Source: Desulfoplanes formicivorans (lineage in GTDB: Bacteria > Desulfobacterota > Desulfovibrionia > Desulfovibrionales > Desulfomicrobiaceae). Taken from it: a DNA stretch of 64,000 nucleotides. The stretch is from NCBI RefSeq assembly GCF_001748225.1, contig NZ_BDFE01000016.1, positions 124,001 through 188,000 of the forward strand, given 5' to 3'. Positions within the stretch are counted from its first letter, which is position 1. Each line of letters opens with the position of its first letter. Made by a program: the position numbers and the translations under genes. Below are positions 1-64,000 of the stretch, piece by piece. The notes below the pieces were generated by a model. The model had not been told where the DNA came from. It ran no database searches and saw nothing but the letters and a program-made list of their open reading frames with translations.

Positions 1-2
1 TT

Positions 3-332
3 CAAGAGAACCCTGGTTTTCTCAAAACCGTGTACCAGTTGTGGCAATGCGGTCAGGCCGACCGTTCCTTCTGGGACCAGCGCCTTGCCCAGCACCTTCA
101 GGGCCGAAAACAATACATCCCTTCCAGCCTGGCCGGTCTGGACAAGGCCGAACGCTGCCGATTGATCAAGCATGTGCTTGAATCCATGGGCCCGGGACAA
201 CCCCTGGCAGAATCGATCTCCCGACTTGATGCCCTCTGGCAGAACAGAGCCACCGGGAAAACCGTGCAGTTTCCCGGAGACAAGACCGCAACCATAACCC
301 GGGACGGGATCGAGTTTTCCTGGAAACCATAA
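3..332 (+). CDS. tilS: tRNA(Ile)-lysidine synthase, C-terminal part (cut by window edge)
   Basis: The frame is open from the first bases of the window, so this is the last 109 residues of a longer protein and the N-terminal P-loop is outside. The visible part has the R/L-rich helical stretch and then the ending typical of TilS: a helix ISRLDALWQ, a GKTVQFPG turn and a final beta strand. TilS attaches lysine to C34 of tRNA-Ile(CAU), so that it reads AUA instead of AUG. The call rests only on the C-terminal substrate-binding domain, which is weakly conserved. The gene faces nadD, with a hairpin terminator between them. Confidence 0.6.
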   Translation, partial: QENPGFLKTVYQLWQCGQADRSFWDQRLAQHLQGRKQYIPSSLAGLDKAERCRLIKHVLESMGPGQPLAESISRLDALWQNRATGKTVQFPGDKTATITRDGIEFSWKP

Positions 333-371
333 GGTCCCGGACAAAACATAGTTTGTCCGGGACCTTGTTCT
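331..371 (+). terminator. Rho-independent terminator after tilS
   Basis: A perfect inverted repeat (AAGGTCCCGGACAAA / TTTGTCCGGGACCTT, 331-366) with a 6-nt loop is followed by a short T-rich stretch. It begins inside the tilS stop codon and lies between the convergent genes tilS and nadD. Confidence 0.8.
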
Positions 372-403
372 TATCATGGGGAGCATGCCGCCCTGCCAGA
401 AGA

Positions 404-1108
404 TCACACGGCATCCACATCCTGCGGGCTGTTTGCCCCTGCTGGTGAAGTCCCCTCTCCCCAGACCCTTGCCACCTCTTCCCTGTGCTCCTGCACATAG
501 TGTTCAACAGAATCCGGCACGAGATAACGAATGGATTGCCCCTTTCGCCATTTATCCCGGATAAGGGAAGAGCTGATGTCAAGCCGGTTCATTTCAAGGA
601 AAAAAATGGCCAGGTGTCCCCTGGGAAGGTGCCAGCCCGTGGGGGTCATGCGGCTTGCAGGCCATATGTTTCTGATCAGTTCATCAGCTTCCGGGCGATC
701 CACCCCGCCCCTGCAAACAACCACCAGATGGGCCAATTGCGGCAGACACGCGGCCTTGTACCATGAAGACAACAGGACAAGATCTTCGCTGCCCATGATG
801 AAAAAAAGACGATCTTGTGGATCGGACAATCGATACGCCTGCAATGTATCATAGGTATAGGAAGGTCCTTGCCGTCGGGCTTCAAGATCATTGACCCGCA
901 TCCCGGCAAGATCCTGGACCGTATCCCTGAGCAGCTTGTACCTGACGGAAAAAGGCAAAAGGTTCCGGGTTTCCTTGTGGGGAGGAACGGCCGCCGGTAC
1001 CAGGTCGATGCGATTGAGACCAAGCTGCTCACGCACCTCCAGGGCTAGGCGAAGATGCGCGATGTGAGGAGGATTAAAGGAACCGCCCAGAATACCGATT
1101 GTTTGCAT
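404..1108 (-). CDS. nadD: nicotinate-nucleotide adenylyltransferase
   Basis: NadD transfers AMP from ATP to nicotinate mononucleotide, giving deamido-NAD, the next-to-last step of NAD synthesis. The N-terminus carries the nucleotidyltransferase signature GGSFNPPHIAH (residues 8-18). ISSSLIR near the end matches the C-terminal ISTxIR ATP-binding motif. I chose the ATG at 1108 (234 residues, usual for NadD) because GGGGAG lies just upstream and the signature then starts at residue 8. The frame stays open 14 codons further, but that part is unlike the family. In many bacteria nadD sits next to proA or rsfS; here the neighbours are tilS and a DUF1232 gene. Confidence 0.95.
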   Translation of the reverse strand: MQTIGILGGSFNPPHIAHLRLALEVREQLGLNRIDLVPAAVPPHKETRNLLPFSVRYKLLRDTVQDLAGMRVNDLEARRQGPSYTYDTLQAYRLSDPQDRLFFIMGSEDLVLLSSWYKAACLPQLAHLVVVCRGGVDRPEADELIRNIWPASRMTPTGWHLPRGHLAIFFLEMNRLDISSSLIRDKWRKGQSIRYLVPDSVEHYVQEHREEVARVWGEGTSPAGANSPQDVDAV

Positions 1109-1303
1109 ATGTTCTCCCCAAGGGTTGCAGAAAAAGACACATTGCATCATCGTGCTGCAAGCACATGGCGTCTGATGGCCCTATATGCCCTGTTCCCCTG
1201 AATCGCAATCTGCCCTGGAACGCAAAAAAGCCCATGACAACCCTGGCCCCGGCATGGCACTCTGCTGCCGCCATGCGGGGGAACATATCCTTTATGCTTC
1301 CCA

Positions 1304-1777
1304 TTGATATGTGGTTCATCGGAACATAAGAGTGATCTGCAACCGCCAACCCCGGAAAATGCGCCTGTGGACATTAACGCCATCCTGAAAAAAATCGACA
1401 AGGATTTCATCCTTTCCAAAGCCGAAAAACTCGGGAACACTGATTTTGCCAAGGTTCTCAAGGAATCGGAAACCATTCAAAAACTGGCGGCCAAAGAAGG
1501 ACCGCTCCAGAAATTTGTCAACGACGTCACCCTGCTCATCGCTCTGGTCAAAGACTATTACACGGGAACCTATCGGGATATCCCCATCAAGAGTGTGGCG
1601 GCCATTGCATTCACCCTGCTGTATATTCTCAATCCCCTGGATCTGATTCCCGATTTTCTGCCGGGCATCGGCCAGCTGGATGATGCAGCCGTTGTGGCCC
1701 TGTGCCTCAAGATCATCAGAGACGACCTTGACAAATATGCCCAGCACACGACCCAACAACCCGACACCAAATCATGA
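1304..1777 (+). CDS. DUF1232 (YkvA-like) small membrane protein
   Basis: The C-terminal half has the DUF1232 hallmark: a hydrophobic helix AIAFTLLYILNPLDLIPDFLP, then GxGxLDDA, then a second amphipathic helix. Members are small membrane-associated proteins of unknown function. The N-terminal half is lysine-rich and helical. The start is uncertain: TTG at 1304 gives 157 residues, GTG at 1367 gives 136, and neither has a clear ribosome binding site. The gene lies between nadD (divergent) and hrpB (66 bases downstream, same strand), so it may share a transcript with hrpB. Confidence 0.7.
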   Translation: MICGSSEHKSDLQPPTPENAPVDINAILKKIDKDFILSKAEKLGNTDFAKVLKESETIQKLAAKEGPLQKFVNDVTLLIALVKDYYTGTYRDIPIKSVAAIAFTLLYILNPLDLIPDFLPGIGQLDDAAVVALCLKIIRDDLDKYAQHTTQQPDTKS

Positions 1778-1849
1778 CCCTGGGAATGCTGCCATACGGG
1801 CCGTCATGACAATGTCCTCCACGTCTCTTTCCTGCAGCAGCCTGTGAAC

Positions 1850-4372
1850 ATGTCTTTCATTTCATTTCCAGATCTACCGATCATTCCGGTTCTAGGGGAT
1901 CTGACCTCCGCCCTTGGTTCGTGCAATCGCGCGGTTTTGCAGGCCCTTCCCGGTGCCGGAAAAACCACCATCGTCCCCCTGCATCTCATGCATGAACCCT
2001 GGCTTGAGGGCCGCAAGATCCTGGTTCTCGAACCGCGACGACTGGCCGCCCGGGCAGCCTGCATGCGCATGGCCGATCTCCTCGGACAGCAGCCCGGGCA
2101 GGAAATCGGGTACATCACCCGTCTGGATACGCGGACATCCAAACAGGCTCGCGTGGAGATACTCACCGAAGGCATTCTGACCAAACGTCTCCAGAACGAT
2201 CCCGAACTTGATGATGTGGGACTGATCATCTTTGACGAATTTCACGAACGGTCCATCCACGCCGACCTGGGGCTGACCCTGAGTCTGGACGTTCAGGAAA
2301 ACCTGCGTGAGGACCTGCGCATCCTGATCATGTCGGCCACGCTGGATACCAGGAGTCTTGTGCATATCCTTGGCCACAAAACTCCGGTCATCACGGCCCC
2401 GGGACAATGCCATCCCGTTGTCACACGATATCTCCCCCCGGAACGATACCAGCGCATCGAACACCATACGGCAGCAGTCATTCAAAAGGTTCTTGTGGAC
2501 GAACCTGGAAGCATCCTGGTTTTTCTGCCAGGTGTGCCGGAGATTTCACGGGTCCTCGGCCTTCTTGAATCCGCCGATCTGCCTGACCATGTTCGCGTTG
2601 TTCCCCTGTTCGGCAATCAGAGCAGGGCAGAGCAGGACAAGGCTCTCAACCCCGCCCCCCAAGGATCGCGCAAGGTGGTTCTTGCCACCTCCATTGCCGA
2701 GACGTCTCTTACCATCGAAGGCATACGCATAGTCATTGATGCGGGTCTCTGCCGCGTTTCCAGATACTCTCCCCGAACCGGCATGGACCGGTTGGAAACC
2801 CTGCCCGTGTCCACAAGTTCGGCGGACCAGCGCAGAGGCCGGGCAGGACGTCTTGAACCGGGGGTGTGCTTTCGCCTGTGGAGCAAAGCCCGACACGCTT
2901 CCCTTCCGCCCCACCTGCCTCCCGAGATCATGACCAGGGATCTGTGCGATCTGATCCTGACCCTTGCTGACTGGGGCACCACCGAGCTGAGCGATCTCGA
3001 GTGGATCACGCCGCCCCCGCAGCCCCATCAGGACAAGGCCCGGTCACTGCTGATCCAACTCGGTGCCCTTGACCGACAAGGACGCATTACCCCACACGGA
3101 CGAGAGATGCAGCTGATGGGTACCCATCCCCGACTGGCCCACCTCATCATTCAAGCAGGCAAGCTGAACATGGCATGGACAGGGTGCGTCACAGCCGCCC
3201 TGTTCATGGAACGTGATATCTTCGACCATGCCCGCGGCAACCATAAAGATCGTGATATCCGCCTCAGACTCGACGCTCTGGACCATGTGATCCGCAACAA
3301 ACAACCTGCTCACCGGATCAACCGTGCCGTGTGCAAACGAATTCTCACTCAGGCACGTCTCTGGAAACGAAAGATCAACGCAAAAGACGATAGGCTCTTC
3401 CCCGAATCATGCGGCAATCTTCTTTCCCTGGCCTTTCCCGATCGCATCGCACGCCGCCGATCAGCCAGCACCCATGAAACAGGCTACCAGCTTGCCAACG
3501 GCAAGGCAGCCAGGTTCCCGGGAACAGATCCTCTGACCACCTTTCCCTGGCTGGTCATTCCGGAACTGGATGACAAGGGAAGGGAAGCTGTGATCCAGCT
3601 GGCCGCGCCCATTGAACAGACCTGGCTGGAAGAGCATCTCCCCCACATGTGGCAAACCCGGAAAGCGTATGCATGGGACCCTGCGCGCAAGGAGGTCATG
3701 GCCCAGGAAATCCTTTCCTTTGGCAAGATAACGGTCCGGTCGTCCCGTCTGACCCGTCCTGATCCCCACAAACTCCAGGAGATAACCATCCGGGCCGTTC
3801 AGGAACATGGACTTAATCTGCTTCCCTGGAACAAAGCCAGCCGTGTGTGGCTCTGTCGGGTGCGCTTTCTCCTCAACTGCGGGGTGGAACTTCCCGCACA
3901 TGACGATGCAACCCTACTGCGCGAACTCGAAACATGGCTGGCGCCCTTTTTCCCCCAGCCCATACCCCGGCTGGACACCATTGATCTGGTGGCCGCCCTG
4001 AAATCGCGACTCTCATGGGACCAACAGCAGCAGGTGGAAAAACTGGCCCCCACCCATCTGACCGTCCCCAGCGGTTCGCGCATTCCTGTGAATTATGAAG
4101 GAGAAGTGCCTGTTCTTGCAGTCCGGATTCAGGAACTTTTCGGATGGCAGCAAACCCCAAAAATTGCCGGTGGCAGGGTTGGTCTCTGCATCCATCTTCT
4201 CTCCCCGGCCCACCGCCCCGTCCAGATCACCTCGGATCTGGCCGGGTTCTGGCAGACAGGGTATCCGGACGTCAAAAAAGAACTCAAGGGACGCTACCCC
4301 AAGCACTACTGGCCCGACGACCCCTTCACGGCCAGGGCAACGAAAAAAACAAAAAAAGGCATGGGGCTGTAA
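1850..4372 (+). CDS. hrpB: ATP-dependent DEAH-box RNA helicase HrpB
   Basis: This large DEAH helicase contains GAGKT (about residues 35-39), DEFH (about 129-132), SAT (about 162-164) and the QRRGRAGR arginine-finger motif, followed by a ratchet domain and a long HrpB-specific C-terminal domain. Its length (840 residues from ATG 1850, or 842 from GTG 1844) fits the HrpB family. The exact cellular role of HrpB is not well known; RNA remodelling is inferred from the family. Neither start has a convincing Shine-Dalgarno sequence. A gap of about 100 bases without a clear terminator separates it from the convergent small gene downstream. Confidence 0.93.
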   Translation: MSFISFPDLPIIPVLGDLTSALGSCNRAVLQALPGAGKTTIVPLHLMHEPWLEGRKILVLEPRRLAARAACMRMADLLGQQPGQEIGYITRLDTRTSKQARVEILTEGILTKRLQNDPELDDVGLIIFDEFHERSIHADLGLTLSLDVQENLREDLRILIMSATLDTRSLVHILGHKTPVITAPGQCHPVVTRYLPPERYQRIEHHTAAVIQKVLVDEPGSILVFLPGVPEISRVLGLLESADLPDHVRVVPLFGNQSRAEQDKALNPAPQGSRKVVLATSIAETSLTIEGIRIVIDAGLCRVSRYSPRTGMDRLETLPVSTSSADQRRGRAGRLEPGVCFRLWSKARHASLPPHLPPEIMTRDLCDLILTLADWGTTELSDLEWITPPPQPHQDKARSLLIQLGALDRQGRITPHGREMQLMGTHPRLAHLIIQAGKLNMAWTGCVTAALFMERDIFDHARGNHKDRDIRLRLDALDHVIRNKQPAHRINRAVCKRILTQARLWKRKINAKDDRLFPESCGNLLSLAFPDRIARRRSASTHETGYQLANGKAARFPGTDPLTTFPWLVIPELDDKGREAVIQLAAPIEQTWLEEHLPHMWQTRKAYAWDPARKEVMAQEILSFGKITVRSSRLTRPDPHKLQEITIRAVQEHGLNLLPWNKASRVWLCRVRFLLNCGVELPAHDDATLLRELETWLAPFFPQPIPRLDTIDLVAALKSRLSWDQQQQVEKLAPTHLTVPSGSRIPVNYEGEVPVLAVRIQELFGWQQTPKIAGGRVGLCIHLLSPAHRPVQITSDLAGFWQTGYPDVKKELKGRYPKHYWPDDPFTARATKKTKKGMGL

Positions 4373-4475
4373 ACCTAGGACATGCAGAAACAAACGGTGT
4401 TCCCTTGTCAGGTTCCCCCAAGAAACCCTTGGAATCAGACCGCTGAGGATTGTTTCTGCCGTCAGGTCTGGTCTT

Positions 4476-4775
4476 TTAGAGCATCTCCTTCATCTGGCCG
4501 AAATAATCATCCCGATGAAACAACGATCCGTATGTTGTTTCCAGGTCATCCAGTTTCTCAAGAAACACGGGCCACTCCCAGATTTCATCCACCTTTTTGT
4601 TGTCCACAAACACCTTGAACGACGTGCCCCGGGGGCAGGTGCTGAAGATGATCTCAAACGTCTGCCCGTTCTTATAGATCTTCCAGGGTGCCGACCACAG
4701 GGTCCGATCTCCTTCAGTCTTTTTGTACTTTTCAAAAAATCTGGTGGCAATACCCTGAATTTCCTGATTATCCAT
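4476..4775 (-). CDS. hypothetical protein, 99 residues
   Basis: I do not recognise this family. It is a compact soluble protein rich in aromatic and charged residues (WSAPWKIYKNGQ, EIWEWPVFLEKLDDLE), with no signal peptide or membrane segment. The ATG at 4775 was chosen because GGAGAAAG precedes it at good spacing; an upstream in-frame ATG at 4805 lacks one. It stands alone between hrpB (convergent) and the alkaline phosphatase gene (same strand, about 260 bases upstream). The good ribosome binding site and protein-like composition support it being real. Confidence 0.65.
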   Translation of the reverse strand: MDNQEIQGIATRFFEKYKKTEGDRTLWSAPWKIYKNGQTFEIIFSTCPRGTSFKVFVDNKKVDEIWEWPVFLEKLDDLETTYGSLFHRDDYFGQMKEML

Positions 4776-5038
4776 TATCTTTCTCCAGCGTTTATCCGCC
4801 CGCAAGGGGCAAGGTTATCCTCCACATCCGGACCAACAACACGTCGAACCGGAAACCTTTTTCATGCCAGGAAGAGTAGCGTTATACAATACGTGCAAGG
4901 CATAATGTCCAGGATGCCCCTGAAAATGATCACGTTGTCTCCGGGCCTTTTGAGCCCCGGGGCTCTGCGGATGATACACAAAACAAGTTTCCCGGAAAAC
5001 AGCCTCGCCCCCTAGAGGTAACCCGTGAACCATCGACG

Positions 5039-6532
5039 TTATGGGACAACGGCTGCTCGGGATGACGTGCTCTCCAGGGGCGCGGTGCATGGCAGCCCCA
5101 TGGATCGGGCAATGTATTGGGCAATATCGGTGTTGTCGTAATACCCCCCAAAGGCCTCGGCTCCAACACCAAGGGCCGAGGTCATGACCGGAGTTGCCGT
5201 GTGCTTGTACGTGGCCCAGCCCAATCCGGCCTTGTGGTTGAGAACATGGGTCAGGGTGACGGTCAGGGGATCTTCACCGCCGTATGCAAGAGATTCCCGG
5301 CGCTTGTGGCGTGACCCGGTACCCTTCTGCCTGCTCAGGTCAAAGGCCTGCCTGATCTGCTCCTGTTCCCGATCGTTCACAACCAGGGGATTGGTAGTTG
5401 GATCACCTTCAAATTGCAGGGGAAAATGTCGGGTAATGGATGACCTGGCCGTTTCCCATCCCATGCCCTGCATCGCGATGGGCCGGACCACCCTGTCATG
5501 GAATTGTTGAAAAGAGAGGCGTTGCCTGCGCAAAAGCGTGTAAAGGGATGCGTATCCGGTACCTGCGTATCCCAGGCTCAAACCGCCACACTCATGATCA
5601 GCAGTAACCACAATCAAGGTCTCGGCAGGATGCTTCGTATAAAAGGCATGGGCCGCATCAATGGCCGCATCAAAGGCTAGGATCTCACCAATGGCTGTTG
5701 CGGCATCATGGGCATGGCAGGCCCAGTCGATTTTGCCACCCTCAACCATGAGAAAAAATCCATCATCATTGTCCAAAAGTTCAATGCCCTTGGCCGTGAA
5801 CTCAGCAAGGGAAATATCATTGGAACGGGCATCAATGGCATAGGGAAGAGCACCATGATCCGGCAACCAGCTGTTGCATGCATAGACCTTGCCGCATCCC
5901 TGCTCAAGAGCCATGAACGCCTTCTTGCTGGTGACCAGGCGATACCCACTGTCTTGGATCACGTCCCAGGCATTTCCCTGAAAAACAGTAGCGCCATTTC
6001 TGACATTGTCAGGATCGATGAGTCCTCCTCCGCCCAGAAAATCAAATCCGCTTGCAGCCAGGGCCATGCTGATATCATAATATTGTTTGCGTTGTGGCAC
6101 ATGGGCGTAAAAGGCAGCAGGTGTCGAGTGGTTCAGGGATACGGATGAAATGAGCCCCACCTTCATTCCCTTGTCCTTGGCCATGGCCGCCAGAGACGCA
6201 AGGGGATGTCCCTCCGGATCCATGCCGATCATGCCCACATTGGTTTTTCGACCACAAGCCAGGGCAGTGCCCGCAGCCGCAGAGTCGGTAATAAACCGAT
6301 CTGCAGCATACGTTGAGGTCACTCCGTGGACAGGGAACCCATCCATGCGCAGGGGCCTGTCATGAACCTTTGCGGCCAGGGCACGCTGCGCAATCCCCAT
6401 GCCGTCACCAATAAAAAGAAACACATACTTGGCATTGGCTGCGCCCGCCCCTTGGGGCAGCACCATCACCCACACCATGGCCATCCAAACGGTCACCAGA
6501 CTTTGCCAACAGCCATAAGTACGCTTGTTCAT
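5039..6532 (-). CDS. secreted alkaline phosphatase (PhoA superfamily)
   Basis: This periplasmic phosphomonoesterase releases inorganic phosphate. An N-terminal signal peptide (hydrophobic 11-25, AxA-type end near residue 32) precedes IGDGMG, whose Asp43 is a metal ligand. TDSAAAGTA follows, with nucleophile Ser84. TADHECGG near residue 318 gives the C-terminal Asp/His metal ligands. ATG 6532 gives 497 residues, normal for the family, and a signal peptide starting MNKR. The frame is open 18 codons further upstream, without signal-peptide character. No Pho box was recognised upstream. The next gene upstream on this strand, the large repeat protein, ends at 6791 with its own terminator, so this is probably a single-gene unit. 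Confidence 0.92.
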   Translation of the reverse strand: MNKRTYGCWQSLVTVWMAMVWVMVLPQGAGAANAKYVFLFIGDGMGIAQRALAAKVHDRPLRMDGFPVHGVTSTYAADRFITDSAAAGTALACGRKTNVGMIGMDPEGHPLASLAAMAKDKGMKVGLISSVSLNHSTPAAFYAHVPQRKQYYDISMALAASGFDFLGGGGLIDPDNVRNGATVFQGNAWDVIQDSGYRLVTSKKAFMALEQGCGKVYACNSWLPDHGALPYAIDARSNDISLAEFTAKGIELLDNDDGFFLMVEGGKIDWACHAHDAATAIGEILAFDAAIDAAHAFYTKHPAETLIVVTADHECGGLSLGYAGTGYASLYTLLRRQRLSFQQFHDRVVRPIAMQGMGWETARSSITRHFPLQFEGDPTTNPLVVNDREQEQIRQAFDLSRQKGTGSRHKRRESLAYGGEDPLTVTLTHVLNHKAGLGWATYKHTATPVMTSALGVGAEAFGGYYDNTDIAQYIARSMGLPCTAPLESTSSRAAVVP

Positions 6533-6726
6533 ACCTGCACACCCTGTTTCATGATTCCACCGATATGTCCCCAAGAACATGGTCAAAACACATCCGTCCC
6601 ATTAATGGGTCCAACATCCCTGTTCTACACGCAATGCCAGCATCTTGCAAAAGGGTATGCCTTGATCCCGGGCAACCCGAGGCGTTGTACAACAGCAGCA
6701 TGCAGGATGCAGATCCTCACAATAAA

Positions 6727-6772
6727 CCAGGGCACGGATCACAGCCGGTCATCAGCCTGATCCGTGCCCTGG
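6727..6772 (-). terminator. hairpin terminator after the large repeat protein gene
   Basis: A perfect 15-base inverted repeat (CCAGGGCACGGATCA at 6727-6741 and its complement at 6758-6772) lies just downstream of the stop of the minus-strand gene at 6791. On the minus strand it is followed by a TTTATT stretch. Confidence 0.65.
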
Positions 6773-6790
6773 CATGGGTCAACAAGGTGT

Positions 6791-9700
6791 TTAGTCATCC
6801 CCAAAAATCATGTAACCCACATCTTCGTTGTAATGGACCACTTCACTGTCCAGCGATGTTTCCTCATCGATATGAATGGCGGCCCTGGTTCCGGTCAGTT
6901 GATCCCGGCGGACATTGGATGGATTATCGCCGTTAAACGACTGCATTATCGCCAAAAAATCCGGACTGGAGGCAAACGCATGACTCCACGAGAGACCATA
7001 CCCAGAGCTGGTCACCACCGTGCCTGTCCTGCCCACAAGAAATTGCTTGCGGTTGACCACGCCGCTTGATGGCTCCCAGGCAATATACCCGACGGATTCG
7101 TTGCCATGAATCTGGTCCGCAGCCTCTTCTTCCTGAAGGGTACAGGTAAATCCCTGCTGGGAAATCCCAGACAAACGGATTACACAGGGAGCCGAATCAT
7201 TGTCTGTGTTCAGTGCAGCCATGACAACCGGAGCCTGCGTGCTCATCTGGGGAAACCAGACCTCTGTACCGACGTCACTGCTTTGGGACACCTCCGCCAT
7301 GCCGGCCTGGACCATGGTCCCGTCCTGCAGCACATAGGTGCCCTGCTCCATGACCATGTAGCTCACGGATTCCCTGCCATGGTCAGCGCTCTGGTACGCC
7401 CATTTCCGGATACCCATATCGCATCCCGTGGAGGTCACATTGCGAACCCGAATGGTGGCCGGCTCAGGATCGTCATGGCCCAAAGGACCCACAACCACAA
7501 CAGGTGACGTGTAGGTCCGTTTGAAATCCACATGGATCCAGGAACCATCCATATCGAGCACACCGGTTTCAAAAACCATGCTGGTCATGCTGGGTTCAGT
7601 GGAATTGTCATCAGCCGGATCATACCCATCCCTGATTTCAAGACCGTCGAGGTCCCCGTCATTGTCCGCATCAGGATCCAGAAGATTGATCAAGCCATCA
7701 CCATCTTCGTCCTCATTCCAGGCATCATCCCAATACGCCAGTTCGTCCGCATCGTTTAGGTGATCATTGTCCGAATCCGGATCCTGGGGATCGGTCCCGT
7801 ACACCTCTGTTTCCTGGGTATTGGACAGCCCGTCATCATCCTGATCCACCTGAAGGGAAGCATGGGTACATGCCAGATAGGCAATACGCTCGCCATAATG
7901 ATCCAATTCCTCATCCAAAGACTGTTCCTCCACAACAGCCAGGCCAACCGATGCAGCCCCTTTGCTGTCATGTCGCACATTGGCCGTGTTCGGGCCAACT
8001 ATCCCTTGCATGTTGGCAAGAAGCACCGGAGGCGAGACAAAGCCATCACCCAGGGAGCACTCCTGCATCTCATGGGTCAGCAATACGTCGGAAAGGCCGA
8101 CATCAAAGCGGAACCCGTTGAGCATACCGGCGAAGCTTTCCCAGGCAATGTATGAAACCGTCTCGGAAGCATGCTGCTGATCACCGGCCTCTTCTTCCTG
8201 GAGAAGATAGGTAAATCCCTCCTGACTCACCTGCTCGATTCTCCCCACAACAGCAGCCGCATCATTGTGAGATACAATGGAAGCAAATACCTGGGGAACT
8301 TCCTGAAACACCTGGTTGAAGACAAAAAACTGCCCGGGTCCGTCATGGACATCAATATTTTCGGCGCACAGGCGCGTGCCATCGGCCAGTTCGTATTTCC
8401 CGCTTTCCATGACCACGTATCCCAGCTGTTCAACTCCATGTTCCTGTGTCTGATAATCCCAGGTCTGGATACGGACATCACAACCGGTTGCATTGAGATT
8501 TCTGACCCGGACCAGGGCCGGAGCCTGATTGGCGGAGCCCAGGGGGCCTGCCACAAAAACGGGATCCGTGAACCCAGCGGTAAACTCCACATGGGTCCAG
8601 TCATCACCAACAGTGATTTCACCAACCTCGAACAGCACATCGGTACTGCTGGGGGACACGGACAAGGGATCGGCAGGATCCGTACCCATGAGCAGTTCAT
8701 ACCCGTCATGATCGCCATCATTATCCGCATCCGGATCAAGCAGATTGATGACACCGTCCTCATCAATATCATCGTCCCAACGATCTCCCCAATAGGCCAG
8801 TTCTTCACCATCCGGCAGACCGTCTTCATCGGTATCATCGTCGTCCGGCCGGGTTCCGAGCACATTGGTTTCCCGATCATTGTCAAGTCCGTCACGATCC
8901 AGATCCACGTCATCGGGATTATCGGAACAGGCGATAAAGCCAACCTCTTCCCTGACCACATGTTCCATTTCATCATCCAGGGACTGCTCTTCCTTGACCA
9001 TCAGGGTGATGGTGCCGGTATCTTTGGTCCCATACCGCAGATTGCACGGATTCACGCCCTGCATCGTCTGCATGTCGGCCACCACAGCGGGTATGCCTGC
9101 AAAAGTCCTGGTAAAGGTTGCCTCGCGCAACCCGTGATCCATGATCTTCCCGGTCCGGGCCACATTGACTGCCATATTGCCCACGATTCCGGAAAAAGGC
9201 TCCCAGGCAATGTAGGCGACCGTTTCAGCCCCGTGTATGCGAGTGCTTTGTTCTTCTTCCTGCAGGAGATAGGTGAATCCCTGTGGCGTAATCCCGGATA
9301 TTCTGCCCACAACAGGATTGGCTTCCCTTTCCGTGACAACAGATGCCATGACTACAGGTACAACGGAACAGGAATTGCCAAAACCAACCCAAAAGGACTC
9401 CCCGCCCTGAATGTCCTCATATCCCGCGCTGACCCGAGTCCCGTCATCAAGCACATAGTCACCATGCTCCATGACCATGTACGTCAAGGTCTCGGATCCA
9501 TGCACATCATCCTCGTACATCCATTCCTTGATCCGGACATCAAAGCCCGTCCCATTGACCTGGCGGATACTTACGGTTGCAGGCGCCTCATCCTGCAAGC
9601 TCATGGGGCCGGCAACAACCACCGGATCCCGGAAGGTTTTGGGAAACGTGACTCGTTTCCAGGTGCTGTCTACTGTTGTCTCGCCAAAGGCAAAAACAAT

Positions 9701-12700
9701 GGCTCCCTCATCAGGCGGAAAAGAATCCGCATCCTGGGGGTCATACCCGTACAGTTTTTCATACCCGTCCAGAAATCCATCCCCATCCGAGTCCGGGTCA
9801 ACGAGATTGACCAATCCGTCATCATCCGGATCAAGGTTCCAGGCATCCCCCCAGAAATCCCGTTCCTCGCCGTCAACAATGCCGTCGCCATCGGTATCGG
9901 GATTGGTGGCGTTGGTGCCGTAGATGGAGGTTTCGTCGTCGTTACGCAGGCCATCATGGTCCACGTCCTCATCGACCATGTACCGGGGCAGGACCATGTA
10001 CCCCACCTGCTCTCCCACATGATCCATTTCCGTGTCCAAGGACTGTTCTTCTTCAACCTTGATCTCCACGGTGCCGGACGTTTTGTTGCGATATCGAAGC
10101 GTAGCCGGGTTGTCGCCGTTAAAGGTCTGCATGGTAGCCAAAAATACCGGTGGCAGGGTAAAAGACTGGTCAAAGGTCATGACCTGAAAAGAGTGAGTCA
10201 CCTCCAAAGGATGTTTGAGCACGCTGAAAGCCGTACCATCCACGGTACCAGAAAATTCCTCCCAGGCGATATAGGCTACCCGTTCACCGGCATGATCCTG
10301 ATCCTCGGCCTCTTCTTCCTGGATCAGATAGTCAAAACCGGTTTTGGTCACACTTCCCACTCGTCCCACGGCTGGCGTGGCATCATTTTCCGTTATGATC
10401 GAGGAAAACACCACGGGAACGGAGTTGAATTGCTGATTAAACGCAAAACGAAGCAAACCGCTGCCATAGGTATCAATCATGCCGCCGCAAACCCGTGTTC
10501 CATCGGCCAAGGTGTATTTGCCCTGTTCCATGACAAAAAAGCCCACATCCTCCAAGGCGTGGGCACCGTCTTCATATGCCCACTCCCTGATGGCCATTTC
10601 ACACCCCGTGGCATTGACATTGCGGATTCTGACCACGCCGGGATCGTTTTCCGCAAAACTCAAGGGGCCGGCAATCACAACGGGCTGCACAAATGTACGC
10701 CCGAATTCCACCCGCTGCCACGTGGTCCCCAGCTGGACCTCTCCCATGGCAACAATGAGATCCAGCTGGTTGGGAGAGCTGGAATTGGCATCCCCGGGGT
10801 CATAACCGTTTTCGATTTCATAACCGTCCAGATCTCCATCTCCATCAGAATCCGGATCAAGAAGGTTGATTATCCCGTCATCATCTGCATCCTGGTCCCA
10901 TAATGTTCCCCAATACTCCAGCTCTTCACCGTCAAGCAGGCCGTCATTGTCAGAGTCCGGATACTCGGGGTTCGTCCCGTATATTACTTCCTGCACATTG
11001 GAGATGCCGTCTCCGTCACTGTCCACATCCTGGGGATCCGTGGAAAAGGCAAAATAGCCCACCGACTCCTTGCCGGGATGATCGGTTTCTTCATTGGCGG
11101 ACTGCTCCTCATCAATAAGCACCTCCATACCCGTCGTCGTTATGGAGGCAGCCCGCACATTGCACGGATCGGTCCCGAGCATGGTCTGCATATGGGCCAC
11201 GCACCCGGGTTGGGCGGCAAACGTCGTGGCAAAAGGAACCGAACTCAGCGCATCGGTAATGACCGTGTCCGTCCTTCCCACTTCAAAAGCCGTGTTGCCC
11301 ACGATGCCCGAAGACATCTCCCAGGCAATGTATGAGATAGTTTCCTGGGCATGGGTCTGATCGCTCTGCTCTTCTTCCTGCAAACCGTACTCGAACCCGT
11401 AGGCGGTAATGTCGGCAATCCGCCCCACAACGGCCTCACTCTCATTGACACTGTTGATGGTGGTGAACACCACGGGAACCTTGCTGAAAACCTGATTGTA
11501 ATCGATCTGCTGTCTGGCTCCCGAGGCAAGGGTGACAAATCTGTCCGCACATATGCGTACCCCTCCGTCCAGGGTGTACTTGCCCCGTTCCATGACCAGA
11601 TAGGACACGGTTTCCGCTGCATGCAGATTGTCCTGATACCCCCATTCCTGGACCATAATTTCAAATCCGGTACTTTCCACATTGCGGATGCGAAGGGTTG
11701 CCGGCTCATCCTCGGCAAGGCTCAAGGGCCCGGCCACAAGCACAGGGTCGTTGAATTCCTGTTTGAAATCCACCCGCTGCCATTCACCGGTCACGGTGAT
11801 CCGGCCGGCTTCAAAAACAGGCAGAACCGTGCCTTGGGAAACAGATGCCGGATCCAGGGGATCATACCCGTTATTGATCTCGTACCCATCCGTGTCGCCA
11901 TCATTGTCCGAATCCGGATCAAGAAGCTGGATGAGACCATCATGGTCATTGTCCTCATTCCATAAATCGCCCCAATAGGCGACTTCGTCCCCATCATCCA
12001 TACCGTCATCGTCCGTATCCATACGCGAAGGATCGGTTCCGTACACATTTCTCTCATCCGAATCCGAAATGCCGTCCCGATCGGCATCCACTCCGGATTT
12101 TTTGGAAAAAAGGGCTATATAGCCCAGATCCTCGGCCTTGTGACTGACCTCGGCATCAAGGGAACGCTCTTCCTGTGCATACAGGGAAATGGCTGATGCA
12201 CTTCGCTGATCCCATCTTAAAGTACAGGGATCTGATCCCGCAAAACTCTGCAGCGTACCAACCAAGACCGGTGTACCGTCAAAAGGCGTTACAAAATTCA
12301 GGGAAGACGGGATATGGGTAATGGCTGCATCCACACGGCGCACTTCATAAGAAATATCGTGCAATGTACCGTTGGAAGGTTCCCAGGCGATATAGGCAAT
12401 CCGTTCAACATCATGCACCTGATCATGACCTTCCTGCTCCTGCATCTTGCAGGTAAATCCCCAGTTGTGGACGTCTTCTATGCGCAACGAAACGCCCTGG
12501 CCATCATGGGTGGAACTCACACTGGCCATAACAACAGGCGTCACGGCAAAGGTGTAGGCAAAAAGGACCTCGTCAAAATCAACACATTGATCCGTATCCA
12601 CATATCCGGCACTGATCATGGTTCCATCGTGCAGGGAATAGGTTCCCTTTTCCATGACCATATACCCTACCTGCTCAGGACCGTGATCGTCGGCCAGATA

Positions 12701-13618
12701 ATCCCAGGCCTGAACGCGGATTTCACATCCCGTTGCATTGACGTTTCGAATGCGGACAACAGCCGGGTCCGCATCGCTGGTCCCCATGGGGCTGACCACC
12801 ACAACGGGGTCAACATACGTGCGCTCAAAATGAAGGCGTTTCCACTCATAATCGGCAGCAAATTCGCCCGCCTCCAGAGGAGGAAGATTCGACTGATCAA
12901 GGACATCCTTGAGAGGCCAATACCAGGTGTCGGCTATTTTCTGATACCCGGCTTCCGATGGATGCCGCATGTCGTAAAAATAGGGATATTCCGCATCATA
13001 ATTCAGCACATGCTCCATGTTCACCAGAGCCAGGTTACTGCCTGCATCAATGCGTGACTGAATCATCTCGGCCAGTAAGTCATTGAACTGTGAGGTGTAG
13101 GTCCTGTAGGGTTCTGCTCCATCCTCATCCACCAGGTTGATGATCTGGGCCACGAGCACCATGACCTGAGAATGATAGCGCTCGATTTCATCCAGAATGT
13201 TTTCCACTTCCGAGACAATATCTTCCGGGGATTGATGTGCGGTAATGTCATTGGTTCCCACATGCAAAAGAACAATATCCGCAGGATTGCTTTGCAGCCA
13301 ATCATAGATATTGTCGGCCAGTTCATCGGCCGTCCGACCCCCATAGGATTCATGATCAGGATCTTCAAACCGCCCGTCCTGTTGCAGCCCCACAAAATCG
13401 ATATCATAACCTTCCTGACGCAAGGCTTCATACAGGGGGCGTCTGTAACCGTTGTAGAACATGCCATCACTGTCCGACTCACCGTATCCCCGTGTAATGG
13501 AGTCGCCAAGGGGCATGATGCTATACGCAGGTGAGTAAAAGGCCATGGCTCTGAAAATACAAACAAATTGCAATAAACAGAACAGACTCACCATTTTTAC
13601 GGAGCACAATCGATTCAT
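6791..13618 (-). CDS. giant secreted protein: SGNH hydrolase plus 18 lectin-like units with calcium-binding linkers
   Basis: The protein has 2,275 residues. A signal peptide (about 1-27) precedes an SGNH/GDSL hydrolase domain (about 33-245): GDSI with Ser40, a block-II glycine near 94, GTND with Asn123 and DxxH ending at His219. Six repeats of roughly 330-340 residues follow. Each has three units of about 75 residues of the form PVVxxxxxx...RxRNVxxTGFxxxxxExxxxDxxHxxExVxYIxxE, resembling H-type lectin or adhesin beta-sandwiches. Five linkers between repeats carry DxDxDG-type acidic loops like thrombospondin type 3 calcium sites. The chain ends within the last lectin-like unit, with no sorting signal. 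ATG 13618 is preceded by GGAGGG at good spacing. A role as a calcium-stabilised carbohydrate esterase or adhesin is inferred; the substrate is unknown. Confidence 0.88.
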   Translation of the reverse strand: MNRLCSVKMVSLFCLLQFVCIFRAMAFYSPAYSIMPLGDSITRGYGESDSDGMFYNGYRRPLYEALRQEGYDIDFVGLQQDGRFEDPDHESYGGRTADELADNIYDWLQSNPADIVLLHVGTNDITAHQSPEDIVSEVENILDEIERYHSQVMVLVAQIINLVDEDGAEPYRTYTSQFNDLLAEMIQSRIDAGSNLALVNMEHVLNYDAEYPYFYDMRHPSEAGYQKIADTWYWPLKDVLDQSNLPPLEAGEFAADYEWKRLHFERTYVDPVVVVSPMGTSDADPAVVRIRNVNATGCEIRVQAWDYLADDHGPEQVGYMVMEKGTYSLHDGTMISAGYVDTDQCVDFDEVLFAYTFAVTPVVMASVSSTHDGQGVSLRIEDVHNWGFTCKMQEQEGHDQVHDVERIAYIAWEPSNGTLHDISYEVRRVDAAITHIPSSLNFVTPFDGTPVLVGTLQSFAGSDPCTLRWDQRSASAISLYAQEERSLDAEVSHKAEDLGYIALFSKKSGVDADRDGISDSDERNVYGTDPSRMDTDDDGMDDGDEVAYWGDLWNEDNDHDGLIQLLDPDSDNDGDTDGYEINNGYDPLDPASVSQGTVLPVFEAGRITVTGEWQRVDFKQEFNDPVLVAGPLSLAEDEPATLRIRNVESTGFEIMVQEWGYQDNLHAAETVSYLVMERGKYTLDGGVRICADRFVTLASGARQQIDYNQVFSKVPVVFTTINSVNESEAVVGRIADITAYGFEYGLQEEEQSDQTHAQETISYIAWEMSSGIVGNTAFEVGRTDTVITDALSSVPFATTFAAQPGCVAHMQTMLGTDPCNVRAASITTTGMEVLIDEEQSANEETDHPGKESVGYFAFSTDPQDVDSDGDGISNVQEVIYGTNPEYPDSDNDGLLDGEELEYWGTLWDQDADDDGIINLLDPDSDGDGDLDGYEIENGYDPGDANSSSPNQLDLIVAMGEVQLGTTWQRVEFGRTFVQPVVIAGPLSFAENDPGVVRIRNVNATGCEMAIREWAYEDGAHALEDVGFFVMEQGKYTLADGTRVCGGMIDTYGSGLLRFAFNQQFNSVPVVFSSIITENDATPAVGRVGSVTKTGFDYLIQEEEAEDQDHAGERVAYIAWEEFSGTVDGTAFSVLKHPLEVTHSFQVMTFDQSFTLPPVFLATMQTFNGDNPATLRYRNKTSGTVEIKVEEEQSLDTEMDHVGEQVGYMVLPRYMVDEDVDHDGLRNDDETSIYGTNATNPDTDGDGIVDGEERDFWGDAWNLDPDDDGLVNLVDPDSDGDGFLDGYEKLYGYDPQDADSFPPDEGAIVFAFGETTVDSTWKRVTFPKTFRDPVVVAGPMSLQDEAPATVSIRQVNGTGFDVRIKEWMYEDDVHGSETLTYMVMEHGDYVLDDGTRVSAGYEDIQGGESFWVGFGNSCSVVPVVMASVVTEREANPVVGRISGITPQGFTYLLQEEEQSTRIHGAETVAYIAWEPFSGIVGNMAVNVARTGKIMDHGLREATFTRTFAGIPAVVADMQTMQGVNPCNLRYGTKDTGTITLMVKEEQSLDDEMEHVVREEVGFIACSDNPDDVDLDRDGLDNDRETNVLGTRPDDDDTDEDGLPDGEELAYWGDRWDDDIDEDGVINLLDPDADNDGDHDGYELLMGTDPADPLSVSPSSTDVLFEVGEITVGDDWTHVEFTAGFTDPVFVAGPLGSANQAPALVRVRNLNATGCDVRIQTWDYQTQEHGVEQLGYVVMESGKYELADGTRLCAENIDVHDGPGQFFVFNQVFQEVPQVFASIVSHNDAAAVVGRIEQVSQEGFTYLLQEEEAGDQQHASETVSYIAWESFAGMLNGFRFDVGLSDVLLTHEMQECSLGDGFVSPPVLLANMQGIVGPNTANVRHDSKGAASVGLAVVEEQSLDEELDHYGERIAYLACTHASLQVDQDDDGLSNTQETEVYGTDPQDPDSDNDHLNDADELAYWDDAWNEDEDGDGLINLLDPDADNDGDLDGLEIRDGYDPADDNSTEPSMTSMVFETGVLDMDGSWIHVDFKRTYTSPVVVVGPLGHDDPEPATIRVRNVTSTGCDMGIRKWAYQSADHGRESVSYMVMEQGTYVLQDGTMVQAGMAEVSQSSDVGTEVWFPQMSTQAPVVMAALNTDNDSAPCVIRLSGISQQGFTCTLQEEEAADQIHGNESVGYIAWEPSSGVVNRKQFLVGRTGTVVTSSGYGLSWSHAFASSPDFLAIMQSFNGDNPSNVRRDQLTGTRAAIHIDEETSLDSEVVHYNEDVGYMIFGDD

Positions 13619-13621
13619 CAA

Positions 13622-13809
13622 CCCTCCAGGTGCATGCGGAATCGTTTTTCATGAAAACAGGTAGCGACATACGTATCCGTACATTCGCAGGAACCAAAAA
13701 TGTCCTGTTTCCTGGTAGACAAGGAATATCCGAAGACCTGCTTGCATTTTTGTCTCCAAAATCAACATATTTTTTTGTTTGTTTTTCAAACTAATTGCGC
13801 AACCCATAC
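13622..13809. other. upstream region of the large repeat protein gene
   Basis: This holds the leader of the minus-strand gene starting at 13618. No convincing sigma-70 or sigma-54 promoter could be picked out. A 32-codon minus-strand open frame (13649-13747) has a GGAGA ribosome-binding-like sequence 4-5 bases before its ATG; it could be a leader peptide or chance. Confidence 0.3.
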
Positions 13810-13841
13810 AAAAAAGCCCGGGAACATTCCCGGGCTTTTTT
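13810..13841 (-). terminator. strong symmetric terminator (AAAAAA-stem-TTTTTT)
   Basis: A perfect GCCCGGGAA / TTCCCGGGC stem is flanked by runs of A and T, so it can act in both directions. It lies downstream of the minus-strand spoT gene and upstream of the large repeat protein gene, separating the two units. Confidence 0.8.
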
Positions 13842-13974
13842 GTCCATATAAACCAGAATAATGCGAATTTAGTAGACATGTTTGAGGTATTTTAGCCTAC
13901 AACCTGACTAGTGCATACTACAAGATTTTGCCAATTACGGATTATTTATGCTATTATAAATATCCCACAACAAC

Positions 13975-14008
13975 AAACCGCCTGCACGATACGTTGTACA
14001 GGCGGTTT
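13975..14008 (-). terminator. hairpin just after spoT
   Basis: AAACCGCCTG (13975-13984) pairs with CAGGCGGTTT (13999-14008), 30 bases after the spoT stop. On the minus strand the following bases are only moderately T-rich, so it may attenuate or protect the 3' end, with the stronger hairpin at 13810-13841 finishing termination. Confidence 0.55.
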
Positions 14009-14037
14009 GCAAAGGATCACAATACAATCCGTTTTTT

Positions 14038-16197
14038 CTAATCCGTTGTTCGGCGAATAACCTCCAACACCGGGGGAAGTTTTCTCAATTTATCAATAGT
14101 GTCATAAAGATGGGTGGTGTCACGTACCTGGACGGTCATAAGGATCTCTGTGTTGCCATCGATATCCGACCTGAAGTTTCCCGATTCAATATTCACGTCT
14201 TCCTCGGAAAGGCGTGTGGCCACGGTTGCCAGAACCCCCCGCTGGTTTTTGCACTTCATCTTGATCTTGACGGGCAAGCGCTGATGACCGGAATTTTCCC
14301 AGCTGACGTCAAGGAGTCGTTCATCCTCCATGTTGGCCACGTTGGGACAATCCTGGGTGTGAATGGTCACCCCCCTGCCCCGGCTGATATACCCGACAAT
14401 GGGATCTCCGGGAACAGGGTTGCAGCATTGGGCAAACCGTACCAGAACATCCTCGACCCCACGTACCCTGATGGAATCCGAAGCCAAACGTTTTTCTTCC
14501 CTGGATCGTACCGCTTCCAGTTCCCTGGCTTTTTCCGCTTCCTTTTCCGGCAGCATCTCTTCCTTGGGAAGAAGCTGATGCAGGAGCTGTTTGGGGGTAA
14601 TGCGGGCATAGCCAACAGCAGACAGAAGATCGTCAACCGTCTTGAGGGACATTTCCCGGGCAATGGGCTCGAGATCACCGTTCTTGAGGGCCTTGACAAA
14701 ATTGATACCCAGTTTGCGGCCCTCTTTTTCCAGGACCTCTTTGGCCAGGGAAATGGACCGGGCCCGTTCCTCGGTGCGCATCCAGTGCTTGATCCGGGTC
14801 CTGGCCTTGGCTGTTTTCACAAATTGCAGCCAGTCGCTGCTGGGATGACGACCTTGCGTGGTGATGATTTCAACGGTGTCCCCGTTGACCAGAGGCGTAT
14901 TCAAAGGAACCAGCCGTCCGTTGACCTTGGCTCCTGAACACTGGTTGCCCACTTCCGTGTGAATGGTGTAGGCAAAATCCACGGGCGTGGCGCCTTCGGG
15001 AAGTTCCCTGACCTGGCCCTGGGGGGTGAACACGTAGACCTCGTCCTGGAAAAGATCGAACCTGAGGGACGACATGAACTCCCTGGGATTCTTGAGCTCT
15101 CCCTGCCAGTCCAGAATCTGCCGGAGCCAGGAAAACCGGTCCGCATCCTTTTCCTTGATCCTCGAACCTTCCTTGTAGATCCAGTGAGCCGCAACACCAT
15201 ATTCGGCGAGCTTGTGCATCTCTTCGGTCCGGATCTGGATCTCGATCCGTTCCCCTTCGGGACCAATGACCGTGGTATGCAGACTCTGATACATATTCGC
15301 CTTGGGCATGGAGATGTAATCCTTGAATCTCCCGGGCACGGGTTTCCACAGGGAATGGACCAGCCCCAGAACCGTATAGCAATCCTTGACCGTCTTGACC
15401 TTGGCCCTGAAGGCAATCAGGTCGTAGATCTGGTCAAAGGTCAGTTTCTGGGTCTTCATCTTGTGGTAAATGCTGTAGGCATGCTTGATCCTTCCGGAAA
15501 CAGACCCCTCAACATTGTTATCCGCCAGCAACTTGCCAATGAGCGTGCACACATTGTCGATGTAGCCCTGACCGGCGACCTGATGTTGCTTGAGCCCCTC
15601 CTGAATCTGGTTGTAGATGTCCGGCTTTTGATACCGAAGACTCAAATCCTCGAGCTGGATCTTGAGAATATACAAACCAAGACGATTGGCCAGGGGGGCA
15701 TAGATATCCATGGTTTCCTGGGCAATGAGTCGCTGCTTGATGTCCTTTTGAAACTCCAGGGTCCGCATATTGTGCAGACGATCGGCAAGCTTGACCATGA
15801 TCACCCGGATATCATCGGCCATGGCCAGAATCATCTTGCGGATGTTCTCGGCCTGGGCCTCTTCCCGTGAATCAAACTTCATCTTGCTGATCTTGGTCAC
15901 GCCTTCCACGATCTTGGCCACATCCTCGCCAAACTGTTCCACGAGATCCTCGCGCGTTGCCACGGTATCCTCAATGGTATCATGCAAAAGCCCCGCGGAA
16001 ATGGTGGGAGCGTCCAGCTGCAGACCTGCCAGAATGTTGGCCACCTCCAGGGGATGGGACAGATAGGGCTCCCCGGACAAACGGATCTGGCCGGCATGGG
16101 CCGAGGCAGAAAAAATATACGCCTTCTGGATGAGGCCCTGCTCGGAAGGAGATAGATACAGGCCGACCTTGTCCAGGATTTCATTGATTCGAATCAT
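14038..16197 (-). CDS. spoT: bifunctional (p)ppGpp synthetase/hydrolase
   Basis: This long RelA/SpoT homologue makes and degrades (p)ppGpp in the stringent response. Its 719 residues match the family. In order it has an HD hydrolase domain with HD at 72-73 and ED at 76-77 (LLHDTIED), a synthetase domain with SGRIKHAYSIYHK and EIQIRTEEMH, a TGS domain (VYVFTPQG) and a C-terminal ACT domain (ending near IRRTTD). All catalytic motifs look intact, so both activities are expected. ATG 16197 was chosen because MIRINEILDKV matches the usual SpoT start; an upstream TTG at 16215 is less likely. No clear Shine-Dalgarno sequence is seen. A second, hydrolase-less homologue lies at 43861-45351. Confidence 0.95.
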   Translation of the reverse strand: MIRINEILDKVGLYLSPSEQGLIQKAYIFSASAHAGQIRLSGEPYLSHPLEVANILAGLQLDAPTISAGLLHDTIEDTVATREDLVEQFGEDVAKIVEGVTKISKMKFDSREEAQAENIRKMILAMADDIRVIMVKLADRLHNMRTLEFQKDIKQRLIAQETMDIYAPLANRLGLYILKIQLEDLSLRYQKPDIYNQIQEGLKQHQVAGQGYIDNVCTLIGKLLADNNVEGSVSGRIKHAYSIYHKMKTQKLTFDQIYDLIAFRAKVKTVKDCYTVLGLVHSLWKPVPGRFKDYISMPKANMYQSLHTTVIGPEGERIEIQIRTEEMHKLAEYGVAAHWIYKEGSRIKEKDADRFSWLRQILDWQGELKNPREFMSSLRFDLFQDEVYVFTPQGQVRELPEGATPVDFAYTIHTEVGNQCSGAKVNGRLVPLNTPLVNGDTVEIITTQGRHPSSDWLQFVKTAKARTRIKHWMRTEERARSISLAKEVLEKEGRKLGINFVKALKNGDLEPIAREMSLKTVDDLLSAVGYARITPKQLLHQLLPKEEMLPEKEAEKARELEAVRSREEKRLASDSIRVRGVEDVLVRFAQCCNPVPGDPIVGYISRGRGVTIHTQDCPNVANMEDERLLDVSWENSGHQRLPVKIKMKCKNQRGVLATVATRLSEEDVNIESGNFRSDIDGNTEILMTVQVRDTTHLYDTIDKLRKLPPVLEVIRRTTD

Positions 16198-16280
16198 TGT
16201 ACTAGGGGTTTGCAAAAAGTTGATGGTAAAAAAAGGATGCTATTCCCAAATGTTCGCGGGTGCAATCATTTATGGAACCC

Positions 16281-17933
16281 TTACCGTGTCAGCTGCAGGG
16301 TCTTGGGGATCCACCAGTCATTGAAGTTGTACGTGATTCCTGCCGGCGCCGGCTCTATGCCCCTGAACCGTTTCTGGACAATGGGCAGGGACATGGGGAC
16401 GTAGAGAAAACAATACGGTTGATCACGATGCAGGATTTCCTGGATGCGATCGTACACGGGCTTGCGCTCCCTGGGGTCCATGAGCCTTCGCCCCTTATCC
16501 AAAAGCGCATCCAGTTCCTTGTTCTTGTACCCCACGAAATTGAGACCTCCGGGCACGGCCTTGGATGAATGCCACACATTGTAGATATCCGGATCCTGGA
16601 GGATGTTCCACCCGAGAATCAGGGCATCAAACCGCCCCTTGTCCACAAATTCCTTGATGAACGTGGCCCACTCCACGGTTCGGATCCTGACGTCGATACC
16701 GATCTGCTTGAGCCGATACTGGATGATGGTGGCGGCTTTGATGCGCAGGTTGTTGCCCTGATTGGTAAGAATCGTGAATCTGAAAGCGTGACCGTCCTTG
16801 TCCAGCCAGCCATCCCCATCCCGATCCTTCCACCCTGCCTGGGCCAGAAGCGCTCTGGCCCTTTCGGGATCATGGACATAATCCCTGATGGATGTATTGT
16901 AGACCCATGTGCCGGGTTTGTAGGGTCCGATAGTGGACTGCCCCTGACCAAGAAGCACTCCCTTGACAATTTCCTCCTTGTCAATGGCATGGGCAATGGC
17001 CCGTCGAACCCTTACATCGGCAAACAGGGGCCGTTGCAGATTGTACCCCAGATAGGCGTAACTGAACGAAAGGTAGGTGTACTTGGCAAATCCCTGCTCC
17101 CAAAGGGGACCTTTGGTCTGGTAAAGATACTGCTGGGGCGACAGGTTCATCATGTCCAGGTTCCCGGACTTGAGTTCCATGAACATGGTGGTCGTATCCG
17201 GAATGAAACGGTACACCACCGTGTCAATATTCGGCCTGCCCTCAAAATAATCCTCATTGGCTTCCAGCACGATCCGTCTGCCGGGTTCCCACTCCTTGAG
17301 CCTGTAGGGCCCTGCGCCCATGGGGTTTCTGCTATAGGGTGTATCAAGAAGGTTCTCCTTTTCCAGCACGTGCTTGGGCAGGATAAGGGACGCCCAGGTG
17401 AGCAATGCCCGGGCAAAGGGCCTGTCATAAGTGACCTCAAAGGTATACTTGTCAATAAGGTTAAAGGACTTGATGGCCTTGAAATTTTCCGCATAGGCCG
17501 TTGGGGTCTCGGGATCGATCATCAGCTTGTAGGTGAATTCCACATCTTCTGTTGTCAGGGGCTGCCCGTCAAACCAACGAATATCATCGCGAAGGGTGAA
17601 CCTGAGCCGTTGACCACCATCCAGGACCTCGTAGGATCTGGCAGCCCAGGGCTCAAGCTCAATGTTCTTGTTGTAGCGCAACAAGGCCACATACAGATAT
17701 TCGGCCAGTTCATGGGAGGCACCATCCGAGGCCAAGGGAGGGATGAGATTGCTGGGTTCGCCAATGGAACCGAGAACAATCCGCCCGCCAGGAACAGCCT
17801 GTTCGTCAGCAATTTCATCCATTGCCATTGCAACATGCTGACCATGGGAAATCGAGGGAGGACTTTCAAAGGAATCACATCCCATCAACAGACAAACAAT
17901 AATCACTGGCCAAACAAGACATATATCTCTCAT
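16281..17933 (-). CDS. peptide-type ABC transporter substrate-binding lipoprotein (SBP family 5)
   Basis: The protein resembles DppA/OppA/AppA: a lipoprotein signal with lipobox LLMGC (Cys19), then the family-5 core with LAEYLYVALLRYN, FTLRDDIRWFDGQPLTTEDVEFTYKL and the conserved AIDKEEIVKGVLLGQG. It would be anchored in the periplasm and bind peptides or similar ligands for an ABC importer. No permease or ATPase genes are adjacent, so the transporter is encoded elsewhere or the protein acts alone. ATG 17933 is preferred because AAGGG lies 7 bases upstream; ATG 17960 would add nine residues with more positive charges. It sits 83 bases upstream of spoT on the same strand, so the two might be co-transcribed. 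Confidence 0.88.
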   Translation of the reverse strand: MRDICLVWPVIIVCLLMGCDSFESPPSISHGQHVAMAMDEIADEQAVPGGRIVLGSIGEPSNLIPPLASDGASHELAEYLYVALLRYNKNIELEPWAARSYEVLDGGQRLRFTLRDDIRWFDGQPLTTEDVEFTYKLMIDPETPTAYAENFKAIKSFNLIDKYTFEVTYDRPFARALLTWASLILPKHVLEKENLLDTPYSRNPMGAGPYRLKEWEPGRRIVLEANEDYFEGRPNIDTVVYRFIPDTTTMFMELKSGNLDMMNLSPQQYLYQTKGPLWEQGFAKYTYLSFSYAYLGYNLQRPLFADVRVRRAIAHAIDKEEIVKGVLLGQGQSTIGPYKPGTWVYNTSIRDYVHDPERARALLAQAGWKDRDGDGWLDKDGHAFRFTILTNQGNNLRIKAATIIQYRLKQIGIDVRIRTVEWATFIKEFVDKGRFDALILGWNILQDPDIYNVWHSSKAVPGGLNFVGYKNKELDALLDKGRRLMDPRERKPVYDRIQEILHRDQPYCFLYVPMSLPIVQKRFRGIEPAPAGITYNFNDWWIPKTLQLTR

Positions 17934-18276
17934 CGCGATACCCTTGATATCTCTTTTCATTTCTTGTTCTGCTGGCAAACATCGCCACAGGCTGCATAAT
18001 TTTCACGAAGTGCTTGAAAAAAATTCCGACTTTGATTAAATGGATGAATCGTTTGTTGCTCGCTAAAGATTTGTATGACAATTTAAGGGTAACATTTCCC
18101 GTGAATGTATGACATCGTGGGATCAAATCCTTTTGCAAGAATACCCGGGACAAAAAAACCGACGCTTGAGGTCCCATGTGGCGCGCTGGTGAATGCCCAT
18201 GACAATCCCCCCAGGCGATCTGCACGCAAAAAATTGTAAATTCTCATAGATAGAGTTTCAAGGAGAGAATAATTTC

Positions 18277-21200
18277 ATGAAAAATCAAGAAGAGCACAGG
18301 ATCAAAACTCTTCTCAGCGATTACATCGATGACAATATACCCGAGTATATTCTTGAAGGTGGCAAGGCCATTGTCATGGATGACCGCATCCAGAAGCTGA
18401 ACGTCCAGAAAAACGAATTTTCCTGGGATGTTGAGGGCCAGATCCAAGGTGATGATTTTCAAGTATACAACTCGGAAATAGGAATCAACCTGGATCAGGG
18501 CAATGTGACGGTCTACTGCAATTGCGCCGAGGCCTTTACCGGTGCGTGCAAACACGCTGCAGCAACCCTTCTCAAACTTTCCGACCAATTGTCCGGTGAC
18601 CAGGAAGAGGATCTGGTCAAGCCCAAGGTCGATTGGAAACAGAATTTCAGGATCTTCTTTTCTACAGAACTGGAACCCGAAGCCGGTCAGCACTATCTCA
18701 TCTACCGTTTTTTCCCGGAAAACGGTCGTTTGCAGATCGAGTTCTACCGGGCACGTCAAAACAAATCAGGGCTTTCCACGGTCCAGAATCCCATCACCCT
18801 GGAACAGATCATCCGCAATCCCAACTGGTGCGAGGTTGCTCCCCAGCTTCCCCGCGTATGCGAACAGATCGGGCAATACCTGGACTACTACGGTCACCGT
18901 GTGGAAATCCCCTTTGGGCTTCTGACCTGGTTTTTCTGGGCCATCCGCAAGGAATACTACCTCTTCTGGCAGGATTCCGAAACCCCTGTGCGCATCGAAA
19001 GCACGCCCATGCGCTTGCAGGTCAGCCCCCGGATCAACGACGAAGGATTGGGCTTTGAACTCATGCTCGGTCGCGAAGGCAAAGTACCCTTTTCCATTAC
19101 CAGCCATGAGGTCTATTTCTACGGCAACCTGCCCCTGTGGGTCTGTTGGAAGCACAATTTCTATCCCCTGCAGACCGGCCTGTCCCCGCAGCTGGTCCAG
19201 GAGCTGGTCACGGAGCAGCCGGTTATCCCTAATTCGGACATCTCCGAATTTCTGGATCGGGTATGGACCAAAATCCCTTCGTCCGACCTCTATGGCCAGG
19301 ACGAGTTTCTCGAACGCATGGCCCCCATTTTTGTCCCGGCCACCTATAACCCCAAGCTGTTTCTGGGCGAGGAAGGCAGCCTGCTGACCCTGGAAATTCA
19401 GAACATCTACGAAACCGAACACGGGGAGATCACCCTGCCGGGTCCCAATCAGGATTTCCAGACTGGAAGCTACCAGTTTGAAGGCAAGTCCTTTCTTTTA
19501 CGCCGGGATCAGGACAGCGAAGAAAAGCTGTTGACCATGCTCATGGATATGGGCTTTCAATCCAGGAGCAACGCCCTGTGGTTTCTCGAACCCGAGGAAG
19601 CCATTGTCTTTCTGTTGGACGCCTATCCCAAGGTGGTGGAGGAATACCGGGTTTATGGAGAAAAGGATCTGACCCGCTTCAAGGTCAGACTGACCCCGCC
19701 GAATGTGGTGGCCAAGATCGAAACCCAGGACGAGGACAAGTGGTTCAACCTGGACATCAATGTGGAATACGAGGACTTGAGCGTCCCCATCGAAAAAATC
19801 TGGAAAGCATGGACCAATGGCAAGCGCTATGTTCAGCTCAAGGATGGTTCCTACACGGGTCTTCCGGAATCCTGGCTGGAAAAGCTGGGCCACAAACTCC
19901 AGGCCATGGGCCTGGATCCTGAAAAACCGCCCAAGAAAAAATTTGAAAATTTCGAAGCCCCTGTCCTGGACAAGATCCTCGAGGACATCCCGGATACCCA
20001 GTCCGACCCCTTCTGGGACACCCTGCGGGACAAAATCCACCAGTTCAAGGAAATCAAGCAGCTGGAAACCCCGCCTGAAGTTCAGGCCACCCTGCGTCCC
20101 TACCAGTGCCAGGGGCTGAGTTATCTCAATTTTCTCAAGGAATACCACTTCGGGGGCATTCTGGCCGATGAAATGGGTCTTGGAAAAACCATCCAGACCC
20201 TGTCCTTTCTCCAGTACATGAAGAATCAGAAGGTCAAGGAACCCAATCTGATCATTGTGCCCACATCGGTTCTGCCCAACTGGGAACGTGAAGCCCAGAA
20301 ATTTGTGCCCAACATGAAACGCTTGGTCATCTACGGTTCAAGACGTGAAGGGTTGTTCAAGAAAATTCCCAAATCCGAACTGGTCCTGACCACCTATGCC
20401 CTTTTGCGCCGGGATCTGGATGAAATCCTCAAATACGAATACAATGCCGTGATTCTGGACGAGGCCCAGAACATCAAGAACCCCAACACCATCACCGCTC
20501 GTTCGGTACGCAAGATCGACGCCAAACTCAGGCTGTGTCTTTCGGGAACGCCCATTGAGAACAATCTGCTTGAACTCTGGTCCCTGTTCGAATTTCTCAT
20601 GCCCGGTTTTCTGGGGTCCCAATCGGCCTTTCAAAAGGGATTCATCAAGCCAATCAAGGATGGCGACCAGGAAAGCCTGGACTACCTCCAGGCCAGGGTC
20701 AAGCCATTCATCCTGCGCAGAACCAAGTCCGAAGTGGCCAAGGACCTGCCGCCCAAGGTGGAAAACGTGTTCTACTCTGCTCTGCTGGAAGAACAGACCG
20801 AACTGTATTCCGCCCTGGCCAAAAAACTCAAGGAACAGGTCATGCAGAAGGTGGACGAAAAGGGCGTGGCCGGCAGCCAGATGTCCATCCTGGACGCTTT
20901 GCTCAAGCTCAGACAGATCTGCTGCCATCCGAGACTCCTCAAGCTGGATATGCCAGGGGTGAACACGAACATGTCCTCGGGCAAGTTCGAAGCCTTCAAA
21001 AACCTCTCCCAGGCCATCATCGAGGACGGACACAAGGTGCTGGTATTCTCCCAGTTCGTGCAGATGCTGCACATCATCCGTTCCTGGCTGACCATGGAAG
21101 AGATTCCCTTTGCCTACCTTGATGGAACCAGCAAGGACAGATTCGAACAGGTGGACCGGTTCAACAACAATCCGGATATTCCCATCTTCCTCATTTCCCT

Positions 21201-21483
21201 CAAGGCAGGTGGTACCGGCCTCAACCTGACATCGGCCGATTACGTTATCCACTACGATCCTTGGTGGAACCCGGCCGTGGAGGCCCAGGCCACCGACCGA
21301 ACCCACCGTATCGGCCAGACCAGACAGGTCTTTTCCTACAAGATGATCTGCGAAAACACGGTGGAAGAAAAAATCCTCAAGCTCCAGGAACAGAAAAAAG
21401 GCATTGCCGATTCCATCATCCCCGGACAAAGCGCCTGGAAATCACTGACCAGGGACGACCTGGAGATGCTGTTTGAAGTATAG
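18277..21483 (+). CDS. SWIM zinc-finger SNF2-family helicase
   Basis: This 1,068-residue Swi2/Snf2 ATPase has an N-terminal SWIM zinc finger (C81-x-C83-x7-C91-x-H93). A long central region follows, then helicase motifs ADEMGLGKT (I), DEAQNIKN (II) and SGTPIENNLLELWSL (III). The C-terminal lobe has FSQFVQML, SLKAGGTGLNLTSADYVIHYDPWWNP and DRTHRIGQ. Bacterial homologues of this layout (HepA/RapA-like SNF2 proteins) are thought to move along nucleic acid; the target here is unknown. The start has GGAGAGAA at good spacing. The gene's last 143 bases are repeated just downstream as a decayed copy, and instead of a normal terminator the gene runs into repeats. Confidence 0.92.
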   Translation: MKNQEEHRIKTLLSDYIDDNIPEYILEGGKAIVMDDRIQKLNVQKNEFSWDVEGQIQGDDFQVYNSEIGINLDQGNVTVYCNCAEAFTGACKHAAATLLKLSDQLSGDQEEDLVKPKVDWKQNFRIFFSTELEPEAGQHYLIYRFFPENGRLQIEFYRARQNKSGLSTVQNPITLEQIIRNPNWCEVAPQLPRVCEQIGQYLDYYGHRVEIPFGLLTWFFWAIRKEYYLFWQDSETPVRIESTPMRLQVSPRINDEGLGFELMLGREGKVPFSITSHEVYFYGNLPLWVCWKHNFYPLQTGLSPQLVQELVTEQPVIPNSDISEFLDRVWTKIPSSDLYGQDEFLERMAPIFVPATYNPKLFLGEEGSLLTLEIQNIYETEHGEITLPGPNQDFQTGSYQFEGKSFLLRRDQDSEEKLLTMLMDMGFQSRSNALWFLEPEEAIVFLLDAYPKVVEEYRVYGEKDLTRFKVRLTPPNVVAKIETQDEDKWFNLDINVEYEDLSVPIEKIWKAWTNGKRYVQLKDGSYTGLPESWLEKLGHKLQAMGLDPEKPPKKKFENFEAPVLDKILEDIPDTQSDPFWDTLRDKIHQFKEIKQLETPPEVQATLRPYQCQGLSYLNFLKEYHFGGILADEMGLGKTIQTLSFLQYMKNQKVKEPNLIIVPTSVLPNWEREAQKFVPNMKRLVIYGSRREGLFKKIPKSELVLTTYALLRRDLDEILKYEYNAVILDEAQNIKNPNTITARSVRKIDAKLRLCLSGTPIENNLLELWSLFEFLMPGFLGSQSAFQKGFIKPIKDGDQESLDYLQARVKPFILRRTKSEVAKDLPPKVENVFYSALLEEQTELYSALAKKLKEQVMQKVDEKGVAGSQMSILDALLKLRQICCHPRLLKLDMPGVNTNMSSGKFEAFKNLSQAIIEDGHKVLVFSQFVQMLHIIRSWLTMEEIPFAYLDGTSKDRFEQVDRFNNNPDIPIFLISLKAGGTGLNLTSADYVIHYDPWWNPAVEAQATDRTHRIGQTRQVFSYKMICENTVEEKILKLQEQKKGIADSIIPGQSAWKSLTRDDLEMLFEV

Positions 21484-21774
21484 AAAAGTGCGCAGTGCAC
21501 AGTGCGCAGTGCGCAGAAAAAACCACACGAATCGTTTCTCACTGTGCACTGTGTACTAGATGATCTGCGAAAACACGGTGGAAGAGAAAATTCTCAAGCT
21601 CCAGGAGCAGAAAAAAGGTATTGCCGATTCCATCATCCCCTGCCAGAATGCCTGGAAATCACTGACCAGGGCGACCTGGAGATGCTGTTTGAAGTATAAA
21701 AAAGAACGCAGTACACAGTGCGCAGTGCACAGAAAAAACCACACGAATCGTTTCTCACTGTGCACTGTGCACTT
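21341..21774. repeat. tandem duplication of a ~217-bp unit (SNF2 3' end plus palindromic block)
   Basis: Unit 1 (21341-21557) holds the last codons of the SNF2 gene, then a GTGC/GCAC-rich palindromic block around a conserved AAAAAACCACACGAATCG core. Unit 2 (21558 to about 21774) repeats the same order with substitutions. In the coding part the first four or five differences fall at synonymous third positions, and there is one single-base deletion near the end. Confidence 0.85.
21558..21699 (+). pseudogene. orphan 3' fragment of an SNF2 helicase gene
   Basis: This repeats the last 47 or so codons of the upstream helicase gene, from MICENTVEEKILKLQ to LFEV. It has no start region of its own, a changed stretch in the middle and a one-base deletion (AGGGACGAC to AGGGCGAC) that shifts the frame before the end. 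It cannot make a functional protein and is best read as the remnant of a second copy. Confidence 0.8.
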
Positions 21775-21921
21775 CTGTGTACTGTGCCCTGTGCACTGTG
21801 CACTTCTGTGTACTGTGCCCTGCGCACTGCGTACTTCAGTGCCCTGCGCACTGTGCACTGTGCACTTCTGTGTACTGTGCCCTGCGCACTGCGTACTTCA
21901 GTGCCCTGCGCACTGTGCACT
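21700..21921. repeat. heptamer-based repeat array (CTGTGCA-type) before bioA
   Basis: After the second palindromic block the sequence consists of imperfect 7-base units (CTGTGCA, CTGCGCA, CTGTGCC, CTGCGTA) in groups separated by 10-base spacers (CTTCTGTGTA or CTTCAGTGCC). Because GTGCAC is self-complementary, long stretches can fold into hairpins. The array ends 8 bases before the bioA start, so it occupies the place where a promoter and ribosome binding site would be expected. Confidence 0.85.
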
Positions 21922-21929
21922 AATATTAT

Positions 21930-23225
21930 ATGACCAACCCATCCATGGACAATCTTCTTGCCTTTGACCGTGAACATATCTGGCATCCCTACACCTCCAT
22001 GAGCAACCCTCTGCCGGTTTTTCCGGTTCGCTCGGCCAATGGAGTACGCATTACCCTGGCCGACGGGAGGGAACTCATCGATGGCATGTCTTCCTGGTGG
22101 GCGGCCATTCACGGATACAACCATCCGGTACTCAACCAGGCGGCTACCCAACAGATCCAGACCATGTCCCATGTCATGTTCGGAGGCCTGACCCATGAAC
22201 CGGCAGTCACCCTGGCCCGTCTTCTAACGGATCTTGCTCCAGAGGGTCTGACCAGGGTTTTCCTGGCGGACTCGGGTTCTGTGGCCGTGGAAGTAGCCTT
22301 GAAAATGGCCCTGCAATACTGGTTTTCCCAGGGGCAGAAACAGAAAAACCGCCTGATGACCATCCGCGGAGGGTATCACGGGGATACCTTCGGGGCCATG
22401 AGCGTGTGCGATCCGGTTACCGGGATGCACGAAATCTTCCGGGGCGTTATGCCTGAGCATATTTTTGCCCCCCGACCATCCTGCCCCTACGGGGAGACCT
22501 TTGCCCCCGGCTGCATGCACGCCTTTGAAACCCTCATCAAGGACCATGCCCATGAGCTGGCAGCGGTTATTCTGGAACCCATTGTCCAGGGAGCCGGGGG
22601 CATGTGGTTTTATGCGCCCGAGTATCTGACCCGGGTCCGGGAACTCTGCAACGCCCACAACGTGCTGTTGATCGCCGATGAAATCGCAACGGGATTCGGC
22701 CGCACCGGGACCATGTTTGCCTGCGAACATGCTGGTATCACCCCGGACATCATGTGCGTGGGCAAGGCCCTGACCGGGGGCTACATGACCCTTTCCGCCA
22801 CACTGACCACCGACAGGGTTGCCGAAAGGATTTCCCAGGGATCGGTTCCCTGCCTGATGCACGGCCCCACCTTCATGGGCAATCCCCTTGCCTGCGCCAT
22901 TGCCTGCGCGTCCATCAAACTCCTTGTTGCCACGCCGTGGCAAAAAAGGATTCAACACATAAGCGATCAATTGCGTCAGGAACTCGAACCGTGCCGTGCA
23001 TCCCGCAAGGTTGCCGATGTCAGGGTCCTTGGCGCCATAGGCGTGGTTGAAATGCATGATCCCGTGGACATGGCTGCACTTCAGGCGTTTTTTGTTGATC
23101 AGGGCGTGTGGATACGCCCCTTTGGCCGACTCGTGTATGTCATGCCGCCCTATATCATCCAACCCGACGATCTGAGCCGGGTCACCCGGGCCATCAGGGC
23201 CGTTGCAACCGGGGACCATGATTGA
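21930..23225 (+). CDS. bioA: adenosylmethionine-8-amino-7-oxononanoate aminotransferase
   Basis: BioA is the PLP enzyme that converts KAPA to DAPA with S-adenosylmethionine as amino donor, the third step of the late biotin pathway. Visible features are the N-terminal [42 protein letters not shown], the PLP-binding Asp250 ([14 protein letters not shown]) and the Schiff-base Lys279 ([11 protein letters not shown]). The length of 431 residues is normal. The ATG at 21930 follows directly on an AT-rich TAATATTAT stretch and the heptamer array, with no Shine-Dalgarno sequence. Translation may therefore be leaderless or weak, or depend on RNA structure. bioD follows after 63 bases. Confidence 0.97.
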
Positions 23226-23288
23226 CAGGGGATCATCCATGGGAGCATGTGTACAGGTTGAACAACACTGCAACCCTTCACACATGCC

Positions 23289-23927
23289 ATGATTTTTCCC
23301 CAACGTTTTTGTATTACAGGTACGGATACGGATATCGGCAAGACCGTTGTGGCGGCCCTACTCACCAAGGGCCTTGGGGCCAGCTATTTCAAGCCCATTC
23401 AAAGCGGCACCGACCAGGGATCAGACACGGATACGGTCAGACACCTGACCGGCCTGCCCCAAGACCACTTTATCCCGCCCGTCTACACCTTCAAGGCGCC
23501 CCTTTCTCCCCATCTGGCTGCCGAGCAGGAACAGGTTCACATCGATCTTTCCAGGATAACCCTGCCGTCCCAGGCGGGCCCACCAGCTTCACGATCACAT
23601 CTTGTGGTGGAAGGAGCAGGCGGACTCATGGTTCCCCTCAACGACAGGGAACTGATGATCGACCTGATCGGACAACTGGCTCTTCCCGTTATTCTCGTGG
23701 CTGCCAACCGTCTGGGTACCATCAACCAGACCCTGCTGTCCCTGCAGGCTCTGGCCCTGCGATCCATACCCGTTATCGGGGTCATCCTGAACCTGGGGAG
23801 AGATGACAACAATGCCAGGGCCATTGCCCATTTTGGCAAGGTCCCCATTCTTGCCCAGATCCCCCGGCTTGACCCCCTGTCCCCCTCAGCTCTTGCAACC
23901 GGCTTCAACCGTTTCTTTGGCGACTAA
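23289..23927 (+). CDS. bioD: dethiobiotin synthetase
   Basis: BioD closes the ureido ring of dethiobiotin from DAPA, CO2 and ATP. It has the P-loop GTDTDIGKT (residues 11-19), the conserved YFKPIQSG, and VVEGAGGLMVPL in the second nucleotide-binding region, over the typical length (212 residues). It lies between bioA and bioB on the same strand, with only 6 bases before bioB, so the three form one operon. Confidence 0.96.
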   Translation: MIFPQRFCITGTDTDIGKTVVAALLTKGLGASYFKPIQSGTDQGSDTDTVRHLTGLPQDHFIPPVYTFKAPLSPHLAAEQEQVHIDLSRITLPSQAGPPASRSHLVVEGAGGLMVPLNDRELMIDLIGQLALPVILVAANRLGTINQTLLSLQALALRSIPVIGVILNLGRDDNNARAIAHFGKVPILAQIPRLDPLSPSALATGFNRFFGD

Positions 23928-23933
23928 CTGCCC

Positions 23934-24926
23934 ATGTCCATATCCACATACCGCATTCTTGATCTGGCTGAAAAAGCCCTGACCATCAGGCTCACCCGAG
24001 ACGAACTCCTCCAGCTGATCCCCCTTCCCGACCAGGCCCTGACAGGACTCTGGGCGGGGGCCGAACGGATCCGAACCCATTTTTTTGGCACATCCATCCA
24101 TTTGTGCACCATATGCAACGCCAAATCCGGTCGCTGCTCGGAAGACTGCCACTACTGCGCTCAGTCAGCGCATTTTGACACCCATGTTGCGGCTTATCCC
24201 CTGTTGCCCCACGACCAACTGGTTCAAGACGGCATGCTCGCTGCACATTCTCCCATCCACCGCTATGCCATGGTGACCTCCGGCCGGAGACTCCCCAAAC
24301 AGGAAATCCCCCAGGTGGCCAAGGCCATGGGGGATCTGCAAGAAGCCAACGTTAATCTGTGCGCATCACTCGGCATTCTTGATAAAGAGGACCTGCTAAC
24401 CCTCAAGGCCCATGGCATGACCCGATACCATCACAATCTGGAGACGTGTCGGGAGCTTTTTCCACGCATCTGCACCACACATGGTTTTGAGGAACGTGTA
24501 GCAACCCTGCGCATGGCCAAAGAAATCGGTCTTCAGGTGTGCTCGGGAGGTATTTTCGGCATGGGCGAAAACCTGGAACAGACCCTTGATCTGGCCCTGA
24601 CCCTGCGAGACATTGATGTGGATGCAGTGCCCATGAATTTTCTCATTCCCATCCCGGGAACCCCTCTTGAAAATACTCGTCCATTGCAGCCTCTTGAATG
24701 CCTGCGCCGCATCGCCCTGTTTCGCTTCGCCCTTCCCGACAAGGAAATCATCATCTGCGGCGGCCGGGTGGCCAACCTCAAGGAACTTCACCCCATGGTC
24801 TTCCAGGCCGGAGCCAGCGGCATCATGACCGGCAACTATCTCACCCGCCAGGGAAGAACCCTCCAACAGGATCTCGACCTTCTGGAACATCTCGGGCTTG
24901 AGCCAAGAAAACCATCAGGCCATTGA
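23934..24926 (+). CDS. bioB: biotin synthase (radical SAM)
   Basis: BioB inserts sulfur into dethiobiotin. The radical-SAM CxxxCxxC motif is present (Cys68, Cys72, Cys75; CSEDCHYC), followed by CAQSAHF and the later YHHNLETC and IPGTPLE regions of the family. The 330-residue length is normal. The gene closes the bioA-bioD-bioB operon and faces bioC across about 115 bases in which I saw no convincing terminator hairpin. Confidence 0.96.
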   Translation: MSISTYRILDLAEKALTIRLTRDELLQLIPLPDQALTGLWAGAERIRTHFFGTSIHLCTICNAKSGRCSEDCHYCAQSAHFDTHVAAYPLLPHDQLVQDGMLAAHSPIHRYAMVTSGRRLPKQEIPQVAKAMGDLQEANVNLCASLGILDKEDLLTLKAHGMTRYHHNLETCRELFPRICTTHGFEERVATLRMAKEIGLQVCSGGIFGMGENLEQTLDLALTLRDIDVDAVPMNFLIPIPGTPLENTRPLQPLECLRRIALFRFALPDKEIIICGGRVANLKELHPMVFQAGASGIMTGNYLTRQGRTLQQDLDLLEHLGLEPRKPSGH

Positions 24927-25042
24927 TAACCCCTTCATGACGGCCCAGACAGGCTCATAAGGGACAATCCGGCCTCCAGCCCCCCATAACCTTCACGTCT
25001 GAACGATTCGAGACAAACCCGGATCTTTTGGCGTGCCCGCTG

Positions 25043-25807
25043 TCACTCCCTTTCCCTGTGTCCCTGGAGATAGAGCACCTCATAGGTGGCCCGCACCCCG
25101 TCCTTGTCGCGATACCTGGCTGCATACTCCCTGCAGAATGCGGCATATCGACGACGGCCGATTCGACCCATGCCCGGAGTAGCCTTGGCCCCTGTTCCCT
25201 GTTGGGACCGAAGAAAGGTTCCAACGGAATCATAATGCCAGACCAGCTCCCGGGTATGCCCCTTCCAGCGTATTCCCCTGATCCCGGACATGATCCGTTC
25301 ATAAAAGGCAACCGAGTGCAGGGGAAAAACCGAACCAAAACCGGTTTTCCGGCTCACCTCACCCAGTTCCTTCAGGGTCCCGTCAACAAACAGGGCCAGA
25401 ACAAAATCCCCACCAGGACGAAGCAGGGCAAGATTGGCAGGAATCGAACGCTCCGGGTCAAGATACCATTGCAGGGAAGAGGCGCTGACCAAAAGATCGA
25501 TGTGCAGGGGTTGCAAAGGCGGGGTTTCCCCGTCACCCACCAGGGGCATTACACAGGGCAGGGAAGAAAAAATCGGTTTTTTGACCATGCCATGGGCCAG
25601 ATCCAGGGCCAGATAGACGCGAGGCCTGATCCTGGGAACAAGGAGCCCGGTCAGGAACCCGGCACCCGAACCGATCTCAAGAACCGTGTCATAGGTTGTA
25701 TCGGCTACCAGTCTGGCACAATCATGAGCTACATCCTGCTGGACAAGGGCCCACTTCTCATACGACCGGCTGGCACGATCAAAGGCGTTTCTGATACGGG
25801 ATTTCAA
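25043..25807 (-). CDS. bioC: malonyl-ACP O-methyltransferase
   Basis: BioC methylates malonyl-ACP to start pimelate assembly on the fatty-acid machinery. The SAM-binding motif VLEIGSGAG lies at residues 42-50, after an N-terminal segment SRIRNAFDRASRSYEKWALVQ that is typical of BioC. I chose the TTG at 25807, which overlaps the stop of the upstream esterase gene as TTGA. This gives 254 residues, close to E. coli BioC, while the longer open frame upstream is only the shadow of the esterase gene. The overlap suggests translation coupled to the esterase. It is last in the bioF-bioH-bioC operon. Confidence 0.85.
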   Translation of the reverse strand: MKSRIRNAFDRASRSYEKWALVQQDVAHDCARLVADTTYDTVLEIGSGAGFLTGLLVPRIRPRVYLALDLAHGMVKKPIFSSLPCVMPLVGDGETPPLQPLHIDLLVSASSLQWYLDPERSIPANLALLRPGGDFVLALFVDGTLKELGEVSRKTGFGSVFPLHSVAFYERIMSGIRGIRWKGHTRELVWHYDSVGTFLRSQQGTGAKATPGMGRIGRRRYAAFCREYAARYRDKDGVRATYEVLYLQGHRERE

Positions 25808-26439
25808 GGGATGCTGGACTCCACAAGGGAAGTGAGGAGATGGTCGGGAACAAAATGGCCACAGGGAAAACAATGGACCTTTGCCCGGGGCAAAAGGGAA
25901 CCAACACGGGCAAAAGCCCTTTTGGGAACAATCCGGTCCTTTGAACCGTGCACAAGATGAATGGGTGTTTGGACGTCGGCCAGAAGGTCGGGAATGCACC
26001 GGGACCTGACAAGATAAGCAAGTCCCCTTATGAGCTGGTCAACATGCACCCCTTCAAGGGGCACAGCAAGATCACTCGGCACCCCGCAATTGGCATAAAA
26101 CGCCGTGAGTACACCAGGCCCTTCCTGTTCAAGACGCGCCTGCATGTTTCTGATAATCCGACAGGGAAGGCATGCGGTAAAATCCAGAAACGGGGCGACC
26201 AGCACAACCCGCGCAAACCGGTCAATGATATCTGCTCCCCATTTGAGGACCATGTGCGCTCCCGTGGACCAGGCCACAAGGGTCTGGTCCCCATCCTGAC
26301 CCAGCAGAATGTTTCTTATGGCCTGTTCGCCATGGGGAGCAAAGGGAACATAAAAATGAGGCAGCCTGCCCAAAAAGGGAAACAACTCCCTGTACCCGGC
26401 CCAGCCCGAAAGGAAACAGATAGGCTGCAGACCGCTCAT
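25804..26439 (-). CDS. alpha/beta hydrolase, probable pimeloyl-ACP methyl ester esterase (BioH role)
   Basis: A small alpha/beta hydrolase (211 residues) lies between bioF and bioC. This is where the esterase that releases pimeloyl-ACP from its methyl ester (BioH, BioG and analogues) is expected. The nucleophile elbow reads A-W-S58-T-G, so the first glycine of GxSxG is alanine. Asp in GSKDRIVP and His in CGHFVPD complete a triad. The start ATG at 26439 overlaps the bioF stop as ATGA; longer upstream frames are shadows of bioF. The function is inferred from context and fold, and I cannot tell which of the unrelated BioH-type subfamilies it belongs to. Confidence 0.75.
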   Translation of the reverse strand: MSGLQPICFLSGWAGYRELFPFLGRLPHFYVPFAPHGEQAIRNILLGQDGDQTLVAWSTGAHMVLKWGADIIDRFARVVLVAPFLDFTACLPCRIIRNMQARLEQEGPGVLTAFYANCGVPSDLAVPLEGVHVDQLIRGLAYLVRSRCIPDLLADVQTPIHLVHGSKDRIVPKRAFARVGSLLPRAKVHCFPCGHFVPDHLLTSLVESSIP

Positions 26440-27605
26440 GCCATGGCCTCCTGCAGGCGAACAAAGGCCGTACGGACCTTGGCTAAATGCTCCGGCAGCA
26501 TATCCGCCCTCAGGGCCAACCGAAGGCGCGAAGTCCCTTGGGGAACGGTCGGCGGCCTGATGGCGGCAACAAGGACGCCGGATGCCAGAAGATGATCCCG
26601 GGCCCACAAGGTTTTTGCATTGTCCCTGATGATCACGGGAATGATCTGCGTGGTCGATGGACCCACATCAAACCCCAGGGAAGCCAGGAACCCGCGAAAC
26701 CGGGCTGCAAGCTCCAAAAGCCTGTCCCCTTCCTGGGGATGGTCCTGCACCCAGCGTACCCCGCAAAGCCCGGCACCGATCACTGATGGGGGCAAGGCCG
26801 TGGAAAAAACAAACGACCGGGCCAGATTTTTGAGCAGATCAACCACTTCCTGTCGGGCACACACAAAGCCTCCGTAGCTTCCGAGCCCCTTGCTCAAGGT
26901 TCCCATGTGCAGATGGATTTCGCGTTCAAGCCCCAGCTCACAGGCAAGGCCCCTGCCCTGTCCCACAATGCCGGTGGCATGGGCCTCGTCCACGGCCATG
27001 ATCACATCATGTTCCCTGCATAATGCCACAAGGGCACCCAGGTCGGCCCGGTCACCATCCATGCTGAACACGGAATCGGTGATGAGAAACTTCTCGCGGA
27101 TATCCCGGTTTTTTTTCAGACAATAGGCCAGATGATCCATGTCGTTGTGCCGGTAGCGCACATGACGCGCCCGAGACAGGACGATCCCGTCCACAATGGA
27201 GGCGTGATTGAGGCGATCGGAAAACACAACACTCCCGCGCCCTGCCAGAGCGGTCACCAGCCCCACATTGGCGGCATACCCGGACCCGAAAACAAGGCAG
27301 GCCTCCTGTTTCTTGAGCTCGGCCAGGGCGGACTCCAACTGGTTGTACAATCCAAAGGTCCCGGTAACCAGACGGGAAGCACCACTGGAGGTTCCGTAGG
27401 CCATGACCCCTTGCATGGCGGCCTCTTTCATGGCCTCTTGTCCGGCCAACCCCAGGTAATTGTTGGAGGCCAGGTTGATGACCTGCCGGCCGTTCAGGGA
27501 AACAATCAGATCCGCCCCATGATCAATATCCGGGATTTCACGCCACCTCCCCCCGGTCTTGAGGCTGTTCCGTTTGGCAACCAGCCACTCATCAAAAAAA
27601 CTCAT
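26436..27605 (-). CDS. bioF: 8-amino-7-oxononanoate synthase
   Basis: BioF condenses pimeloyl-ACP with alanine to give KAPA, using PLP. The family signatures are NYLGLAG, YGTSSGASRLVTGT, DEAHATGIVG (206-215) and the PLP Lys239 in GTLSKGLGSYGGF. The 389-residue length is typical. It leads the minus-strand operon bioF-bioH-bioC, in which each pair overlaps by four bases, and converges on bioA-bioD-bioB. Together the six genes cover the route from malonyl-ACP priming to biotin, apart from the fatty-acid cycle enzymes. Confidence 0.96.
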   Translation of the reverse strand: MSFFDEWLVAKRNSLKTGGRWREIPDIDHGADLIVSLNGRQVINLASNNYLGLAGQEAMKEAAMQGVMAYGTSSGASRLVTGTFGLYNQLESALAELKKQEACLVFGSGYAANVGLVTALAGRGSVVFSDRLNHASIVDGIVLSRARHVRYRHNDMDHLAYCLKKNRDIREKFLITDSVFSMDGDRADLGALVALCREHDVIMAVDEAHATGIVGQGRGLACELGLEREIHLHMGTLSKGLGSYGGFVCARQEVVDLLKNLARSFVFSTALPPSVIGAGLCGVRWVQDHPQEGDRLLELAARFRGFLASLGFDVGPSTTQIIPVIIRDNAKTLWARDHLLASGVLVAAIRPPTVPQGTSRLRLALRADMLPEHLAKVRTAFVRLQEAMA

Positions 27606-27683
27606 TCATCATCCCGCCTGCATGGACAGCAAGTCGATTCACTCGAAAACAACCCGGCCTGCGCGCTCATGATCCTTGATCCA

Positions 27684-28109
27684 TCATTTTACGGAAGCAG
27701 CCTCCCACGCCTCGTCAATCCGCTTTTCCACATAGGCCAAAAGGGTTTCTTCATACCCGTCAATATCAAAACAACAGGCGTCCTCGCCAAAAAGTCCTTC
27801 AGGAGCGTACTCGCCAAGCTCGTCAGGATCGTTGATCATATGGGCATAAAAACACACGGACAGCCATCGTTGGGTAGGATCGTCATCAATCACGTCGATC
27901 ATGACAAACAGGGGACGAGTGGACTGGTTGGCATGCTTGGCGCGCAAGGAATAGGTCACTCCGGGCCGGGCACTGAATTCCAGGTTACAGGTTGCACGTC
28001 CGCATACATAATCCCGAAGGCGCATGAAGGCCTTTTTGGGCCGAGCTTCGCTTTCCTGCCACTGAGCCAGAAACGCATCAACCTGAGTAAGTGCATCATT
28101 TGCAGCCAT
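27684..28109 (-). CDS. hypothetical protein, 141 residues
   Basis: I do not recognise the family. The protein is acidic and soluble (FVMIDVIDDDPTQRWLSVCFYAHMINDPDELGEYAPEG is one part, split here by description only), has several cysteines (for example CGRATC and ACCFD) and ends in a helical segment. ATG 28109 was chosen because AAGGAG precedes it at good spacing; the further 35 codons upstream lack protein character. It lies upstream of bioF on the same strand, with a gap of about 80 bases, but nothing in the sequence links it to biotin. Upstream is an approximately 200-base divergent spacer shared with the fusion gene at 28309. Confidence 0.7.
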   Translation of the reverse strand: MAANDALTQVDAFLAQWQESEARPKKAFMRLRDYVCGRATCNLEFSARPGVTYSLRAKHANQSTRPLFVMIDVIDDDPTQRWLSVCFYAHMINDPDELGEYAPEGLFGEDACCFDIDGYEETLLAYVEKRIDEAWEAASVK

Positions 28110-28308
28110 GAACAGCTCCTTTTGGGTAGAAGGGTTTGCCAATTTCCTTGTCGCTAGGACAGTTTCATGCCGCAGTGGATTTACACCTTCATGCTGACAA
28201 AGAAAAGTCCCCATGCAAAAAAACCGAAATCCACATCACCTATTGTCACACATGGCGAAACCAGCTAGCTTGGCATGAACAACTAAAAACCATTACCGGC
28301 TGTTCATC

Positions 28309-29799
28309 ATGCTTGTGTATCTCAAAATCCTTATTCTCCTCTGGCTCATCAATTTCGCCCCTCCCCTTGCCGCCTATTTTTTCGAGGACAAGGGCAATCT
28401 CCCTGTTGACAGAGGAAAAGCGTGGCTGGACGGAGAACCCCTTCTGGGCTCCCACAAGACCTTTCGGGGGCTTGGGGCAGGATTGGTCTTTGGCCTGTTT
28501 TTCGGATATGCGTTGGGGCTGACCCCATGGACGGGTGGGATTTGCGCCCTCTTGAGCATGCTGGGCGATCTGTGCTCGAGCTTTGTCAAACGACGGTTGA
28601 AAATCCCCAGCGGCAACGACCGTCCCGGACTGGATCAGGGGGTGGAAGGTTTCTTGCCCCTTGTGTACCTCAGGTACCACCTCGGTCTGCCGTGGGTGGA
28701 TCTCGTCTTGATGCTGGTCGTATTTTCCGGCGTGGCCTATGTGGGGTCGCGCATGTACAAGGCGTTTTTGCAATCCGCAACAAGCAGATACGCCGACTAC
28801 CCAAGGCCTCTCAATCCCCGGGTTCTGACCAAGGAGTTGGCGTCCTGCCACCTGCAGTCAAGGTTCTGGCGCAGCTGCATCCATTTTGAAGATGCCATCT
28901 ACTACCATCTGATCATTCAGACGGTGTTTAAGACCTTGGGACTCTACAATCGCGGCAAGGCCAATGCCCTGTGTTTTGAACGCAACGACATGGAAATCCA
29001 ACTGGACCATCTTCCCGCACCTTTTGACGAATTTCGCATCCTGTTCATGAGCGATCTCCATCTCGACGGTCTTCCCGGTCTTTCCGAACGTCTGGTCAGC
29101 CTGCTGCCCAAAATCAAAGTGGATTTGTGTCTTTTGGGCGGAGATTACCGCATGGCCACCCATGGCAGCTACCGCGATTCCCTGACCCGACTTGAAATGG
29201 TCATGGCCGCGATCAGGTCACGACACGGCATATGTGCCGTTCTTGGCAACCACGATTGCATCGAGATGACCGACGCCTTGATGGGCATGGGAGTCCAGGT
29301 GCTGGTCAATGATGCCCTGTGTATCAAAAAACAGGGAGAATACCTGTGGATCGCCGGGGCCGATGACCCCCATTACTACAAATGTCACAACATTGATCAA
29401 ACCTTTGAAGCCGTCCCCCGGGGGGATTGCACCATCTTCCTGGCCCATTCCCCGGAATTGTACCGGGAAGTCTGCTCCAGGGCCGATCTCTACCTGGCCG
29501 GTCATACCCATGGTGGCCAGATCCGGATTCCGCCCCTGGGCCCGGTGTTCACCCATTGCAAGGCTCCCCGGCGAGTGTGTTCCGGCCGATGGTTGGAAGA
29601 AAGCATGCAGGGGTATACCAGTAACGGGGTCGGTGTGTCGGGAGTTCCGGTCCGGTTCAATTGTCCCGGAGAAATCGTGGTCCTGACCCTGCGGTGTCCA
29701 CCCCAAACAAGAGAAACAGGGAAACCAGGCACGAATCAACGCCAAACAGACGCACGCCCGCCCCAGACACATGCAGACCAGGGTCACAAAATGCCATAG
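28309..29799 (+). CDS. fusion: CDP-archaeol-synthase-like membrane domain + calcineurin-like metallophosphoesterase
   Basis: Residues 1-150 form a membrane domain with helices near 4-22, 54-84 and 129-148. It holds the CTP-transferase hallmarks of the CarS/DUF46 group: PLLGSHKTFRG (45-53) and GDLCSSFVKRRLKIPSGNDRPGLDQ-like elements (86-110, key residues G86, D87, K94, R95, D109). Residues 240-470 form a metallophosphoesterase with SDLHLDG (D249, H251), GGD (277-279), GNHD (313-316), AHSPEL and GHTHGGQI, closest to the YkuE type. The last 30 residues are low complexity. A nucleotide-activated lipid that is made and then cleaved, or a membrane-tethered phosphoesterase, are both possible. No strong ribosome binding site precedes the ATG. 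Confidence 0.75.
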   Translation: MLVYLKILILLWLINFAPPLAAYFFEDKGNLPVDRGKAWLDGEPLLGSHKTFRGLGAGLVFGLFFGYALGLTPWTGGICALLSMLGDLCSSFVKRRLKIPSGNDRPGLDQGVEGFLPLVYLRYHLGLPWVDLVLMLVVFSGVAYVGSRMYKAFLQSATSRYADYPRPLNPRVLTKELASCHLQSRFWRSCIHFEDAIYYHLIIQTVFKTLGLYNRGKANALCFERNDMEIQLDHLPAPFDEFRILFMSDLHLDGLPGLSERLVSLLPKIKVDLCLLGGDYRMATHGSYRDSLTRLEMVMAAIRSRHGICAVLGNHDCIEMTDALMGMGVQVLVNDALCIKKQGEYLWIAGADDPHYYKCHNIDQTFEAVPRGDCTIFLAHSPELYREVCSRADLYLAGHTHGGQIRIPPLGPVFTHCKAPRRVCSGRWLEESMQGYTSNGVGVSGVPVRFNCPGEIVVLTLRCPPQTRETGKPGTNQRQTDARPPQTHADQGHKMP

Positions 29800-30011
29800 A
29801 AAAAACCAGGCAGTTCCGGGGTAATCCGGGATATGCAAGGGTTGTCGTGCCATGCGCGATTGGAGATCCCAAACGAAAACCATGCCGCCTGCTCGTCAGG
29901 GCGAACAGACATGACACCGTCCACCCTGCAATCCACCACCAGACGTAAGCGGTCATCCCACAAGGTCACGGCATGGGGCCCGCCGTCTTGAACCCGGTCC
30001 CCTGTTCCGGC

Positions 30012-30446
30012 CTATGCGTTCTTGCCCTCCAGGTACTTGCGAACCGCCTCGCGCAGGGTCTCGGCAGCAAGATAGGCACAATGCTCGTTTTCTTCGGGCA
30101 GGCCTCCCAGGGCTTCAAGCACGTCCTTGCCGTCAATCAGGCCGGCTTCTTCAACAGTTTTGCCTTCGGCATATTCACAGGCCACTTCCCCGCTCACCTG
30201 GCTCGAACCACATCCCGTGGTTTCAAAAAGGGCCTTCTTGACCATATCATCCTTGATCTCAAGGTACACGGTAAGCGTGTCCCCGCAACTGCCCTGAAGG
30301 GCGGCCCAGGAAGAAGGAGAATCCATCCGCTTGAGATGGACGGGATTGCGCCACCGTTTGTACACTTCTTCACCCATGTTCTCCAGGGTATCTTCAAAAA
30401 CACGATTTTGCAGATCGTCCAGAAAGGAATCCAGAGTGTTGCTCAT
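30012..30446 (-). CDS. IscU/NifU-type iron-sulfur cluster scaffold protein
   Basis: This 144-residue protein has the three cysteines of IscU-like scaffolds: Cys54 in GSCGDTL, Cys79 in TTGCGSS and Cys123 in EHCAYLAAETLREA. The region around Cys79 matches the TxGCG stretch that precedes the second ligand in the family. It would hold a nascent Fe-S cluster for transfer to apoproteins. The ATG at 30446 is preceded by AAGGAG; 43 codons upstream in the same frame are not part of it. It follows ppaC on the minus strand, separated by a strong terminator, so it has its own promoter. No cysteine desulfurase gene is adjacent. Confidence 0.82.
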   Translation of the reverse strand: MSNTLDSFLDDLQNRVFEDTLENMGEEVYKRWRNPVHLKRMDSPSSWAALQGSCGDTLTVYLEIKDDMVKKALFETTGCGSSQVSGEVACEYAEGKTVEEAGLIDGKDVLEALGGLPEENEHCAYLAAETLREAVRKYLEGKNA

Positions 30447-30548
30447 TGTTGCTCCTTGCATGGATAAAAGGTGAAAGCCCGGTTTAAAAGGAAAATCCAT
30501 GAGAGGCAATGGGTTTTTGCCGGACATCCAGACCAGGATCGGCCATAC

Positions 30549-30586
30549 AAAAAGGCCTGCTGCAAACATGTGCAACAGGCCCTTTC
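30549..30586 (-). terminator. Rho-independent terminator after ppaC
   Basis: On the minus strand GGGCCTGTTGCA and TGCAGCAGGCC form an 11-pair stem with one mismatch, followed by TTTTTG. It lies 26 bases beyond the ppaC stop and before the Fe-S scaffold gene. Confidence 0.85.
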
Positions 30587-30611
30587 TTGTTACAGCAGAG
30601 AGGATCGTATT

Positions 30612-31532
30612 CTAGGCAAAGGCTTTTTCAAAGTTGGGCACAACCTGTTTCTTGCGGCTCATGACGCCGTCAAGCCAGACTTTGCCGCCTTCAGGCTTGG
30701 CACCAAAGGCCTTTTCGACCACGGAGGGGTCGTCAGAAGCAATAAGCAGCTCGGTTCCTTCCTTCATGATGTCGGTGAGCATCAGGAATACGGAATGACG
30801 GTTGCCTTCTTCCTTGAGGGCCTGAATGTCCTTGGCCAGGTCTTCCTTGATGTCGGCGACCAGGGCGAGATCAACCAGTTCAAGCTGACCAATGCCGACC
30901 TTGTTGCCGTTCATGTCGAAATCCTTGTAGTCACGTTCCACCAGTTCACGCATGGGCGTACCCTTGATGGCGGACTTGACTTCAAACATCTTCATGCCCA
31001 GGGCCTGAAGATCGGATTCGCCAGCGATCTTGGCCAGTTCTTCAGCAGCCTTCTTGTCCTTGTCCGTGCAGGTGGCGGACTTGAAAATGACGGTGTCGCT
31101 CAGGATGGCACAGAGCATGAGCCCTGCGATGTTCTTGGGGATCTCCACGCCGTAGAAATCGTACATGGCCTTGATTACGGTACAGGAACAACCAACAGGC
31201 CAGATCCAGCATTCCAGAGGATTGGGGGTGGTCACGTCGCCAAGCTTGTGATGGTCAACAATACCGAGGAGTTCGGCTTCCTTGAGATCGTCGGGGCTCT
31301 GGGCCAGATCCGAATGGTCCACGAGCATCACTTTTTCGCCGGCAAAGGACGTCTTGACCTCGGGAACGGCAACACCGAACTTGTCCAGAATAAAGGCAGA
31401 TTCGGGATTGATTTTTCCCTGGGTGACGGCAACAGCTTCCACGCCAAGCTTGCTCTGCAGGTCGGCAAGGGCGATGGCACCACAAACGGTATCAGAATCG
31501 GGATTCTTGTGACCAAATACATACACTGCCAT
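30612..31532 (-). CDS. ppaC: manganese-dependent inorganic pyrophosphatase
   Basis: This family II pyrophosphatase of the DHH superfamily hydrolyses PPi, which in sulfate reducers pulls sulfate activation to APS forward. The metal-binding motifs are visible: GHKNPDSD (7-14), LVDHSD and IVDHHK, with a C-terminal DHHA2-like domain ending SRKKQVVP. The 306 residues from ATG 31532 match the family, and GAGGAGG precedes this ATG. The gene lies downstream of the PTS cluster on the same strand, after a gap of about 220 bases. Confidence 0.96.
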   Translation of the reverse strand: MAVYVFGHKNPDSDTVCGAIALADLQSKLGVEAVAVTQGKINPESAFILDKFGVAVPEVKTSFAGEKVMLVDHSDLAQSPDDLKEAELLGIVDHHKLGDVTTPNPLECWIWPVGCSCTVIKAMYDFYGVEIPKNIAGLMLCAILSDTVIFKSATCTDKDKKAAEELAKIAGESDLQALGMKMFEVKSAIKGTPMRELVERDYKDFDMNGNKVGIGQLELVDLALVADIKEDLAKDIQALKEEGNRHSVFLMLTDIMKEGTELLIASDDPSVVEKAFGAKPEGGKVWLDGVMSRKKQVVPNFEKAFA

Positions 31533-31755
31533 GATTAACCTCCTCAAATGAAAGAAAAGAATGTACTGCTTCAATAGGAATGGATTCCAATGCATGAAGA
31601 ACGCTTGTGCTAAATATCACAATACCTCACGGATGCCAAGTCCTTATTGGAGAAAAATTTCACAAATTTTGATCTGGTTCCACCTGCAGTCCTGTCCGAC
31701 AATCCCGGTCACCACCCTTGTCTGATCACGGACCGGACAGGTCCACCCTCATTGT

Positions 31756-32394
31756 TTACACAAAAAATCCCGACCACAAAACCAGCTCCACCAGACCAAT
31801 GCCTCCCAGCATGTACAAATGGGCATTGCGAAATCGCATGGCAATAACACCACCAAGGCTGGCTATGAGCCAGAGGATCGGCCATGACACCCAGGGCACA
31901 ATGTGCACATGTTCAAGAGCATAGCCCAACAACACGTGAAGCAGAGCAAGGATGCCCAGACAGGCCACAGCCTGGATCAGAAAGGTGTGCACGATCCCCT
32001 TGCGGATAAACTTCTCCGGGGCAAAGAGACTCGCATTGCCCCGGCGCGTCGCCACCACGAGAAGATTGAATTCCCTGTTCTGCCACATACGCTGCCTGGC
32101 TTCGAGCCAGGACATGAAAGACGCAAACGGGGTCGTGGCTACCAGCACCATGAAAATTTCACTGGGATGCTGCAGACCGAGCACGTGCACAAGGGTCAGG
32201 GAGGCAATGGTGGAGAAAAGAGAGGCGGGCGGGATGAAGGTGCCCACAGGAATGCAATCAAGCCAGAGAAGCTCGAAAAAAAAGGCCACGCCCAGACCGG
32301 TTGACCAGGAACCGGTCACCAGGGACCAGCAGGCACCCGCAACAAGGGGCCGGGACAGCAATTGAACACTTACGCAAAATCTGAACAGGGACAA
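31756..32394 (-). CDS. mannose/sorbose-family PTS EIIC-like membrane protein
   Basis: This hydrophobic protein (about 212 residues) has the EIIC-Man/Sor start SRPLVAG and the following ELLWLDCIPVGTFIPP, which corresponds to the family's E-x-VWLG-x-VPxG region. It follows genes for cognate EIIA and EIIB. It would be the membrane channel of a mannose-type phosphotransferase system. No EIID gene is visible, so transport may not be its only or real role. The start is uncertain: a TTG at 32394 is used, with AGGGAG rather far upstream. The frame stays open upstream, but with no usual start codon. Confidence 0.8.
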   Translation of the reverse strand: MSLFRFCVSVQLLSRPLVAGACWSLVTGSWSTGLGVAFFFELLWLDCIPVGTFIPPASLFSTIASLTLVHVLGLQHPSEIFMVLVATTPFASFMSWLEARQRMWQNREFNLLVVATRRGNASLFAPEKFIRKGIVHTFLIQAVACLGILALLHVLLGYALEHVHIVPWVSWPILWLIASLGGVIAMRFRNAHLYMLGGIGLVELVLWSGFFV

Positions 32395-32449
32395 AACGGC
32401 AAAAAAAAACTCCCTGCTCCAAGGACCATAACGATGTATGCGTGGGAAC

Positions 32450-32917
32450 CTACCATGCTGCTACCTGCACTGGTTTGGTGGGGACACACCTGAAATCAAG
32501 CTCGATTCCCTGTTTGGAAAAAAATTTCAGGCAGGTAATATCTTCGGCCCCCAGGGCAACATGATCACAAATCTGTTTTTTCCCTGGACCATAATGGAGA
32601 TTGCCTATGTTCAATTGGGAAAAGGTTACGCCGTGATTATAGGCGATTTTGGCGTCATTGCAGGTGGAAAAAAGGAGCAGAATGGATGCATTGTGCCGGA
32701 GCTGACGGGCCTGGGCAATGGCCTTGTCGGCCTTGACCACCTTGGAAAAAACAAGGGAGATATCCTGAGGAATGGCCAGATGCATGATTTCTTGACGGAT
32801 CATGTCGTCGGCCAGTTCATCGTTGATAACGATAATGGTTCGCGCCTTGGTGTAGGGGAGCCAGGTCTCGATGACCTGTCCGTGCACGAGTCGATTATCT
32901 ATCCTCACCCAGAGCAT
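32450..32917 (-). CDS. mannose-family PTS EIIB protein
   Basis: EIIB passes phosphate from EIIA to sugar. The N-terminus MLWVRIDNRLVHGQV is the classic EIIB-Man start, with phospho-acceptor His12, and the 155-residue length is normal. Its ATG abuts the stop codon of the EIIA gene (TAAATG), showing tight coupling. In this gene order the PTS proteins lie beside rapZ, ptsN, hpf and rpoN, which hints at a regulatory rather than purely nutritional function. Confidence 0.93.
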   Translation of the reverse strand: MLWVRIDNRLVHGQVIETWLPYTKARTIIVINDELADDMIRQEIMHLAIPQDISLVFSKVVKADKAIAQARQLRHNASILLLFSTCNDAKIAYNHGVTFSQLNIGNLHYGPGKKQICDHVALGAEDITCLKFFSKQGIELDFRCVPTKPVQVAAW

Positions 32918-33325
32918 TTATCCCTCCACCCTCCTTCGCAAGACTTCACCGGCCACAAGAATTCCCTGTTTACCGGCCGACTTGGCTTCAGAGGCAAGCT
33001 TGTGCAGCTCAAGATCTCTATGGGCCAGGACCTTGAGCAAAAGAGGAAGATTGACCCCGGTAACGACCTCCAGTTTTCCGGCCACAAGAAGCGAAAGGCT
33101 GATGTTACTCGGCGTCCCACCAAACATGTCCGTCAGAACCAAAACACCGCGGCCCTGGTCACAGGCCTTGGCCGCATCCTTAACTTCGGCGAGAATGGCG
33201 TCCATGCCTTTTGAAATATCAATGCCCACACACTGACAATACGGCGTTTCTCCCACAATGGTCCTTGCCGTTTCAAGGAGAACATCGCCCAGTACACCAT
33301 GGGTTACCAATACGATACCAATCAT
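32918..33325 (-). CDS. mannose-family PTS EIIA protein
   Basis: EIIA-Man domain protein of 135 residues. IVLVTHG gives the phosphorylated His9, and LTDMFGGTPSN is the conserved loop around the active site. It receives phosphate from HPr, whose gene is not in this window, and passes it to the EIIB encoded next. It starts 17 bases after the rapZ stop and ends exactly at the EIIB start, so it belongs to the long hpf-to-EIIC transcript. Confidence 0.94.
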   Translation of the reverse strand: MIGIVLVTHGVLGDVLLETARTIVGETPYCQCVGIDISKGMDAILAEVKDAAKACDQGRGVLVLTDMFGGTPSNISLSLLVAGKLEVVTGVNLPLLLKVLAHRDLELHKLASEAKSAGKQGILVAGEVLRRRVEG

Positions 33326-33342
33326 TCAAGCATACTCCCCGA

Positions 33343-34224
33343 CTAGCCTAATTCAAGATGACGGTGTTCCAGGGAAACGACAAACCCTTTTTGACGAAGA
33401 ATGGTGAACATTTTCTCTGTCACAGCCACGGATCGATGACGCCCGCCCGTACAGCCAAAACCAATGGTCAAACGGTAGCGCCCTTCCTTGGCATATAAGG
33501 GCAACAGGAAAAGGAGAAACCCCTGGAGTTTTTCAAAGAACTCCCGGGCAACGTCCTGGGCAAAAACATACTTGGCCACGGCCTCATCCTTGCCGGAAAA
33601 GGGCCGTAATTTTTCATCAAAATACGGATTGGGCAAAAACCTCAAATCCAGCACGATATCTGCTTCCGCCGGCACACCGTATTTGAATCCAAAGGAAATG
33701 AGATGAACCCGTAAACCCGAGGCGCTCTCCCTGGAAACGGTCCAATGTTCCTGGATGATTCGGCGCAGATCATGGACCGAATACGCAGATGTGTCCACTA
33801 CAAGATCGGCCTGTTCCCGAATGGGAGCCAGGATTTCCCGTTCCATGGCCACGGCCTGCTCCAGGCCGGCCACGCGGTTTTCAAGGGGATGGGGACGTCG
33901 GGTTGTGGCGTAACGACGCAGCAGAACATTGGTTGCGGCTTCAATAAAAAGAATCCTGGGAACGACCCCCAGCTTGTCCAGTTCTTCCCGGGCAAGAAGC
34001 CACTGGTCCATGAAATCCAGTTGCCGCAGGTCCATACCCAAGGCAATCCCCCTGTATTTGCTGTTTTTTTCTTGAGCAAACAGAGTGACCAGGGCGGTAA
34101 GGATGCTTGCCGGAAGACCATCGACACAAAAAAAACCGAGATCTTCAAACACGTTGAGAGCGGTACTTTTGCCTGCCCCGGACAAACCGGTCAAAATGAC
34201 AACAGGGGGTGTGATCGAACTCAC
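33343..34224 (-). CDS. rapZ: RNase adapter/nucleotide-binding protein RapZ (YvcJ family)
   Basis: The protein has a P-loop GLSGAGKST at residues 13-21, a central kinase-like region and the family-specific C-terminal GFGCTGGRHRSVAVTEKM. Its 293 residues are typical. In E. coli RapZ directs decay of the small RNA GlmZ and so controls glucosamine-6-phosphate synthesis; whether that holds here is not known. It sits 3 bases after ptsN and 17 before EIIA, the familiar rpoN-hpf-ptsN-rapZ arrangement. Confidence 0.95.
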   Translation of the reverse strand: MSSITPPVVILTGLSGAGKSTALNVFEDLGFFCVDGLPASILTALVTLFAQEKNSKYRGIALGMDLRQLDFMDQWLLAREELDKLGVVPRILFIEAATNVLLRRYATTRRPHPLENRVAGLEQAVAMEREILAPIREQADLVVDTSAYSVHDLRRIIQEHWTVSRESASGLRVHLISFGFKYGVPAEADIVLDLRFLPNPYFDEKLRPFSGKDEAVAKYVFAQDVAREFFEKLQGFLLFLLPLYAKEGRYRLTIGFGCTGGRHRSVAVTEKMFTILRQKGFVVSLEHRHLELG

Positions 34225-34227
34225 AGG

Positions 34228-34677
34228 CTACGCCTCCTTGAGGAGGTTGCACAAGGCCATCTTGTCAGACGCATTGAGAAATGCCTGCCGAAAGGAAACA
34301 TCTTGAAGGAGTCGGGAAATATGGGCCAAGATCCGCAAATGCATTCCTGCCACATGTTCCGGTGCCAGCACCAGAAAAAAGATACGGCAGGGCTTGTGGT
34401 CCAGCGCGTTGAAATCCAGTCCTTCGAGGCTGCGACCAACAACAAGCCCGACCTCCTGGATCCCCTCCATCTTGCCATGAGGGATGGCAATGCCGTCACC
34501 TATCCCCGTTGTCCCGAGCTTTTCCCTGTCCAGAAGAACCGAAAGTATCTTTTCCTGATCAAGTTCGGGCCACCTTGCCTTGAGGGGTTCAATAAGTTCG
34601 GCCAGGACCTCCTCCTTGGTCCTGGCCTGCAAGTCAGCGATTACACATGCATCATCGAGAAAATCAGCAAGTTTCAT
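34228..34677 (-). CDS. ptsN: nitrogen PTS regulatory protein EIIA-Ntr
   Basis: This 149-residue EIIA of the fructose/nitrogen class has the phosphorylated His67 in IAIPHGKM and the LVLAPEHVAGMHLRILAHISRLL helix typical of PtsN. It has no sugar-specific partner domains and acts as a phosphorylation-dependent regulator. It is packed between hpf (3 bases) and rapZ (3 bases) and is surely co-transcribed with them downstream of rpoN. Confidence 0.95.
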   Translation of the reverse strand: MKLADFLDDACVIADLQARTKEEVLAELIEPLKARWPELDQEKILSVLLDREKLGTTGIGDGIAIPHGKMEGIQEVGLVVGRSLEGLDFNALDHKPCRIFFLVLAPEHVAGMHLRILAHISRLLQDVSFRQAFLNASDKMALCNLLKEA

Positions 34678-34680
34678 GTA

Positions 34681-35223
34681 TCAAATCCCAGGATCAATAA
34701 GACCGAAATCTCCGTTTTTGCGGTGATAGATCACATTGACCCGTTCTGTTTCAGCATTGAGAAAAACCAAAAAATCATCTTCGAGGCTGTCCAGCTGCAT
34801 GGCCGCTTCATCCACGCCCATGGGCTTGGGAGAAAAACGGTCCGAGCGGACAATAGTCGGGGTTTGCCCCTTGAGTTCCGTTTCATCGGAAAAACTGATG
34901 ACATCAAATCTGCCGGTTGCCCCCTTTTTCCTGACCTTCTTGCCCTTGTCGCGTACACGGCGCACCTGGGCCTCGAGCTTGTCAAGGAGCAGGTCCACCG
35001 TGGAGTACATGTCTTCGCTCTGCTCGTTGGCCGACAATCGGAGGTTGTCACCGGTGAGGACCACATCTGCCCGATGACGAAACTTTTCCACTTCAAGATT
35101 GACCTGGAGATCAGCGTTATCCGGATTGGGGACATACTTGGCAATCTTGCCAAAACGACCCTTGGCATACTCGCGCAGATGATCTGAAGGCTCGAAGTTC
35201 TTGAAGTTGAAGTTCATATTCAT
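34681..35223 (-). CDS. hpf: ribosome hibernation promoting factor, long form
   Basis: The N-terminal S30AE/YfiA domain (MNMNFNFKNFEPSD, then a KFRHRADVVLTGDN region) is followed by a charged linker and a C-terminal dimerisation domain (FSPKPMGVDEAAMQLDSLEDDFLVFLNAET). This makes it the long form that joins 70S ribosomes into 100S dimers. ATG 35223 (180 residues) has GGAGG at ideal spacing; the 22 codons upstream are not coding. It starts about 100 bases after rpoN. Confidence 0.95.
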   Translation of the reverse strand: MNMNFNFKNFEPSDHLREYAKGRFGKIAKYVPNPDNADLQVNLEVEKFRHRADVVLTGDNLRLSANEQSEDMYSTVDLLLDKLEAQVRRVRDKGKKVRKKGATGRFDVISFSDETELKGQTPTIVRSDRFSPKPMGVDEAAMQLDSLEDDFLVFLNAETERVNVIYHRKNGDFGLIDPGI

Positions 35224-35327
35224 AGAATACCTCCTGGATAAAGGTGGGTACACGACAACACATGTATGCCGTCCCAAACACGGCTCCAAGAAAGTTTCCT
35301 TGTACTCCGGAAAAAGCCCTGGGAGAA

Positions 35328-36773
35328 TCAGAAAAATTTTTTGCGCCTGGAAGACGATTCAATATTCAGGGCCGAACGGTACTTGGCCACGGTCCTGCGC
35401 GCAATATTCACCTCAAGAATGTCCTTGAGCATTTTGGAAATTTTTTCGTCGCTGTACGGCTTTTTGGGATCTTCTCCTTCAATGATCTTCTTGATGGCCA
35501 CCTTGACACTTTCCGAACCCACCTGGGTCCCGTCGTCCAGATCCAATGCGCTGTTGAAAAAATATTTGAGTTCAAAAATACCGTGAGGTGTTGCCAGGTA
35601 CTTGTTGGTGGTGATCCGGCTGACCGTTGACTCGTGCATGTCAATATCAGCAGCCACATCCTTGAGGATAAGGGGTTTGAGGCGTGTGGGTCCGTAATCG
35701 AAAAAATCATGCTGAAACTTGACGATACTTTCCACCACCTTGAACAGGGTCCGCTGACGCTGCTGCAGACTCTTCATCAACCACTGGGCAGCACGCATTT
35801 TTTCATGAAGATAGGATGAGTCTTCCTTGCTTGTCCGCCCCTGCATGGTCTCCATGTAAAAGGGGTTGAGCTGCAATTTGGGCAAACCATCGTCATTGAG
35901 GACAATGATATAATCATCGTCATACTTGTACACGTAGGCATCAGGGCTGACATAAACCGAGGTGGAAGATCCGTAACTGGCACCGGGCAGGGGATCCAGG
36001 GCGGTAATGACGTCAAGATATTCCTTGAGATCGTCCTTGGCGAGCTTGAACTTGCGCAAAAGGGGCTTGTACCGGCGTTGCTCAATGTCTTCCAGATGAT
36101 CCTCGATAAGGGACCTGAGGATGGGATCATGGTCGTCAACAGCATCAAGCTGGATGAGCAAACACTCCTTGGCCGTGCGGGCAGCAATGCCAACGGGGTC
36201 AAAATGCTGGACAACCCCAAGCACCCGCTCCACGGTTTCTTCCGATACCCCAAGCTGTTGGGCAAGGTCTTCCACACTGGCGGCCAGATATCCGGAAGAG
36301 GTGAGGCTGCCAATGATCATCTCACCAATGCGACAATCTTCTTCGTCTATATCGGAAAGATGGAGCTGCCAGAGCAGATGACCCTCAAGGGAGGGCTTGG
36401 CCGAAACGCGGCCTTCATAGGAACTGATCTCTTCCAGGGACTCACTTTCATACCCCTGAACCTGTCGGGTGGTACTGGAAAAATCTCCCAGATAATCTTC
36501 CCATTCGGCATTCTTGAGGAAATCTTTTTCCTCAGTTGCCAATTCCTTCTTGTCATCCTGTCCTTTGGTCTCGGCCTCCTGATTGCTCTCCTGCTCGGAC
36601 TTGTTTTCGCCCTGACCTTGTTCGTCGAGCATGGGATTTTCCAGCAGTTCTTCCTGAATCACGTCCAGCAGCTCTACCCGCGATAGCTGTAAAAGCTTGA
36701 TCGCCTGCTGCAATTGAGGGGTCATGACCAGCTGCTGAGTGAGCTTGAGATTTTGTCGTAATTCCAGAGCCAT
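35328..36773 (-). CDS. rpoN: RNA polymerase sigma-54 factor
   Basis: All three regions are visible: the glutamine- and leucine-rich N-terminus (QQLVMTPQLQQAIKLLQLSR), a long acidic region II (about residues 55-110), and the C-terminal helix-turn-helix with the RpoN box ARRTVAKYR shortly before the end. The length is 481 residues. It recruits polymerase to -24/-12 promoters that need enhancer-binding activators. It follows lptB after about 160 bases and precedes hpf, the common proteobacterial order. Confidence 0.97.
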   Translation of the reverse strand: MALELRQNLKLTQQLVMTPQLQQAIKLLQLSRVELLDVIQEELLENPMLDEQGQGENKSEQESNQEAETKGQDDKKELATEEKDFLKNAEWEDYLGDFSSTTRQVQGYESESLEEISSYEGRVSAKPSLEGHLLWQLHLSDIDEEDCRIGEMIIGSLTSSGYLAASVEDLAQQLGVSEETVERVLGVVQHFDPVGIAARTAKECLLIQLDAVDDHDPILRSLIEDHLEDIEQRRYKPLLRKFKLAKDDLKEYLDVITALDPLPGASYGSSTSVYVSPDAYVYKYDDDYIIVLNDDGLPKLQLNPFYMETMQGRTSKEDSSYLHEKMRAAQWLMKSLQQRQRTLFKVVESIVKFQHDFFDYGPTRLKPLILKDVAADIDMHESTVSRITTNKYLATPHGIFELKYFFNSALDLDDGTQVGSESVKVAIKKIIEGEDPKKPYSDEKISKMLKDILEVNIARRTVAKYRSALNIESSSRRKKFF

Positions 36774-36932
36774 AAGTATTCTCGTCGAGGCAGGACTACC
36801 CGGGCGTCAAAGAGTGCCCGGCTAAAGAAAGGTTGCAAAAATGTTATGAATTATTTCAATAAAGTGAAAAAAGGATCATTCAAGTTTGCCTGCACTTTCC
36901 TTGTGCCACAGAAGCAAACCCCTTGCAATCAT

Positions 36933-37655
36933 CTAAAGGGTGAAATCTTCTCCAAGATAAATCTGCCGCGCCTTGGGATTATTGACGATCTCGTCAGGGG
37001 TTCCTTCAAGGATGATCTGCCCATCATACACAATGGAGGCACGATCGCAGATATTGAGGGTCTCCCGGACATTGTGATCCGAAATGAGCACTCCAATACC
37101 CAACTCCCGCAGGGAACGGATAATCTGCTGGATATCCTCCACAGCCAAGGGATCAATACCGGCAAAGGGTTCGTCAAGAAGGATGAAGGTGGGGTCCTGA
37201 ATCAGGGCGCGAGCAATCTCCAGGCGTCGGCGTTCTCCTCCGGACAAGAAGGCTGCCTTTTGATGGGCAAGGCGGGTAATACCCAATTGCTCAAGGAGAT
37301 GATCGGCTTTTTCGTTGCGCTTTTTCCTGGACAGGCCCGTGTATTCCAGAATGATCATCAGATTCTGGCGAACAGTCAGCTTCTTGAAGATGGAACTTTC
37401 CTGGGGCAGATAACTGACGCCGCTTTTGGCCCTCTGATGCAAGGGCCACCGGGTGATTTCCTGGTCCCCCAGAAACACCGAGCCCCCATTGGGCCGAATG
37501 ATTCCAACAAGCATGTAAAAGGTGGTGGTTTTCCCGGCACCATTGGGACCAAGCAGACCGACAACCTCACCATCCTCAACCTGGATGGTGATGCCTTTGA
37601 CAACCCGTTTCTTGCCGAAAATTTTTACGAGATCATGAGCCCTGAGAATCGCCAT
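36933..37655 (-). CDS. lptB: lipopolysaccharide export ATPase
   Basis: This ABC ATPase of 240 residues powers transfer of LPS from the inner membrane through LptFG-C-A. Motifs are Walker A GPNGAGKTT (36-44), a Q-loop YLPQE, the signature LSGGERRR and Walker B FILLDEPFAGIDPLA, with SDHNVRETL as H-loop. ATG 37655 is used because MAILRAHDLVKIFGKK fits the family; the 77 codons upstream in this frame overlap lptA and are spurious. It starts 4 bases after lptA. Confidence 0.96.
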   Translation of the reverse strand: MAILRAHDLVKIFGKKRVVKGITIQVEDGEVVGLLGPNGAGKTTTFYMLVGIIRPNGGSVFLGDQEITRWPLHQRAKSGVSYLPQESSIFKKLTVRQNLMIILEYTGLSRKKRNEKADHLLEQLGITRLAHQKAAFLSGGERRRLEIARALIQDPTFILLDEPFAGIDPLAVEDIQQIIRSLRELGIGVLISDHNVRETLNICDRASIVYDGQIILEGTPDEIVNNPKARQIYLGEDFTL

Positions 37656-37659
37656 GGTA

Positions 37660-38184
37660 TCACTTCGTCTGTTGGGGGCGGGAAAAGAAAATGGCCTCGA
37701 CCCGTTTTTTGCCACCAATGATCTCGCTGCGATTATCCCGCGTATACAGCTTGATGATTTCCCCGCTGATGGTGTTCTTGCCGTCTTCAAGGCGGGGACT
37801 TTCTTCCATCTGCAACATCTCCTGCTGCTGAAAATAGATGGCCTTGCCGCAGAACCCTTTTTTGCCCTGACTTTCCAACCGGACATTGTTCAGGGCCACA
37901 ATCTTTTCAACATTGGAAAGATCCTGGGACGGCTGGTCATTGCCCGGGGTGGCCGTGGAAGTGGATGTTTCATTCTCGGCAAGATAAATGATCAATTTCT
38001 CGGACCAGATCCTGAAATCATCGCGCACCACATGCACATTGCCTTCAAAGGAGACTTCATTCTTGTCAGGGCTGTAGAACATGCTGTCCGAGGTGATGGT
38101 GGTTGCCACCCTGGCCTCCTGGGCCATTCCCGGTCCGGGCCACAAACAGATAATCAGGGCCAGCAATCTGCAAAGATAGTTCAC
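37660..38184 (-). CDS. lptA: periplasmic LPS transport protein LptA
   Basis: A signal peptide (about 1-21, ending PGPGMA) is followed by an OstA-like jelly-roll region: ITSDSMFYSPDKNEVSFEGNVHVVRDDF, a linker rich in S/T/N, then VRLESQGKKGFCGKAIYFQQQEM. The protein would form the periplasmic bridge that carries LPS to LptD. It starts with GTG at 38184; this codon overlaps the stop of a 67-codon open frame upstream. The 242-base gap between lptC and lptA is unusual for such a tight operon. Confidence 0.88.
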   Translation of the reverse strand: MNYLCRLLALIICLWPGPGMAQEARVATTITSDSMFYSPDKNEVSFEGNVHVVRDDFRIWSEKLIIYLAENETSTSTATPGNDQPSQDLSNVEKIVALNNVRLESQGKKGFCGKAIYFQQQEMLQMEESPRLEDGKNTISGEIIKLYTRDNRSEIIGGKKRVEAIFFSRPQQTK

Positions 38185-38426
38185 GCCAATGTCCTTGGTT
38201 GTAAGCTGAAAACGGTTGACTGATATACATCCGAAACCATCCGGCCCTCGCTCATCTCAACGCCGGTGGCGGTGCAGGGAGAACCGGAATGCAAAGATGA
38301 TCCGCCATCCCCATGGGATCCGCAAAACACCTGTGCAATTCTTTGGGCAAGATATCCGGAAGAGACGATCCCGTGCATCGCCATTGTTCAATGATGTCGT
38401 GACTGCTGCACATCCCGCCTGCAACG

Positions 38427-38981
38427 CTAGGGTGAAGGCAGAGGCGAATCAGCCATCAAAACCGCCTTTACCTGCCCGTGGGCCTGCACGCGTTTGGTTG
38501 CCAGTTCCAGAGTGGCCCTTTGGGAAGTCAGGACCATATCCTTTCTGCGGATCTCCACATCCTTGTTGCACAACAAAAGGGAGCTTGTCCCGTTGTAGTG
38601 CAGGCTTTGGGTGGTCAGCACACTGCCCTGGTACCGCACCAGCACATGGGACCAGATATCCGCCTGATCGTTCTTCTGATCAATCCGGCCATGATCGCCT
38701 TCAACATACACCGGGGTGCTTTCTTCTTCCTGGAAATAAAGGATCTCGGGATCCGTGACGAACACGACGCCCTGGTCCTTGCGGTAATCAGCACTGGTGG
38801 CATTGAGGGTCCACAACAGGCGGCCCTTGCTGCCCTGACGCAGGGTGACTCCCTGCAGTGAAAGATCCATATTGAGGGACGGCGTTTCCGGGGAGACGGA
38901 CACATCTTTCCGAAGATGCCAAATGGTCAGAACAATGCCCGCAACGGCAACAACAAGAAAAAGGCAGATTGTCTTTTTCAT
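38427..38981 (-). CDS. lptC: LPS export protein LptC
   Basis: This 184-residue protein has one N-terminal membrane anchor (about residues 4-20) and a periplasmic OstA-like domain (LNMDLSLQGVTLRQGSKGRLLWTL, then DIWSHVLVRYQG). LptC links the LptBFG transporter to LptA. Sequence conservation in this family is low, so position between kdsC and lptA is a large part of the evidence. ATG 38981 lies 5 bases after the kdsC stop. Confidence 0.88.
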   Translation of the reverse strand: MKKTICLFLVVAVAGIVLTIWHLRKDVSVSPETPSLNMDLSLQGVTLRQGSKGRLLWTLNATSADYRKDQGVVFVTDPEILYFQEEESTPVYVEGDHGRIDQKNDQADIWSHVLVRYQGSVLTTQSLHYNGTSSLLLCNKDVEIRRKDMVLTSQRATLELATKRVQAHGQVKAVLMADSPLPSP

Positions 38982-38986
38982 GCTGC

Positions 38987-39508
38987 TCAATCTGCCCAGG
39001 TTCGCCACAGTCCATCCAACCGTTGCTGGGACTGCAGGATGAAACGAATGGCCTCTCTGACCGCCCCCTGCCCACCGTGAGCGTTGGCGATCCACAGGGC
39101 CATGGATTTGATCTCGGGCTGGGCATTGGCAACGGCCATGGGCAGACCAACCACTTCCATGGGACCGACATCCACCCAGTCATCTCCCACATAGGCCATT
39201 TCCGAAAAGGCAATCCCGGACTGCTCGCTTATTTGGCGCAAAACCGGAATCTTGTGATGATGGCCCGGATAATAGTACTCAATACCCAGTTCCCTGACCC
39301 GGGTGGCCACGGCCTTGGAATCAAGTCCGGAGATGACCCCGATGGCAAGGCCTGCCCGCTGGGCCAGCTTGATGCCCAAACCATCCTGAACATTGAACCG
39401 CTTCAGGATGTTGCCCTCCTGATCATAATACAAGCCGCCGTCCGTCAGCACCCCGTCCACATCGAGCACGAGCATCCTGACCCTGGCGGCACGTTCCTCA
39501 GCATTCAT
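38987..39508 (-). CDS. kdsC: 3-deoxy-manno-octulosonate-8-phosphatase
   Basis: A HAD-type phosphatase of 173 residues removes phosphate from KDO-8-P. The nucleophile motif is DVDGVLTDG (Asp16, Asp18), with [10 protein letters not shown], Lys in the HHHKIPVL loop and [10 protein letters not shown] as motif IV. ATG 39508 overlaps the end of kdsA by 11 bases and has GGAG about 9 bases upstream; an ATG at 39517 is a possible alternative. It belongs to the KDO/LPS operon. Confidence 0.95.
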
Positions 39509-40304
39509 GAGGCACACTCCAATGAGCCATCAATTCCTTGAGCAGGGTTTTGGTGGTACGCAAAGGCCAACTGTTGGGACCATCACAAAGGGCCTTGTCC
39601 GGATCAGGATGCACTTCCATGAACAGGCCGTTACATCCTGCAGCAGCTGCCGCACGGGCCAGCAAAGGCACGAACTCCCTGCGACCGCCCGAAGCGCTGC
39701 CCAGGCCTCCGGGAATCTGAACCGAATGGGTGGCATCAAACACCACAGGACAGGCAAACTCCTTCATGATGGCCAGTGACCTGAAGTCAACAACCAGATT
39801 ATTGTACCCAAAGGACGCTCCCCGCTCGGTCAGCCAAACCTTGTCGTGGCCCACGGAACGCATCTTTTCCACAGCCGGTTGCATATCCCATGGAGCCAGA
39901 AATTGGCCTTTCTTCACATTGACAATCTTGCCGGTTTGGGCCGCTGCGACCAGCAAATCGGTCTGACGGCATAAAAAAGCCGGAATCTGAAGGACATCAA
40001 CAACCTCGCCCACAGGTCCAGCCTGCTCGGGAAGGTGAATATCCGTTATCACGGGCAGACCGCTCTCCTCCCTGATGCGCCCCAGCCATTCCAGTCCCCT
40101 GGAAAGCCCAGGTCCTCTGAAACTGGTTACCGAAGTGCGATTGGCCTTGTCAAAGGAACTCTTGAAAACAATGGGCAACCCGAGTTCCCCGGCAATGGCA
40201 GCAAGTTCCAGGGCGGTATCCCTGGCCAATTCAAAACTTTCCAGGGCACAGGGTCCGGCAATCACAAAATGCCTGGTCAATGAGAGTTTGAAGAGTTCAT
40301 TCAT
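39498..40304 (-). CDS. kdsA: 3-deoxy-8-phosphooctulonate synthase
   Basis: KdsA condenses phosphoenolpyruvate with arabinose-5-phosphate to KDO-8-P. The DAHP-synthase-like barrel shows [47 protein letters not shown] and [17 protein letters not shown]. The 268-residue length is typical. The asparagine in NVKKGQF suggests the metal-independent class, which has Asn where metal-dependent forms have Cys in the N-terminal region; this is an inference. It lies 15 bases after pyrG. Confidence 0.96.
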
Positions 40305-40319
40305 GCCAAAAGGGGGTTG

Positions 40320-41984
<1,665 letters not shown>

Positions 41985-42230
41985 TCAATAAACAAATGGG
42001 CCGCCACCGTTGTGCAGCCCACCCAAAGGAAAACGTAGTACAGCCTGTCGAGCATCTGGTTCATTAGACAATGATTTTTCACCTTGTCAAGAATCTTGAA
42101 TCTCCAAATATCCCTTGCTTCTTGGACCCATGAAAGCTATCTAGAAAGACCCATTTGTTTTTGCACAGCATTTTCTGCATTCTCCCCACCTACGGAGAGC
42201 TTCACCACAGCATACCCTTCAGGAGGACCA

Positions 42231-43040
42231 ATGGCCAAGGTCAAAACCTTAGTCATTACCGGATACGGGACCAATTGCGAAAAGGAAAGCGCTTTTGCCG
42301 CAACGCAAGCCGGTTCCGACCAAACCGATATTGCCTATTTTTCCGATCTTGTTGCGGAAACCTATTCCCTGACTGATTACAATTTCATCATCTTTCCCGG
42401 TGGGTTTCTTGATGGTGATGAGCTTGGCGCGGCCCAGGCGGCTGCCCTGCGCTGGCGGTACATGAAAACGGTCTCCGGCATATCCCTTGAGGATGAGCTC
42501 AAAAACTTTCTGGCCTCACAAGGCATCATCCTGGGCATTTGCAACGGCTTCCAGTTGCTGGTCAAACTCGGACTTCTGCCTGCTGCCGGCGGCCGGTATT
42601 TCGAGCGACAGGTCTCCTTGAGCCATAATGATTCGGCCCGGTTTGAAGACCGCTGGGTCCATCTGGTCTGCAATCCTGATTCCCCATGCGTTTTTACCAA
42701 GGGTCTTGACCAACTCTATCTCCCTGTCCGTCATGGGGAAGGCAAGCTCATTGCCAAAAGCGAGCAGGTGCTTACGGAACTTCAACAGGCCAACCTCATT
42801 GCCTTGCAGTATATTGATCCCCAAACCGGGCAGCCAACCCAGAAGTATCCTGAAAATCCCAATGGCTCCCCCCTGGGCATCGCAGGCCTGACCGACCCTT
42901 CGGGGCGCATCCTTGGGCTTATGCCCCATCCCGAAGCCTACAACCACCCCACCAATCACCCTGCTTGGACCCGGGGCAAGACAACCATGCTCGGCACAGC
43001 ACTGATGGAACGGGGAATCCAGTACCTGCGCAGATTGTAA
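42231..43040 (+). CDS. purQ: phosphoribosylformylglycinamidine synthase, glutaminase subunit
   Basis: This class I glutamine amidotransferase of 269 residues supplies ammonia to PurL in purine synthesis. TGYGTNCEKE at the start, FPGGFLDGDELG, nucleophile Cys in GICNGFQLLVKLG and PHPEAYNHP with the catalytic His/Glu identify it. It is longer than the 230-residue PurQ of Bacillus, consistent with a separate deltaproteobacterial type. ATG 42231 has AGGAGG directly upstream; the upstream open frame from 42084 is non-coding. purL and purS are not in the window. tadA follows after 40 bases. Confidence 0.9.
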   Translation: MAKVKTLVITGYGTNCEKESAFAATQAGSDQTDIAYFSDLVAETYSLTDYNFIIFPGGFLDGDELGAAQAAALRWRYMKTVSGISLEDELKNFLASQGIILGICNGFQLLVKLGLLPAAGGRYFERQVSLSHNDSARFEDRWVHLVCNPDSPCVFTKGLDQLYLPVRHGEGKLIAKSEQVLTELQQANLIALQYIDPQTGQPTQKYPENPNGSPLGIAGLTDPSGRILGLMPHPEAYNHPTNHPAWTRGKTTMLGTALMERGIQYLRRL

Positions 43041-43080
43041 GGTTTTTTTCGCGGACCCAACATAATCCTTGCCTCCCATC

Positions 43081-43611
43081 ATGGAATTCATTAAGGAGTC
43101 ACCTCCGGGTAACTGGTCCAGCTGGGATACACTCATGGACGCAGCCCTTGACCAGGCCAGACAGGCGGCTCAGGCGGAAGAAATTCCCGTGGGAGCGGTC
43201 CTCATTGACAAAGAAGGTCTGATTATCGGCCAAGGGTACAACCAAAGTATTTCCCGGCACGATCCAACAGCGCACGCGGAAATACTGGCCATTCGTCAGG
43301 GATGTCAAAACGAGCGCAACTATCGGATTCCAGGCTCCACCCTGATCGTTACCCTTGAACCCTGCATCATGTGCCTTGGAGCGATCATGCATGCGCGCAT
43401 AAGCATGGTTGTCTTCGGTGCCCATGATCCCAAAACCGGAGCCCTTGGTTCCCGATTGCTGGGCAACATGCTTCCCTGGTCCAACCATGCGTTCCAGGTT
43501 GTTGCAGGCATCAGAAAACAGGAATGCAGCACTCTTTTAACGGATTTTTTCAGAAAAAGACGCCAACAACACAAATCACCAACCGTGGCACCGTCTGAAT
43601 CGCCCACGTGA
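43081..43611 (+). CDS. tadA: tRNA-specific adenosine deaminase
   Basis: TadA deaminates A34 of tRNA-Arg to inosine. The zinc site is clear: AHAEILAIRQ provides His and the proton-shuttling Glu, and EPCIMCLGAI gives the two cysteines. EEIPVGAVLID precedes them as in the family. ATG 43081 gives 176 residues; a TTG four codons earlier is less likely. The C-terminal tail after FFRKRRQQ is low complexity. It lies between purQ and the tRNA-Ser gene. Confidence 0.95.
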   Translation: MEFIKESPPGNWSSWDTLMDAALDQARQAAQAEEIPVGAVLIDKEGLIIGQGYNQSISRHDPTAHAEILAIRQGCQNERNYRIPGSTLIVTLEPCIMCLGAIMHARISMVVFGAHDPKTGALGSRLLGNMLPWSNHAFQVVAGIRKQECSTLLTDFFRKRRQQHKSPTVAPSESPT

Positions 43612-43660
43612 TCTTTGTCCATCACCGCCAGGGACACCTGTTGTACGTCCTTGCCATATT

Positions 43661-43756
43661 GGAGAGGTAGCGAAGTCCGGCCGTAACGCGCTCGACTCGA
43701 AATCGAGTTAGGGGTTAACAGCTCCTACGTGGGTTCGAATCCCACCCTCTCCGCCA
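43661..43756 (+). tRNA. tRNA-Ser(CGA)
   Basis: A class II tRNA with acceptor stem GGAGAGG / CCTCTCC, discriminator G and encoded CCA (43754-43756). The anticodon stem CTCGA / TCGAG encloses the loop CTCGAAA, so the anticodon is CGA. A long variable arm (GGGGTTAACAGCTCC) and the T-arm GTGGGTTCGAATCCCAC agree with serine identity. A terminator follows at once. Confidence 0.97.
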
Positions 43757-43764
43757 CAAAATCA

Positions 43765-43797
43765 AAAGGGTTACATCGTAACGATGTAACCCTTTTT
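43765..43797 (+). terminator. terminator of the tRNA-Ser transcript
   Basis: AAAGGGTTACATCG and CGATGTAACCCTTT form a 14-pair stem with a TAA loop, followed by a T run. The flanking A run also makes it usable from the minus strand for the relA-like gene that ends at 43861. Confidence 0.88.
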
Positions 43798-43860
43798 TCA
43801 TGCGGATGTTTCAATCTGATCTGTACCCATATCCCGGCGACCCTTCGTCTGGACCCAGCA

Positions 43861-45351
43861 TCATTCCTCTGCCTCAGGGGATTTTTCCAGGGGAAACACG
43901 GACAATGAACCCGTAAGGGCAGCACGTGATTGTTTTGCCCTCATGGTTTCCCGGCGAGCATCTTTTGCATCTCCATCTGTTGGAACCTCAATGGAATCAC
44001 CATCCCGCAAGGGGCAATCCAGGGTAACCACCCGGCCATTCACCTTGACCACGTTATTGCGGGGAAGGCGGGCATTGATGATCTTCAGGTAATCCTGCAC
44101 CGTTGCCCTTTCTTCCAAACGCACAATGCGACCCCCATTCCCAAAGACCACCAGATGATCCTTGAACACCTGGTGGTGCAACCGCCGGATAAAGGCCTCA
44201 CTGCTGGGCGCTTCACGGTGCTGCACCACCAGGCTGTGCATCCATTGGGTCTGCTGCTGGTCCCGGATCATGCCCTGCCCGTTTTTGTATCGCCAGTGGG
44301 CAGCTGTGCCATGTTCGGCTTCCAGGTGCATCAGCTCGGTACGAACCTGAAATTCAATGGGTTTGTGGGAGATCTCGCGGATGGGATAGACACAGGTGTG
44401 CAGGGACTGGTACCCGTTGTTTTTGGGAAGACCGATGTAATCATCAAACGTGCCGGGAATCGGCTTGAAATGGGCGTGCAAAAGGCCCAGCACGGCATAG
44501 CATTCAGGCACCGAGGATACAATGACACGCACTCCCACCCGATCCATGATGGCATCCAGGGATTTGCCTGTCCGCTGGATCTTGCGATGAATGCTGTACA
44601 AACTCTTGGTCCGTCCCTGCACACGACAGGGAATGTGATTGTTGGCCAATAAACGTTGCACACCGATCATCAAGAGATGCAGACATTTGTCATCTTCCGC
44701 ACGGATGGGCGCCACGCGTTGTTCCAGACGTTCATAATGCGGCGTATCCACAATGCGAAAGCACGCATCTTCCAACCGGCGCTGCAACGCTCCCAGACCC
44801 AGGCGGTTGGCAATGGGAAGCAGGAGATCAAGGGTTTCCCGGGCAAGACCTTGCAGGGAATCGGAAAAGGGAGAAACGGCCTGCTCAAGGGTCAGCAGAC
44901 GAAAAACAATAAGCAGCAGGGCCCGGCGGGGCGTCCCGCGGATAACCGTCAACAGCGACTGAATATCTTCACGGGAGGGATGAGTACCTGATCCACCATG
45001 GTGAATAGCAGATGGCAGCAAATCTTCCAGGGTATCGGCTACGTCAACCCCAAAACGCTTTTCAATGTCAGTTGAATCAATCAGACCCTGCCACACCAGG
45101 GGAGCAAGCAGGGCGCTGGCTATGGATATGGCGTCAGCCTGCTGTTCCAGAAGCAGGCAAGCCGCCTGCAAGCCAACCCCCTGGTCTTGCAGTCTGGACC
45201 TGGCCAAGGCGTGGGCCCGTCCCACCAGGTCTGCGTCCGCTGTATTGAAAGACTGGCGCACCTGTTCAAGAAACCCGCTGTCACCAGTGCTTTTCGCCAT
45301 CTCCTGTTTCATGTGTCCACAATATCCAAAAAAACGTTCACTCATGTTCAT
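43861..45351 (-). CDS. RelA-like (p)ppGpp synthetase without a functional hydrolase centre
   Basis: The protein is about 496 residues long. The N-terminal region is helical and aligns roughly with the HD domain, but the HD and ED residues of SpoT (HDTxED) are missing; the place reads LLAPLVWQGLIDSTD. The synthetase domain keeps its key motifs: GRTKSLYSIHRK, DRVGVRVIV, FDDYIGLPKNNGYQSLHT and EFQVRTELMH. A TGS domain follows (DHLVVFGNGGRIVRL to VNGRVVTLDCPL), and the chain ends without an ACT domain. It is therefore probably a synthetase-only alarmone enzyme next to the full-length SpoT of this genome. The start is uncertain (ATG at 45351, 45345 or 45312), with no clear ribosome binding site. 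Confidence 0.85.
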   Translation of the reverse strand: MNMSERFFGYCGHMKQEMAKSTGDSGFLEQVRQSFNTADADLVGRAHALARSRLQDQGVGLQAACLLLEQQADAISIASALLAPLVWQGLIDSTDIEKRFGVDVADTLEDLLPSAIHHGGSGTHPSREDIQSLLTVIRGTPRRALLLIVFRLLTLEQAVSPFSDSLQGLARETLDLLLPIANRLGLGALQRRLEDACFRIVDTPHYERLEQRVAPIRAEDDKCLHLLMIGVQRLLANNHIPCRVQGRTKSLYSIHRKIQRTGKSLDAIMDRVGVRVIVSSVPECYAVLGLLHAHFKPIPGTFDDYIGLPKNNGYQSLHTCVYPIREISHKPIEFQVRTELMHLEAEHGTAAHWRYKNGQGMIRDQQQTQWMHSLVVQHREAPSSEAFIRRLHHQVFKDHLVVFGNGGRIVRLEERATVQDYLKIINARLPRNNVVKVNGRVVTLDCPLRDGDSIEVPTDGDAKDARRETMRAKQSRAALTGSLSVFPLEKSPEAEE

Positions 45352-45585
45352 GTTGCAGATACCGGCAAGAGCCCTGGGTTCGCCAAGGCCGGCAGCCATA
45401 CGCCGGTGTTTTCTTCATCCCGAACTCATACCTTGGCCGCCCTAACGACCTGCCTGGAGCAGGGCTGCACGTCCTCTGGCACAACCCCATAAATCTAAGA
45501 CACGACCCCACAAACGCAAGATCACGACGGCATTGGTTCACCCACCTTGCACATCTCCTGCCCTAAAGCGCCAATCACAAACTAC

Positions 45586-45613
45586 TTGCCAAACCCGATG
45601 AGCGCACTATATA
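45586..45613 (+). promoter_or_regulatory. sigma-70 promoter of ssrA
   Basis: TTGCCA (45586-45591) and TATATA (45608-45613) are separated by 16 bases. The expected transcription start falls about 10-14 bases before the mature 5' end at 45634, which fits a short leader removed by RNase P. Confidence 0.6.
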
Positions 45614-45633
45614 TAGACCACTGTTCTTTGAAA

Positions 45634-46022
45634 GGGGGCGCACTGGTTTCGACGGGGATAGTTGAGGCCGGGGTCGCAGGTCGAGGTGCTGTGAGGTCCT
45701 CGTTAAACACACAGCAAACCATTAATTGCCAACAATGACAATTACGCTTACGCAATGGCTGCCTAGCAGTTGTTCGTAACACTGGCAGCTTCGGCTGCCA
45801 CGTCCCGCCGGCTGACGCCTGATACGCTGAACGGGGCGCCATCTCATCAGGCTGGTTGGTGATTCACGTCTTAGGGATCACCAATGAGATCTTACTCAGA
45901 CTGGATTTCGGGCCGCCGGGGCAGGGGCTCTCCCGAAATCGAGATGAAAACCTGTCCTAAGCCTGTAGAAGCTCCGAGCCAAGTATTTTCGGACGCGGGT
46001 TCGATTCCCGCCGCCTCCACCA
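45634..46022 (+). ncRNA. ssrA: transfer-messenger RNA (tmRNA)
   Basis: tmRNA rescues stalled ribosomes by adding a degradation tag. The 5' end GGGGGCGCACTGGTTTCGACGGGG is conserved in key positions and pairs with the 3' end CGCCTCC-A-CCA (acceptor stem 45634-45640 with 46012-46018). The tRNA-like T-arm GCGGGTTCGATTCCCGC is intact. The tag frame (45728-45766) reads ANNDNYAYAMAA and stops with TAG. The gene is 389 bases. Its 3' end borders the accessory region, as is common for ssrA, a frequent integration site. Confidence 0.97.
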
Positions 46023-46033
46023 TCAAATTTAAG

Positions 46034-46085
46034 ACGAACTGATCCAATTGCTAATTACGGCATATCGGAAGGTTCGTTTTTTTTT
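46034..46085 (+). terminator. terminator of ssrA
   Basis: ACGAAC (46034-46039) pairs with GTTCGT (46072-46077), with further pairing inside, and is followed by a run of T to 46085. Confidence 0.7.
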
Positions 46086-46187
46086 GTGGCAAAGGGTTAC
46101 GTTAATACTTGCCGCAGTTGGCTCGTGTTGCCAACATCTTAACCCGGTTTTCTGGAAATCAGGATAATTTTCTTCCTCTGCCAGACC

Positions 46188-46322
46188 TTAATTTCCCGCT
46201 TTCTCAAGGTTCACTTTTGGGACTTGTCCGGTTTTTGGATCCTTTTCTCGCGTTCTTTCCTTTGCAATTTTCTTCGAAACACGACCCACTAAATTGATAA
46301 TCTCATAAGAAGAGTTATTCAT
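46188..46322 (-). CDS. possible small protein, 44 residues
   Basis: A minus-strand frame from ATG 46322 to TAA gives a hydrophilic, protein-like chain with REKDPKTGQVPKVNLEKAGN-like composition at its end. The frame stays open further upstream and includes another ATG at 46337. No strong ribosome binding site is seen. It could be a small gene or the C-terminal remnant of one lost during island rearrangement. The surrounding 46086-46573 is AT-rich and otherwise holds only the promoter at 46475-46516. Confidence 0.35.
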   Translation of the reverse strand: MNNSSYEIINLVGRVSKKIAKERTREKDPKTGQVPKVNLEKAGN

Positions 46323-46474
46323 TCCAACAAGAAACATTACATTTCTTATTCTCTGTCTATATTTACAGTAAAGATATAGAAAGTATCGGAATCAATTTGT
46401 ATTCTAACAAGATATTATACTTGGTATTTGCCATAAATTACTTACCTGGAGTACCGATGAACTGTCGAAATTTA

Positions 46475-46516
46475 GGAAACATTTCCTCTTGCACGTGACA
46501 TGTCACCTGTTATATT
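46475..46516 (+). promoter_or_regulatory. promoter with palindromic operator, upstream of the defence operon
   Basis: TTGCAC (46489-46494) and TATATT (46511-46516) form a sigma-70-like promoter with a 16-base spacer. A perfect 12-base palindrome GTGACATGTCAC (46495-46506) fills most of the spacer, and GGAAA-CA-TTTCC lies just upstream (46475-46486). A repressor bound here would block polymerase. The small XRE-like protein encoded about 70 bases downstream is the obvious candidate. Confidence 0.55.
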
Positions 46517-46573
46517 GTATCTTTTCAATCAGATGGATTGTCTGCAACTGACTGAGCATGAATTAACACTTGT

Positions 46574-46825
46574 TTGCTTGCAGAAGAAAACGGACATGCA
46601 AATGGCAAAAGGATATTGTGGATCGAAAGCGACAAAACATGCCTGGAACTGATCAAAAAAGGCCGCAGACAACAGGGAATCAGCCAGGAAAACCGGGGCT
46701 ACAAGCTGGGGATGAGCTTCCCCACCATCAACCGCTGGGAAAACGCTAAAACAAGGCTGGTTAAGCTGGCCAGAACGCAGTCTGATCGTTTCTGCAGCAA
46801 GATGATCCGGCAGGAGAAATTATAA
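46574..46825 (+). CDS. small XRE-like helix-turn-helix protein, perhaps degraded
   Basis: The segment ELIKKGRRQQGISQENRGYKLGMSFPTINRWEN corresponds to an XRE (Cro/C1) helix-turn-helix. The recognition-helix part LGMSFPTINRWENAKT is well kept, but the preceding QENRGYK departs from the usual QEEFAxx. The start is a TTG at 46574 without a good ribosome binding site, and the first 20 residues are not typical, so the gene may have lost its proper N-terminus. It lies 17 bases before the helicase gene, the place of a controller protein in restriction-type operons. Confidence 0.5.
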   Translation: MLAEENGHANGKRILWIESDKTCLELIKKGRRQQGISQENRGYKLGMSFPTINRWENAKTRLVKLARTQSDRFCSKMIRQEKL

Positions 46826-46842
46826 TTGCCCGGGGGAGACGC

Positions 46843-49800
46843 ATGAGCAGCAACAAGACTGATCTGACTTTTTTCACCAACGATGCCAACCAAACGCTGC
46901 TGGACCGTTTCAAAGCGACACTGGCTGACACGCGACTGTTCGATATCCTCGTCGGGTATTTTCATGCCAGTGGATTTTATCAGCTTTATGATTCAATCGA
47001 ACCACTCGATAAGACCCGTATTCTTGTCGGTTTGGGAGTTGATACGGAAGTGTACCGCGCCCTTTATCCGGATGACGGACAAATGAAAATCGACTTAGAA
47101 TCCCACGCCAACACCAAAAAACGGTTTCAGGATGAACTGGTTCACCAAATCGAGAATGCCCCGGACTCCGACAAACAGCTTGAAGTCGGTCTGAAAAAGT
47201 TCATTGAGTTTTTGCAGGTAGATTGCCCATTTGCCGAAAAGGATAAACAGCAGGGGGGGAATGGAAAAAAGCTGGAAATTCGAGCATTTCCGTCACGAAA
47301 CATCCATGCCAAGGTCTATATCGGCCGGTTTGCGCCTGAGGACCGTGATTACGGGTTTGCCATCACCGGTTCAAGTAATTTTTCCTATTCCGGACTAATC
47401 GCCAATCGGGAATTCAATGTCGAACTGCGTCAACGCCGGGATGTGGAATTCGCGCTTTCCCAGTTTGAGGATCTCTGGCGTCAATCCGTAGATATCTCGC
47501 AGGAGTTTGTCCATACCATACAGCACAGAACCTGGCTCAACGACACGATCACCCCTTACCAGCTCTATCTCAAGCTGGTTTACGAGTACTTACAGGAGGA
47601 TATAAACCTGCAAGAAGATATGGAAATCTTTTTGCCCGAAGGGTTCATGTCCCTGCAGTATCAGAAGCAGGCGGTGCAACAGGCGATCAAGAAGCTCAAC
47701 GAGTACAACGGTGTCTTTCTGGCAGATGTCGTGGGCCTTGGTAAAACCTTCATCGTTGCGCAAATGCTCCAACAGCTCAAAGGGCGGATTCTGGTGATCT
47801 GCCCTCCGGTCCTCAAAAATTACTGGGAGGAAAGCCTGCACGATTTTCGGGTACCAGCGCGGGTCGAGTCCCTGGGAAAATTAGAAAAAGTAATTCGGTT
47901 TGGTCTTGACCGTTTCGACTACGTGGTAGTCGATGAGGCCCACCGTTTTCGCAACGAGGCGACCCGTTCCTATGCCGATCTGCTTGATATCTGCCGCGGC
48001 AAGAAGGTCATCCTGGTAACAGCCACGCCGCTCAACAACACCATCGACGATATTTACGCCCAGCTCAAGCTGTTCCAGGCACCGAAGAATTCGACTATCC
48101 CCGGCATCCCCAACTTGGAACGCTTTTTTGCTTCTCTTCGCCGCCGTTTCAAAGGGCTGGACCGTACCGATCCGGCCTACAAGCAGACAATCAAAACGGT
48201 CTCTCGTGAAATCCGCGAACGCATTCTCAAACATGTCATGGTTCGCCGCACCCGCGCCGATGTTGTCACCTATTTCAAAAAGGATATCGAGAGCCAGGAC
48301 CTTTTGTTCCCGGAAATTCAGGATCCTCGGCGAATCATATATTCATTCGAAGGCGAATTGGAAACAACCTTCAGCCGAACCATCAGCGAGCTTCAAAAAT
48401 TTCGTTATGCGCGGTATATTCCACTGCTCTATTACTGCGGTAGCAAACGACTTTCCGCATTCGAGCGGCAACAGCAGCGCAATGTGGGCGGTTTCATGAA
48501 GGGAATCCTGATCAAGCGCCTGGAAAGCAGTTTTTATGCCTTTAGAAAAAGTATCCGCCGGTTTATCAAATCCTACGAGCGGTTTATCACCATGTATGAT
48601 GGTGGTACGGTGTACATCAGCAAAAATATCGATGTGTATGACCTGCTGGACAAAGACGATGTTGACCTTCTTGAAAAGTACGTTGAACAGGAAAAAGCCG
48701 CAAGGTACGCCTCTGAGGACTTCCGTAACGAATTCAGGGATGATCTCGATTATGATCTAGCATTGTTGCGACGAATCGAAGATTTCTGGAAAGATGTCGA
48801 TCAGGACCCCAAATTGGACGCTCTTAACACTCAACTAAAAGAAGACCCAACGCTGCAAAATCGCTTGATTGTCTTCACCGAGTCCAAAGAAACCGGTGAT
48901 TACTTGTTCGAGCAGATCAACCGGCAATATCCCGGCCAAGTCATGTTCTTTTGCAGCCAAGGGGGCAGGGCAGGCGCTCCGCCCACAACTCACGTCCCCA
49001 CCATTGCACGAGATCGGATCAAGGCCGCCTTCGATCCCAACCAACGGAAGAATGACAACAGCTTACGTATCCTGATCTCCACCGACGTCCTTTCAGAAGG
49101 GATCAACCTGCACCGGGCCAATGTGCTGGTCAACTACGACCTACCCTGGAACCCCACTCGCGTGCTCCAACGCGCCGGGCGCATCAACCGTCTCGGTACA
49201 AAACATACCGACATTTATATTTACAACTTTTTCCCCACTACCCAAGCCGACGCCCACTTGGGCCTTGAAGCCAACATCACCAACAAGATCCAGATGTTTC
49301 ACGACATTCTGGGCGAAGATGCCCGGTATCTTTCCGACGGCGAGGAAATCGGCAGCCAGGAACTGTTTGACACCCTGAATCGCAAAACGGCGTACACCGG
49401 CGAAGAGGTCGAAGGGGATTCTGAATTGAAGTACCTGGAAATGATGCGTAAACTACGAGATGAACAGCCGGATCTGTTCGAAAAGATCAAGCGCTTGCCC
49501 AAAAAAGCGCGTTCCGGGCGCCGGGCAAACGACCTTGCAACGGATCATCTGGTCACCTTCTTCCGTATCGGACCCTTGAAAAAATTCTATTGTGCCCAAG
49601 GAGGCCAAGGCCGCGAAATCACCTTCTTTGAAGCAGCTGACATGCTCAAATGCGCACCAGATACGCCTCGCCTACCGGTTCCCAACCGATATTACGAATG
49701 GCTGGAAACCAACAAGCAACAGTTTACGCAAGATACGATGCAGGAACAGGGGCCTTCCCGCGCGGCCGGCGGTCGCTCCAATATGGCGTATATCGAAAAA

Positions 49801-50085
49801 CGGCTCAAAAACAAAACGTTCCGCAACTACCCAAAGTTCACCGACACGGACGAGGAATTTGTCGAGTCGGTGCGACAAATGATTGCTCAGGGTCTCATGG
49901 CCAAAAAGACCGCTCAATCCATCAAAAAAGAATTGGAAAAGACTTTAGATCCTCTCGAAATGCTTGCCATTCTTCGCAAGCATATCCGTACTGTTGAAAA
50001 CACCGCAGGTCGGTCAACCCGCCGGACTCAGGCGCGGCGCGAAGTGATTCTTTCCGGCTACCTGATCGCAGGAGGAGACGCATAA
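46843..50085 (+). CDS. PLD-nuclease/SNF2-type helicase fusion (defence)
   Basis: The 1,080-residue protein starts with a phospholipase D-type nuclease domain (about 1-230) bearing one HKD-like site: H155-x-K157, then GSSNF at 176-180. A superfamily 2 helicase follows with GLGKT (298-302), DEAH (364-367), TAT (393-395), FTESKETGDYLFEQ, and motif V-VI TDVLSEGINLHRANVLVNYDLPWNPTRVLQRAGR. A basic C-terminal tail ends the chain. GGGGGAG precedes the ATG. The next gene, encoding a methyltransferase, begins 3 bases after the stop, so the two are translated together. It resembles the translocase/nuclease arm of a restriction-like system. Confidence 0.88.
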   Translation: MSSNKTDLTFFTNDANQTLLDRFKATLADTRLFDILVGYFHASGFYQLYDSIEPLDKTRILVGLGVDTEVYRALYPDDGQMKIDLESHANTKKRFQDELVHQIENAPDSDKQLEVGLKKFIEFLQVDCPFAEKDKQQGGNGKKLEIRAFPSRNIHAKVYIGRFAPEDRDYGFAITGSSNFSYSGLIANREFNVELRQRRDVEFALSQFEDLWRQSVDISQEFVHTIQHRTWLNDTITPYQLYLKLVYEYLQEDINLQEDMEIFLPEGFMSLQYQKQAVQQAIKKLNEYNGVFLADVVGLGKTFIVAQMLQQLKGRILVICPPVLKNYWEESLHDFRVPARVESLGKLEKVIRFGLDRFDYVVVDEAHRFRNEATRSYADLLDICRGKKVILVTATPLNNTIDDIYAQLKLFQAPKNSTIPGIPNLERFFASLRRRFKGLDRTDPAYKQTIKTVSREIRERILKHVMVRRTRADVVTYFKKDIESQDLLFPEIQDPRRIIYSFEGELETTFSRTISELQKFRYARYIPLLYYCGSKRLSAFERQQQRNVGGFMKGILIKRLESSFYAFRKSIRRFIKSYERFITMYDGGTVYISKNIDVYDLLDKDDVDLLEKYVEQEKAARYASEDFRNEFRDDLDYDLALLRRIEDFWKDVDQDPKLDALNTQLKEDPTLQNRLIVFTESKETGDYLFEQINRQYPGQVMFFCSQGGRAGAPPTTHVPTIARDRIKAAFDPNQRKNDNSLRILISTDVLSEGINLHRANVLVNYDLPWNPTRVLQRAGRINRLGTKHTDIYIYNFFPTTQADAHLGLEANITNKIQMFHDILGEDARYLSDGEEIGSQELFDTLNRKTAYTGEEVEGDSELKYLEMMRKLRDEQPDLFEKIKRLPKKARSGRRANDLATDHLVTFFRIGPLKKFYCAQGGQGREITFFEAADMLKCAPDTPRLPVPNRYYEWLETNKQQFTQDTMQEQGPSRAAGGRSNMAYIEKRLKNKTFRNYPKFTDTDEEFVESVRQMIAQGLMAKKTAQSIKKELEKTLDPLEMLAILRKHIRTVENTAGRSTRRTQARREVILSGYLIAGGDA

Positions 50086-50088
50086 TCC

Positions 50089-53000
50089 ATGGACACCAGC
50101 CAGGCAAAAGAACTGATCCGCAATCTGTTTACAAACCCCTTCGGCCGGCAGCGCTATGAACACTTTTTACGCAACCTGCTCAACCGTTTTGAACCGCGCA
50201 GCCGCCACTACACCGGCAACTACATCCCCGACGCCTTCAAGCCACATGTGAACCAATATTGGCGCATCGGAAAATATGTGGACCCGGACGGCGAGCCGCT
50301 GGATCTGCTGGTGGTCGAAGTCAAAACCCTGGCCAAGCTGGAGCGGGCTCGCTCTGCCCTACGCAACTTTGCCGTCAACCGGCTCAAGCAGTTTGAAAAG
50401 GAGGCGTCGCTGATCGCTTTTTATGCCAGGGACGACGAAGGCGCGGACTGGCGTTTTTCTTTTGTCAAGATCGAGCACGAAGCCTACAAGGACGATAAAG
50501 GCAAGGTCCGGCTCAAACAAGAGCTGACCCCGGCGCGCCGTTATTCTTATCTGGTCGGCGTGCATGAAAACAGCCACACCGCAGCCCGGCAACTGCTACC
50601 CATTTTAACCATGGATTACGCTGATCCACGCATCGACCAGATCGAGGCGGCCTTTTCCGTAGAAAAAGTCTCGGACGAGTTTTTCGAGCAGTACAAGCAG
50701 TTGTTTCTCAAGCTGGCCAGTCATCTTAAAAACCAGAATTTTTTTCAGTGCAAAACCGAACCAGAGACCGATCAGGCTGTCAGCCGCTTTGCCAAAAAAC
50801 TCCTCGGCCAGATCGTGTTTCTTTATTTTCTGCAAAAAAAAGGCTGGCTTGGCGTGCCCAAAGAAAAAAATTGGGGCGAGGGTTCCAGGCGATTCCTACG
50901 TGAACGCTTCGACCAGATTGTGCAAAGCAGCGGCAGTTATTTTCATGACTTTCTGCAATACCTTTTCTACGAGGCCTTGGCCCTGGAACGTCAAGGAAAA
51001 AACCCGAACTACTATTCCCGCTTCGACTGTAAAATCCCCTTTCTAAACGGTGGCCTGTTCGAGGCCGAATACGACTGGCAAAATGAGTCCATCGATCTGC
51101 CCAACAACCTGTTCCACAACAACGAAAAAAACAAGGCGGGCGATACCGGCACCGGCATCCTCGATGTTTTTGATCGTTACAACTTTACCATCAAAGAAGA
51201 CGAGCCTCTGGAAAAAGAAGTGGCCATCGACCCGGAAATGCTCGGCAAGGTGTTCGAGAACATGCTGGAGATCACCGAACGCAAATCCAAGGGCGCCTTC
51301 TACACCCCCAGGCAGATAGTCCACTACATGTGTCAGGAAAGCCTGATCCACTACCTGGACAGCAGGCTGAACAGCTACCCTACGAGCTACCAAAAGATCG
51401 ATTCTCCCCTGACCAGCCCATTCGGCAACGAAGGCCGCAAGAACCAACTCAAACGAACCGCCGAGCATCAGGACATAAAAGTTCCAAAAGAGGATATCGA
51501 AACCCTGATCCGCAAAGGACACCTGGCCCTGGAAAACGATACCCGGGTGCTCAACAGAGGCAAGGAAACCAGGGAATACAAATTCCAGTTACCTGAGGCA
51601 GTGCGGAAATACGCTAAGGAGATCGACCAGGCATTGGCCGAGATCAAGGTCTGTGATCCAGCCATCGGCTCCGGCGCCTTCCCCGTGGGGCTGCTGCACG
51701 AAATCGTGGCTGCCCGGATGGCTCTAGCCCCGCATTCCGACAACACCAGGAGCGCCTACGAACTCAAGCGTCACGCCATTCGGGAATCTATCTACGGCGT
51801 GGACATCGACCCTTCGGCCATCGACATCGCCCGGTTGCGCCTGTGGCTTTCCATGATCGTGGACGAGGAACGTTACGACACCATCGAGCCCCTGCCCAAC
51901 CTCGATTACAAGATCGTGTGCGGGGATTCGTTGCTTGGCATAGAGGTTGATCTGTGCAACCGCCTGCTCTTCAATGAACTTGAAAAGAAAAAAAAGGATT
52001 ACTTCAACGCTACCAATCGGAATGATAAGAAACGATTACACGAAGAGATCGAAACGCTCATAACCCGGATAACCAACGGCAGGAAAAATTTTGATTTCAA
52101 GGTCTTTTTTTCCGAGATCTGGCACGAAAAGGGCGGTTTTGACGTGGTGATCGGCAACCCGCCCTATGTGCAGATCCAGAAATTTTCAGGACAACAGATT
52201 CAAAAGGATTGGGAAAAACAGAAATATCAAACTTTTGCCAAGACCGGCGACATCTACGGTCTGTTCTACGAGAAGGGGCACAGCATTCTGTGTGACAAAG
52301 GTGTTCTAGCCTTCATCACCTCCAACAAGTGGATGCGGGCAGCCTACGGCAAGAAGTTGCGAAAATTTTTCAGCACGGAAACACAGCCGATCACCTTGAT
52401 CGATTTTTCCAGCTTCCAAGTCTTTGAGACCGCTACTGTGGATACCAACGTCCTGCTCTTTGAAAAACGCAAACGGACCAAACCGGTTCGCGCCTGCCTG
52501 ATCAGCCCGGCCTTCACCCGGGGAACACCGCTGGATACCTTTGTGGCAAAGCACAGCATCGAGCTGGACAATCTTTCCGGCGAGAGCTGGGTGATCAGCG
52601 ACAAGCGCCATTACGAAATCAAAAAACGCATCGAGCTGGTCGGCACCCCGCTCAGGGAGTGGAACATCGCCATCAATTACGGTATTAAAACCGGCTTCAA
52701 CCAGGCATTCATCATCGACGGCAAAAAAAAGGACGAGCTTATCGCCGCCGACCCCAAATCCGCCGAGATCATCAAACCCATCCTGCGCGGGCGCGACATC
52801 AAGCGCTACCGGGTGGATTTTGCGAATTTGTGGCTGATTGCCACCTTTCCCGCTTTGAATCTGAATATCGACGATTATCAGGCCGTGAGGGATTACCTGA
52901 AATCATTCGGTCGCAAACTGCATCAGACCGGCGAGGTCATCAGCAGGGACGAGAAAGGCAATGTCGTCAAAAGTCGTAAAAAAACAGGAAACAAGTGGTT

Positions 53001-53616
53001 CGAGACCCAAGACCAGATCGCCTATTATGGTGAGTTTGCGAAGGAGAAAATTGTCTGGGGAAATCTTGCCCTCAGCAGTCAATTCGCCTTGGCCCCAGCA
53101 GGCATGCATATCAACGCACCAAGCCCCCTCATTGCCGGTGGTGATCGCTTTCTGCTTGCAATTCTCAACTCGACAGTTGGAGATTATTACATTCGTTCCT
53201 TAGGCGTTACCCGGAATGGGGGCTATTTTGAGTACAAACCCATGTTCGTTGAAAATCTACCGGTTCCGAAATTAGACACCCCCCGAAAAAAACCATTTGA
53301 GATATTGGCCGACTACGCTCTCATCACAACGAAAAAAGACCAGAAACTCCAATCCGCCTTTTTCGAACAACTCATCGACGGTCTGGTCTATGAACTTTAC
53401 TTCCCCGAAGAGATGCGGGCCGCGGGGAAAGAGATCCCCTCCCGAATGGGCGAACTTGCCCCCATCAACGACAACATGAGCGATGAAGAAAAACTCACCA
53501 TCATCCAGCGCGAGTTTAACCGTCTGTACGATCCGACCCATCCGGTACGAAACGCCATAGAAACTCTGGACAGCGTCGAGGTGGTGCGAACCATCCGGGA
53601 AGCGATTAAAAAATAG
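50089..53616 (+). CDS. nuclease-methyltransferase-specificity protein (Eco57I/type IIG-like)
   Basis: The protein has 1,175 residues. The N-terminal part has a PD-(D/E)XK-like pattern (D72 then E77-V-K79). A gamma-type N6-adenine methyltransferase core has motif I DPAIGSGAF (from residue 523) and motif IV NPPY (690-693). The C-terminal region (SNKWMRAAYGKKLRKFF, DFSSFQVFETATVDTNVLLF, then FEYKPMFVENLPVP) is the TaqI/Eco57I-type target-recognition domain. One chain therefore appears able to recognise, methylate and perhaps cut DNA. GGAGGAGA precedes the ATG. Whether the N-terminal nuclease is active is an inference from the short motif. Confidence 0.88.
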   Translation: MDTSQAKELIRNLFTNPFGRQRYEHFLRNLLNRFEPRSRHYTGNYIPDAFKPHVNQYWRIGKYVDPDGEPLDLLVVEVKTLAKLERARSALRNFAVNRLKQFEKEASLIAFYARDDEGADWRFSFVKIEHEAYKDDKGKVRLKQELTPARRYSYLVGVHENSHTAARQLLPILTMDYADPRIDQIEAAFSVEKVSDEFFEQYKQLFLKLASHLKNQNFFQCKTEPETDQAVSRFAKKLLGQIVFLYFLQKKGWLGVPKEKNWGEGSRRFLRERFDQIVQSSGSYFHDFLQYLFYEALALERQGKNPNYYSRFDCKIPFLNGGLFEAEYDWQNESIDLPNNLFHNNEKNKAGDTGTGILDVFDRYNFTIKEDEPLEKEVAIDPEMLGKVFENMLEITERKSKGAFYTPRQIVHYMCQESLIHYLDSRLNSYPTSYQKIDSPLTSPFGNEGRKNQLKRTAEHQDIKVPKEDIETLIRKGHLALENDTRVLNRGKETREYKFQLPEAVRKYAKEIDQALAEIKVCDPAIGSGAFPVGLLHEIVAARMALAPHSDNTRSAYELKRHAIRESIYGVDIDPSAIDIARLRLWLSMIVDEERYDTIEPLPNLDYKIVCGDSLLGIEVDLCNRLLFNELEKKKKDYFNATNRNDKKRLHEEIETLITRITNGRKNFDFKVFFSEIWHEKGGFDVVIGNPPYVQIQKFSGQQIQKDWEKQKYQTFAKTGDIYGLFYEKGHSILCDKGVLAFITSNKWMRAAYGKKLRKFFSTETQPITLIDFSSFQVFETATVDTNVLLFEKRKRTKPVRACLISPAFTRGTPLDTFVAKHSIELDNLSGESWVISDKRHYEIKKRIELVGTPLREWNIAINYGIKTGFNQAFIIDGKKKDELIAADPKSAEIIKPILRGRDIKRYRVDFANLWLIATFPALNLNIDDYQAVRDYLKSFGRKLHQTGEVISRDEKGNVVKSRKKTGNKWFETQDQIAYYGEFAKEKIVWGNLALSSQFALAPAGMHINAPSPLIAGGDRFLLAILNSTVGDYYIRSLGVTRNGGYFEYKPMFVENLPVPKLDTPRKKPFEILADYALITTKKDQKLQSAFFEQLIDGLVYELYFPEEMRAAGKEIPSRMGELAPINDNMSDEEKLTIIQREFNRLYDPTHPVRNAIETLDSVEVVRTIREAIKK

Positions 53617-54007
53617 TGAATTGGGATGAAAAAAAAATTAAAAAACAATAGGACTACATTTTCTGCGTAAGCCACAGGCGAAACTGCAGATAAAAGTTGC
53701 AAACTAATAAAAGCTCTTTATCCAACTTCAACAAAAGCAAAAAGAGGCGAAATAAATCCAGAGAAACATATTCAGAACTATCTTCAAATACGAGTTCATT
53801 GAGATGGTCATCAAGCACAAACTACAAATCAATAAATAGAAATATTGGTTTACCATTCAATATAAAAAACTTTTTTTAGTAGATTAAAAATAAAGAATGA
53901 GGTTTATAATATGACTTGATAATACATTGTGCTATAGCAGACCACTGGTGCAGATGAACAGTAAAAAAGCGTTGCGCAACAAGGATACTGCCGGACAGGT
54001 GTAATTC
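53617..54007. other. AT-rich spacer between methyltransferase and ATPase genes
   Basis: These 391 bases are far more AT-rich than the genes on either side. Only short frames without protein character occur (for example 53697-53879). A 10-base palindrome GTTGCGCAAC lies near its right end. It could hold a promoter for the ATPase gene, a small RNA, or scar sequence; I see no decisive signal. Confidence 0.3.
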
Positions 54008-55459
54008 ATGAAAATTCATACCATCGAAGTCACCAACTACAAAGCCTTTCTTGGCACCCACAGAATCGACGTGGGGGGAAAGAATCTCTTTATCTATGGA
54101 GAAAACGGCAGCGGCAAAAGTTCACTTTACTACGCCCTGAAAGATTTTTTTCAATCGTCCATGGAGGACATTGACCTCGCTCAACTGGAAAACCTGTTTG
54201 TCCCATCAGACAAAAGCGGTAAGACTGCCGTCAAGGTTACTTTCAAACCGAACAACCTGGGGCAGAAGCGGAAGAAAACCTATCGCTTTGATTGCTCTAC
54301 AAACGATACTCGCGCCGCAGGCGACACCAGCATTCGGGATGGCAACCGGCTTAAAAGCTTCCTTACTTACAAACATCTGCTGGCCATTCACCACCTGAAA
54401 AAAGACGACGAGATCAACCTGTTCAATCTTCTGGTCAAGGGAGTGCTCAAACATTTCAAATACTCGCTCACTGCAGGCAAGGAACTGGGCGCACTTTGGG
54501 ACGATGTCGAGGAGGCTGTTGTCCGCAGCACTGGCAAGGAGTACCCAATCAACAAGAAAAGATCAGACGTGAATGCGGCCATCAAAACGTTCAACGAGGC
54601 CTTTGGTGAACTGTTTCATCCGGACAGCCCAGAATATATTCTCAAACACGCGCGGCCCTTTCTCGATTATTTCGGCCACAACGTCGAGTTGGTGCTTCGC
54701 TTTGCCCAGGTACGGCCCACTAACGATTACCAAGGGTTAGAAGGTAACCAGGTACGGGTTGAGCTCAGTTATGCCGGCAAGCGTATTGAAAAACCCCACT
54801 TATTTTTGAACGAGGCGCGGCTGTCGGCCATTGCCATTTCCATTTACCTGGGCATGATCAAGCGCCATGTCCAAGGTATCCCCTGCAAAGTACTCTTTTT
54901 GGATGACATTTTCATTGGGCTTGATATTGCTAATCGTCTGCCTTTACTAAAAATTTTGGAAAAGGAATTTCCGGAATACCAGATTTTTATCACCACCTAT
55001 GACAAACCTTGGTTCGAATACGCCAAAAGCTTCCTCGAGGGAAAATCCGAATGGAAAACCATGGAGTTTTATGTTTCGAGCAGTTATGAGGGATTTGAAG
55101 TTCCGGTGATTTTCGACAACCAGAATCTGCTCACCAAGGCGAAAAAACACTTGGGACAAAACGACTACAAAGCGGCTGCAGTGTATGTTCGAGCCGCCTT
55201 TGAAAAAATCATCAGGCAGTACTGCGAAAAGAAAAAAAAGGCCGTGGTGTTCAAATCTAAGCTCAATAAGTACACAACAGAAGATTTTTGGAATGTAATG
55301 AAAGAGGACATAGATCCTGATTTGAAAGCAAAAATAGAAACCTATCGATCCCTGGTGTTGAACCCTTTCTGTCATTACAATACTGAGCGCTACGAAATCC
55401 GTACAGAACTTGAAAAAACCATACAGATGGTTGCGAAACTGAAAGATGAACTGAAATGA
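54008..55459 (+). CDS. SMC/RecF-like ATPase with a HEPN-like C-terminal helical domain
   Basis: The 483-residue protein begins with the SMC/RecF-type strand IHTIEVTNYKAF and Walker A GENGSGKSS (31-39). It has no long coiled coil. An ABC-type signature region LNEARLSAIAISIYLGM is followed by Walker B KVLFLDDIFIGLD (Asp299, Asp300) and ITTYDKPWF in the H-loop position. The C-terminal 100 residues (LGQNDYKAAAVYVRAAFEKIIRQYC) look like the helical bundles of HEPN or DUF4145-like domains. Such ATPases act as sensors or effectors in several phage-defence systems. It follows the helicase/methyltransferase pair after an AT-rich gap, so co-transcription is likely but not shown. Confidence 0.8.
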   Translation: MKIHTIEVTNYKAFLGTHRIDVGGKNLFIYGENGSGKSSLYYALKDFFQSSMEDIDLAQLENLFVPSDKSGKTAVKVTFKPNNLGQKRKKTYRFDCSTNDTRAAGDTSIRDGNRLKSFLTYKHLLAIHHLKKDDEINLFNLLVKGVLKHFKYSLTAGKELGALWDDVEEAVVRSTGKEYPINKKRSDVNAAIKTFNEAFGELFHPDSPEYILKHARPFLDYFGHNVELVLRFAQVRPTNDYQGLEGNQVRVELSYAGKRIEKPHLFLNEARLSAIAISIYLGMIKRHVQGIPCKVLFLDDIFIGLDIANRLPLLKILEKEFPEYQIFITTYDKPWFEYAKSFLEGKSEWKTMEFYVSSSYEGFEVPVIFDNQNLLTKAKKHLGQNDYKAAAVYVRAAFEKIIRQYCEKKKKAVVFKSKLNKYTTEDFWNVMKEDIDPDLKAKIETYRSLVLNPFCHYNTERYEIRTELEKTIQMVAKLKDELK

Positions 55460-55518
55460 ATTAGTTTCGACTTAATATAACACTTCCTCTTGAAATAGAG
55501 AAGGTTCTCCTTTTTGGT

Positions 55519-56026
55519 TCATCCGATAATAGCGTACTTAGCCTCATGGATTCCCAAGATTCTGAGCTTGAAGAATTCCATATCCCTGAAGCCGTATGCC
55601 TGTCTTTTCATTTTTTTGATTTTATTGTTTGTGCCTTCCATGGGCCCTGACGAGATAGGATGATCATACCAATCAGGGATACTCCGACGATGTAGGGCCA
55701 TGGTTTTTCCCATTTTCACGAGCTGTTGTATATCTGAGGACAGCGCCGTCTCGATCCAGGATTCCAGAACTTTTTCAGCTGTTTGTTTGTTGGGCTACTC
55801 CCATATCTGGCGTAAATCCTCTTTCATGTAATACGCTGTGGCTAGTGGCTCGTTGAGCCGTAAGGCTTCCTTCAGGAGTTCCTGCTCATCACGCTCTTTA
55901 CTGAGGTTGTCGGGATTCTTCATCAGAATCCAACGTGATCCCTTCAAGACTTTCTTGCGCATGGTGTCATTTAGTTCCCTGTAGAGGCTCCTTCGGATAC
56001 CCCCTGTGTCAGGAAAGTTGTCGCCT
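55519..56026 (-). pseudogene. ISL3-family transposase remnant
   Basis: On the minus strand the conserved C-terminal part of an ISL3 DDE transposase is readable. LYRELNDTMRKKVLKGSRW and the KNPDNLSKERDEQELLKE region come first, then a TAG stop after DLRQIWE. The frame then continues to DHPISSGPMEGTNNKIKK and AYGFRDMEFFKLRIL. The N-terminal two thirds and clear terminal inverted repeats are missing. The in-frame stop and truncation make it inactive. Together with the flanking 55460-55518 and 56027-56089, which hold no gene, it separates the defence operon from the fic segment. Confidence 0.8.
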
Positions 56027-56089
56027 CAATTGATCACCCACAAAAGGGGGCTTTTTGAGGAAATCGAAACGGCCAATGGGGAAATCCGC

Positions 56090-56162
56090 TTGATTTTTCC
56101 TTCTCGATTCTTTATTTTAGGATATGCAGTGAAAATAAAATAAAGACAAACCTTATTTTAGG
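56090..56162 (+). promoter_or_regulatory. fic promoter with inverted-repeat operator
   Basis: A possible -35 TTGATT (56090-56095) and -10 TATTTT (56113-56118) lie 17 bases apart. The -10 overlaps the left arm of a perfect 10-base inverted repeat CTTTATTTTA / TAAAATAAAG (56110-56119 and 56136-56145). A third copy, CTTATTTTAGG, follows at 56152-56162. TTATTTTAGG thus occurs twice in direct orientation, 41 bases apart. This suggests cooperative binding of a repressor, possibly the Fic protein's own winged-helix domain. Confidence 0.55.
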
Positions 56163-56177
56163 TTCGAGGCAGGCAGG

Positions 56178-57347
56178 ATGAAGCGAGAACTCCAAGGCAA
56201 ATACGTGACCATATCGACGGTGGGTGAGAAGGCCCAGGCCTTCGTTCCCGCGCCGTTGCCGCCATATCCACCCATCAACTGGTCGCCGGAGCTGCGCAGC
56301 AAGTTCGACCAGGCGCTGCTGGCGCTCGGGCGTCTGGACAGTGTCTCGACCTTGCTGCCGGACACCTCGCTGTTCCTCTACATGTACGTCCGCAAGGAAG
56401 CGGTGCTCTCCTCCATGATCGAGGGGACGCAATCGTCGCTTTCCGACCTGCTGCTGTTCGAGCTGGATCAGAAACCCGGCGTGCCACTGAACGACGTGCG
56501 GGAGGTCAGCAACTATGTTGCGGCCCTCGACCATGGTCTGCGCCTGCTGGAGGAAGGTCTGCCGCTGTCGCTACGCTTGTTCCGTGACATCCACGGTGTG
56601 CTGCTGACCAAGGGCCGGGGAAGCAATCAAACCCCTGGCGAATTGAGGCGCAGCCAGAACTGGATCGGCGGCACCCGGCCGGGCAACGCGGCCTTTGTTC
56701 CGCCTCCGCCCGAAGATGTACTGGAGTGCATGAGCAAGCTGGAGCTCTTCCTCCATGACCAACCGGAGCCGACCCCGGTGCTGCTCAAGGCGGCGCTGGC
56801 CCATGTGCAGTTCGAGACGATCCACCCATTTCTGGACGGTAACGGCCGTCTCGGTCGACTGTTGATCACGTTACTCCTATGCGAGCAGAAGGTGCTGCGG
56901 GAGCCGATGCTCTACCTCAGCCTCTATTTCAAGACGCACCGCCAGTATTACTACGAACTGCTCAACAACGTACGGATGACCGGCGATTGGGAGGCTTGGC
57001 TCGACTTCTTCGCCGAGGCCGTGATCGTCACCGCCACCCAGGCGGTGGAAACGGCGCAGCAGCTTCTCGACCTGTCGAACCAGGACCGTGACAAGATCAG
57101 TGGTCTGGGACGGGCTGCGGCATCCACCCTGCAGGTTCACCGGGCGCTTATGGAGCATCCCATCGCCACCTCGGGCTCGTTGGTGGAGAAGACCGGCATC
57201 ACCCCGGCCACGGTCAACAAGGCACTCGGCCACTTGGAACAGCTTGGCATCGTCAAGGAGCTGACCGCCCAGAAGCGTAACCGCCTGTTCAGTTATGTCG
57301 ACTATATCGAGATCATGAGTCGCGGTACGGAACTGCCGGGTAGGTAG
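56178..57347 (+). CDS. Fic-family AMP transferase with C-terminal winged helix
   Basis: The Fic core HPFLDGNGR (216-224) is complete, so AMP transfer to a target hydroxyl is expected. An N-terminal inhibitory motif of the S-x-x-x-E-G type is present (S78 to G83, SSMIEG), which normally keeps the enzyme off. The last 80 residues, with GSLVEKTGITPATVNKALGHLEQLGI, form a winged helix-turn-helix. The length is 389 residues. The coding sequence is markedly more GC-rich than the defence operon, so it has a different origin. Proteins of this build are often encoded within type I restriction loci. Confidence 0.92.
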   Translation: MKRELQGKYVTISTVGEKAQAFVPAPLPPYPPINWSPELRSKFDQALLALGRLDSVSTLLPDTSLFLYMYVRKEAVLSSMIEGTQSSLSDLLLFELDQKPGVPLNDVREVSNYVAALDHGLRLLEEGLPLSLRLFRDIHGVLLTKGRGSNQTPGELRRSQNWIGGTRPGNAAFVPPPPEDVLECMSKLELFLHDQPEPTPVLLKAALAHVQFETIHPFLDGNGRLGRLLITLLLCEQKVLREPMLYLSLYFKTHRQYYYELLNNVRMTGDWEAWLDFFAEAVIVTATQAVETAQQLLDLSNQDRDKISGLGRAAASTLQVHRALMEHPIATSGSLVEKTGITPATVNKALGHLEQLGIVKELTAQKRNRLFSYVDYIEIMSRGTELPGR

Positions 57348-57348
57348 G

Positions 57349-57381
57349 CCGGTTCGATTCCGGTTTGCGGAATCGAACCGG
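57349..57381. repeat. perfect 14-base inverted repeat with tRNA T-arm-like core
   Basis: CCGGTTCGATTCCG (57349-57362) and CGGAATCGAACCGG (57368-57381) are separated by GTTTG. It begins right after the fic stop and lacks a T run. The core GGTTCGATTCC also occurs in the T-arm of ssrA (45998-46008). Confidence 0.75.
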
Positions 57382-57800
57382 ATGTACGGAGAAACAGGAC
57401 AGGGTTGTGACGAGGCCGTTGGTATCCGATTATGCTGCAAACCCAGCATCCTCGTTTGGAGCTTGGAAATCGGGAGAGAAAAGTTGCTTCCCGGGTGGGA
57501 ACTTGGGGCGTGACTCGACTTTCTATGTGAAGCCCTTATTTTCAATGTGTTACGGGATGGTTTGCGGTCGGAGACAGGGTCGCGGTCGAGAGCTGTTTGC
57601 TCCACCAGTCCCTTGTTTTTGTATGTCCAAAATATACCGCTTAGACTTGAACGCGTTGAAATTTCAAGCTAAACGGTTTTTTTGTGCCTGTTACTTTCCA
57701 AGGGTGTAACGCTGAACCCAAAAAATTTGGGGGTAACTTGCAGGATCAAACGGGGTGCGACCTGGTGGACGGTGTGGGCGGAACGTAACAGGGGGGAACC
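57382..57800. other. non-coding spacer between fic and the four-helix-bundle gene
   Basis: I see no gene here. Short frames exist but start or run without ribosome binding sites and have no protein character. The last part, up to the GGGGGGAA ribosome binding site at about 57790, is likely to include the promoter of the next gene. In an intact type I locus a specificity gene could have lain in this place. Confidence 0.35.
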
Positions 57801-58445
57801 ATGTCTGAGCTGATTCCCAAACATGGCGGGTACCGCAAACTGAAGAGCTTCCAGGTGGCGCAGCTTGTCTATGACGTGACGGTGCGGTTCTGCAACCGGT
57901 ACATCGACCGCCGCAGCCGCACCCATGACCAGATGGTACAGGCGGCGCGCAGCGGGGTGCAGAACATCGCCGAAGGGTCGCAGGCGTCGGCCACCTCAAA
58001 AAAGATGGAACTTAAGCTCACCCAGGTGGCACGCGCCAGTTTGGAGGAATTGAAGCTCGACTATGAGGATTTTCTGCGCCAGCGGGGGCTGGCGCAGTGG
58101 GAGAGGGATAATCCGCTGCGGCAGGCGTTGATCGATCAACGTTGCCGAACCGCCGACGAGGTGGCGGCATGGGTGGTGAAAGTGGTGAAGAAAAGTGGCC
58201 AATGTGGACAGGATGGGCGGTGTGGACAAATCCGGAAGCCGTCCACCGCGTCCATGGCGTCCACGCTGTCCACCAGAATCTACCCCGAACTTTCCGCCAA
58301 CGCCGCCCTGACCCTGCTGACGGTGGCCTGCTCACTGCTTGATCGCCAGGTCGAGCGGTTGGCTCAGGACTTTGAAACCCAAGGCGGATTTACCGAGCGT
58401 CTGTACCGGGTGCGCTCGGCCAAGCGGAGGAGGCAGGGGCAATGA
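57801..58445 (+). CDS. four-helix-bundle suffix protein (S23-like family)
   Basis: The first 120 residues have the features of four-helix-bundle proteins related to the 23S rRNA intervening-sequence protein: QLVYDVTVRFCNRYI, DQMVQAARSGVQNIAEGSQA, then SLEELKLDYEDFLRQ. A low-complexity stretch and a C-terminal helix (ALTLLTVACSLLDRQVERLAQDFE) follow, as in the so-called suffix family. The function is unknown. The gene is GC-rich like fic. Its stop overlaps the start of an hsdR-like reading frame by four bases (ATGA), so it was part of a restriction operon. Confidence 0.85.
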   Translation: MSELIPKHGGYRKLKSFQVAQLVYDVTVRFCNRYIDRRSRTHDQMVQAARSGVQNIAEGSQASATSKKMELKLTQVARASLEELKLDYEDFLRQRGLAQWERDNPLRQALIDQRCRTADEVAAWVVKVVKKSGQCGQDGRCGQIRKPSTASMASTLSTRIYPELSANAALTLLTVACSLLDRQVERLAQDFETQGGFTERLYRVRSAKRRRQGQ

Positions 58446-58480
58446 CCCCGACTCCCTACACCGAAGACACACTGGTCCAG
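58442..58480 (+). pseudogene. first 13 codons of a type I restriction (hsdR-like) gene, cut off
   Basis: ATG 58442 has AGGAGG at proper distance and overlaps the preceding stop. It begins MTPTPYTEDTLVQ, which I recall as the characteristic start of many HsdR-like restriction subunits. From codon 14 on the frame (to 58813) loses all protein character and runs into the opposite-strand MFS gene. The island junction therefore lies at about 58481. Confidence 0.65.
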
Positions 58481-58587
58481 CATTTGTTTGCGCCCCGTTG
58501 TCCCGTTACATCGTTCCAGGATCACTGGGTCTCCACAGCATTGTTGCAGGATCAGCAAACTTCTTTGCCGATGCAGCGCCCTCCTCT

Positions 58588-60012
58588 TTATCCATGGATC
58601 TTTCCCCGCACCAGGGAAAAAATGATCCCCACCGCGCACATGCATGCAAAAACAAGAAAACACAGCCGCACTGTGTGCAGAAAAATCGGGTACGTCGCCG
58701 GTTCAATGGGGGCTGTTCCAAGCATGGCGGCAAAAAGAACCGTTGAGGTTCCCATGCTTACCAGCATGCCCAGGGTACGCATGGTGGAAGAAATGCCTGC
58801 GGCCAATCCATAATTTTTCCTGGTTACCGAACCCATGATGGCGTTCATGTTGGGCGAAGAAAACAAGGCAAACCCGATGCCCATGAAACAAAGAATGCTC
58901 ATGATTGCCAGCAGGGGAAACCCCTCGTCCAGAAAGGCGAACCCAATCAATCCCAAAGCGGTCATGCCCATGCCCACCGAGGCGATGATACCGGGTTCCA
59001 TCCTGTCGGACAGGCGGCCGGCCAAAGGAGATAGCACGGCCTGGAACACGGGTTGGCAAACGAGGATCATGCCGGCCGTATGAGCCTGCATCCCCTTGAT
59101 GTACTGCAAATACAAGCTGAGCAGAAACATAACCGCATACGAACCGGAATAATGGATCAGGGCGGCCAGGTTGGAAAAAGCAAACACCCGATTTCCGGTA
59201 AAGATACGCATGTTCACAACCGGGAAAGCCCCCTGCTTTTGCATGCGGATGAAAACCACCAGCCCGGCCACACCGCCCATAACCAGCAGCCATCCGGATA
59301 GCCCGGGGAGTCTGGGCGCCCCAATGACCAGACCAGCCAGGGAAAGGCCATAGATCACGGAACCGGCCAGATCGAATCTTTCCCCTTGCGTTGTGTCCTC
59401 CTCCCGGGGAAGCCGGACACACGCCAGCCCAAAAGCGTACAGTCCCACGGCCGAACCCGTCAGAAAGACTGATCTCCATCCCAGCATATTGGTCATCCAG
59501 CCCCCCACAAAAGGTCCCAGGGAAAGCCCCAGATACACGGACGCCACCTGAAATCCCATGGCCCGCCCCCTGAAGGCGGGCGGGAACACGCAGGCCAGTA
59601 TGGCCACCCCTGTGCACTGGATCATGGCCCCGCCAAGGCCCTGCACCACCCGCATGGCAAGAAGCATGGACATGGATCCGGCAAGGCCGGAACCAAGGGA
59701 AGAAACCACAAAGAGCACAACACCGGCGAGGAAAAATCGCCAACGGCCATACATGTCGGCCAATCGGCCCATGGGAACCAGAAACACCGCTGTTGCCAGG
59801 AGATAGGAAGTGGTCACCCAGGAAAGGGCAACCGCACTGCTTGCAAAGGTCGATTGGATGTGAGGCAGGGCAATATTGATCCCCGAAAGCATGAAAGGGG
59901 TCACAAAAGTGGTCAGACAGACCACCATGAGCACGGACCGTTCAAGATCCGGATTCTCATGGCAGCCCATAAGGGGTTCTTGGGGCTTGTCTGATGGGTT
60001 GGTTACATGCAT
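58588..60012 (-). CDS. MFS drug/solute exporter (DHA2-like)
   Basis: This major facilitator protein of 474 residues has many hydrophobic helices, consistent with the DHA2 (EmrB/QacA-like) group. INIALPHIQSTF and WVTTSYLLATAV form the start of the membrane part. GRLADMYGRWRFF is motif A, and a later LSPLAGRLSDRMEP is its repeat in the second half. It probably exports toxic compounds by proton antiport; the substrate is unknown. No linked TetR or MarR regulator gene is seen. It is divergent from the antiporter gene across 200 bases. Its 3' end lies about 100 bases from the island junction. Confidence 0.9.
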   Translation of the reverse strand: MHVTNPSDKPQEPLMGCHENPDLERSVLMVVCLTTFVTPFMLSGINIALPHIQSTFASSAVALSWVTTSYLLATAVFLVPMGRLADMYGRWRFFLAGVVLFVVSSLGSGLAGSMSMLLAMRVVQGLGGAMIQCTGVAILACVFPPAFRGRAMGFQVASVYLGLSLGPFVGGWMTNMLGWRSVFLTGSAVGLYAFGLACVRLPREEDTTQGERFDLAGSVIYGLSLAGLVIGAPRLPGLSGWLLVMGGVAGLVVFIRMQKQGAFPVVNMRIFTGNRVFAFSNLAALIHYSGSYAVMFLLSLYLQYIKGMQAHTAGMILVCQPVFQAVLSPLAGRLSDRMEPGIIASVGMGMTALGLIGFAFLDEGFPLLAIMSILCFMGIGFALFSSPNMNAIMGSVTRKNYGLAAGISSTMRTLGMLVSMGTSTVLFAAMLGTAPIEPATYPIFLHTVRLCFLVFACMCAVGIIFSLVRGKIHG

Positions 60013-60212
60013 AATGGGAGCCTTTGCGCCCTTCTTGCGGGTTTACGGGGATACGGGTATATTCCTCATACCCATTTCCTGACCGGATAGTTTCATGATA
60101 ACAGGATGTTAAAAAACACACCCCACGCATCCTCTCCGGCGCATCCATCAAATACAAAGAAGACACGGGTTCGGCCAGAGGCCGTTTCCCCTCTTTTGGG
60201 GACATACCAGAT

Positions 60213-62225
60213 ATGGGCATTACAACCGACATCATCCTTCTTGTGGTCACCTCGTTTTTCAGCGGCCTGCTCATGCATCGGTTGGGTCAGCCGGTCATTC
60301 TGGGCTACGTCCTGGCAGGAGTGCTCCTTGGCCCCCACACCGGCGGACTGACCGTCTCAAGCACCCATGAAATCGAACTTTTGGCCGAAATCGGTGTGGC
60401 CCTGCTGCTTTTTGCCCTGGGCCTGGAATTTTCCCTCAAGGATCTCAAACCGGTCAAAAAAATCGCCCTCATCGGGACGCCCATTCAAATTCTCTTGTGC
60501 ATCGCACTGGGTTTTGGCATCGGACAGACCATGGGGCTGGCCTGGCGCCAGTCCTTGTGGATTGGCGGACTCATCTCCCTTTCCAGCACCATGGTCATCC
60601 TGAAGACCCTCATGAATCAAGGATGGCTGGGAACCCTTTCCAGCAAGGTCATGATCGGCATGCTCATTGTCCAGGATCTTGCCGTGATCCCGCTCATGAT
60701 CATCCTGCCCAAGCTGGACAATCCGGACATGGGACTGTCGGAACTGGGCTATGCAGGGATCAAGGCGATCATCTTCATCGCGTCCATGATCATCCTGGGG
60801 ACCCGCCTTTTGCCTCGACTCATGACCCATATCGCCCGGATGGGTTCCAGGGAACTCTTTCTCATCGCCATCACCGCCATCGGCCTTGGCATCGGCTACC
60901 TGACCCATCTGTTCGGGCTTTCCTTTGCCTTTGGGGCCTTTGTGGCCGGCATGGTTCTCAGCGAATCCGAATATGGGCATCAGGCCCTAAGCGACATCAT
61001 TCCCCTGCGCGATCTGTTCGGCCTGCTCTTTTTCGCCTCAGTGGGCATGTTGCTTGATCCCCGCTTCCTGTTCCATCATTTCGGAGAAATCCTCATTCTG
61101 GTTCTGACCATTGGATTCGGCAAGGGAATCATCTTTGCCACCATCGCCAGGGTGTTCAAGTATGGCAATGTGATTCCCCTGGCCGTGGGGCTGGGCATGT
61201 TCCAGATCGGTGAATTTTCCTTTGTTCTCGCCCGCATCGGCGTCAACCAGGGATCCATTGACCGGGAGCTCTTTTCACTGATCTTGACCCTTACCGTGGT
61301 CACCATGGTCCTTACCCCCCTTGTCTCCTCCATGACAGCCAGGTTGTACGCCCTCAAAAAACGCTACTTCAGGCACGAACGCCTGGAAACCATCAATGTC
61401 CCGCCCAGCGGTCTGCATCATCACGTCATTGTGGCCGGATACGGCCGCATCGGCTCCCAGGTTGCCAGGGTGCTCTCCTGCCTGAATCTTCCCTTTGTGG
61501 TCATAGAACTGGATCAAAACCGGGTGGAACTGGCACAAAAAGACAATATTCCGACAATCTACGGGGATGCAACCCATGAGATCGTTCTGGAGGCAGCCTC
61601 CCTTCACGCCGCTTCCCTCATGGTCATTACCCTGCCGGACACCCTGCAGACCAGAAGCGTGGCCGTCAGGGTCAGACAACACCACAAAGACCTCCCCATT
61701 GTGGCCCGCACTTCCACCCGGGAATCCTTCAAGGAACTTCAGGAACTCGGTGTCAGCGAAATCGTGCTCCCCGAAGTTGAAGCAAGCCTTGAAATGACCC
61801 GCAAGACCCTGGTTCATCTGCATATCCCGGCAACGCGCATTCATGAGTACATACAAACCCTTCGTGAACGGTGGAATGCAACCCCCGAACAGCATGAAGA
61901 ATCCAGCCTGTTTGAACGCATGCAGACGGCAAGCGACATGTTTGATCTCCAATGGGTCACCATAGATGCCAAAAGCCCCCTGGCCGGCCGCACCCTGGAA
62001 GAAAACGCCATCCGCAAAACAACCGGCACGTCCGTTCTCGGGGTGGTCCGCAACCAGGAGCTCATTCTCAATCCCGGAGCCGATTTCACCATCCAGGGAG
62101 GTGACACCCTGGCCATCATCGGCACGGACAAGGCCAGGGAGACTTTTTTTGCCACCTTCAGCCCGGGTTCATGGTCGCCCATCACCATGCAGGACCCCGG
62201 CCCTTTGAACCAATGCCGTTCATGA
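60213..62225 (+). CDS. KefB-type monovalent cation:proton antiporter with RCK (TrkA-N/TrkA-C) domains
   Basis: Residues 1-390 form a CPA2 antiporter domain with about 12 helices ([50 protein letters not shown]). A TrkA-N nucleotide-binding domain follows from about residue 405 ([17 protein letters not shown], then [10 protein letters not shown]). A TrkA-C domain (about 570-660) closes the chain, with [19 protein letters not shown]. The layout matches KefB/KefC/YbaL, which exchange K+ or Na+ for protons under control of NAD(H) or glutathione adducts. The ligand here is not known. Confidence 0.92.
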
Positions 62226-62278
62226 ACACCATGGTCTGACTCGGGTCTCCCCTGGCGCGCCCACAACGTTGCACCGGG

Positions 62279-64000
62279 TTACTCGTTGCGCAGGTACCCG
62301 GCCGGTTTCTTGCCAAGGGCCCGGATGGTTCCCAGAAGTCCCAGGCCCACAGCCATGACAATCCCGGCAATCACCGTGGTCACGGCCAGCAGGGGATCCA
62401 CCACAAAGGGCATGTGCATGAACCCGGCAATCACCCCCCAGGCTGCCAGGCTGCCTGTCAGGCAGCCGATACACCCCGCTCCCAGCCCTATGACAGCGAA
62501 TTCCGTCATCAATGCAAGGATGATATCCTTGCGTGTGGCCCCGCAGACTTTGTAGATGACGGCATCATAGATCCTGCGGTGCTGATCCGCTGAAAAGGCC
62601 CCGGCAAGAACCAGAAATCCGCTTACAAGGGCCAGTGCCGACACGGATTGGAAAACACGGGCCATGCGCCCGAACAACGCGCCCACATGATCAAGAACAT
62701 CCTTGATGCGGATGATGGCAACCGTGGGGAAGAGATCACTGACCACGCCGAAAATCCGCGATTCCTGCTCGGGAGTCGCCCTGACGGCTGCCAGAGTGGT
62801 TCCCGGGGCCTTGTCCAGCACACCCGGGGCAAAAATGATGGCAAACTGCATGGCCAGAGTGGTCCAGTCCACATCCCGGATATTGGCGATGGTTGCGGTG
62901 ATGTTGCGGCCAAGCACATTCACCGTCAGGGTATCGCCCACATCCACGCCAAACCCCCGGGCAAGATCAGAGGTCAGGGAGATGAGGGGCTTGCCCTTAT
63001 AATCCTCCGGCCACCAGATTCCCCGGGCAATGATCGTATCCTCGGGCATGGCACCGGCATAGGTGAGCATGCGATCGCCCCGAACAGCCCAGGACACCTC
63101 GGGATCAATGACGACCTGTTCCACGTTTTTCCCGGCTATTTTCATGATCCTTCCCCGGATGACCGGGCGTGCACTCATGTTTTCGGGACCGCTTATCCCT
63201 CCAACAACCTCCATGAACCGGGCGGTTTCATGCTGCTGGATATCCATGAAAAAAAAGCTCGGTGCCTTGTCGGCCACGTCCCTTGAAAGGGCCCGGGTCA
63301 GATTGGCGTTGACCAGGGCAACCGCAACCAGACAGGTCAGTCCAAGGCCCAGAGCAAATACAAGACTGGTTGTGGGTGCACCAGGCCGGACAATCTGGCC
63401 CAGGCCAAGACGCGCCCAGGCATAGGGCAGATACGGAACATGGGCTGCCAGCCAGCACAATCCCCTGGCTGCCAGGGCAAAAACCACGAAACATCCCAGA
63501 GTGCCCAGAATGAATCCCAGGGCCAGGCGGGTGTTTTCGGTAAAGGTCATCACAAAAATGACGAGCAGGGCAAAAAACAGCCCGGGCAAAACCCTGGCCA
63601 GAAACCCGCCGCCCTGATCCTGATCCACGTATCCCCGAAACAGGGTGGCTGGCGATACGCTCACCGCCCGAACCAGAGTTCCCGAACAAAAGGCCATGGT
63701 GGTGCATATGCCGAATAAACCGGCCCGAATCATGGGTTCCACATACACGCCCGTACGCAGGGAAATGGGCAGAACCTCCGAAAAGAACAGGGCCGCCAGG
63801 GTCGGAACCAGAGCGCCCAGTACCATGCCGATCCCGGATCCCAGGGCGCCCAGCAGCAGGATTTGCAGAAAATAGGCCCACAAAAGTACGCCTGCGGTCC
63901 CCCCCACGCATTTCATCACGGCAATGCGTTTGATGCGCCTGCCAATATACCCCCTTACCGCACCGGAAATGCCCAGGCCGCCGATCAGCAGGGCCGCCAG
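62279..64000 (-). CDS. FtsX-like ABC transporter permease (YbbP-like), partial
   Basis: The minus-strand frame is open up to the end of the window, so only the C-terminal 573 residues are seen. The part before the ATG at 63916 reads LLIGGLGISGAVRGYIGRR and belongs to the protein. The pattern GxxGxxxAVRxYxxRRxxxIAxxKCxG is the YbbP hallmark. Several membrane helices, a large periplasmic domain (about 62650-63350) and a final FtsX domain (about 62290-62600) follow. Such permeases work with a YbbA/LolD-type ATPase, probably in lipid or lipoprotein handling; the ATPase gene would lie upstream, outside the window. Confidence 0.88.
   Translation of the reverse strand: MAALLIGGLGISGAVRGYIGRRIKRIAVMKCVGGTAGVLLWAYFLQILLLGALGSGIGMVLGALVPTLAALFFSEVLPISLRTGVYVEPMIRAGLFGICTTMAFCSGTLVRAVSVSPATLFRGYVDQDQGGGFLARVLPGLFFALLVIFVMTFTENTRLALGFILGTLGCFVVFALAARGLCWLAAHVPYLPYAWARLGLGQIVRPGAPTTSLVFALGLGLTCLVAVALVNANLTRALSRDVADKAPSFFFMDIQQHETARFMEVVGGISGPENMSARPVIRGRIMKIAGKNVEQVVIDPEVSWAVRGDRMLTYAGAMPEDTIIARGIWWPEDYKGKPLISLTSDLARGFGVDVGDTLTVNVLGRNITATIANIRDVDWTTLAMQFAIIFAPGVLDKAPGTTLAAVRATPEQESRIFGVVSDLFPTVAIIRIKDVLDHVGALFGRMARVFQSVSALALVSGFLVLAGAFSADQHRRIYDAVIYKVCGATRKDIILALMTEFAVIGLGAGCIGCLTGSLAAWGVIAGFMHMPFVVDPLLAVTTVIAGIVMAVGLGLLGTIRALGKKPAGYLRNE

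Follow-up and report, generated by a model that had tools for sequence, protein, structure and literature searches.

Three diverged H-type-lectin-like units, denoted here A, B, and C and fused head to tail in one polypeptide, quite probably constitute a general, so far undescribed, single-chain form of the H-type lectin trimer that derives from one fusion of three subunits. This 265-residue cassette appears to have spread through Desulfobacterota, Gammaproteobacteria, Alphaproteobacteria, haloarchaea, and a haloarchaeal tailed virus, becoming attached to esterases, proteases, FN3, PKD, or cadherin stalks, and other partners, and including a subfamily with a changed strand order in the third unit. 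The most multiplied example that we found, with six cassettes, is encoded in the window analyzed here, a whole stretch of 64,000 nucleotides from Desulfoplanes formicivorans. In this protein, which we call the esterase-lectin, the three units A, B, and C would function together, probably as a trimer within one chain. The triad itself is widespread elsewhere; what is unusual in the esterase-lectin is the presence of six triads on an esterase of the carbohydrate esterase family 3 (CE3) type. All the parts are of known kinds, whereas the one-chain triad and its sixfold multiplication on a CE3-type enzyme are undescribed in the open-licence literature searched, where we found no account of triad H-type lectins or of their esterase fusions.

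Layout of the esterase-lectin

The gene lies on the minus strand, from the ATG at 13618 to the stop codon at 6791-6793, exactly where an earlier, sequence-only reading had placed it, and encodes a product of 2275 aa. A Shine-Dalgarno sequence, GGAGGG (13622..13627), can be read directly just 5' of the ATG. The product consists, in this order, of a signal peptide, a single SGNH esterase domain, and six blocks of ~265 aa, with five Asp-rich, TSP3-type linkers between them; all the features located below are on the minus strand. The signal peptide (residues 1-26; 13541..13618) shows a basic start, a hydrophobic core, and an A-x-A motif, is probably cut after AMA, and recurs with the same layout in the same-genus homologue discussed below.

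Pfam assigned the protein to H_lectin (PF09458) with an E-value of 3.9e-41 and 139.5 bits, against a gathering score of 24, with 7 stretches passing individually, and also recovered GDSL lipase (5.5e-17) and TSP3_bac (2.1e-11 over 9 stretches). The first block (units 1A-1B-1C), delimited by the count of core motifs and the unit alignment, occupies 12095..12886. The unit alignment likewise delimits block 2 (2A-2B-2C; 11033..11824), which was modelled with AlphaFold2, block 3 (3A-3B-3C; 9974..10762), block 4 (4A-4B-4C; 8915..9703), block 5 (5A-5B-5C; 7853..8641), and block 6 (6A-6B-6C; 6794..7582), the C-terminal end of the protein, immediately ahead of the stop codon. Linkers 1 through 5, identified by D-x-D-x-D-G motifs and by Pfam TSP3_bac, are located at 11825..12094, 10763..11032, 9704..9973, 8642..8914, and 7583..7852, respectively. 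With 20 D-x-D-x-D-G motifs in the protein and TSP3-type motifs in every linker, the proposal of calcium-loop linkers between the repeats is borne out; judging from these motifs, the linkers are predicted to bind calcium and would be stiffened by it.

The protein terminates in unit 6C and, as had been noticed previously, carries no C-terminal sorting signal of the PEP-CTERM/exosortase type (motif, transmembrane segment, and basic tail), although an exosortase is encoded in the genome. Rfam yielded no match within the gene. A long antisense open reading frame at 8171-10903 on the plus strand (910 codons) was considered and rejected as a gene; it is regarded as a by-product of codon usage in the repeats it mirrors, and nothing else speaks for it.

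The N-terminal domain (residues 30-240; 12899..13531), which was delimited by Pfam, by matches of its sequence and model to the CE3 enzyme of Clostridium thermocellum (2vpt), and by motif positions, is, by sequence and modelled fold, nearest to CE3 and is predicted to be an esterase. The sequence match to 2vpt has an E-value of 4.2e-24 at ~30% identity, with fungal CE3 enzymes next, and the model superimposes on 2vpt over the whole domain length (187 residues, 2.7 A, Z 18.8), followed by the fungal CE3 enzyme of Talaromyces (5b5s; Z 17.0) and then by other SGNH enzymes (Z no higher than 15.7). The model rests on two sequences and is of modest confidence, with block means of 37-90. The active-site motifs pointed out in the sequence-only reading are all in place: Ser40, Gly94, Asn123, and Asp216/His219 (GDSI, GGRT, GTND, and DMRH) are present, align with the corresponding residues of the solved CE3 enzyme, and are kept in the homologue. 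CE3 acetyl esterases (2vpt, 5b5s) are thus the best match of this domain by both sequence and fold, and our searches turned up no CE3 domain joined to lectin blocks of this kind in any organism other than Desulfoplanes.

The block as a probable counterpart of the H-type lectin trimer

The AlphaFold2 model of one block (block 2, with 66 aligned sequences) has a pLDDT of 96.1 and a pTM of 0.93, and comprises three six-stranded sandwiches whose relative placement is confident. A profile of unit B retrieved the agglutinins of Helix pomatia and Helix aspersa (HPA and HAA) as the best PDB matches, with an E-value of 0.008, so that the HMM search proposed along with the sequence-only reading, taken together with the PF09458 match, came out in its favor. 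Structural matches of unit B (Z 2.7-5.6) include R-pyocin feet, AP22 gp53, discoidins I and II, HPA, HAA, SLL-2, LKA1, and TcpB; the superposition on HPA and HAA covers 77-79 residues at 2.1 A, with middling Z-scores of 4.6-4.8. In the structural comparison envisaged by the same reading, the block model matches H-type lectin folds at these Z-scores; Foldseek comparison of the block with the PDB produced no match below an E-value of 0.001, all E-values being above 0.03 and the top rows being low-probability noise. Because the Z-scores of single units stay below 8 and the Foldseek E-values against the PDB exceed 0.03, the assignment of the H-lectin fold leans on the Pfam and profile matches. With H-type lectin folds matched, the outcome that the reading had named as fatal to itself, units unrelated to any carbohydrate-binding fold, did not materialize. 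The second such outcome, an active-site Ser, Asn, and His that fail to come together, was likewise not encountered, as judged from the match to CE3 along the entire enzyme domain and from the aligned motifs. A structural match of the block to a single-chain dUTPase was judged to be due to chance. A predicted structure of viral origin aligns with the block in full at a TM-score of 0.83, and the protein of Halorubrum tailed virus 25 described below may be of the same kind.

The units share with the H-type lectins (HPA/HAA, the lectin domain of discoidin I/II, and SLL-2; PF09458) a family-level profile match, the six-stranded beta-sandwich, and the loop layout; however, the known lectins have one unit per chain and form homotrimers, whereas the esterase-lectin has three diverged units fused in one chain, six times over. 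The block, therefore, is not a classical homotrimer of identical one-unit chains: with three diverged units per chain and a one-chain trimer as the likely arrangement, it would work like, rather than be, a classical H-lectin assembly. Model confidence together with the fold matches suggests threefold packing, which would make the block a single-chain counterpart of the H-type lectin homotrimer. Snail lectins, the discoidins of slime moulds, and phage fibres commonly have homotrimeric lectin heads. A one-chain version, in which each of the three faces evolves on its own, would illustrate the path from a symmetric trimer to an asymmetric one. Such a triad would also make a handy multivalent glycan-binding reagent encoded by a single gene, and would tell annotators to expect bacterial H_lectin matches in threes.

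The invariant His and Glu, along with acidic neighbours, sit in the loop that joins strands 5 and 6, and this acidic/His loop is found in 18/18 units. It is predicted to occupy the place of the distal sugar-binding loops of the lectins. In a comparison aimed at the GalNAc-contact residues of HPA, the profile alignment stops short of the distal loop; the loop here has the form E-x-E...H-x2-E. The R-pyocin foot, a trimeric discoidin-like lectin, holds an ion in the cavity of an acidic distal loop (PMC6363177, PMC6116203), to which the conserved E/H loop of the esterase-lectin is comparable; by analogy, a metal-assisted site of this type in the block loops is plausible. R-pyocin fibre tips, AP22 gp53, LKA1, and phi297 tailspikes share the fold of the esterase-lectin unit (Z 4.1-5.6), but in phage and pyocin fibres three identical long chains form the trimer, with neither an esterase nor the A/B/C specialization. 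The presence, among the closest folds, of R-pyocin and phage fibre tips whose targets are surface polysaccharides might hint at a factor of defence or competition directed against the surface glycans of other cells or against phage receptors. However, the enzyme is an esterase rather than a lytic one, and none of the neighbours examined is a gene for a toxin, lysis, or immunity, so that this role appears highly improbable.

Among solved chains, the best in-order alignment with the whole block is that of the three-module C-terminal domain of PCSK9 (model residues 4-263; 182 residues, 5.0 A, Z 4.8). This domain, like the A-B-C block, consists of three beta modules in one chain, but the two have no sequence relation, and the PCSK9 modules are different, Cys-rich ones that belong to an animal protein binder. 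The PCSK9 domain mimics a trimer, and its homology to resistin was reportedly described by Hampton in 2007. Another protein binder among the fold matches is TcpB, a homotrimer with an H-type-lectin-like domain, in which the trimer interface holds the N terminus of TcpF (PMC9565799). These parallels allow for a structural matrix protein in which the blocks bind no sugar and instead contact other proteins or act as a scaffold, in the manner of the C-terminal domain of PCSK9 or the pilin trimer of TcpB. We regard this possibility as rather improbable: the acidic/His loop is conserved in all the units at the position of the distal binding loop of the lectins, most of the closest folds bind polysaccharide, and the fused enzyme is a relative of carbohydrate esterases.

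Distribution and origin of the A-B-C cassette

The relatives gathered with a block profile comprise 73 loci in genome contigs, plus matches in plasmid records, and block relatives were found in 17/297 genomes of the phylum. When type-specific unit models were applied to each open frame independently, 62/70 distinct complete frames showed a number of units that is a multiple of three, nearly all of the form (ABC)n, with n = 1, 2, 4, or 6; the sampling began from a triad profile, so that a bias towards triads is possible, but the method itself does not force such counts. All the matches in plasmid records (20/20) cover at least 93% of a block. Where the rule fails, the reasons are mostly apparent: a probable frameshift splits one block at L017, a spurious fragment is present at L026 and a truncated block at L025, and the third unit is diverged at L087 and, among the loci of the phylum that were added later, at L108 and L113, or is of the variant form described below at L088, L105-L107, L109, and L110. 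The exception left over is L049, with a second block that has no recognizable A unit.

In several families of the phylum, the third unit has a variant strand order, 1-2-5-6-3-4, with strands 5-6 and their E/H loop ahead of strands 3-4, and the proteins that carry it often end directly after strand 4 (L088:81-536; L105:1302-2621 and L106:1333-2703, both on the minus strand; L107:1248-2351; L109:1-915, minus strand; L110:1252-3325).

A tree of 348 bacterial and archaeal units resolves A, B, and C into three perfectly separated, monophyletic groups (support 0.94, 0.95, and 0.98, respectively), and this separation holds across Desulfobacterota, Gammaproteobacteria, and haloarchaea. It appears most likely, therefore, that the triad arose once, ahead of its spread, and has since travelled as a single cassette. 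In Haladaptatus, the block follows an S8 protease on its C-terminal side, and in Thioclava it is part of an M10-type metallopeptidase (L006, L007), so that the cassette serves different secreted enzymes. Among phage records, the block search matched only Halorubrum tailed virus 25 (NC_062759.1; L100:2605-6330), in which a diverged triad opens a laminin-G protein near the gene for the terminase small subunit, and scans of viral contigs with the blocks and with the SGNH domain detected no relatives. When 297 genomes from the class were searched with the SGNH domain and block 1, blocks turned up only in the genome of D. formicivorans itself, along with SGNH-only matches in five other genomes, one clear and four weak; with blocks restricted in this way, the SGNH-block fusion looks confined to Desulfoplanes.

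Block multiplication in the esterase gene

The core motif H-x2/3-E-x-V-x-Y occurs exactly 18 times, in six groups of three, which agrees with the 18 lectin-like units counted originally, and the units cluster by type. The number of repeats, six, stands as well, but their period is 353-354 aa (a block of 265 and a linker of ~88), not the ~335 residues first given. In the aligned units, the His, the next Glu, the Tyr/Phe, and a Pro are present in 18/18 and an Arg in 17/18; the proposed unit core holds, accordingly, for its H, E, and Y/F positions, but the Gly of its 'TGF/C' element is kept in just 13/18 units.

Identity between units of the same type is 46% for A, 42% for B, and 34% for C, compared with 21% between types, both within a repeat and across repeats. 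The values of 34-46% against 21% thus uphold the claim that units within a repeat differ from each other more than from their counterparts in other repeats. Tandem Repeats Finder detected no DNA repeat in the gene, because the copies are only ~40% alike, with pairwise identities of 36-46% among the six blocks. Growth by whole-block duplication, as initially suggested, is supported, with the amendment that the A/B/C split is, judging from the sequences, far older than the block duplications of this gene.

The same layout, namely, an SGNH domain with all motifs kept, TSP3 linkers, and A-B-C blocks, recurs in the homologue of Desulfoplanes sp. STF2_178 (L016/L089), but its blocks number four rather than six, the expansion of blocks having apparently been separate. 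In the tree of blocks, blocks 3-6 of the window protein cluster together (0.89), as do the later blocks of the homologue (0.92), whereas the first blocks of both pair with each other (0.77). From this grouping, with its moderate supports, it would appear that the block number of the esterase grew, or was homogenized, independently in the two species. The blocks of a two-block paralogue, in contrast, pair one-to-one between the two Desulfoplanes species (0.99 and 1.0).

Genome context and possible function

The esterase-lectin gene stands alone, its neighbours being genes for an alkaline phosphatase and RelA/SpoT rather than for exopolysaccharide (EPS) synthesis. In the species of the homologue, an adjoining convergent open frame resembles a polysaccharide N-deacetylase.

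The one paralogue in the D. formicivorans genome, an FN3-like domain with two A-B-C blocks (contig C16, ~52-54 kb; L005:7943-10288), presents a different context. It adjoins genes for a TIGR03016-like outer-membrane protein, an XrtA-type chain-length determinant, a tyrosine kinase, an XrtA-associated ATPase, and a sigma-54 regulator; the kinase-ATPase-regulator synteny is kept in the second species, and the chain-length gene adjoins the paralogue in D. formicivorans. Genes resembling that of the XrtA-associated ATPase are found near block genes at five further loci by raw count. Contig C17 (L122:60-11854) carries an EPS locus of the XrtD/VPLPA exosortase type, with glycosyltransferases, a WecA-like transferase, a PrsT-like TPR protein, and an Acyl_transf_3 gene that is one of only two in the genome; the chain-length, kinase, and ATPase genes of such an exosortase system are on C16.

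On balance, we consider it fairly likely that the esterase-lectin is secreted and serves as a multivalent esterase that binds polysaccharide through trimer-like heads, sugar binding and esterase activity both being predictions. More tentatively, its target might be the cell's own acylated, exosortase-type EPS, the most likely candidate in view of the position of the paralogue inside an EPS locus and of the acyltransferase gene that the exosortase EPS cluster includes. An esterase anchored by lectins would suit an EPS that is acylated, a circumstantial but testable link between the two. Under this scenario, the protein would be exported via its signal peptide, and calcium bound by the TSP3 linkers would stiffen them. 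Each block, with its three diverged subunits fused head to tail, would fold as an H-type homotrimer does and present its loops together, so that six such heads in series could provide high avidity for a repeating polysaccharide and hold the enzyme on the polymer. The N-terminal CE3-like domain could then strip ester groups, most likely O-acetyl, near the anchored site.

The same activities might serve attachment or scavenging, with the blocks binding polysaccharide of foreign origin, from algae, plants, or sediment, which the CE3 domain would de-acetylate to open it to attack by other enzymes. The presence of the C. thermocellum enzyme and a fungal acetyl esterase among the CE3 matches is compatible with such a role, as is the joining of the block to secreted proteases in haloarchaea and Thioclava, where it positions different enzymes. 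Nevertheless, we found no glycoside-hydrolase or polysaccharide-uptake genes among the neighbours examined, and the paralogue lies within a locus for EPS biosynthesis, which makes foreign polysaccharide a less than likely target, albeit one to be kept in mind next to the cell's own EPS.

Elsewhere in the window, there are a tmRNA (45634-46022; tag ANNDNYAYAMAA) and a tRNA-Ser(cga) (43661-43756), both ordinary.

Follow-up and report, generated by a model that had tools for sequence, protein, structure and literature searches.

The CdsA-PgsA-PGP phosphatase route to phosphatidylglycerol combines activation, head-group transfer and dephosphorylation, and mutually unrelated PGP phosphatases replace one another. 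The archaeal CarS of A. pernix (ApCarS; structure 5guf) has five membrane helices and a CTP site formed by two cytoplasmic loops, and bacterial CdsA is a member of the same CTP-transferase superfamily that presumably shares its chemistry with the CarS-type domain described here, (PMC9385802). Within a window of 64,000 nucleotides from Desulfoplanes formicivorans (the whole stretch of DNA analysed), a domain of the CarS type is joined in one protein to a phosphoesterase.

Architecture and conservation of the fusion

The gene comprises the following features.

28309..29799, + strand: whole fusion gene (CarS-like domain, linker and metallophosphoesterase); single ORF of 496 aa with an ATG start
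28309..28758, + strand: CarS-like CTP:lipid-phosphate cytidylyltransferase domain; spans residues 1-150 and is predicted to contain five long helices; PF01864, 5guf fold
28408..28470, + strand: first putative CTP-site stretch, D34, D41, G47, K50, T51 and G54 (GSHKTFRG); each in 70/70 fusions, aligned with 5guf
28564..28659, + strand: second putative CTP-site stretch, G86, D87, S91, K94, R95, R96, D109, Q110, E113 and P117; each in 70/70 fusions except Q110 (66/70) and P117 (69/70)
28759..28992, + strand: helical linker, residues 151-228; C180 and G216 invariant in the 70 fusions
28993..29697, + strand: calcineurin-like phosphoesterase domain, residues 229-463; PF00149, metal-site residues in 70/70 fusions
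29698..29796, + strand: C-terminal tail, residues 464-496; the last ~34 residues (463-496) are unconserved across the fusions and poorly predicted in the model

The initial annotation described a membrane CTP-transferase-like domain joined to a metallophosphoesterase, and Pfam recognizes both halves. PF01864 (CarS-like) matches residues 16-145 with 46.5 bits (cut-off 22) and PF00149 (Metallophos) residues 242-402 with 44.5 bits (cut-off 21.5); PF01148 (CdsA) gives no match in the protein at an E-value of 0.001. All NCBIfam matches fall below their cut-offs: YaeI (NF008460) with 90.6 bits against 188, the CDP-archaeol synthase equivalog (NF003114) with 65.3 against 148, and LpxG (NF033458) with 51.1 against 350. 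ApCarS is the sole solved protein matched by sequence at E-values up to 1 (E = 4e-9). The GSHKTFRG motif noted at the outset occupies residues 47-54, and the GD...KRR motif and LDQ (residues 108-110) are likewise present, with six residues between GD and KRR rather than the five first counted. The phosphoesterase contains every metal motif attributed to it: D249/H251, GD at 278-279, GNHD at 313-316, H380 and GHTH at 398-401.

Scanning genome contigs yielded 75 related loci, 64 of them full-length fusions. This excludes an assembly or frame artefact and confirms that the fusion is real; the remaining 11 are explained by a contig end that cuts the gene, two split frames, or a phosphoesterase alone. 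Record titles place the fusions in Desulfobulbales-type and other deltaproteobacterial genomes and in Gammaproteobacteria (Thioalkalivibrio, Thiohalocapsa, Ectothiorhodospiraceae, Thiotrichales). We aligned 70 of them, namely the 64 full-length loci, the window protein and five relatives from the order of the window. In the CarS half, D34, D41, G47, K50, T51, G54, G86, D87, S91, K94, R95, R96, D109 and E113 are present in 70/70, the CTP site here being the motif positions taken as such by alignment with ApCarS. In the phosphoesterase half the same holds for D249, H251, D279, N314, H315, H380, H399 and H401, so that the DxH, GD, GNHD, H and GHxH metal motifs of calcineurin-like metallophosphoesterases occur in all 70 fusions.

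This invariance decides whether the N-terminal part could be a mere membrane anchor of the phosphoesterase, a reading that the initial annotation had tied to an absence of CTP-site residues on alignment. Some phosphoesterase relatives do occur without a CarS domain, as an anchor would allow. However, the CTP-site residues align with those of 5guf and are invariant in the fusions, and the same domain with the same residues also exists as a stand-alone gene. We therefore reject the anchor-only reading, to which we give almost no credence.

An AlphaFold2 model built from 62 sequences (mean pLDDT 89.9, pTM 0.85) contains long helices at residues 2-25, 52-68, 73-96, 109-125 and 129-160, followed by the helical linker and a mixed domain. 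The top VIA-align match is 5guf (Z 16.8, rmsd 2.2 Å over 143 residues). Next come matches of the second half to the metallophosphoesterases Mre11 (15.2), GpdQ (14.5) and Rv0805 (14.2); most entries in these tables reflect the phosphoesterase half, and a family missing from them carries no meaning. Together, sequence and model delineate a predicted N-terminal five-helix CarS-type domain whose putative CTP site is intact; behind it come the helical linker and a phosphoesterase with an intact dinuclear metal site. If the ApCarS topology applies, the CarS half would end in the cytoplasm, placing the phosphoesterase on the side of the membrane that also holds the CTP site. YaeI and LpxG, whose models are the nearest named ones for the C-terminal half, resemble it in having all metal motifs, but E. 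coli YaeI is exported, whereas the fusion phosphoesterase is predicted to be cytoplasmic.

No operon surrounds the window fusion; the genes on both sides are on the opposite strand. Elsewhere in the window, positions 21930-27605 hold biotin genes in two groups, bioA-bioD-bioB on the + strand and bioF-esterase-bioC on the - strand. The bioF and bioC genes were scored against NCBIfam, and bioA, bioD and bioB are presumed from their translations. An imperfect tandem repeat with a period of 31 or 62, resembling CTGTGCACTGTGCACTT, lies just before bioA at 21758-21921.

Relation to archaeal CarS and CdsA

PF01864 matches were found in 60/345 genomes of the phylum, many of them cross-matches to CdsA, and in 98/369 gammaproteobacterial genomes. 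The 30 Desulfobacterota loci examined comprise 13 fusions, ten unfused CarS genes of a bacterial clade, three archaeal-type CarS genes and four that are CdsA-like or unassigned; an eleventh unfused clade gene of the phylum (G390, locus L170) was read apart from these 30. The gammaproteobacterial sample consists of 40 loci with an unfused gene, 39 of the bacterial clade and one archaeal-type. We built a tree of 89 sequences rooted on archaeal-type bacterial sequences; L265, one of the 22 convergent gammaproteobacterial loci described below, and many of the 70 fusions are outside it. The 11 sequences paired with a PHP-domain phosphoesterase form a clade with a support of 0.98, the 32 fused sequences form another with a support of only 0.69, and convergent and unpaired CarS sequences are intermixed. 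All 89 sequences have G47, K50, T51, G54, S91, K94, R95 and D109 in common, while N15, P18, E113 and P117 mark the bacterial clade against the archaeal-type sequences. The CTP-site residues are conserved in the 83 clade sequences, fused or unfused. On the evidence of its sequence, the window domain is assigned to this bacterial CarS clade.

The predicted five-helix fold and the residues of D..D..GxxKTxxG and GD...S..KRR...LDQ are common to the window domain and ApCarS. The bacterial clade differs in N15/P18 and in the acidic spacing after KRR, which is DQxxE here and DQxD in ApCarS (LDQLD); E113 is invariant in the 83 clade sequences and not in the six archaeal-type ones. The window domain differs further in its fusion to a phosphoesterase and in a host without GGGPS.

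Automatic Pfam naming would have the fusion make archaeal-type CDP-archaeol, and the initial annotation likewise drew a link to archaeal lipids. The PF01864 match and the CarS fold agree with such a product, yet several observations make it highly improbable. A search for PcrB/GGGPS (PF01884) gave no match in the window genome, with 7/14 control genomes positive. In 14 further fusion genomes it gave just four partial matches, each spanning 37-56 of the 226 positions and embedded in a longer, different reading frame; a single one (25.2 bits) exceeds the cut-off, and we read them as other barrel proteins. The protein scores below the NCBIfam cut-off for CDP-archaeol synthase, and its CarS domain falls in the bacterial clade. 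The window genome has its own ordinary CdsA, encoded separately, and three CDP-alcohol transferases, two of which are PgsA and PssA by NCBIfam cut-off and the third just below the PgsA cut-off. Finally, genomes G429 and G410 each hold an archaeal-type CarS (L160 and L162) alongside a separate CarS of the bacterial clade (L159 and L161). We reject archaeal lipid synthesis as the likely role, as GGGPS is missing from the window genome.

The archaeal-type genes have neighbourhoods of their own. In L160 (G429:C19), L162 (G410:C94) and L284, archaeal-type CarS is clustered with a PssA-like CDP-alcohol transferase, a UbiA-family prenyltransferase and a PPDK-like protein, and L252/L285 (G527) contain a similar cluster. 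L160 additionally encodes a PS decarboxylase and a protein that combines an HMG-CoA reductase with an EcKL-type kinase. Clusters of the L160/L162/L284 type are possibly an archaeal-style phospholipid cluster in bacteria. In L156 and L157, archaeal-type CarS directly adjoins a protein of about 387 aa; the L157 protein belongs to the radical-SAM family (Pfam, 58 bits) and weakly matches the tetraether synthase Tes (34.6 bits against a cut-off of 450).

Phosphoesterase partners of the bacterial clade

The pairing of CarS with a phosphoesterase recurs in three arrangements: fused, as adjacent convergent genes, and with an adjacent PHP phosphoesterase. In 22/40 gammaproteobacterial loci, CarS is adjoined by a phosphoesterase from the subfamily seen in the fusion (profile E-value 1e-80 or better). 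The two genes invariably lie on opposite strands with their 3' ends facing, at spacings that range from a 13-base overlap to a 207-base gap. Separate convergent neighbours of the same two kinds are found on alphaproteobacterial plasmids of M. nodulans and Bosea; in a third plasmid record with CarS, which is unannotated, no such phosphoesterase partner was seen.

Unfused CarS genes of the Desulfobacterota are followed, on the same strand, by a PHP-domain phosphoesterase of unrelated fold. Orthologues of this protein (>370 bits) occur in 11/345 genomes of the phylum, exactly the 11 found to have an unfused clade CarS, and adjoin CarS in ten of them (about 1.5 kb away in the other). None was found in the fusion genomes of the 345-genome sample. 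The histidines and acidic residues of its motifs, the presumed metal ligands of PHP enzymes, are invariant in the nine sequences aligned. Around ten PHP relatives of lower similarity (245-288 bits) the neighbours vary, and no clade CarS adjoins them. The association of two unrelated phosphoesterase folds with one CTP-transferase clade argues that the pathway needs phosphate removal and not a particular protein.

The two genes are not obligate partners. Eighteen gammaproteobacterial genomes have CarS but no phosphoesterase adjoining it. Thirteen of them lack the phosphoesterase altogether, which indicates that CarS can work without it; in the other five it is encoded elsewhere, in one case next to a second CarS. 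The phosphoesterase was present in just one of 20 genomes without CarS, in a search that recovered two positive controls; in Gammaproteobacteria it is mostly found together with CarS. Relatives consisting of the phosphoesterase only, without CarS (L012-L016, L018, L019), also exist, and such relatives occur in the window's own order. Genes for signalling proteins or a histidine phosphatase flank these seven loci, and no common partner was seen among them.

Two housekeeping roles for the phosphoesterase were considered and are not supported. PgpA and LpxI are each present in 40/41 genomes tested (the PgpA exception is 77% complete), 24 of the 41 being taken as fused and three of these (G253, G331, G396) by frame length alone. 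The phosphoesterase is thus not needed for ordinary phosphatidylglycerol synthesis and no LpxG role is required of it, so the fusion does not simply replace an absent PGP phosphatase or an absent UDP-diacylglucosamine hydrolase.

Neighbouring genes and a proposed phospholipid module

A gene for a CDP-alcohol phosphatidyltransferase (PF01066) directly adjoins the fusion on the same strand in 10/69 loci (upstream of it in four, downstream in six), and two further fusion loci have one within the examined stretch, not adjacent. The ten fusions concerned are only 50-75% identical to one another. By a rough binomial estimate, which treats related loci as independent and assumes a per-genome gene number, this adjacency is far beyond chance. 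Among the gammaproteobacterial loci, a CDP-alcohol phosphatidyltransferase is near CarS in 4/40, in one case 667 bases away. The transferase is not adjacent to the window fusion or in most fusion loci. Other lipid-related neighbours are an acyl-activating and acyltransferase protein that adjoins the M. nodulans pair and a ClsB-like gene in L237. A radical-SAM protein of about 440 aa is encoded just upstream of the fusion in 17/69 loci (for example L100:4513-5844 and L043:1288-2619).

Where a transferase gene adjoins the fusion, its presence suggests a possible third enzyme whose step would come between those of the two halves. We tentatively propose, giving the idea slightly less than an even chance, that the fusion is a bifunctional inner-membrane enzyme of a second, dispensable phospholipid head-group module parallel to CdsA/PgsA/PgpA. 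The CarS domain would transfer CMP from CTP onto a phosphorylated membrane lipid, yielding CDP-lipid and PPi. A CDP-alcohol phosphatidyltransferase, as a separate enzyme encoded next to some fusions and elsewhere in the window genome, would then exchange CMP for a phosphorylated head group, and the phosphoesterase domain would remove the terminal phosphate of the resulting phospholipid phosphate. In other lineages the two activities would reside in separate neighbouring genes, or a PHP-family enzyme would take the place of the phosphoesterase. With a CDP-alcohol transferase beside some members, activation, head-group transfer and dephosphorylation make up the simplest scheme. These are the same three activities as in the CdsA-PgsA-PGP phosphatase route; since PgpA and PgsA are already in place, the module would be parallel to that route and act on another substrate.

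A different use of the same two sites is that the phosphoesterase cleaves the CDP-lipid hydrolytically, releasing CMP and the lipid phosphate, so that the fusion would make and break one activated lipid as a brake, for proof-reading or for turnover. LpxH and LpxG carry out such hydrolysis on UDP-lipids, LpxG being a UDP-lipid diphosphatase. The weak matches to YaeI and LpxG point in this direction, and a fusion would bring both sites onto one lipid. Yet both matches lie far under their cut-offs, a constant cycle would squander CTP, and the adjacent CDP-alcohol transferase would be left unexplained. We regard this reading as unlikely.

The phosphoesterase could also act before CarS, converting a lipid diphosphate or similar compound to the monophosphate for cytidylylation, and so help to recycle a polyprenyl or another lipid carrier. 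The coupling of the two halves holds regardless of the order of steps. An EcKL-type small-molecule kinase is encoded beside CarS in L240 (4874-5860) and, by likeness only, in L241; following CarS there, it could be a source of phosphorylated substrate and suggests a lipid-phosphate supply organized around CarS. An MsbA-like gene directly before CarS in L159 and an LptD-like gene adjoining the PHP gene in L163 give some PHP-paired genes an envelope context, which we take only as a hint to their role and to envelope carriers. However, these lipopolysaccharide neighbours are seen in the PHP clade only. This order of steps seems to us quite improbable.

The proposed head-group module accords with the suggestion in the initial annotation of an uncharacterized lipid step, which is the most economical reading; the invariant CTP-site and metal-site residues and a pairing that recurs in three arrangements speak for the module. 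Related bacteria with both activities as separate adjacent genes likewise point to an undescribed membrane-lipid step. A literature search of open-licence PMC papers found no description of the bacterial CarS clade, its phosphoesterase fusion or the exchange of partners; both kinds of enzyme are known already, and it is the clade, the fusion and the phosphoesterase-partner exchange that were not found in the searchable literature.

Clade genes can carry the annotation 'CDP-archaeol synthase', as on both the M. nodulans and Bosea plasmids, even though we found no archaeal lipid pathway in the host of the window. The pattern of partners, with a phosphoesterase that is fused, convergent or an unrelated neighbour, shows the co-workers of the enzyme and makes its role directly testable. 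It is possible, though we hold this more loosely than the module itself, that Proteobacteria and Desulfobacterota have a clade of bacterial CDP-lipid synthases, distinct from CdsA and archaeal CarS, which together with a dedicated phosphoesterase of one of two unrelated folds and a CDP-alcohol transferase would constitute a complete second phospholipid pathway and make a membrane lipid that has not been sought. If a new phospholipid is indeed made, it would be a widespread lipid, unseen so far.
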